The position numbers and the translations under genes are program-made. This document shows, piece after piece, positions 1-28,184 of a stretch of 28,184 nucleotides of DNA. Every line of letters starts with the position of its first letter. Within the stretch, counting starts at the first letter, position 1. The notes under the pieces are model-generated. The model searched no databases. It had not been told where the DNA came from and saw only the letters and a list, made by a program, of their open reading frames with translations. Source of the DNA: a virus; IMG/VR virus record IMGVR_UViG_3300020478_000046, positions 1 to 28,184 of that record, one strand, 5' to 3'.

Positions 1-607
1 TATTATTATTTGCCGCTCCACCAGCTCCACCGCCAGCACCGGCTCTTTTACGGTTCCAGCCGGTATAAGAACCCGGACATCCGGGATGTCCCTGACCGGG
101 ACTACCACTACCTCCAGACCAAGTCTGTGTGTTGTTCCAGAGGAACGCACCTCCACCTCCAGAAGCTCCAGAAGCTCCGTTTCGAGCGAAGCCTCCGCCA
201 CCTCCTCCACTACAGGACGTGTTGTTGAATGATGATCCACTTCCGGTGCCGCCATGTGCACTACCATTTGCCCACATGCCAGTTCCGCCTCCACCGCCTC
301 CTACTGAGACTGTGTAACCAGTACCACCTGTAACAGTGACAGAACCAGTACGATATCCTCCAGCTCCACCGCCAGCACCGCCGTCGCCTGAGTTCCAATG
401 TCCGACTCCGCCTCCACCGCCACCTATGACTAGATACTCACAGGCATAAGCGTTAGCAGTTCCATAAAAATCCGCAGCTAGTTGTGCTTCTCCAGAAGAT
501 GGACAATTACCTTTACCATGATATTCGGATAGGTGATGAGGTGTGCTTCCTCCAAATTCAGCTGCAATCTGAGCCAGTGTAATCTGTCCTGAACTTTGTA
601 ATCCCAT
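1..607 (-). CDS. Glycine-rich tail appendage protein, partial (3' end beyond left edge)
   Basis: An open frame from the ATG at 607 to the left edge (202 codons, no stop). It starts MGLQSSGQITLAQIAAEFGG, then HHLSEYHGKG and LAADFYGTANAYACEYLVIG. This opening (LqSSGqItlaqIaaEFGG... LsEYhG... aDFYGT) is common in small cyanophage and T4/T7-type appendage proteins. The rest is a glycine-rich domain with GGGGGG runs, a YRTGSVTVTGGTGYTVSVGG strand segment and several tryptophans and cysteines, as found in phage receptor-binding tips. It overlaps the stop of the S74 fibre by one base (TAATG). Base 1 is the last base seen, so the length of the full protein is unknown. Confidence 0.88.
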   Translation of the reverse strand, partial: MGLQSSGQITLAQIAAEFGGSTPHHLSEYHGKGNCPSSGEAQLAADFYGTANAYACEYLVIGGGGGGVGHWNSGDGGAGGGAGGYRTGSVTVTGGTGYTVSVGGGGGGTGMWANGSAHGGTGSGSSFNNTSCSGGGGGGFARNGASGASGGGGAFLWNNTQTWSGGSGSPGQGHPGCPGSYTGWNRKRAGAGGGAGGAANNN

Positions 608-2031
608 TACTTAGCCTCTAATTCTTTTACTTTTGCTGATAAATCCTTTACTGCCTCAATTAAAATAGAGGTTAAAGCATGATAATTAACTGTTAAAAAC
701 GGCTCATTATCTTTTAAACCTTTCACTTCTTTTACTGCTTGAGGTAAGACTTGTTGTACGTTTTGAGCTATAACTCCAGCACTTGCAGTTCCATCACGTT
801 TCCAATCAAAAGTTACACCATTTAAAGATTCTAATTTTTCTAGTGCATTAGGTACTATTTCAATATTCTCTTTTAGTTTTTCGTCAGATGAAATAGAAGT
901 TGAGTAAGCTATAACGTCACCATCTGCATGGAAGTCACCGTCAGCTTCAAATCTAAACTCATTATTGCCATTAATGAACATATCACAATGACTATTATTA
1001 CTAAATTTTATATAATCTCCAGCATCTCTACCTATTTCTCCGTCTGTATGAAGGTTCTGCCCGTCAAGTAAAGCTGCTATTTCAGCACCTGTCTGGTCAG
1101 CAGTCGCTGAAGACTCTATACCATTAAGCTTAGTATGATCAGCGTCAGTAAATACATTGCTGTCAGATGCTGACTCTACAAGAGTTCTAATCTCAGCAGC
1201 AGTCTGATCGGCAGTAGCTGATGCTTCTATACCGTTTAGCTTACTGTGGTCAGCATCAGTAAACACGTTACTATCACTAGCACTTTCTACAAGTGTTCTT
1301 ATCTCAGCAGCAGTTTGGTCAGCAGTAGCACTACTTTCAATACCATCTAATTTAGTACCGTCAGCAGCTACATCTCTACCATCAACTGTTCCTGATACTG
1401 TGATATTTCCTGTTACGTCTACACCAGCACCAACGTCTAAATTGCCAGCTACATCAACTGTTCCACTAGAATCTATAAAAAACCTTACAGCATTACTATT
1501 TGTAATGTCCTGAATCTTTATTTTGCCGTCATTTACTATAACCTTAAAATCGCTATTAGCATTAGAGTCATAAAACTCAATTTTTGGAGCAGAACTTGTA
1601 ATCGTCAAATCACCAGAACCTAAAGTTCCAGTTGTAACTACGTTCTGAGATCCAAAGTCAGGAGAGACTTTAGTTCCAGCTATTGCAGCAGATGCGTTAA
1701 CGTCTGCGTTTACGATTGTTCCGTCAACTATATCTGCTGATTCTATTGTTAAATTTCCAGATACGTTTGCATCTATAATCTTTACGTCTGAAGGTAATGT
1801 ACCAGCAGCAATTTTACTAACTGCTATGGAATCATTAGCTAGTCTTCCAGCTATTGAAGCGGAAGATACATTTGCCATATCTTCAGCAGCTACTGGATGA
1901 CCTCCAGCTGTTGAGCCGTCATGTACGACAAGAGTATCCTTGTCTGTATCTACTGTAACTTCACCCTCGGCTCCGGTAAAGCTACCATGTTGCGTGGTTG
2001 TTCCACGTCTTAGTTTTAATAATTTTGCCAT
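607..2031 (-). CDS. Fibre/appendage protein with Mtd-like N-terminus and S74 intramolecular chaperone C-terminus
   Basis: A 474-aa appendage protein. Residues 1-48 (KLLKLRRGTTTQHGSFTGAE, then VTVDTDKDTLVVHDGSTAGG) match the N-terminal domain of Mtd-type tropism determinants. The middle shares modules with the preceding fibre, including VDGTIVNADVNASAAIAGTK (102-121) and two and a half copies of a 38-residue repeat (230-323). The C-terminus (from about 380: SSDEKLKENIEIVP, then VTFDWKRDG, AGVIAQNVQQVLPQAV and LTVNYHALTSILIEAVKDL) is a classical S74/endosialidase chaperone, which trimerises the fibre and cuts itself off before the serine (S381 or S382, with K387 as partner). It overlaps both neighbours by one base (TAATG). 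Confidence 0.92.
   Translation of the reverse strand: MAKLLKLRRGTTTQHGSFTGAEGEVTVDTDKDTLVVHDGSTAGGHPVAAEDMANVSSASIAGRLANDSIAVSKIAAGTLPSDVKIIDANVSGNLTIESADIVDGTIVNADVNASAAIAGTKVSPDFGSQNVVTTGTLGSGDLTITSSAPKIEFYDSNANSDFKVIVNDGKIKIQDITNSNAVRFFIDSSGTVDVAGNLDVGAGVDVTGNITVSGTVDGRDVAADGTKLDGIESSATADQTAAEIRTLVESASDSNVFTDADHSKLNGIEASATADQTAAEIRTLVESASDSNVFTDADHTKLNGIESSATADQTGAEIAALLDGQNLHTDGEIGRDAGDYIKFSNNSHCDMFINGNNEFRFEADGDFHADGDVIAYSTSISSDEKLKENIEIVPNALEKLESLNGVTFDWKRDGTASAGVIAQNVQQVLPQAVKEVKGLKDNEPFLTVNYHALTSILIEAVKDLSAKVKELEAK
1117..1344 (-). repeat. Two tandem 38-residue repeats (114 bp each) in the S74 fibre
   Basis: Residues 230-267 and 268-305 are almost identical (GIE[SA]SATADQTAAEIRTLV and then ESASDSNVFTDADH[ST]KLN), with a third partial copy to about 323. 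At the DNA level the two copies differ at many third codon positions, so the protein repeat is conserved while the DNA has drifted. The same repeat occurs in the gp17-like fibre at about 3570-3851. Confidence 0.9.
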
Positions 2032-4571
2032 TATGCTATTGATCCGAAGTCAAGTTGTAAGTTACTACCGGCAGCTCCGTCTAGTGTGGTAGCTGAAACA
2101 AGCCCTGTTACAGTGACTCCTGTGGACACGACTTCTAATTTAGTACTTCCACCAGTCTGTAATTTTAAGCTACCTGTGCCTGTATCATTAATAATTGAGT
2201 CACTAGCGTTATGAAATATCTCCATACCGTCAGAGCTCGTACCATATATAGATTTTACGTTATCGTTGTGTATATTACTACCAGTATATGTACTACCAGT
2301 AACAGCAGCAAAGTTACCTGTAGCTGTTACACCACCTTGCCAAGCACTACCATTATAAACTTTTAGTTCGTCAGCAGAAGTATTAAAATATAGATCTCCT
2401 TCTGCTAATGCATTACCACCACCATCTGTTGAAGGATCAGAAGATGCAATTTGATATCTGTCAGTAAAGTTATTTACATTTGAAATATTACTTGCAGTAG
2501 TATTAATACTTGAGATATTAGTTGCAGCCGTATTTACATTTGAAATTGAACCTTGTACTGTGTTTACGTTAGCTATAGATCCAGCTACAGAATTAACATT
2601 TGCAATATCATTTCCAACAGTATTAACATTTGCAATATTAGTTGCAACAGTATCTATTTCGGATGTACCTTCATTTAAGTCATCAGCAACAGTAGTAATC
2701 TTAGCTATGTTAGTAGCTGCTGTGTTTACATTTGATATACTTCCAGCAACTGTGTTAACAGAGTTATTTCCGCTTCCTGAGTTAATAGCATTAGTTATTA
2801 GACCTAAATCTTCCTGATATGTGAGTTGACCAGCAACTATGTTGATATTAACTAAGTCAGATGCGTTAGGGGTAGCAGCAGTATATCCATCACCAGAGCT
2901 ACCATCATAGATCATTAAAACTTTGTTAGATGAACTATCAAACCATAAGTCACCGTTTTGTAAACTTGAAGAATCACCTCTAGCTGTAGGTGCAGAGGTA
3001 CTTATCTGGTAAAGATCATAAAAGTTATTTATATCTGATACGTTTGTAGCTGCTGTAGATATTGCACTAGCATTAGCTGCTACGGTTGTAACCTCTGTTG
3101 CTTTTGGTACTAATCTATGAAATGCATAGGTATGTAATGTAGTTGTAGTTTCTACTATTACACCAAAGCCTGCTGTAAGAACTGTAGATCCACAACCTGT
3201 AATCGTTACAGTATTAGATCCCGAACCGTTTGAAATGGTAACTGTACCACTGCTTGGTGTACGTGTACTTCCAATAGCTTTGATAGATACAAGAGTACCA
3301 GCTCCATTATTTACATCAGGGTTAGCTGTAGGAAAACTTGTTTCATTTGCTATAGGTACAAACCCACCGACATCATCAACAAGGTCAATAATACGAGCAT
3401 CAATAGCAGCAGTTGTAGCTACGTATGCGTCAGAGCCAGACCAAGTAGCACCACTAGCAATAGTTTCAGAAGAGTCTTGTCTAAGGAATAAAGCTTCAGC
3501 TTCTGTTTCTGTGTAATACCTACTATCTAAAGATGTAGTATTCATCTCAGATAACTCAAGCTTATCGGACTGAAGTAGTGTTTTTATTTCACTAGCTGTC
3601 TGATCTGCTGTAGCTGCTGTTTCTATATTAGCTAATTTAGTTTGCTCTGCATCGCTAAATTCATTAGTATTAGCATTTGCTTCATAGGCAGTTTTAATTT
3701 CTGCATTTGTCTGATCCGCAGTAGCTGCTGGTTCTATTCCGTTTAATTTACTATGGTCTGCATCTGTAAAGACATTACTATCAGTAGCAGCTTCAACAAG
3801 GGTTCTTATTTCTGCTGCTGTCTGGTCATCTTTTGCACCAACATCAATTCCATCTAGTTTACTACCATCTGTTGCTACATCTCTACCATCTACAGTACCA
3901 GATACAGCAATGTTACCTGTAACTGTAAGAGCACCTGTTGCAGCTGTACCTGATGTTGATACGTTTTGAGATCCAAAAGCTGGAGTAACTTTAGTACCCG
4001 CTATAGCAGCTGACGCATTAACATCAGCGTTAACTATTGTACCATCAACTAAGTTAGCACTTGCTACAGTTATATCTGTAGGCAAAGCACCACTACCTAG
4101 TTTTGCCATTGTTACATTATCATCAGCTATCTTAACTGTAGTAACTGCATCGTTATCTATTTTAGCTGTTGTTACAGCCAAATCTTTTATATCAGATGTT
4201 AATATTGTTTGATTTTGTTCTTCTTGTGCAGCATATAATATCTGCTTCATATTGTTGTTAAGGTCTGCTGCCTTAACTGATGACCCTGCTGTAAAGGTGG
4301 CTTTAGCGGCGTCTACGTCTGTATCTCGATAGATACGAATTTTATTAGCTGAATTTGCGGGAGCTGTATCAAATACTATATTCCCACCACCAGTTGTTGT
4401 GTAACTGGTTATTGTAAAAGTTGTTGCACCAGAGCTTGCTCCAGTTATACCTCGGTTTTCATAAGTTACATTGTCAACCTCTACTTTTATGTCAGCTTCC
4501 TTGTAAGATGGAAAAGAGAATGATCTTGACGCTTGACCATTCCCGTCTAAATCTGCGAAAGTTGTTGCCAT
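2031..4571 (-). CDS. Tail fibre protein, T7 gp17-like N-terminus with repeat-rich shaft
   Basis: An 846-aa fibre. Residues 1 to about 150 (FADLDGNGQASRSFSFPSYK, then DVDAAKATFTAGSSVKAADL and the NNNMKQILYAAQEEQNQ helix) are the T7 tail fibre N-terminal domain that binds the tail. The shaft holds 38-residue repeats from about 241 to 334 (DQTAAEIRTLVEA, SNVFTDADHSKLNGIE) and exact decapeptide repeats from 641 to 700 (TVATNIANVN and variants). Two copies of a 'RYQIASSDPS...G(D)LYFNTSADELKVYNGSAW' type module occur (about 520-560 and 705-745). The C-terminus is short (LQLDFGSIA) with no obvious receptor-binding domain, so tip proteins are probably the two downstream gene products. Shared modules with the next gene suggest exchange between them. 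Confidence 0.93.
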   Translation of the reverse strand: MATTFADLDGNGQASRSFSFPSYKEADIKVEVDNVTYENRGITGASSGATTFTITSYTTTGGGNIVFDTAPANSANKIRIYRDTDVDAAKATFTAGSSVKAADLNNNMKQILYAAQEEQNQTILTSDIKDLAVTTAKIDNDAVTTVKIADDNVTMAKLGSGALPTDITVASANLVDGTIVNADVNASAAIAGTKVTPAFGSQNVSTSGTAATGALTVTGNIAVSGTVDGRDVATDGSKLDGIDVGAKDDQTAAEIRTLVEAATDSNVFTDADHSKLNGIEPAATADQTNAEIKTAYEANANTNEFSDAEQTKLANIETAATADQTASEIKTLLQSDKLELSEMNTTSLDSRYYTETEAEALFLRQDSSETIASGATWSGSDAYVATTAAIDARIIDLVDDVGGFVPIANETSFPTANPDVNNGAGTLVSIKAIGSTRTPSSGTVTISNGSGSNTVTITGCGSTVLTAGFGVIVETTTTLHTYAFHRLVPKATEVTTVAANASAISTAATNVSDINNFYDLYQISTSAPTARGDSSSLQNGDLWFDSSSNKVLMIYDGSSGDGYTAATPNASDLVNINIVAGQLTYQEDLGLITNAINSGSGNNSVNTVAGSISNVNTAATNIAKITTVADDLNEGTSEIDTVATNIANVNTVGNDIANVNSVAGSIANVNTVQGSISNVNTAATNISSINTTASNISNVNNFTDRYQIASSDPSTDGGGNALAEGDLYFNTSADELKVYNGSAWQGGVTATGNFAAVTGSTYTGSNIHNDNVKSIYGTSSDGMEIFHNASDSIINDTGTGSLKLQTGGSTKLEVVSTGVTVTGLVSATTLDGAAGSNLQLDFGSIA
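2472..2651 (-). repeat. Six in-frame decapeptide repeats in the tail fibre shaft
   Basis: Fibre residues 641-700 read as six units of ten: TVATNIANVN, TVGNDIANVN, SVAGSIANVN, TVQGSISNVN, TAATNISSIN, TTASNISNVN. Related units occur upstream (about 605-640) and near 495-515. The I-x-N-V-N core with a ten-residue period suggests a regular trimeric beta or helical shaft. The DNA copies are not identical, so copy number is probably not changing rapidly by slippage at present. Confidence 0.9.
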
Positions 4572-7500
4572 TTATTTATACATAGTTAGTAGGTTTGCTG
4601 TCTGTTGTTGTTTTTGCTGCTGTTCGTATTTCTTAAGTCTTTGTTCTCGTATAACGTCAGCAATCGCATACTCAGAACTGATACGATGCCAAGCTGCCCT
4701 TCTTGCTCTATCAAATAATCGTTTAATTATGATGTTGTGATAATAGTCCCTTGCATCATACTGTGAGCGTTTGCCAGCTTTAATATCATCATACATCTTA
4801 TTCATAGACGCAATTATTTTAGGGTCTACAGCCATCTTATCTAATTCTCGTTCTAAGTTTTGTTCACCGATAGCACGTTGGAATTCAGATCTGATTTTTG
4901 GTAATCTTGTTAAGTTAGTACCATCTGGTGCATAATATGTAGACTGTCTAAGATCGTAACCACTGTCAAATAAGAAGTTTCTACCCGGACTTTGGTCTAG
5001 ACTAAGAGATATAGGACTAACTGCATTAAATGCTCTAGTCATGAAATCCCAATCTTTAAGAGGTTTACCATTAAGCATATCATATTTAATCGGTAATCTA
5101 TTCTCTGGAGATGTAAAGTTCTCAAATAATAAGTTACGATTTCGTACTGACTGATCAATACCTGATGCTATTTCACGCATATACGGTGTAAATAATCTAC
5201 TTAATTCATTACGTAAACCAGATAATGGTAATTGGTTATTACCTAGACTAGCTATAATTCTATTAAATTGACCGGGTCTACCACCGAATAAATCAACAAA
5301 CTGTTGAATACCAGCTAGATATGATTTACTTGTTACAGCTTGTGCTACTACAAGAGAAATCTTACCTAATTCATTCTGTGTCCATTCTTCACCCATTAAT
5401 TCACTTGCATCACCTACGTCAGCTATTGTAGACATAATAAGGTTAAATGGTTCAAATTGATCGTAACCAACACGTACAGCTCCAAGCTTTATAGTTCTTG
5501 GTTCCCATTTACCATCTATCCACATCTGTCTCTTCTGCCTATCAACTGGACCGTTACCATTAAGATCACCACGCATCCAAGCTTGTGTAGCCATAAATAC
5601 TACAGCAGAACCCATAGCTAATCGACCTGTTTGTAAAGCCTTAGCATTGGTTAATTCCTCTGGAGTTGTGATACCATATTTATGAACGTTATCTAGTTTA
5701 TCAGGACGTGCAAGAGCTATATCATTAAACTCTTTAACTAAGAAGTTAAAACCCGGTGTAAATTTACCTGTTAATGCAAGTCCATTTACGCCAGTTCGAG
5801 CGAATAAGAAGAAAGGTCTAGCTAAAGGAGTTGATGTAAATACGTCGTTAAGTCCCTTTGCAAATCCTGTAAGATCTTGTGTAAGTGTTACCTCTCTACG
5901 TGCAAATAATGTTGCTTCGTCTACTATATTACCCTGAGTATCAAATACTTGACCATAAAAATCATCTTCATATGCTTTCATTAAGTCTTTTGTTATCTTA
6001 GGTGTCTTATATCCACCTTCTTGCAACTCAAGAACTTTACGCATAGCTTTCTCACGCATCTTAGCTCGACCTAATATGTATGCAAACGCATCATCAGTCG
6101 CAGCCATAAGCTTTGTGGAGTATGTAAAGAGATTAGTATTGTTTGCATTACGTGCCATGTTAGCTAAACGGAAAGCCGCCGTTTCTCCGGCATTAGCTCT
6201 ACCGCTATCTTCTGCCCATCTACGTAATACTTCCCAGTTTTCATCACCTTTGGTATATTCACCACCATATCTTTTGTACTTAATAGACGCTACATCACCT
6301 TTCCAATATGAGTTTAGTTTCTCTCTAAACAATGTAAATGATTCTGGTATAGCTTCTACCATTGCATTAACTGATGCAAGACTTGCTTTTAATGTAGTTG
6401 TATCACCAGTAAAAGGATATCGGAATCCGGCACCAATAGCCGTAGCTAAAGGTCTAAGGAATGTTGCAGTGGATGTACCCATAATAGCTCGAGCTGGTGT
6501 TTTAGGACCTGATAGTATACTATGTGTCATTACACCTTCTAGCTCACGTATCAGTACACCAGTACGCTCTGGTCCACCGGGTTGTAATTGTCCACCAAGT
6601 ATTACCTTACGTGCCCAATTATCAAAGTCATCTAATGTATTAACATCCTTCATCATAGAAAATGCTTCATACACTGCCATAAGTAGATCATCACTACCAT
6701 CTGATGCAATATTTAACACAGAAATAATAGCTTCTCTTGAGGCTTCTACTTCTTTTTTAACTACTTTATTAATAGCAGTTTTACGTGATTTACCAGCTCC
6801 TAATTCTCTAAATGAATCGGACTTTACAAATCTAGCTTTCTTAGTCATGAATAATGCAGATAACATAGTATCTACTATTTGTTTAGTAGGTCCGTCTATA
6901 GCTTGTAAGTCTACTAAGTCAGCTATTTCTCTACCAGCAATACCTGTATCTCGTAGTTGTTTAAGTAATGTACCTACAATAAGGTCAAGAGTAACAACAT
7001 CCTTAGATGTTAATATTTCTATACCATCTACTACGTCTTTTTGTGCTTCGATAATATCTTTTAAATATTCTCTTGCTGACATTTCAGCAGCATTTCTACC
7101 TTGTGTGATACGTTGATGTGCTTCTACATGATCTCTAAATTTATCAGCTAGTTTTCTTCTATCACCTTTAGCAGCTTCTAGTTCTTTAGCAAACTTATCA
7201 CTGCTCATTAATGTTTTCGCAATACGTTCTACAGTTTTATCATCTGTCCCACCATATTGTGCTATACGTTCACGTTCTATAGGTGTAGTAACAGAACCAG
7301 TAGATCCTTCTTCTGCTCCCCACTCTTTACGTATACGACGTAATTGTTCACGAGCTACGTCTGGTTCAACTTCTGATATATGTGCTCCTTGATGAGGTTC
7401 AGCTAGAGGTCTGTTTTTATCAGCTCTAAATTCTGTTTCTCCTCTACGTAACTGTGCAATACCAGCTTTAACAGTTTGGTCATCTATGCTTTTATTACGT

Positions 7501-8285
7501 GCTTTGATCTGATCTACAACTGGTTTTGAACCTTTCTTTAGTGTATATGCTATACCATCAAATAAAAGACCAATACCCATACCTTCAACAATGTTCTTAA
7601 TCTTCATCATTACAGGATGGTCAGTATCTTTTGTCGCTAATACTGTATCAGCCCAACCATATCTTTCACTTAAAGCACCTAATACGTTCTGTTCGTCTGA
7701 TTCTTTAGATACAAGATCAGACACAGCTCCAATAGCTGCACCACGAGCTAAACTACTACTAGCTAGACCTACAAGACCAGCTGGTATAGTAACAAGACCT
7801 GTAGCTGCTACACCTTTAGCTGCTGCTACTGTACCGGCAGCTAGAGATCCAAAGTGGACTAACCCACGTAATTGCTTACCCCACCATGTATGTGTCTCTA
7901 TAGGATTATGGTAGCCACCAAAAGGTGTCCAGTCTGGTATATATCTTCCTTCTTCTGTCTTTTGCCTTTGCATTTCTCCAGATAGAGCATCCACAGTACG
8001 TTCTGGAAACGTAGCTATAGAAGATGCTGTATCTTGTAAACCACCTGACAATATCGACTGACCTTCTTTTATGAGAGCCTTAGCACCCCAAGTGTCAGCG
8101 TTGCGTGGATCGTTTTGTTCTGATCGAGCTTGCTCTTCAACTTTAAGATCCTGTTCGTTTGCTTGTTGTCTAGCTTCCTCTCTTTGATTAAATTCCTCAA
8201 GAGCTTCTCTAGTTTTACCAGCAACAATATCAACAGCATCCATGGTTGGATCATAACCCTCTCCACCTGTGTAAGATTGTGTCAT
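4572..8285 (-). CDS. Internal virion protein, T7 gp16-like, without visible lytic transglycosylase
   Basis: A 1237-aa protein in the gp16 position (T7 gp16 is 1318 aa), the largest internal core protein, ejected to span the cell envelope. A hydrophobic Ala/Gly-rich stretch ([20 protein letters not shown] and the following residues, about 152-190) could insert into a membrane. A second hydrophobic helix is near [18 protein letters not shown] (about 900-920). T7 gp16 carries an N-terminal soluble lytic transglycosylase domain; here I see no ES...F..-type catalytic segment in the first 150 residues, which instead look like a flexible Gln/Glu-rich linker. It ends in a Gln-rich tail ([20 protein letters not shown]). 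The tail fibre gene follows with no gap. Confidence 0.87.
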
Positions 8286-11065
8286 TTACCTGTAAAAAAT
8301 TCGTCTCGGACTTCGTCTAGTCTTTTTGTTAACTTTTCTTTATGCTCTAATACTTTTTTCTGCTCTGCCTTATACCTAACTTCATTTAAGACTAACTTGG
8401 CAATTGCTGGGGATAGATTGTGTAATTGGCTAAAAGTCATGGTTTTTAAGTTAGGGAATATCTCATTCATAGCTGCTATTTCGTCTTGATTGAAATGACT
8501 AAGTTTAGTTACATATCTACCTTTATCATCAAACTCCATACCTCGTATAGAATTAGATCTTTGAAGATTGTAACGCATCATTTCAAAGACTAAATAATCT
8601 TGAAAGTCACCATCAAATCTTTGGTTCCCTTTAAATGCTTCTTTAAAACCTTCTTGATTATATATTTGTAAAAACTGTTCACCTGTGATACCATACATAC
8701 CCATTTCTACTTTTGGATGACGCTTAGCAACTTTAGCTATATAGTCAATATTTCTTTTCGTTATATCATGACCAAAAACGTTTGCACTTATATCTGTACG
8801 ATAGTTGTTAGTTCTAGCATAACCAGTATTATAATAGTTATAACCTGTCTGACGATTACCAAACTCACCGTTAGCATAAATACTTTCTAAATTTTTTAGT
8901 ACCTGTTTTGCGTATTTACCACCCTCTTTTGTGGCAATGTTATGTACTCCATGTGTACCATTAGTTAATAAGTATTTCTTATCTTCCGAACTAAGGTATT
9001 CTAAGTTGTTCTTCAGACGTTTACCATAAATATCATCCTCTTCAATCGCACCAGTAGCCTTTAATCTTGCAAGCATTATTTCATGAACATCTAGCGGATT
9101 ACCGTTCTCATCTTTTAAGTTACTAAATCTAAACTGTCTAAAATACTTTAAAACTTCTGAATTTAATTGTCCGCCACTTCTTATATACATTACTGCTCTA
9201 TCTAAATGTATAGCTTCACCGTCATGTACAGTTTCAGAATGTAATAAGCTAGGATCTTTATTATATGCTTGCCTTAATGCCTCACCTTTTTCAACACCAT
9301 CATTCTTTAATCTTACTCCTAAACCGTCATAATCTCCATTCATAAACCTTTTTTGTAGATCCTCTAAACGACCATCAAGGAAACTTTCTGGAGTACCAGC
9401 TTGTCTGATTTCAATATCGAGTTGTGAAACTGGTCCTGTAGTACCTTCTATAAGTTCAGCAGCTAGTATATCTTGTAAACGTTTAGCTACTAATAAATCC
9501 TTTGGTTGTAGTGTATCATCTAGACCTTGACTTCTTTTTCGTGCCTTAATCATAGATGTGATAAATCCACTTTTCTCATTTACCATCTTGGCAAATTCAA
9601 GTCTTTTAGCAACTCCTTCATCCAAGCCACCCATATCTACTTTATTCCATATATCATTAAGCCATGTTGGTACTTGCATCTTTTGATCAGCTGCATTATA
9701 CAAATTTTCATTTGATATAAACGCAGTATAGACTTCCATTGCTTCCCACCTAGTTATAGCGTTATTAGGTCTAGTCTTTACTTTATCTACTAATGGTTGG
9801 TAATATTTGTCTTTAAAGGTTTTTAGATGATCCTCATAAGTTAATTTATCTTCTGCCTCTTGATTCTTCTTTGCCTGCCTTATACCTTCCTCAATTTTTC
9901 TTATAAACTGAGTTATATTATTATAACGTTTAGGTTCTTTCTCAACATCAATACTATTTTGATACGCATTGACGCTTGGATAATCAGTTTGTGTGCTTCT
10001 ATCTGAATAAACTAATTTATTAAGGAAAGCTTCTGCATGAGGAATATATTGAGGATTGTCTTTAACTAAATCATGTACTGTATCAGCTACAAACATCATA
10101 GTTTTCTGTTGACCATTAGGGTCATCAGGATAAAATGTAGCTTTATACTGTGCTATTAAATTTATACCTTCCTTATCATTAAATAAAGTTAGATCTTGAC
10201 CTTCAGCTGGTGAACTATTGATAGCACCTAGCATATCCTCAATTCTATCCTTAAAGTCTTGTGTTCTTTTAGTTTCAAGCTTTTGGATATAAGTTGATTG
10301 CCATTTATAATCCCTATCTTTTAGATACTGAGTGATCTCGGGTTGTATAATTTGTAAGAATTGTTTCTTATAACGACCAGATGATATATCAAAGCCTGCA
10401 TCCAGTACGCCTACGTGTATCTTATTCCGAACCATCTGTTCAGCATATTGACGTATCTGGGTTTTTTCTAGAGGCTGAGTTACTGCATCAAAACCTAATT
10501 GACCTAACAGCGTATCTATATTTCCTCTTATTGTTGCCGGATTTATAGTTCTTAACTGTGTCCTTAGATCCTCGTCACGATTAAATGAATAAGTAATATC
10601 AGATAAAGTTTGAAAAGCATCATTAACGTTAGCTCTGATATCTACTTTACCACCAGATTGCTTGTAGATCTTTTTTACAAAACCTTCCATATCCATCAGG
10701 AAGAAATCTTGTTTCTTTTCTTCCTTTTGTAATTCTAGTATTTTGGCGATAGATTTTTTATCCTTAGCAAATCGTACATTATCTATTTCTTTACTGACTC
10801 TGTCTGCTTCTAAAGCTTTGCTAAATTTCTGTGCATTACCAAGAAATCCGCTTAAAGCTTTCAACCTATTGTCAAGAGCTTGTGTTCTATTTTTCTCTAT
10901 CTCGATCATATCATCATAGAACCGCTTAGTGTCCTTGATGTTGTCGTCGATCTGTTCGTTAACTGCCTCAGTTAAATCAGCTTCGGTTGCTAAATAATTA
11001 GTGTTACTTATATCGGGTAACTGATCTCGTGGGGTCCCGATAACGTTTCCGTAAGATGAAGTCAT
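8282..11065 (-). CDS. Internal virion protein, T7 gp15-like
   Basis: A 927-aa, highly helical, charged protein in the gp15 position (T7 gp15 is 747 aa). In T7 this protein is part of the internal core and forms the periplasmic tunnel for DNA entry together with gp14 and gp16. Sequence similarity to T7 itself is not obvious by eye, so the call rests on gene order, size, helical character and lack of signal peptide. The C-terminal region from about residue 780 (KVEMGMYGITGEQFLQIYNQ) and the final coiled-coil-like helix (KVLEHKEKLTKRLDEVRDEF) are the most structured-looking parts. It overlaps both neighbours by 4 bases (ATGA). Confidence 0.85.
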   Translation of the reverse strand: MTSSYGNVIGTPRDQLPDISNTNYLATEADLTEAVNEQIDDNIKDTKRFYDDMIEIEKNRTQALDNRLKALSGFLGNAQKFSKALEADRVSKEIDNVRFAKDKKSIAKILELQKEEKKQDFFLMDMEGFVKKIYKQSGGKVDIRANVNDAFQTLSDITYSFNRDEDLRTQLRTINPATIRGNIDTLLGQLGFDAVTQPLEKTQIRQYAEQMVRNKIHVGVLDAGFDISSGRYKKQFLQIIQPEITQYLKDRDYKWQSTYIQKLETKRTQDFKDRIEDMLGAINSSPAEGQDLTLFNDKEGINLIAQYKATFYPDDPNGQQKTMMFVADTVHDLVKDNPQYIPHAEAFLNKLVYSDRSTQTDYPSVNAYQNSIDVEKEPKRYNNITQFIRKIEEGIRQAKKNQEAEDKLTYEDHLKTFKDKYYQPLVDKVKTRPNNAITRWEAMEVYTAFISNENLYNAADQKMQVPTWLNDIWNKVDMGGLDEGVAKRLEFAKMVNEKSGFITSMIKARKRSQGLDDTLQPKDLLVAKRLQDILAAELIEGTTGPVSQLDIEIRQAGTPESFLDGRLEDLQKRFMNGDYDGLGVRLKNDGVEKGEALRQAYNKDPSLLHSETVHDGEAIHLDRAVMYIRSGGQLNSEVLKYFRQFRFSNLKDENGNPLDVHEIMLARLKATGAIEEDDIYGKRLKNNLEYLSSEDKKYLLTNGTHGVHNIATKEGGKYAKQVLKNLESIYANGEFGNRQTGYNYYNTGYARTNNYRTDISANVFGHDITKRNIDYIAKVAKRHPKVEMGMYGITGEQFLQIYNQEGFKEAFKGNQRFDGDFQDYLVFEMMRYNLQRSNSIRGMEFDDKGRYVTKLSHFNQDEIAAMNEIFPNLKTMTFSQLHNLSPAIAKLVLNEVRYKAEQKKVLEHKEKLTKRLDEVRDEFFTGK

Positions 11066-11844
11066 ACTACCTCCATATCTACGTCAATTTGACTATAATC
11101 TACAGTTAAGTAATTATCTTGTATACCTACAGCCATCGGATTCTTCTTAAGAACATCTTGAGCCATAGCTCCACGATAACGTGTGTTGGTAAAGTCATCC
11201 TTATAGTTAAATTCATATACTTTATAACCTTTAGGTGATACACCAACTTGTTTGATATCCTCTTTTAATCTTCTATCTGACCAAGGCATTGCCAAACTTG
11301 TACCTATTGATGCAACCTGACTAGCCATGTTCAAGAATCCTGTGAAGTAATCTGTTCCTGACTGCATTACAGGTGCTCCATATGATGCTGGAATACCTAA
11401 TGCTTGTCTAGCACCAGCGTTCTTGTTTAAGAACTTACGTCTCGCACCTTCTTGTGCATACGCCATGTTTCTACCAAATGTAGCGTTCATTACGCTGTCT
11501 ACTTTGGAAACTGTATTTAAGTATCTAAGGTAACTATTACGACCGGCAGATCTAGCTCTACCACCCTGTAAAGAGCGACCTCTATTTTTATCTGAAAAGA
11601 ATCTAGCTGCTGCATCTCGTACAGCTACACGTCCTTTTCCTTGGGCATAGAGAGCACGGACATAAGCATCGCTAGTATCACGACCATATCCGATTATGTT
11701 TCTATCTTTAGCTCTACGTAGGCTAGTTTCTTTGTTAAAAAACTTTAATCCCTGTTGAGCAAAGGTAGCGTTTTTCTCTAACCATCTTTGTCTTTGCTGG
11801 GCTCTAAGTCCCGCATTAGCGTCTACGCACACGGCAAAATTCAA
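11062..11844 (-). CDS. Internal virion protein, T7 gp14-like, with C-terminal S74 chaperone-like domain
   Basis: A 260-aa protein in the gp14 position. The N-terminal two thirds are Ala/Arg/Gln-rich helices, as in T7 gp14, which is ejected into the outer membrane at infection. The C-terminal part (about 186-260) is different: PWSDRRLKEDIKQVG, then YKVYEFNYKDD, YRGAMAQDVLKKNPMAV and YLTVDYSQID. This is the pattern of the peptidase S74 / endosialidase intramolecular chaperone, with S189 and K194 in the places of the self-cleavage pair. T7 gp14 (196 aa) lacks it. The start used gives a 29-base overlap with gp13; a GTG at 11832 is an alternative. It is coupled to the next gene by an ATGA overlap. 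Confidence 0.85.
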   Translation of the reverse strand: MNFAVCVDANAGLRAQQRQRWLEKNATFAQQGLKFFNKETSLRRAKDRNIIGYGRDTSDAYVRALYAQGKGRVAVRDAAARFFSDKNRGRSLQGGRARSAGRNSYLRYLNTVSKVDSVMNATFGRNMAYAQEGARRKFLNKNAGARQALGIPASYGAPVMQSGTDYFTGFLNMASQVASIGTSLAMPWSDRRLKEDIKQVGVSPKGYKVYEFNYKDDFTNTRYRGAMAQDVLKKNPMAVGIQDNYLTVDYSQIDVDMEVV

Positions 11845-12271
11845 TAAATGTTACATTGTTTGGTCCCCATTCCAACTTACGTAAGAATATAAAACCAAGG
11901 AACTTAAGTAGTTTTAAATGTACTTTATTCCTACAGTCAACTTTATTCCAAAGTAAAGGTTCTGTACGGCTATCGACATACCGTTTTGCCTGTCTTGCGA
12001 ATAGAGTTGGTTGTTCGTGGATGACTGGAGTGCAAAGCATCCATATATCTCCTTGTTTACCTACGCCTGCCATACCAGCAATCTTGCCACTAGGGGACGT
12101 AAAGTAGACTCCAGAAGGGTACTCTCGAGCCATTATGGGTAGATAGACCTTCGGGTCTAGTCCATAGCCCTCTGAGATCTCTCTGAAGTCATCTGGGCGT
12201 AAGTTAGAGGCTACCTCTAGGGCAACCTCTGGTGTGAGTGGATGAATATATTTACTTTTCAAGGTTGTCAT
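11816..12271 (-). CDS. Internal virion protein, T7 gp13-like (GNAT-fold-like)
   Basis: A 151-aa protein in the gp13 position. T7 gp13 (138 aa) is needed for virion maturation and resembles a diverged GNAT acyltransferase. Seen here: HPLTPEVALEVASNLRPDDF at the start (compare the 'vreaDvrEvwa' helix of gp13), GKIAGMAGVGKQGDIWMLCT as the central strand pair, and LKLLKFLGFIFLRKLEWGP towards the end, which matches the 'WLKWLGFTF...YGP' segment of gp13. It is basic at the C-terminus (EFCRVRRR). No acetyl-CoA pyrophosphate-binding loop is obvious, so catalysis is doubtful. The frame overlaps the gp14-like gene by 29 bases. Confidence 0.82.
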   Translation of the reverse strand: MTTLKSKYIHPLTPEVALEVASNLRPDDFREISEGYGLDPKVYLPIMAREYPSGVYFTSPSGKIAGMAGVGKQGDIWMLCTPVIHEQPTLFARQAKRYVDSRTEPLLWNKVDCRNKVHLKLLKFLGFIFLRKLEWGPNNVTFIEFCRVRRR

Positions 12272-12425
12272 ATATCGGTTCTAACTTTTCTATTGTATCT
12301 GCCATCCAAGGTTCCCATGGCATATGTGGTATGCCTCTTTGGAAATACCTTTCATACCATCTGTTGGTTTTCATTCTCCAATAGAAGTATCTGAGTTCTG
12401 TTTCTGTTAATTTTACGTTATACAC
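12252..12425 (-). CDS. 57-aa GTG-start protein between gp12 and gp13
   Basis: An ORF with GTG start overlapping the last codons of gp12 by 8 bases, and a TAA stop at 12254-12252. The product (YNVKLTETELRYFYWRMKTN near the start, then RWYERYFQRGIPHMPWEPW and an acidic helix) is very rich in aromatic residues and Trp, and reads like a real folded or helical protein. Without it 12272 to 12417 would be an unexplained gap in an otherwise gapless gene array. Its end overlaps the gp13-like gene by 20 bases. I do not recognise the function; a small virion or assembly factor is the default guess. Confidence 0.7.
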   Translation of the reverse strand: MYNVKLTETELRYFYWRMKTNRWYERYFQRGIPHMPWEPWMADTIEKLEPIYDNLEK

Positions 12426-15369
12426 GGCGGTAGTATTTGGGTGAGTAATCCCCTTCCCATGACATTGATCTTAATGTAGCTGGAGCAGGGTGTGATGATT
12501 TGAGTGTTATCTCAACGTTTGTATTTTTTTCATACACAGGTATAGTTTTAATAAACTCATCTAAGTATGGGGCGTCAGATGCTTGGTATTCGTTAAGTTC
12601 TGTAGACTCATATACTTCTGTGTAATTTGTTTTACCTACACGTTCAAGTGTGGTTTCATATAGACCTACTTTACCGAAATGAAACTTAACTCTATGTAAA
12701 ACTAGAGATGAGTTTACGTCAGCATTAGGTCTATTACCTTCCATTTTTGTAGGATAAAGTGTTGGTATTTTAACTTCGTATGGATAGATATAACCTATTG
12801 TAAGTGTTGCACTGGACCAGTCACCGGGTACAGTAAAGTTTGTACCTGAGACTGTAGGTTTAGCGTATCGGCCAAGACGTGTTGCATTAGTATTAGTATC
12901 AATTATAACTAGATCATGATTAGGAGTAGTAACTGAGCTTAACCAACTAACACTGGAAAATGTAGTTAGATTAGTAGATGCACTATAACTACCACCGCTT
13001 ACAGTTGTGTGGTTATCTACATGTAATAAGAAATCAACACTATCTTGTACTATACTGGGGTCAGCGTCAGCTTGTACTAACTTAATATTTTGTAGAAAAT
13101 TATCACTATCTAAAAAGAAGTATTCATCATTAATAATAAAGTGATATAATAAGGGGTTGTTATATTTCCACTTAAACCATGCAGCTTGTACTCGTTTATC
13201 AGCTGCTTGGAAGTATTTATAACCAAAAACTTCGTCAGTTCCTGTTTTACCTATTAATACAATAGAGTTTTCTCTAGAGTTGGTCATTAGGTCTATATCT
13301 TTCGGTAGTAAGGTAGGAACAACTTTACTTACTTCAACTATATTAGGTTCTCCTTCTCGTGCTGTATTAGCCATCTCATTAAACCTACTAAACTTACCAG
13401 AGTTATCTATATAAGCTACTGTAGTTCCTAGAGATATAGGAGGCATTTTTTCATTATAGTTAAACGCAGCTATACTTCTCAGTTTAGCTGTGTCAGGGTT
13501 AAATACTGTATCATCTGATGCCAGTAAGAATTGTTGGTTTGTACTAAATACAAGTAAACCAGCATTGATTTCTAATCCATCATATAGATCAGATGGGAAC
13601 ATAGAAGCAGCTGATATATCTACAGGGTCGGCTACGGATACAGTCAGAGCTGTTTCTATAAAGAAGTTAGGAGTTCCTAATGTACCCGGTCTGGATGTTA
13701 TTACATTCTCGCCTGCTAGAAGTGCTAACCTGTTACGGAAAAATAATACTTTATTAATACGCTTACCTACAAATGTTGGCATTGGATTTGTAAATTCATC
13801 ACCGACATCTCTTACTCCATAAGTAAATTGCTTTACAGTAAACGTAGCCATTTCACTACTTGTACCTTGGTTAGCTAATCCTGTACGTTGTATAACTAAT
13901 GGCATGTTAGTCAGAGTTGTAGTAATACCCGGCTTTGCACATTCAGTCCAAGAACCACTACCATCCTTATCATTTTGACCTTCAAATTTTAGGTAGTAAT
14001 CATCCTCTTCTGATCGTAAAGCGTTAGCTACTCTAACTATATAACCATGTTTACATTGGTTTGGTAAATTTTGTATATCGTTAACAGAGCCTTGCATAGA
14101 TCTCATCAGATCGTTTTCTGCAACGTTAACTGAGAATGACTGAGAGCTAGAAAGATAAATACCATTACCTATTTGCTTTCCATCAATACCACTAGGTAAT
14201 GCTGCAAGAATACCACCGATAATTGCATCACCGGTTACAGCTGTTTGAGCGTCAAAAGGTGTAGTCTCAGGTCGTATAAGTCCATCTCCATTACTACTAA
14301 TTGTAGCGTTTACTTCTGTTTGTTCTACTTCTTCAATAGTAATTGTATACTGTGCAGCAGTTGTTTGTGCCTGTGTTTTATTAGTTCCACCACCACCCTT
14401 TGCAGAGTCTAGTGATACAACTACTTTATCTCCTACGACCCAACCTTCACCACCATGTAGAAGTACTACTTCTCTTTGATAAGAACATTGATAATCGTCT
14501 CCATCTGGTCCATATTCAGTAGCAGAATAATTAGGGCTAACACCTTGCTGACCTAAAGTATTAATTCTAAATATTAAGTTTTGAGGTGCACCAATATTTC
14601 TGCTATTTCCATCTATTGTAGCTGTACGGGCAGAGTTACCTAAGTCATTATTACCACTATCTTTAACTGATATTGTGGTCGTACCGCTATAACTGCTAGC
14701 ACCTGTTACTGCAAATACTTGCGTACCAATTCCGGGACATGATCCAGACCCGTCACCTTCATATAAGGTATCGTCTGAGATAGAAATACGAGTAGCACGA
14801 GAAACACCTGTAACATCAGCGGTTCTAAATACATCGAGACCGTATTGCCTTCCGTTTTCTGTTCGTAATAACTCAATAAATGCAAAGTGTGCGTCTGGTC
14901 TTGCTGCTGATGAACCAGTTTGTCCTACTAAAGTATTAGAATTATCAGAGTCCCTACTGTTAACAAATGTAGTATCATTGATAGTAAGGAACTGTAAGTT
15001 TTCTGGTTCATTTGTTGCTAAGTAGTTTTGTATAGCTGTCTGTCCACCTGTGCCATATACTATAGTCTGTTCAGCTCCAGCGTTATCTCCGCTAGCTTTC
15101 CACATCCTGACCGCACCGTTAGCAGCTACTTGTCCTATATAAGATCCTTCACTTTCATCTCTATAGTAATGAAACCAAGACCCACCACTTTGTACGTTAG
15201 CTAGTGGGGTAGTTCCTACTCTTTTAGCACCCGGTCTTTTAAACAGTCCTTTAGTAATGTCTGGTATAGCATTTACTATTTCTGTTACTTGGCCGGGAAA
15301 CTTTAAATTGTCAGGCTGTTCTGACATCCCTAGCGAGAACTGAGGAATAGTTTGTGTTACACTTGCCAT
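12418..15369 (-). CDS. Tail tubular protein B (nozzle), T7 gp12-like
   Basis: A 983-aa beta-rich protein, the tail nozzle through which DNA leaves. The N-terminus VTQTIPQFSLGMSEQPDNLK with the following FPGQVTEIVNAIPDITKG and LFKRPGAKRVG is characteristic of gp12. Later family markers are DEFTNPMPTFVGKRINKV with LFFRNRLALLAGENV and the block AAWFKWKYNNPLLYHF. It is longer than T7 gp12 (794 aa), because of Gly/Ser/Thr-rich insertions in the first half. The C-terminus, ending SPKYYRRV, overlaps the GTG start of the next small gene. Order after gp11 agrees with T7. Confidence 0.95.
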   Translation of the reverse strand: MASVTQTIPQFSLGMSEQPDNLKFPGQVTEIVNAIPDITKGLFKRPGAKRVGTTPLANVQSGGSWFHYYRDESEGSYIGQVAANGAVRMWKASGDNAGAEQTIVYGTGGQTAIQNYLATNEPENLQFLTINDTTFVNSRDSDNSNTLVGQTGSSAARPDAHFAFIELLRTENGRQYGLDVFRTADVTGVSRATRISISDDTLYEGDGSGSCPGIGTQVFAVTGASSYSGTTTISVKDSGNNDLGNSARTATIDGNSRNIGAPQNLIFRINTLGQQGVSPNYSATEYGPDGDDYQCSYQREVVLLHGGEGWVVGDKVVVSLDSAKGGGGTNKTQAQTTAAQYTITIEEVEQTEVNATISSNGDGLIRPETTPFDAQTAVTGDAIIGGILAALPSGIDGKQIGNGIYLSSSQSFSVNVAENDLMRSMQGSVNDIQNLPNQCKHGYIVRVANALRSEEDDYYLKFEGQNDKDGSGSWTECAKPGITTTLTNMPLVIQRTGLANQGTSSEMATFTVKQFTYGVRDVGDEFTNPMPTFVGKRINKVLFFRNRLALLAGENVITSRPGTLGTPNFFIETALTVSVADPVDISAASMFPSDLYDGLEINAGLLVFSTNQQFLLASDDTVFNPDTAKLRSIAAFNYNEKMPPISLGTTVAYIDNSGKFSRFNEMANTAREGEPNIVEVSKVVPTLLPKDIDLMTNSRENSIVLIGKTGTDEVFGYKYFQAADKRVQAAWFKWKYNNPLLYHFIINDEYFFLDSDNFLQNIKLVQADADPSIVQDSVDFLLHVDNHTTVSGGSYSASTNLTTFSSVSWLSSVTTPNHDLVIIDTNTNATRLGRYAKPTVSGTNFTVPGDWSSATLTIGYIYPYEVKIPTLYPTKMEGNRPNADVNSSLVLHRVKFHFGKVGLYETTLERVGKTNYTEVYESTELNEYQASDAPYLDEFIKTIPVYEKNTNVEITLKSSHPAPATLRSMSWEGDYSPKYYRRV

Positions 15370-16046
15370 TATCGTCTAAGGTTTCTCCAAGGTTGATAGG
15401 TTTGATATGCAGTATCGTCTTCAAATCCGAACATGCTGTGATCTCCTTGATTACATTCATACTCTTGTAAAGCTGCTCTAGCTAAACTAGCATTATTAGT
15501 TAATAATCTAACTAACTGAGGGTTAGCTACTAGCTGTGTTGCAGCCATAACCGCTGCTCTGTATGTAATAAATCGTCTAAATATAATAGGTAGATCTTCA
15601 AAATTGTATAATTTGACAACATCAAGAAGAATTTCACTTACTGATGAGAAATCGTCTGTATGATCTTGCTTGTCATATAGAAATCCATTACGACGTACTA
15701 GGTTATATTGTCTACGTATATGATTATCATGTGCATCCAGAGATAATACATCATTACCTATAGCTATCTTACCTGTTACAGAATCAGGATAATAAGGTAC
15801 GTGTTTCTCTGTATTAAAATGCCACCCCTCTGCTTGCGTGTCTACGTTAGCATCACGGAGTAGGTTGTATATAAATGACACCTCTGGGTTATCAAAAGAG
15901 CTAGTCGTTGTTTCTACACCATTAGCATCGGTAGTTACAGTTGTACTGACGTTACCTAAAGCTGTGATTGGTGATTGACCTATAGCCCCCAGTATATTGT
16001 TTACTGCGGACAGTTCTGTGTCGATGTCAATAGTTGTGGAAGCCAT
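15369..16046 (-). CDS. Tail tubular protein A, T7 gp11-like
   Basis: A 225-aa protein of the gp11 family (T7 gp11 is 196 aa). It forms the adaptor ring between the portal and the tail nozzle. Recognisable is the N-terminal ELSAVNNILGAIGQSPI (about 11-27), followed by PEVSFIYNLLRDANVDTQAE and GWHFNTE, the standard block of this family. RRFITYRAAVMAATQLV near residue 160 is a second conserved segment. It follows the capsid terminator with no spacing, so its ribosome-binding region overlaps the T-run. Its stop overlaps the gp12 start by one base. Confidence 0.94.
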   Translation of the reverse strand: MASTTIDIDTELSAVNNILGAIGQSPITALGNVSTTVTTDANGVETTTSSFDNPEVSFIYNLLRDANVDTQAEGWHFNTEKHVPYYPDSVTGKIAIGNDVLSLDAHDNHIRRQYNLVRRNGFLYDKQDHTDDFSSVSEILLDVVKLYNFEDLPIIFRRFITYRAAVMAATQLVANPQLVRLLTNNASLARAALQEYECNQGDHSMFGFEDDTAYQTYQPWRNLRR

Positions 16047-16071
16047 AAGAAAAAGGGGAGCCGAAGCCCCC
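16047..16071 (-). terminator. Rho-independent terminator after capsid gene (Tphi equivalent)
   Basis: On the minus strand GGGGGC, a TTCG loop and GCTCCCC form a tight stem (16071-16055, one bulged T), followed by TTTTTCTT (16054-16047). It sits 19 bases after the capsid stop and immediately before the gp11 ATG at 16046. T7 has its late terminator Tphi at the same place, behind gene 10, where partial read-through lowers tail gene expression relative to capsid. Confidence 0.93.
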
Positions 16072-16090
16072 GTATAAAAAAAAATAAAAA

Positions 16091-17272
16091 TTAAGCGTTT
16101 GTTGGATAGTTATCACCAAATGCAGCGTTACCTGTTGAAGCAGGAGCAGCACCAGCGAGTAATTCAACGCAAGCAGCAGGGTTTAGGAAGTCTGCACCCA
16201 TAGCTAGTCTTCCAAGGATTACGTCACCTTGATAAACTACACTAACGTCTCCAGAAGTTACTTGAACCTGTGGTCCGATAGCTTCTACAACACCAGCAGC
16301 TTCTCTTTGGAAGATAAGTCCGCAGCTGTTTTCAAAGTCAGAGTGATTACCATAGTTGTTTTCAAGACCAGTCTGGTTTGATCTAGCATCTTCTAACTCA
16401 GTATCACTACCTACAAATGAACCTACGTTTCCGGGGCTTGTAACACCGGGGTTGGTTGCAGATGCAGAACCGTACTTAGTACCATAGTTTCCGAAGAATG
16501 GGATGTTCATTGACTTGTAGATCTTGATGCCTGCAATCTCAATGATTCCGTTTCCTGTTTGTAATGAGTCACCTTGCTCATCTCTGTTTACAAGACCGTT
16601 AGAACCAACAGCTTGGATTAGTTCGTAGTACTGTCTTGGGTTAAGAACACCAACTCTACCTTCAGTTGAAACTCCCTTCTCGTCTAGTGCAGCGGCAGCA
16701 TCATAGAAGCCGTTGATTAGACAGGTTGAATCATAAGCTGCGGTAGCGTTAGTAACACCAGATCTAGTTAATTGAACCTGTGTTCCACCGGGCTCAACAA
16801 AGCCTGACTTAGTGATTGGTGAAGCAAGACGTGCCCCTTTCGCAATTTGACGGAAGATAAGTCTGTCGTACTTCTCAGCAAGAGCGTATCCAATCTTCTT
16901 GGAAATCTCTCCTCTTAAATCGTAATGAGAAAGTGTCTCATCCAATTCGTAGACAAATGCACTTGAAATTAATAGGTCATCGCAAGTAATTGTCTTTTCA
17001 GCTACTGGAGGTGCTCCATCGGAGTTACCTAGTATGCTGTTACCGGGTGTATGATACTCGGCTTTTGTGCGTCCAGTGTAGATGAACTGAAGTGACTTAC
17101 CATTAGTAAGTGTTCTCTTCATTACAAGGTCTCTAGCGATTGTGTTACGCTGGAAGCCTTTGAACATCTCTCCACTGAACAACTTTAAGTATAACGCTCT
17201 GGCAGATCCAGCAGCGTTCGATTGACCCGGGCGAGTTAGACTCGTTGTTAGGTCACTTGTTTGTTGTGCCAT
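16091..17272 (-). CDS. Major capsid protein, T7 gp10-like
   Basis: A 393-aa HK97-fold capsid protein that forms the icosahedral shell. The N-terminus AARALYLKLFSGE-like segment (SARALYLKLFSGEMFKGF, about residues 22-39) with FQRNTIARDLVMKRTL, the FIYTGRTKAEYHTPGN segment (about 63-78) and the C-terminal GRLAMGADFLNPAACVEL are typical of T7-group capsid proteins. T7 gp10A is 345 aa, so the length is normal for the cyanophage variant. The codons are noticeably richer in G and C than in the fibre genes, as expected for a very highly expressed gene. No T7-style frameshift extension is supported: the stop is followed at once by A/T-rich sequence and a terminator. Confidence 0.96.
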   Translation of the reverse strand: MAQQTSDLTTSLTRPGQSNAAGSARALYLKLFSGEMFKGFQRNTIARDLVMKRTLTNGKSLQFIYTGRTKAEYHTPGNSILGNSDGAPPVAEKTITCDDLLISSAFVYELDETLSHYDLRGEISKKIGYALAEKYDRLIFRQIAKGARLASPITKSGFVEPGGTQVQLTRSGVTNATAAYDSTCLINGFYDAAAALDEKGVSTEGRVGVLNPRQYYELIQAVGSNGLVNRDEQGDSLQTGNGIIEIAGIKIYKSMNIPFFGNYGTKYGSASATNPGVTSPGNVGSFVGSDTELEDARSNQTGLENNYGNHSDFENSCGLIFQREAAGVVEAIGPQVQVTSGDVSVVYQGDVILGRLAMGADFLNPAACVELLAGAAPASTGNAAFGDNYPTNA

Positions 17273-17416
17273 TGATATGGATTATTAAAAAGATTTATAT
17301 TGCTTAGTACTAATTTACTCGAGATTTTTGTGGTCTATCCCACCGTCTAGACGGCTGATGGTATCCGGCGTACCGGGCAAAAGCCAAGTGAAAGAGAGTC
17401 CGACTCTGAGGTGCTC
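17273..17416 (-). promoter_or_regulatory. 144-base non-coding leader of the capsid gene, rich in palindromes
   Basis: No ORF is seen here. The stretch holds an odd palindrome AGAGTC-G-GACTCT (17395-17407), a CCGG/CCGG inverted repeat around CGTA (within 17365-17376), a perfect 12-base palindrome CCGTCTAGACGG (17343-17354) and a perfect 10-base palindrome TTAGTACTAA (17304-17313). The last part before the capsid ATG is A/T-rich. In T7 the strongest late promoter lies just before gene 10, so a promoter is expected here. No sequence matching a promoter I know was found, and the call is by position. Confidence 0.4.
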
Positions 17417-18019
17417 TCATCCTGTTCTTTCAATATTAAAAGAAAAAGTAATTCTATAACCATCATGCTTTTCCTTAGCTTTTGGAACTAAGTGTTGAGC
17501 GTCTGGTGTGAATAATAATAGATCACCTTCTTCAATATTAAAAGCACCTTTAGAATTATTCTGAAAGTAATGATGTTGTGGAGTTAATCCTATATTAGAA
17601 ATATGAGATGAATAAGTCTCATCACGAGATACGAATAAGACTGGGTGATCTTTATCACTTATCTGTAAATAATAGATTCCACATAAAACAACTGGACCGC
17701 CTAAATGATTATGATACTCCTGATACATGTCCCATGTATGTACATTAAACCAAGAGACAAATTGATAATCAAAAGGAGGATAATTAAACTCATCCAACCA
17801 AGAATGTATATGAGGAATCAAATCTCTATGGATAATACCCATATCTGTCTGTCCACTTTCTTGCCATGTATTGCAGAGATCTGCCCAATGAGCTTTTTGA
17901 TTTGGATTATCTTTAAATTGTTCAATAAGTCTAGGAATATAAGTATCTTTATGTGCTTGATAATTCTCTAACTTATGTTTATAAATTACGTTAGGAAATA
18001 GGGTGATTATTTCTGCCAT
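17417..18019 (-). CDS. 2OG-Fe(II) oxygenase, TIGR02466-like
   Basis: A 200-aa oxygenase-like protein of a type common in cyanophages. Visible: FPNVIYKHKLENY at the N-terminus, then EYHNHLGG with H103 and H105 as the likely iron-binding segment, CGIYYLQ (113-119), EEGDLLLFTPDAQHLVP with H176 as the distal iron histidine, and YRITFSFN with R189 as the 2-oxoglutarate-binding arginine. The order of these blocks follows the TIGR02466 family of putative 2OG-Fe(II) oxygenases. The substrate is unknown. It differs clearly from the oxygenase at 25247-25807, so it is not a recent duplicate. It stands alone between two non-coding stretches, after a terminator and before the capsid gene, so it probably has its own promoter, which I could not locate. 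Confidence 0.85.
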   Translation of the reverse strand: MAEIITLFPNVIYKHKLENYQAHKDTYIPRLIEQFKDNPNQKAHWADLCNTWQESGQTDMGIIHRDLIPHIHSWLDEFNYPPFDYQFVSWFNVHTWDMYQEYHNHLGGPVVLCGIYYLQISDKDHPVLFVSRDETYSSHISNIGLTPQHHYFQNNSKGAFNIEEGDLLLFTPDAQHLVPKAKEKHDGYRITFSFNIERTG

Positions 18020-18040
18020 AAAAAAAAGATAATTGATTTG

Positions 18041-18100
18041 GAGAAGAGCTTTGACGTGTCTCTTCTCTCATATGGTATAGAACGTGTGACCATTCTATAC
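18041..18100 (-). other. Two tandem perfect inverted repeats in the leader of the 2OG oxygenase gene
   Basis: Two hairpins follow the terminator. The first pairs GTATAGAA with TTCTATAC (18093-18100 and 18075-18082), with a 10-base loop. The second pairs GAGAAGAG with CTCTTCTC (18060-18067 and 18041-18048), with an 11-base loop. Neither has a T-run directly after it, so they do not look like terminators. They may be RNA processing or stabilising hairpins, protein-binding sites or promoter-associated elements. The oxygenase gene starts about 20 bases further on, after an A/T-rich stretch. I see no gene in 18020-18103. Confidence 0.6.
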
Positions 18101-18103
18101 AAC

Positions 18104-18136
18104 AAAAAAGGACAAGGAGTCCGAAGACCCCTGCCC
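18104..18136 (-). terminator. Rho-independent terminator, UUCG loop
   Basis: On the minus strand GGGCAGGGGTC, a TTCG loop and GACTCCTTGTCC form a long G/C-rich stem (one G-T pair near the loop, another near the base and one bulged T). A run of six T follows (18109-18104). It lies 15 bases after the 17-codon peptide and closes the transcript that carries halogenase, hli, psbA and the peptide. The C(UUCG)G loop is the same as in the terminator behind the capsid gene. Confidence 0.9.
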
Positions 18137-18151
18137 ATAATGAATTAATTT

Positions 18152-18205
18152 TCACTTAACAAATTTTGTGTAAGCAATGCCACGATATACGTAAGTTACT
18201 TGCAT
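18152..18205 (-). CDS. 17-codon peptide with DUF4278-like YRG motif
   Basis: An extremely short ORF, MQVTYVYRGIAYTKFVK followed by TGA. GGAG (18215-18212) lies six bases upstream of the ATG, an excellent ribosome-binding site. The Y-x-YRG-x-x-Y core is the hallmark of DUF4278 peptides in cyanobacteria and cyanophages. It sits directly behind the candidate glutamine-sensing RNA, which is the arrangement after which Downstream-peptide RNAs were named. A second in-frame ATG four codons upstream (18217) would place the GGAG inside the ORF, so the downstream ATG is preferred. The function of these peptides is unknown to me; it is likely produced or withheld according to glutamine level. Confidence 0.65.
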   Translation of the reverse strand: MQVTYVYRGIAYTKFVK

Positions 18206-18219
18206 AGTAATCTCCATAT

Positions 18220-18276
18220 ACCACAACCCCGTTCCATGCTGTGGTGTTCATGCGTCCCGTTAAGGATGAACGGACG
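18220..18276 (-). ncRNA. Downstream-peptide RNA (glutamine riboswitch class), candidate
   Basis: On the minus strand the RNA carries CGTTCATCC (18272-18264), a GGGACGCATGAA stretch (18258-18247) and GGAACGGGG (18235-18227). CGTTC (18272-18268) can pair with GAACG (18234-18230) to close the element, as in the P1 helix of glnA/Downstream-peptide RNAs. A competing hairpin, CGTCCGTT (18276-18269) with AACGGGACG (18261-18253), uses the same CGTT, so the two folds exclude each other. ACCACA (18245-18240) can also pair with TGTGGT (18225-18220) just upstream of a ribosome-binding site. The motif class is known in cyanobacteria and marine phages, binds glutamine, and by definition precedes ORFs for short peptides, as here. 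The match was made from memory of the consensus. Confidence 0.72.
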
Positions 18277-18282
18277 TGCTTG

Positions 18283-18411
18283 CTATTCTCCTGTAAGAGC
18301 TTCCTCTAGTGATTCGTACTCTTTTTCTTCAGTTTTGTTTTCAGGTTTAGCTTCTGGTTCAGGTGAATAGCTAGTAACAAAAGCTTTAAGTTTTGATGAT
18401 TGATGTGCCAT
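18283..18411 (-). CDS. 42-aa acidic peptide downstream of psbA
   Basis: A short ORF read directly: the ATG at 18411 overlaps the psbA TAA (TAATG), and the stop is TAG at 18285-18283. The product starts [20 protein letters not shown] and is then dominated by Glu and Lys, ending ESLEEALTGE. It has no membrane segment or cysteine. Tight coupling to psbA supports translation, but there is no motif to suggest a function. The predicted riboswitch-like RNA begins within about ten bases of its stop, so the ORF separates the psbA unit from that RNA. Confidence 0.6.
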   Translation of the reverse strand: MAHQSSKLKAFVTSYSPEPEAKPENKTEEKEYESLEEALTGE

Positions 18412-19472
18412 TATCCTAATGTGGGTGCTGAGATTGTTTCTCCAGCTAAGTCTAGCGGAAAGTTGTGAGCATTACGCTCGTGCATAACTTCAAAGCCTAG
18501 GTTTTGTCTATTGACTATGTCAGCCCATGTAGGGATAACTTTTCCATTAGCATCAACAACGGACTGGTTAAAGTTGAAACCGTTGAGGTTGAAAGCCATT
18601 GTACAGACTCCCATAGAGGTGAGCCATATGCCAACGACGGGCCAAGAAGCGAGAAAAAAATGTAAACTGCGACTATTATTAAAACTTGCATATTGAAAAA
18701 TAAGTCTACCAAAGTATCCATGTGCAGCTACTATATTATAAGTTTCGTTTTCCTGACCAAACTTATATCCGTAGTTCTGTGAGACCTCCTCCGTAGTCTC
18801 CCGTAGGATTGAGGATGTAACAAGGCTTCCGTGCATAGCAGCAAACAAAGCACCACCAAAAACGCCCGCAACTCCGAGCATATGAAAGGGGTGCATAAGG
18901 ATGTTGTGCTCCGCTTGGAAGACAAACATAAAGTTGAATGTTCCACTAATTCCTAAAGGCATACCATCAGAGAATGATCCCTGTCCAAAAGGGTAGACAA
19001 GAAATACTGCTGCGGCTGCTGACAATGGAGCTGTGTATGCCACAAATATCCACGGTCTCATTCCGAGCCTGTATGAAAGTTCCCATTGTCTACCAGCGTA
19101 TGCCGCTACTCCTATTAAGAAGTGGAAGACAATGAGTTGATACGGTCCGCCGTTATAAAGCCACTCGTCCAAAGTGCCAGCTTCCCAGATCGGGTAAAAG
19201 TGTAATCCGATTGCATTAGAGCTCGGAACCACAGCTCCTGATATTATGTTGTTCCCATATAATAAGGAGCCGGAAACAGGCTCACGTATGCCATCTATAT
19301 CTACAGGCGGTGCTGCGATGAAGGCAAGTATAAAGCAAGTGGTGGCAGTTAATAGACAAGGAATCATTAACACACCGAACCAGCCTACGTATAGGCGATT
19401 CTGTGTGCTAGTGACCCACTCACAAAAACTGTCCCAATTGCTGGTTGGTTTAGTAAGTTGTATGGTTGCCAT
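18411..19472 (-). CDS. psbA: Photosystem II reaction centre protein D1
   Basis: A 353-aa complete D1 protein, the fast-turnover subunit of photosystem II, carried to keep electron transport running during infection. Functional residues are intact (numbered here, one less than plant D1): Y160 (redox TyrZ), D169, E188, H189, the chlorophyll ligand H197, iron/quinone ligands H214 and H271, S263, and the Mn-cluster ligands H331, E332, D341 and the mature carboxyl terminus A343. The C-terminal extension cleaved by CtpA is only [10 protein letters not shown] (10 residues), shorter than usual in picocyanobacteria. No intron is present. The gene lies 4 bases after the secreted protein gene, with no promoter of its own visible, and its stop overlaps the next ATG. 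By eye it is richer in G and C than the neighbouring small genes, consistent with acquisition from a host. Confidence 0.98.
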
Positions 19473-19476
19473 TTAA

Positions 19477-19833
19477 TTAGAAAGTAAATTTAGTTCCTAA
19501 CTTAGTACCCCATTTATTGTCAGATCCTTCTACTTGTGCGAAGTTGAATTCACCATAGATACCTAACTTATCTGTTACAGGTAGTTTAGCTCCTGTCTTA
19601 CCAGACCAATTAGTATCAGAGTCTCCGCCATCAGCAGACTTAAGAGTCTTACCACCTTGGATGTACCAAGATAGATCTTTAGCTTTGCCTTCAAAACCTA
19701 AGTGTAGGTCTGTGGATGTTGATGTATAATCTGATCCAGTAAAGCTAGATTTAGTTTCTACATTAACATAAGGACCAGCTAAAACTGGAGCTGATAATGT
19801 AGTTAAAGCTGCGAGTAATAAAATTTTCTTCAT
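19477..19833 (-). CDS. Secreted beta-rich protein with signal peptide (porin-like fragment)
   Basis: A 118-aa protein starting at the ATG that overlaps the hli stop (TAATG), not at the longer upstream ATG in the same frame. Residues 1-19 (MKKILLLAALTTLSAPVLA) form a classical Sec signal peptide with an AxA-like cleavage site before GPYVNVE. The mature part alternates polar and hydrophobic residues in short strands (DLHLGFEG, LSWYIQGG, LGIYGEFNFAQ, WGTKLGTKFTF) and ends in phenylalanine, as outer-membrane beta strands do. It is too short for a full porin. A small periplasmic or outer-membrane barrel protein is the best reading. I recall similar proteins beside hli and psbA in other cyanophages; the role is unknown. 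Confidence 0.8.
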   Translation of the reverse strand: MKKILLLAALTTLSAPVLAGPYVNVETKSSFTGSDYTSTSTDLHLGFEGKAKDLSWYIQGGKTLKSADGGDSDTNWSGKTGAKLPVTDKLGIYGEFNFAQVEGSDNKWGTKLGTKFTF

Positions 19834-20045
19834 TAAAATACACCGGGAATAATTTGTCCTGTTGTTGCGTAGGCTCCTACAGCTGCTACGAATCCGAGCA
19901 TTGCTGCCCATCCATTAAATCTTTCTGCTTCTGGTGACATGAGTTTTCTTTGTGGTAATAATTGTACAGGGGGTTCGTTTGGAAAAATATTTTGCTTACC
20001 GTATTCGGTAGTAATCATTATTAGTTCGTGTTGGGTAGTGTACAT
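19833..20045 (-). CDS. hli: High-light-inducible protein (Hli, single-helix LHC-like)
   Basis: A 70-aa protein with the Hli chlorophyll-binding helix: E41-R-F-N44-G-W-A-A-M49-L-G-F in AERFNGWAAMLGFVAAVG, followed by the phage-type ending TTGQIIPGVF. Hli proteins sit in the thylakoid membrane, bind chlorophyll and carotenoid, and protect photosystem II and newly made D1 from excess light. It is two genes upstream of phage psbA, so both are probably made together. The open frame continues upstream of the ATG as SADPNRIVLGY without any usable start codon, reaching a TAG (see findings). M10 (20018) is an alternative start. The stop overlaps the next ATG (TAATG). Confidence 0.95.
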   Translation of the reverse strand: MYTTQHELIMITTEYGKQNIFPNEPPVQLLPQRKLMSPEAERFNGWAAMLGFVAAVGAYATTGQIIPGVF

Positions 20046-20079
20046 GTAGCCGAGGACGATGCGATTCGGGTCGGCACTA

Positions 20080-21168
20080 TTACTCTACTCCATTCTTCCA
20101 ATTTTCAAAATTCCAATGTTCCCATTGTCCATATTCTTCATCCAATTTTCCATTTGCGACATCGTAAAATCCCTGATCTGGATTAAATGGAAGTGACTTT
20201 GCATACTCCCAGAATGGTGTATCATATTTAGATCCAAATTGATAATGCCAAAGAATAAAATTCTGTATCTTTACCATTTCATTCTTTATATTTTGATTAC
20301 ATATATTAAATGGAATGTTTTTAAATATCCCATCCCAAGCATACCTGCATAGCCTATGATATAAACAGAGTGCTGTCGCTTCAAGTGGTTCGATAAATCC
20401 GTACATGTTTCCTTGCAAGATTGTTCTATCTCCTACAATAAAATTCTTTGCTACATAGCTATTGAAATACAGCTCATCATCTACACTATCTAATTCAAAT
20501 CTATCTAAGAAATCTTTAGAAGCCTCTTCTTTTGTTGTAATTACTTGGTTATATAAGTACCCATAAGATACACTGTCTTGATTGGGAATTACAAACGTCC
20601 ATCCATTAGGTGTAGCAACACTTCTAGTATAAATTAAATCAGGATCTCTGTATCTTTTTTTCGATAACAATACTGAATTAAGTGGATTAATTAATTGTTC
20701 ATAATTATCCAGATTCCTACTATTCCTACCTCGGCAATCAAATATTATAGGTGAATCAATTTCTTTTTCTGGGTTTGTAATAACTTTTTCTGATACTTTA
20801 AACAGGCCAGAAGTCAGAACAACTTCAGATAATTTCTTAGGAACAAAATGTATTCCCATATCATTCCACTTAAATGGGTGAAAGATTTTATCTTGCTTCT
20901 TACCCCAGCCTTCATAAAGTATTCCACTCTTAAAAGTTGCACCTATTGAGTTGTTATACCAATTTATATTTAATGCGTCAGCAATTAATTCAGAGGGAGG
21001 GAGGTTAGTACCTTGACCTACTTTCTCGATAGGATAATGTTTTGGACTATGATATATTTCTATCTCAAATTTATCTAAGTAACCAGACTGTTTAAGATGA
21101 TAGTAATAATGTAATGCAGTTAGACATCCTGCATTACCAGCACCTATGATAGCAATTTTATAAATCAC
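20080..21168 (-). CDS. Flavin-dependent (tryptophan) halogenase-like protein, compact
   Basis: A 362-aa FAD-dependent protein of the tryptophan halogenase family. Seen: the Rossmann dinucleotide motif GAGNAG (9-14), the second flavin segment VGQGTNLP (50-57), and K80 in ATFKSGILYEGW, which aligns with the catalytic lysine of PrnA-type enzymes (GAFK...I.F.NW). Also present are DCRG (144-147) and the IEPLEATALCLYHRL segment (259-273), with E263 where PrnA has its catalytic glutamate. The halogenase signature WxWxIP reads W190-T-F-V-I-P195, so the second Trp is Phe. The family is usually about 500-540 aa, so this version lacks much of the substrate-binding region. It could halogenate an indole-type compound or be a diverged flavin oxygenase. 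It opens the auxiliary cassette between scaffold and capsid. Confidence 0.82.
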   Translation of the reverse strand: MIYKIAIIGAGNAGCLTALHYYYHLKQSGYLDKFEIEIYHSPKHYPIEKVGQGTNLPPSELIADALNINWYNNSIGATFKSGILYEGWGKKQDKIFHPFKWNDMGIHFVPKKLSEVVLTSGLFKVSEKVITNPEKEIDSPIIFDCRGRNSRNLDNYEQLINPLNSVLLSKKRYRDPDLIYTRSVATPNGWTFVIPNQDSVSYGYLYNQVITTKEEASKDFLDRFELDSVDDELYFNSYVAKNFIVGDRTILQGNMYGFIEPLEATALCLYHRLCRYAWDGIFKNIPFNICNQNIKNEMVKIQNFILWHYQFGSKYDTPFWEYAKSLPFNPDQGFYDVANGKLDEEYGQWEHWNFENWKNGVE

Positions 21169-21171
21169 TGA

Positions 21172-21360
21172 TTACTTTTTCTTCTTCTTTTTCTTATCTT
21201 TATCTTTATTATGTTCCCTGATCATTCTTTCGTAATTCTCTCGATACCACTTAGGCATATCTTTCAACCCAAAGTTATCATGAGTGTTTACACCTTCTAA
21301 GTTTCCTTCATTGAAAGCGTCGATGTCTTTTGCACCATTAGATGCGTTTGATTGTCCCAT
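21172..21360 (-). CDS. 62-aa hypothetical protein with polylysine tail
   Basis: Function not recognised. It starts MGQSNASNGAKDIDAFN, is mildly acidic through its middle, carries PKWYRENYERMIREH as a probable helix, and ends in DKDKKKKKKK. The extreme charge switch to a basic C-terminal tail resembles small nucleic-acid- or membrane-binding phage proteins. It sits 5 bases after the 63-aa gene and 3 bases before the halogenase-like gene, so it belongs to the same transcript. The homopolymeric A-rich tract that encodes the tail could also be a slippage-prone site. Confidence 0.65.
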   Translation of the reverse strand: MGQSNASNGAKDIDAFNEGNLEGVNTHDNFGLKDMPKWYRENYERMIREHNKDKDKKKKKKK

Positions 21361-21365
21361 TGTAA

Positions 21366-21557
21366 TTATGCAATGTTAACGTCGTTGTTTTTTCTCTTTC
21401 TCATTTTCTCTAGTTTTGCCCGAGGTAGCATGAGAGATCTTATTACTGCATCTTGTTCCTTTGTTGTTTCAGTCTTACCTAAGTCAGTATTTGTAACATC
21501 ACTTCGTCCTCTACCTTGATAATAGGTATCTCCCGGACTTGATATGCGACTTCCCAT
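21366..21557 (-). CDS. 63-aa hypothetical protein, probably virion-associated
   Basis: Function not recognised. The N-terminal half is hydrophilic and Gly/Ser/Thr-rich (MGSRISSPGDTYYQGRGRSD). The C-terminal half is a basic helix (LMLPRAKLEKMRKRKNNDV). Translation start is well supported: GGAG lies about ten bases upstream of the ATG, and the ATG overlaps the stop of the 26-aa gene (TAATG). The place in the head-gene cluster, right after the scaffold, suggests a small structural or assembly role. No membrane segment or enzyme motif is seen. Confidence 0.7.
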   Translation of the reverse strand: MGSRISSPGDTYYQGRGRSDVTNTDLGKTETTKEQDAVIRSLMLPRAKLEKMRKRKNNDVNIA

Positions 21558-21637
21558 TACTTTTTAGCTCCTTTTTTAACTAATTTTTTTGGTGGTCTTC
21601 CTACTTTAGTTCCGTAGGTTCCTTTTCCTTGTGGCAT
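21557..21637 (-). CDS. 26-aa basic micro-protein (GKGTYG...GRPPKK motif)
   Basis: A very short ORF read directly from the sequence: ATG at 21637, then PQGKGTYGTKVGRPPKK and a Lys-rich end, with a TAA stop at 21559-21557. The GKGTYG.xVGRPPKK motif recurs, as far as I recall, in small proteins near the capsid genes of cyanophages, including cyanomyoviruses, so it is unlikely to be random. The stop overlaps the ATG of the next gene in a TAATG junction, and a GGAG ribosome-binding site for that next gene lies inside this ORF. The peptide is highly basic with no acidic residue, suggesting binding to DNA, RNA or an acidic virion surface (inference). The gap after the scaffold stop is 3 bases. Confidence 0.7.
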   Translation of the reverse strand: MPQGKGTYGTKVGRPPKKLVKKGAKK

Positions 21638-21640
21638 AAT

Positions 21641-22516
21641 TTAAAAATCTACGTCTGATCGTTCTAGTTTTTCGATGACATCTTGCCTGTAAGCAGGGTC
21701 TCTATCATACCTTCGGTCATTCATTGCTTGGACAAGCTCTGCCTGACTACGGAAGACATCCTTAGTCTGAGGTGCACTTTTGCCTGTAACCATTCTACCT
21801 TCTACTCCATTTGCTTGGTCATACTGTGCTTTTAATCCAGCAGCTGCAAGTTTGATAGCTTGTATGCTACCAGAATTAACTACTTCATCAAAAGCATCTG
21901 TTTGTGATTGGTCAAGATTAGTCTTAGCCCAGTTAACAACATTTGAATAAGCCTGATCTCCGCCTACTGATTGTTTGATCTCATTGATTTGAGCGTCAGA
22001 TATATCTTCAACTGATCCACTGCTATAACCTGACTCGGATGCTCTACCAGCAAAGTAAGATCTAACAGCAGCTTCTGAGAAACCAGCATTTGTTAATGTG
22101 CCAACCATTTCATCTGTTACTTCACCACCGCTTTCGTGGAACTGAGAACTGATAGCCCATGGATCTACACCAGCGGCTTTAAGTTTTTCAGTTACAGCTT
22201 CTCCGTATGTTTCTGTAACAGTATCATAGTTTACAGAGCCATCTTCAAGATAGTTATTATCTGGTGTAGACTCAGTGTCCTCTGACTTTTCTTCTGCTGC
22301 TTCTGTGTTATCTTTATTACCTAGTTTACCTTGTAATTCAATATAAGCTTTTTCTAATTCTTGAGCGTCTTTATATTTACCAGCTAACAGTTGCTCCTGT
22401 TGTTCAACCATCTTCTCGCCGACGGCAAGGGAATCTTGCTCGTCAGCGGTAAGGTTGTCACTAACAGTTTCTGTTGGCGTAGTATCGTTTATAGTATAAG
22501 TGTTTGTTTCTGCCAT
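21641..22516 (-). CDS. Capsid assembly (scaffold) protein, T7 gp9-like
   Basis: A 291-aa, strongly acidic, helical protein with low-complexity Glu/Asp/Thr segments, as usual for internal scaffolds that shape the procapsid and then leave. A recognisable segment is LLAGKYKDAQELEKAYIELQ (about residues 43-62), which recurs in scaffold proteins of cyanophages and other T7-like phages. The C-terminus is basic to mixed (MNDRRYDRDPAYRQDVIEKL), consistent with the shell-binding end of a scaffold. It follows the portal directly. Unlike in T7, the capsid gene does not come next: about 4.4 kb of auxiliary genes lie in between. Confidence 0.92.
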   Translation of the reverse strand: MAETNTYTINDTTPTETVSDNLTADEQDSLAVGEKMVEQQEQLLAGKYKDAQELEKAYIELQGKLGNKDNTEAAEEKSEDTESTPDNNYLEDGSVNYDTVTETYGEAVTEKLKAAGVDPWAISSQFHESGGEVTDEMVGTLTNAGFSEAAVRSYFAGRASESGYSSGSVEDISDAQINEIKQSVGGDQAYSNVVNWAKTNLDQSQTDAFDEVVNSGSIQAIKLAAAGLKAQYDQANGVEGRMVTGKSAPQTKDVFRSQAELVQAMNDRRYDRDPAYRQDVIEKLERSDVDF

Positions 22517-22519
22517 TTA

Positions 22520-24097
22520 TTATTGTGGTGGTGCTAGGTTTTGTAATACCTGTTGTGCTTGTTCCGCAAGTTGTGGATTCTTCTGTGGGTCCATAAGTGG
22601 TGTGCCTGCAAGCTGTCCAGTCTGATCTACAAGTGATTGCTGTGCAGCATCTTGCTGTAACATCGCTCTATCTTGCTGTAACTGTTCTTCAGACTTAACA
22701 AGATTCAATACGTCAATACCTTGTGCTGCTGCTAATCGTTTGATAGCTTCACTTGGGTCAATGTATTGCATTAAAGCTTCTGGTCCTAATGTCTCTGCAA
22801 TAGTAGCCATAAATCTTGTGAGAGATTCATTGTCTTGTCCTCTACCAAGGCTATTTATACCAGCTACAATCTTAGGTCTAACCACATCTTTAGGAAGTCT
22901 TGGTATTTGATTTGATCTCTGTAATATTAACAGAGTTCTATTAAGGTAGGGTACTAAAAACTCTACCGTCAACAAGCTGAACAGTCCACCAAGGGATTGC
23001 TCTAACTCTAGCTGTGTAAGGCGTACCTCCTCAGCTGTAACTCTTTCAGCGTTTCTGATATTCATAACCAAGAAAGCTTCAAGTATTCTTCTTTCTATCG
23101 TCTGCGACATTTGTGCAGCTGTAGCAAAGTCTGCTGTCTTACCGACTTGCACGACTCCTACATCTTCTGGTCTACCCTGTATGATGGCTCCGTTACCAGC
23201 TTTGGCAAGAGTTCCGGGTTTAGTTGTAGCAGATGGTGAGACAAGAAAGATAACTTTACTTGCTACACTTGCACCTTCTACTAGAGCTTGAGATAATCCT
23301 TCGAGACTTCTTAAATCTCCAATAAACTCTTCTACTCTACCTCTTCCGTAATCTTCTCCGTCTACTGTATTGAATCGAAGCACTAACCATGGTGAAGCTT
23401 TCTTCGGTGCTGAGCTTTGGCTATCTTCTAGGATCATATCGTCCACTTCTTGATGCCATCTCCAGCTACCGCTGCTTTCATCCAACTTAACACAGGTGTA
23501 TACCTCAGCGTCGTCTTCTGTAGCACCGTATTCACCGTTTGGCTGTTCGTTAGGCGGGGGTGCTATGCCCAAAACCTTACGACTTACTAATTCTTTTGTA
23601 ACTATCTCTATTACATTACCGTTACCATCTCTTTCGACTACGTATCTGTTTAATGGAAAGTGTTTCAATCCATCTTTGCCCATAAAGATAAGAGCATTAC
23701 CAGACACAATTAAATGTTTCAAGGCTTGATGTACGACAACACGGTCACTTGATGCAGCGATATAATCCATAATCAATCTCTCAATTTTTGAGAATGATAG
23801 GTCTAACTCACTACGCATCTGAGGATCTAATGTCTCGCCTAGTTTATCGTCTCTTACTTGTAGTTTAAAGAAGGCTGTCTGTGGTGGTAAGGTTGCTAGC
23901 ATAAGCTTTGCAGCCAATGTGACAACTGCCTTAGCTCCAACTGATTGATATGGTTGGAGTAAAGTTTTCTTGCCTTTAGAATTATCGTCTTGTCTAACAA
24001 GATATGGTAAGGTAAGTTCAGAGCACTCAACAGCTGTATCTAAGAACTGAGTTCTGCCAGATGATAGTTGTGAGTATCTTTCTCTTGCCTTATACAC
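22520..24097 (-). CDS. Portal (head-tail connector) protein, T7 gp8-like
   Basis: A 525-aa protein, close to T7 gp8 (536 aa). It should form the dodecameric ring at the capsid vertex through which DNA is packaged and ejected. The N-terminus (MYKARERYSQLSSGRTQFLD) and the following LTLPYLV segment are typical of T7-type portals. Later markers are GNALIFMGKDG near residue 155 and the VEGASVASKVIFLVSP segment in the mid region. The Gln-rich C-terminus is common in podovirus portals. The position between the small gp7.3-like gene and the scaffold matches T7 gene order. The gene starts 8 bases inside the previous frame and ends 3 bases before the scaffold gene. Confidence 0.95.
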   Translation of the reverse strand: MYKARERYSQLSSGRTQFLDTAVECSELTLPYLVRQDDNSKGKKTLLQPYQSVGAKAVVTLAAKLMLATLPPQTAFFKLQVRDDKLGETLDPQMRSELDLSFSKIERLIMDYIAASSDRVVVHQALKHLIVSGNALIFMGKDGLKHFPLNRYVVERDGNGNVIEIVTKELVSRKVLGIAPPPNEQPNGEYGATEDDAEVYTCVKLDESSGSWRWHQEVDDMILEDSQSSAPKKASPWLVLRFNTVDGEDYGRGRVEEFIGDLRSLEGLSQALVEGASVASKVIFLVSPSATTKPGTLAKAGNGAIIQGRPEDVGVVQVGKTADFATAAQMSQTIERRILEAFLVMNIRNAERVTAEEVRLTQLELEQSLGGLFSLLTVEFLVPYLNRTLLILQRSNQIPRLPKDVVRPKIVAGINSLGRGQDNESLTRFMATIAETLGPEALMQYIDPSEAIKRLAAAQGIDVLNLVKSEEQLQQDRAMLQQDAAQQSLVDQTGQLAGTPLMDPQKNPQLAEQAQQVLQNLAPPQ

Positions 24098-24365
24098 CTG
24101 TATTTACTCCTCCGCTAGTTCCAGCAGCTTCTGAAGCTCCAGTATTTACATTAACTTTTAGATCTTCAGTACCTTGTCTCTTTGATTGGCCTCTAGTATC
24201 TTTAGCTTCTCTTCCTGATCCTGAACCGTATTCTACATCAGCGAGATCTTCTGGATCTACCAATTCTTTCTTACCGGGTAGCTGTGACTTACGAACTAAG
24301 TCAGGTTGCCTTGGTTGAATCGGTGCTGGTGTAGGGAGTGGTCTTGGTCCTCCTCCTCCGCACAT
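24090..24365 (-). CDS. Small Gly/Pro-rich virion-type protein, possibly T7 gp7.3-like
   Basis: A 91-aa low-complexity protein starting MCGGGGPRPLPTPAP and ending TSGGVNTGV. Its middle is charged and Gly/Ser-rich. T7 gp7.3, a small virion protein needed for tail assembly and encoded just before the portal, also ends in a basic Gly/Ser tail closing on GGGINI. The position immediately before the portal and the C-terminal style are the grounds for the comparison; there is no catalytic motif. The N-terminal MCGGGG is not preceded by a hydrophobic stretch, so a classical lipoprotein signal is unlikely. The frame overlaps the portal start by 8 bases. Confidence 0.65.
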   Translation of the reverse strand: MCGGGGPRPLPTPAPIQPRQPDLVRKSQLPGKKELVDPEDLADVEYGSGSGREAKDTRGQSKRQGTEDLKVNVNTGASEAAGTSGGVNTGV

Positions 24366-24368
24366 AGT

Positions 24369-24554
24369 TTATTCCTCTAAAATAGTTTTAATATATTGTA
24401 TCACTTCCTGTTGTCCAGAGCGATACATGATGGAGGCTAAATCCTCCTTGGGATGGATTGGGTACCAAGCGAACTTGGTGTCCAAATCCTCAACAAGCTT
24501 TTCTAACTTATCTGAATAGAAATTAAGCGTATTGAGGGAGGTTGGTGTTTGCAT
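24369..24554 (-). CDS. Conserved-looking 61-aa protein, unknown function
   Basis: Function not recognised. The preferred start is the internal ATG at 24554, giving 61 aa beginning MQTPTSLNTLNFYSDKLEKL. An upstream ATG at 24617 would add 21 residues lying wholly inside the RNR beta gene and lacking any special feature. The protein is predicted to be mostly helical and acidic, with a YSDKLEKLVEDLDTKF segment and a HPKEDLASIMYRSG segment before a helical C-terminus. No membrane segment or cysteine motif is seen. It overlaps the end of the RNR beta gene by about 32 bases and ends 3 bases before the gp7.3-like gene. I recall similar short proteins in this position in cyanopodoviruses, which supports it being a real gene. 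Confidence 0.7.
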   Translation of the reverse strand: MQTPTSLNTLNFYSDKLEKLVEDLDTKFAWYPIHPKEDLASIMYRSGQQEVIQYIKTILEE

Positions 24555-25245
24555 GTTCAAAAAATGCTGGCATACGAGCTGCTTTTGTGTCAGAAAATTG
24601 CGGGGCTTTGCCTTCATACATTAACCGATCGCTCGCATCCAGCCAAAATTTTTTGTCCAAATATTTATCGGTTGTATTTTCTTTTAAGGGTTGTAGTACC
24701 CATTGTATAGTTGCTTTCCGAAGTTTATCCAAAGAATTACTAGGAACAAGACCCAACTCAGCACATACAAGGCTATTTGTTGCGACGTGGATTTGTTCAT
24801 CTCTGGAAATATCAGCTGATACTGTTCTAAGAGCAGCATCACCAAGAAAGCGAAACATAGGTAGTAGAACAAAGAATATAGCTCGCTCTGCAACGAGTGC
24901 TTTTGTGATAGTATGATCAGGGTGTGTAATCCAAGCATCTCTTAACCTCAAGGCTTCAAGTTCGGCTTGAGGATCTGCACCGTGGGCGTCAACAATGTAG
25001 CCAAGTGCGAGATCATGCTTGATCTCATCTTTAACGTTCGATTCAAGAAGTGTCCTCGCTGCTGACGGTACGGTCCTTTCCAAGCCTTGAGAAATAAATT
25101 CTCCAACTGGTAGCTCCATATGACGTATTGCGAGAGCACGCTTGATGGTTTCTTCAGCACCTTCTTTTATCTCCCCTTTCGTAGGTTGGACTGGTGTCCA
25201 TGTTCTTTTTCTTTCTAGTAATTGTGTGTAAGGATGTTTTCTCAT
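24523..25245 (-). CDS. nrdB: Ribonucleotide reductase beta subunit, ferritin-like, atypical radical site
   Basis: A 240-aa helical protein with the carboxylate/histidine pattern of a ferritin-like dimetal site: E74-x-x-H77 (DEIKHD), E120 (VAERAIFF) and E150-x-x-H153 (DEQIHVA). An acidic residue in the EEGAEETIKR-type first helix (E31 or E32 region) would be the fourth carboxylate. Together with a class I-like alpha subunit two genes upstream, this fits the small radical-generating subunit of class I RNR. In E. coli NrdB the radical tyrosine lies four residues after the first ExxH histidine; here that position is L81 and the nearest tyrosine is Y83. A non-tyrosyl or Mn-based cofactor is therefore plausible (inference). 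At 240 aa it is short compared with about 375 aa for E. coli NrdB. Its 3' end overlaps the next small gene. Confidence 0.8.
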   Translation of the reverse strand: MRKHPYTQLLERKRTWTPVQPTKGEIKEGAEETIKRALAIRHMELPVGEFISQGLERTVPSAARTLLESNVKDEIKHDLALGYIVDAHGADPQAELEALRLRDAWITHPDHTITKALVAERAIFFVLLPMFRFLGDAALRTVSADISRDEQIHVATNSLVCAELGLVPSNSLDKLRKATIQWVLQPLKENTTDKYLDKKFWLDASDRLMYEGKAPQFSDTKAARMPAFFEHANTNLPQYA

Positions 25246-25246
25246 T

Positions 25247-25807
25247 TTATCTAAATTGTGGTCCGTTCATCCAAGCGACGAGACTTAATCGTCTGCCAGA
25301 AGTGACTGGTTTTACACGATGTACAACCCAAGATGGGAACACAACAACTGTTCCCGTTTGTAGTTCTATAGTTATCTCTTCTTGAGTAATATTATTATAA
25401 AATTGAAACTCACCACCTTCAAATTTGTCATCTAGTAGTAACGACATGGATAACTTTCGTGGTAGCTTACCTTTATCTAGTTGTCCTAAATCTACATGCC
25501 AATCATACTTTGCATCTTTGTCGTATCTAGTTAACTGAATAGGTGAATCAAAATAAGAAAGATCATATTGAAAAAAGTGGTTGGCGTTAATGAAGATGTT
25601 GTGTATTATCCCACTAATCCAGTGATGACATGGTATCCAACTTTGAGTAGAGGTTCTTATAGGATCTTTTCCTCGATAAGTATGACTCTCTTCAAATTGT
25701 CTTTTTTCACTAGCGTCAACTATTTCATCAAGTAATTTCTTAGGTATTTCTGGATCAATTTCTAAACATATTTTATCGGTAAAACTTAATCTATTGTTGG
25801 CAGTCAC
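25247..25807 (-). CDS. 2-oxoglutarate/Fe(II)-dependent oxygenase (prolyl-4-hydroxylase-like)
   Basis: A 186-aa double-stranded beta-helix oxygenase. The iron triad is H104-x-D106 (DWHVDLG) and H163 (WVVHRV). R172 or R173 (SGRRLSL), about ten residues later, should bind the 2-oxoglutarate carboxylate. LEGGEF-like strand packing (FEGGEFQFY, 129-137) and TGTVVVFPSW (151-160) are typical of PiuC/P4H-type folds. The substrate cannot be read from the sequence: protein hydroxylation, nucleic acid demethylation and small-molecule oxidation are all possible. It lies between the RNR alpha gene (17-base overlap) and the RNR beta gene (1-base gap), so the three are almost certainly co-expressed. Confidence 0.88.
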   Translation of the reverse strand: MTANNRLSFTDKICLEIDPEIPKKLLDEIVDASEKRQFEESHTYRGKDPIRTSTQSWIPCHHWISGIIHNIFINANHFFQYDLSYFDSPIQLTRYDKDAKYDWHVDLGQLDKGKLPRKLSMSLLLDDKFEGGEFQFYNNITQEEITIELQTGTVVVFPSWVVHRVKPVTSGRRLSLVAWMNGPQFR

Positions 25808-27173
25808 AGGCGATATCGTTTGGTTTATTATTCATTATTTGTGCTAAGTAATCTTCAACAGAGGCATCTTCTAATGCTGCATAAGCATCAGTCTTATCCT
25901 GTGTATCTCCCATTACTTGTAAGCTGTAGTACAAAGAGGTTTGTGGACTTGATAACCACTCCTCTATAAATGCTTCATCATATGTTACAACATCACTCCA
26001 AGAGTTGAAGCTGTATCCATGAAGCAATCCTGTCCTATCGAGCATCGTCATGATTTCGTCTGCTACACGCTTGTATGCGTCCCATCCTACTTCACTTGCT
26101 ATCTCAACGTTGCCGTAATCTACTCTCTCAACTCCAAATGTTCCAGAGTCTCTGTCTACGGATCTAGCTATTGGTGGTGCTATCTCGGGTGTGCATGTAA
26201 AGCCGTCTAGGTCTTTACTGCGATAGCTACAGCTGGCAGTGGGTGCAATAGCGAACGCCCTTACCATGTTATTTTCTCTTGCTATTTGCGAAGCCTCGAA
26301 GATAGCTTCGTTAAGAGCCCACGCAGCCACCCCAGCTTCATTGCTGGCGGAGTGACCAAGGTTAACGAGCCTAAGTGCTTCTCCAAAGTCTTTGTAGGTG
26401 ATGTTGTATCTTCTGAGGAAGTTGGATAAACCGAGCACTCCGAGCCCGACTTGCCTATCTTCACTCGGGGGAAGGTATTCTCCAGACCCTCCAACACCTG
26501 TTCTGCCATGAAGATCGCACAACTGGGACATGCCAGATACGAAAGCTTCTTGTAAGTTGTCGAGTGTACAGGCACCGAGATTGACATGCTGTAACAAGCA
26601 AGTTCCTCGTGAGGGCAAGTATACCTCAAGGCAGACGTTTCCATAGATACGCTCCCCGGATTCGGTGTATTTGATTTTGTTGAGCCATACGTCTCCTGAT
26701 TTAATTCCATATATTAGTGCATCTTTTGTATCTTGATCTGCCGCTTCCCACATTTCATCAGTGATGTCTACACATCTCTTAACCCATGGTAGCTCAGATC
26801 TGGGTGCGATTATAAAGTCTACCACATCTTCGTGTGATAGATCTAGATGGAGCACTATAGCTCCATTTTTGTAAGCTCCACCTCTTCTCAAAGTTTCATT
26901 GAGAGCTGAGTATATTTTACCGAAGCTTACAGGACCAGTAGCTACTAGCCCTTTATCATTTGTATGTCCTGCTGGTCTAAGCTTAGACAGGTGGATAGCA
27001 CAGCCTGCACCATAACGTAGTGCATGACTAGCAAACCTCCAGCTAGCTTCTATACCATTAGCACCTTCCATAGTATCTTCGACTACAAAGGTGGTGCATG
27101 ACACAGGTAGTCGGGATTCTGGGTTATCCAACCAAGATTGGACCCGACCAGTGCGGGAGATTAGTTGTGACAT
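25791..27173 (-). CDS. nrdA: Ribonucleotide reductase alpha (catalytic) subunit, compact class I type
   Basis: A 460-aa catalytic subunit that makes deoxyribonucleotides for phage DNA synthesis. Visible active-site elements: C26 in LPVSCTT (substrate-site cysteine), N179-x-C181-x-E183 in GNVCLEV (radical cysteine with its Asn/Glu partners), the phosphate-binding PTASCS at 311-316, and a C-terminal CxC (C456, C458) that would re-reduce the active site. Y415-Y416 in SLYYSLQ matches the Tyr-Tyr radical-transfer pair of class I enzymes, so class I with a separate beta subunit is favoured over B12-dependent class II. It is much shorter than E. coli NrdA (about 760 aa) and has no N-terminal ATP cone, so dATP feedback through a cone is not expected. 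The beta candidate lies two genes downstream. I recall that the Syn5-type cyanophage RNR was once labelled class II and later moved to class I. Confidence 0.9.
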   Translation of the reverse strand: MSQLISRTGRVQSWLDNPESRLPVSCTTFVVEDTMEGANGIEASWRFASHALRYGAGCAIHLSKLRPAGHTNDKGLVATGPVSFGKIYSALNETLRRGGAYKNGAIVLHLDLSHEDVVDFIIAPRSELPWVKRCVDITDEMWEAADQDTKDALIYGIKSGDVWLNKIKYTESGERIYGNVCLEVYLPSRGTCLLQHVNLGACTLDNLQEAFVSGMSQLCDLHGRTGVGGSGEYLPPSEDRQVGLGVLGLSNFLRRYNITYKDFGEALRLVNLGHSASNEAGVAAWALNEAIFEASQIARENNMVRAFAIAPTASCSYRSKDLDGFTCTPEIAPPIARSVDRDSGTFGVERVDYGNVEIASEVGWDAYKRVADEIMTMLDRTGLLHGYSFNSWSDVVTYDEAFIEEWLSSPQTSLYYSLQVMGDTQDKTDAYAALEDASVEDYLAQIMNNKPNDIACDCQQ

Positions 27174-27174
27174 T

Positions 27175-27393
27175 TTAAAAAATAATACTATTTTCCATAA
27201 AGTTTTTCAGAGCATTGCCTAATGCAAAGTTCTGACGTTGTAAAGCAAGGAAGACAGTGATTACATCTTCCTTATTATCATAATGTTTACGTAAATTATC
27301 TTCAATAACTCGCATCTTGAAGTCCTGTTCCATCGTTAATGGTATAGGAAGCTTCGGGCGTCCAGAGTTTGGGTTCATTTTTTTCGGTATCAT
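27175..27393 (-). CDS. Small NblA-like protein (putative phycobilisome degradation adaptor)
   Basis: A 72-aa ORF whose core looks like NblA, the small helical adaptor that leads phycobiliproteins to the Clp protease. Seen: PLTMEQDFKMR (residues 18-28), matching the family's L-[TS]-x-EQ-x-F opening, followed by an acidic ED pair (42-43) and an amphipathic second helix with RQ (53-54), N60, K63 and M66 at spacings like Synechococcus NblA. NblA proteins are about 55-65 aa. Starts at M1, M6 (27378), M21 (27333) or M27 (27315) are possible. GAGGA precedes M1 at short spacing and AGGA precedes M27, but only M1 and M6 leave residues ahead of the LTMEQ opening and so keep the whole motif. The ORF overlaps the exonuclease 3' end by 92 bases from M1. 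It ends one base before the RNR gene. The function is inferred from pattern only; a generic small cyanophage protein is the alternative. Confidence 0.6.
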   Translation of the reverse strand: MIPKKMNPNSGRPKLPIPLTMEQDFKMRVIEDNLRKHYDNKEDVITVFLALQRQNFALGNALKNFMENSIIF

Positions 27394-28066
27394 AGTCCTC
27401 GATTGTAAGTATTCGGGCTAACCTTGCATTAAGTAAAGCATCTTCTTCAGTTAATCCTTTATCTTCAAATGCTTTTACAACGGTCTGCCAGCTGTAACCC
27501 TCTTTGTTAAATAGAGTCTCTGCTCTTTTAACACCAATACCGGGTACACCACTGTAGCCATCTGTTTGATCGCCTGCTAGTGTTTGAATCAGATGCCATT
27601 TAGCACCCTCTTCTGGTGTAATGTAGACAGTATCTTCGAGGTTATATAGTTTTCCGGGTATCTGTTTCATATCCTTATCAGGAGAGACAATAACATTGCC
27701 GGGGTGCTTGGTAGCATAGATACCCATAACATCATCTGCTTCGAGTTCGCTCATAGTAATTACGTTATAATGTATACGTAAGTTATTTATGACACGTTTG
27801 TATCCGCAGGGCTTCTTTCTATTTCGATGACCCTTGTAATCTGGGGAAATTTTTTTCCTAAAATTCTTGGTGTCTGAAAAGAAGAGTACTGGCTTTGCAA
27901 AATCACCGAAATGTGACTTTATTTTATCTATTTCAGTCGTTACAGCCTTATAAGCTTCACTATAGTTAGATGTAACAAATATAACATCTTCTCCGTAATC
28001 AATCTCTGTTTCGCAGGCTGCACAGCATTTATATACTATGAAGTCTGCATCTATTAATAATCTCAT
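27302..28066 (-). CDS. 5'-3' exonuclease, T7 gp6-like (FEN/5'-nuclease family)
   Basis: A 254-aa member of the metal-dependent 5'-nuclease family. It should degrade host DNA and remove RNA primers from replicating phage DNA in the cytoplasm. Acidic metal ligands typical of the family are visible: D6 in LLIDADF, the E109-x-D111-D112 cluster in SELEADDVMG, D130 and D132 in VSPDKDM, and D166 and D169 in LAGDQTDG. Residues 173-182 (GVPGIGVKRA) form the helix-hairpin-helix DNA-binding loop. The length is a little short of T7 gp6 (about 300 aa). It sits directly behind the DNA polymerase end, as in T7. Its 3' end overlaps the frame of the small NblA-like ORF. Confidence 0.92.
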   Translation of the reverse strand: MRLLIDADFIVYKCCAACETEIDYGEDVIFVTSNYSEAYKAVTTEIDKIKSHFGDFAKPVLFFSDTKNFRKKISPDYKGHRNRKKPCGYKRVINNLRIHYNVITMSELEADDVMGIYATKHPGNVIVSPDKDMKQIPGKLYNLEDTVYITPEEGAKWHLIQTLAGDQTDGYSGVPGIGVKRAETLFNKEGYSWQTVVKAFEDKGLTEEDALLNARLARILTIEDYDTEKNEPKLWTPEASYTINDGTGLQDASY

Positions 28067-28073
28067 GGTGGTT

Positions 28074-28184
28074 TTAATGTACGTCAGCCCAAGTATAACC
28101 TATATGAGCTTCTGCTGCTATAGGGCATCTTAAGCGGTAATATTCGCCTGCTAATTTGGCTGCAAGCTCTAGCCATTTTGCCAA
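28074..28184 (-). CDS. DNA polymerase (family A, T7 gp5-like), C-terminal end only
   Basis: Only the last 36 codons are inside the window; the gene continues past the right edge. The tail reads LAGEYYRLRCPIAAEAHIGY and then TWADVH before a TAA stop. An alpha-helical 'R.P...E..IG.TW...H' ending of this kind is the usual C-terminus of T7-type family A DNA polymerases, which copy the phage genome. The next gene is a gp6-like exonuclease 7 bases downstream, as expected from T7 order (gp5 then gp6). Because the catalytic motifs lie outside the window, the call rests on this C-terminal signature and on gene order. Confidence 0.75.
   Translation of the reverse strand: MAKWLELAAKLAGEYYRLRCPIAAEAHIGYTWADVH

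Follow-up and report, generated by a model that had tools for sequence, protein, structure and literature searches.

What does the short stretch between the psbA and major capsid genes of a marine virus sense, and what does it control? In the 28,184-nt DNA analysed here (the window), the original prediction was of a glutamine-sensing RNA ahead of a 17-codon ORF. We put at roughly 0.7 the probability that a phage Glutamine-II riboswitch controls the translation of a one-repeat DUF4278-like peptide in the psbA-to-capsid region.

The identity of the RNA was addressed by searching the whole window against 4227 Rfam families. Glutamine-II (RF01704) was the sole family above its cut-off, with a covariance match at 18275-18220 (minus strand) of 46.4 bits against a gathering cut-off of 33 (E = 1.8e-8) spanning model positions 1-60 of 60, and our own phage model scores the window aptamer at 65.9 bits. 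This full-length match bears out the predicted Downstream-peptide RNA, a motif since renamed Glutamine-II, and CGTTCATCC, GGGACGCATGAA and GGAACGGGG lie in the claimed order within 18272-18227 (minus strand). The glnA RNA that had been named alongside it was rejected, because Glutamine-I (RF01739) gave no match in the window even at E up to 5; only the best of clan-overlapping Rfam matches would be displayed, and no match was flagged as belonging to a clan. Matches to Yfr19 and L20-leader at 18096-18207 were far under their cut-offs and were read as chance. The minus strand reads GTC-CGTTCA-TCCTTAACGGGA-CGCA-TGAACACCACAGCA-TGGAACGGGG-TTGTGGT, then ATAT-GGAG-ATTACT-ATG, and its aptamer features are as follows.

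18220-18275, minus strand: Glutamine-II riboswitch aptamer (P1, P2 and pseudoknot), from Rfam RF01704, our own phage model and P1/P2 covariation
18228-18272, minus strand: pseudoknot, CGUUC (18272-18268) with GAACG (18234-18230), from the sequence set against the crystal structure (PMC6698751)
C18252:G18229 (long-range) and A18237:G18228, minus strand: pseudoknot-adjacent pairs, matched to C19:G41 and A33:G42 (PMC6698751)

The two pseudoknot strands correspond to C1-C5 and G36-G40 of the Prochlorococcus glutamine-II RNA, in whose 2.3 A structure glutamine lies between the C1:G40 pair and the triple G18>G2:C39 and adjoins C19:G41 and A33:G42 (PMC6698751). The pocket bases of that structure, here C18272, G18230, G18253, G18271, C18231, C18252:G18229 and A18237:G18228, are all identical in the window, and the contact bases C1, G18, C39 and G40 are all present. 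The ORF begins 14 nt after the aptamer and, at 17 codons, is inside the family range of lengths; Downstream-peptide RNAs were described in 2010 before ORFs of 17-100 aa in cyanobacteria and marine metagenomes (PMC2864571). Judged by its sequence, the window RNA is a genuine Glutamine-II aptamer and an ordinary member of its family, and we infer that L-glutamine would bind the predicted pseudoknot pocket as in the solved relative.

Covariation was assessed in 88 matches (76 distinct), in which double changes affect 5/5 pairs of P1 and 7/7 pairs of P2, 12 in all. The whole structure holds 172 double-change cells against 44 expected by shuffling, a level that none of 500 shuffles reached, and sliding the partner by a single column makes the score collapse. 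The bases of the pseudoknot, C19:G41 and A33:G42 are invariant or nearly so in the 76 distinct copies, many being fixed by the search pattern, and since the pseudoknot hardly varies it yields no covariation evidence. CGTTC is kept in nearly all capsid-anchored copies, a set collected without the pattern and scored by a model trained on pattern-derived sequences, and is broken there in L290, L310 and L329. Four loci (L290, L310, L329 and L332) have lost this 5' strand, with an ACTTGA-type sequence in its place in three of them, and still encode a YRG peptide; they represent natural aptamer mutants. Such losses in a few copies would fit a captured host element kept by descent and without a regulatory role in the phage, yet the covariation, the near-universal retention within the clade and a phage-specific platform (below) make this reading very improbable. 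The original prediction had located the switch in mutually exclusive stems that share CGTT. The alternative CGTT/AACG stem exists in the window, but it was found in only 2/132 phage loci and is therefore not the switch.

Behind the aptamer lie the two elements of the proposed output, both of them foreseen, including the YRGxxY-type motif.

18212-18215, minus strand: Shine-Dalgarno GGAG, from the sequence
18152-18205, minus strand: 17-codon ORF MQVTYVYRGIAYTKFVK with one YRGxxY repeat, from codon conservation and homologues

Of 132 loci, 126 have a short Y[RK]G ORF behind the RNA, and at most 101 nt of contig is left in the remaining six; selection by Y[RK]G makes this count partly circular, while the second Y, and R over K, were not imposed. 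That second Y is kept in 91/91 distinct phage sequences. Computed over 11 peptide codons, pN/pS comes to 0.51; among some 90 distinct phage sequences, the codons for Y, G and the second Y show synonymous changes and zero replacements. Because the YRGxxY residues are kept while their codons vary, we judge the 17-codon ORF to be a genuine gene. A 21-codon form beginning at an upstream in-frame ATG (MEITMQ...) was rejected in favour of the 17-codon start, since the upstream ATG is out of frame in P-SSP7 and in MedDCM-OCT-S05-C849 (L007).

The same pattern retrieves Prochlorococcus loci that mostly encode 55-58 aa proteins with three YRGxxY-type repeats and a clear DUF4278 match (PF14105; 42.9 bits for a host protein, cut-off 25.3). 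A 38-aa phage relative stayed under this cut-off at 18.3 bits, and the window peptide gave no match, the query being its 21-aa form as 17 aa is under the minimum query length. The expected DUF4278-like product thus holds as regards the motif and fails at the Pfam threshold, for which reason we do not file the phage peptide as DUF4278. From sequence comparison, it is one repeat of the host's three-repeat, glutamine-switch-controlled DUF4278 protein, and it most likely works as a short linear motif that engages whichever partner the host YRGxxY repeats touch. In IF17, an inactivating factor of glutamine synthetase, DUF4278 spans the N-terminal part; a similar inhibitory role has been proposed for Prochlorococcus PMM1846 but is unproven (PMC6316151). 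Glutamine synthetase control is the first candidate for the peptide's putative target. With the YRGxxY motif of the unexplained DUF4278 isolated in peptides of down to 13 residues, the partner should be easier to find.

The gene neighbourhood bears on what the module serves.

18411-19472, minus strand: psbA (D1), named under the matches of related phages
18283-18411, minus strand: 42-codon ORF between psbA and the riboswitch, phrog_23119
17417-18019, minus strand: 2OG-Fe(II) oxygenase gene, separating the module from the capsid gene (Pfam PF13759, 39.1 bits; phrog_81)
16091-17272, minus strand: major capsid protein, 88.5% identical to its P-GSP1 homologue

The module had been placed right behind psbA, in a photosynthesis cassette. 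It is near psbA but not directly behind it, as the 42-codon ORF (18411-18283) intervenes, and the cassette framing does not survive, because it is the major capsid gene that the module accompanies, also where psbA is absent. Among the pattern-found loci listed, which include phage records, a T7-like major capsid gene lies within 1.5 kb downstream in 81 of 84 with at least 1.6 kb of downstream sequence, and psbA within 1.5 kb upstream in 52 of 81 with at least 1.5 kb of upstream sequence. In a capsid-anchored set (the best 80 of 582 hits with the capsid protein of the window as query, some contigs being common to the pattern set), the RNA is upstream in 48 of the 52 capsid loci with more than 600 nt of upstream sequence, and psbA is absent in 8 of these 48. 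In SS120-1 and S-TIP28 the RNA sits between the scaffold and capsid genes, and psbA is not annotated in the stretch. On the strength of the 81/84 and 48/52 loci, with psbA optional, psbA was rejected as the linked gene; going by gene order, the riboswitch-peptide module is part of the capsid neighbourhood. Model matches inside the capsid gene were weak (12-19 bits) and were taken as chance.

This linkage, and a second structured RNA between the module and the capsid gene, would also be expected if a real glutamine switch served the capsid operon, with the short ORF region, by being translated or by folding, setting how the transcript is processed or how far readthrough enters the leader and the capsid gene, and with the peptide incidental. 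However, the residues of the peptide are conserved and loci with a broken aptamer still retain it, the distance from module to capsid gene ranges from about 110 to 890 nt in the capsid-anchored loci, and the oxygenase gene intervenes in the window, so we consider a switch for the capsid operon distinctly unlikely. In most other loci, only 230-540 nt separate the module from the capsid gene.

Two further features lie between the peptide and the capsid gene.

17321-17429, minus strand: second structured RNA, conserved and immediately upstream of the capsid gene, from covariation in 139 distinct stretches
17991-18155, minus strand: 54-codon single-membrane-span ORF whose GTG start overlaps the peptide stop

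The capsid-leader RNA (17321-17429) has no Rfam match and occurs in more than 100 T7-like cyanophage loci. Its elements, several of which have compensatory changes, are a hairpin (T-arm-like or of the CACCTCAGAGTCGGA type), a GGN...NCC stem that encloses a UACG hairpin, a palindrome (CCGTC-GACGG) and a further hairpin (GUGG/CCAC). This RNA is possibly a more novel object than the riboswitch module. A sequence at 18036-18073 (minus strand), GAGAAGAGACACGTCAAAGCTCTTCTC, resembles its first hairpin; the oxygenase gene looks as if it had been inserted with partial duplication of the capsid-leader hairpin. In L028, L088, L105 and L129 the peptide is followed by proteins that look, by eye, similar to the 54-codon product, which suggests that this ORF is a translationally coupled partner of the peptide. 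A terminator-like hairpin (18132-18115), considered as a possible transcription end after the peptide, sits inside this apparently conserved membrane-peptide ORF. Elsewhere in the window, a 362-codon ORF (20080-21168, minus strand) looks by eye like a flavin-dependent tryptophan-halogenase-type protein.

Two predicted stems bear on how glutamine binding could reach the ribosome.

18187-18219, minus strand: P3, predicted hairpin in which the ribosome-binding site (18219-18206) is paired to codons 2-7 of the peptide (18200-18187), from folding and compensatory changes
18173-18284, minus strand: P0, predicted long-range stem of 18284-18275 with 18184-18173 (YRGxxY codons), from folding and shuffles

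In the predicted folds, the P3 loop holds the AUG, and P3 is closed, with the ribosome site hidden, under both folding settings, that is, with the pseudoknot strands free or not. The pseudoknot, P3 and P0 have no bases in common. The 5' strand of P0 is the 10 nt preceding the aptamer. In the window this strand takes in the stop codon of the 42-codon ORF, and in loci whose psbA gene stops some 12-14 nt short of the aptamer it overlaps the psbA stop region. The loci from which P3 and P0 were proposed also served to test them, and 69 gave the P3/P0 set a covariation of 0.243, against 0.142 when shuffled and at most 0.103 when slid. The number of pairs with double changes (10) was no better than in shuffles (9.1), so the covariation case rests on the cells and the score. 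Ranked by APC-corrected mutual information, P3 pairs in which standard pairing is preserved come 3rd, 16th and 73rd of 4005 column pairs, in among the P2 pairs, and the best P0 pair comes 211th. P0 energy is in the best 5% of flank shuffles in 43/106 phage loci, compared with 2/106 and 1/106 for positional controls, and P0 was not detected in the host copies, where 2/30 loci fell in the best 5%. The P0 register differs between lineages. A P0-less group (L013, L031, L065 and L117) has GACGG...CCGTC immediately before the aptamer, a possible local hairpin. We regard P3 as very likely a real, conserved hairpin that hides the ribosome site, and P0 as probable, though more weakly supported than P3.

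In the mechanism that we favour, glutamine would bind the pseudoknot and shift the balance between a closed state, in which P0 and P3 hide the ribosome site, and an open state, and the peptide level would follow host glutamine. Possibly the stack of the formed pseudoknot hinders P0 closure, in which case glutamine would weaken P0 and leave P3 alone; P0 could also be kept open by a ribosome that is completing the gene upstream. By analogy, more glutamine would most likely mean more peptide, at about 60:40 over the reverse, because host type-2 switches turn on with glutamine (PMC6316151, PMC6698751), as reported for a Prochlorococcus copy (PMC6316151); the preference is no stronger because the phage platform differs from the host's. 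An OFF switch would differ in sign only: the glutamine-stabilised pseudoknot and P2 would stack on P3 and keep the ribosome site closed. P3 begins right after P2 and is predicted closed with the pseudoknot bases sequestered, and the host leader is without this arrangement, which would suit such a sign, but an ON response is what has been reported for the host type-2 switch, and we hold the OFF sign to be the less likely.

With the RNA-peptide pair beside the capsid gene in most related viruses, these phages probably sense the host nitrogen state while building particles, and the module offers a direct way to test the reading of host nitrogen status by phages during particle assembly. More tentatively, T7-like cyanophages may have evolved a glutamine-II switch of their own, in which the YRGxxY codons act both as a one-repeat mimic of the host's glutamine-controlled DUF4278 protein and as the strands of P3 and P0 that conceal the ribosome site, with its place beside the capsid gene coupling a late step of infection to host glutamine.

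The RNA is widespread. Glutamine-II matches of 48-61 bits lie downstream of psbA in eleven database phage records, among them P-SSP7, P-SSP2, P-SSP3, P-SSP10, P-GSP1, NATL2A-133, 9515-10a and NATL1A-7, and seven more records match at 37-56 bits (S-RIP2, S-TIP37, S-TIP28, S-CBP1, S-CBP4, SS120-1 and MedDCM S45-C4). S-SBP1 carries a degenerate aptamer copy, and no Glutamine-II match was found around the capsid gene of S-B28, S-CBP2, Syn5, P60, S-SRP01 or MedDCM S39-C11. The pattern scan of IMG/VR found at least 120 matching stretches. At least 18 named phage genomes thus have the RNA, unannotated where checked: none of the direct-BLAST records, one of which is without any annotation, has an annotated feature over the matched element. 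Glutamine riboswitches have been mentioned for T4-like cyanophages (PMC9964418, PMC9602691) and for phage Melnitz (PMC9004378); the open-access literature searched, which leaves subscription papers outside its coverage, held no report of one in T7-like cyanophages. A clade-wide glutamine riboswitch in these phages therefore appears unreported, and the record of the model phage P-SSP7 is unannotated over the element. The aptamer itself is known; what is new is its linkage to the capsid gene, the peptide of one repeat and the hairpin that embeds the ribosome site in codons.

Among known glutamine RNAs, those of the glnA type differ from the window RNA in fold (a three-way junction) and in gene context, although the glnA RNA of T4-like cyanophages and the switch of phage Melnitz are likewise phage-borne and glutamine-sensing. 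The Yfr6 RNA and the type-2-switch DUF4278 genes (such as PMM1846) of Prochlorococcus likewise have a Glutamine-II aptamer before a small YRG-motif protein. The closest system is the Glutamine-II RNA (RF01704) of marine picocyanobacteria, which has the same pseudoknot, ligand-pocket bases and P1/P2 architecture and a short YRG-type ORF behind it. In contrast to these host RNAs, the phage copies are tied to the capsid gene, their linker is mostly CGCAUGA whereas the common host linker is CGCAGUUCGA, and their 5' flank is predicted to pair with the YRGxxY codons; in the window, the ribosome site comes 4 nt after P2, in a hairpin with the peptide's own codons. The host DUF4278 proteins found here mostly have three repeats in 55-58 aa, whereas almost every phage peptide contains a single repeat, in as few as 13 aa.
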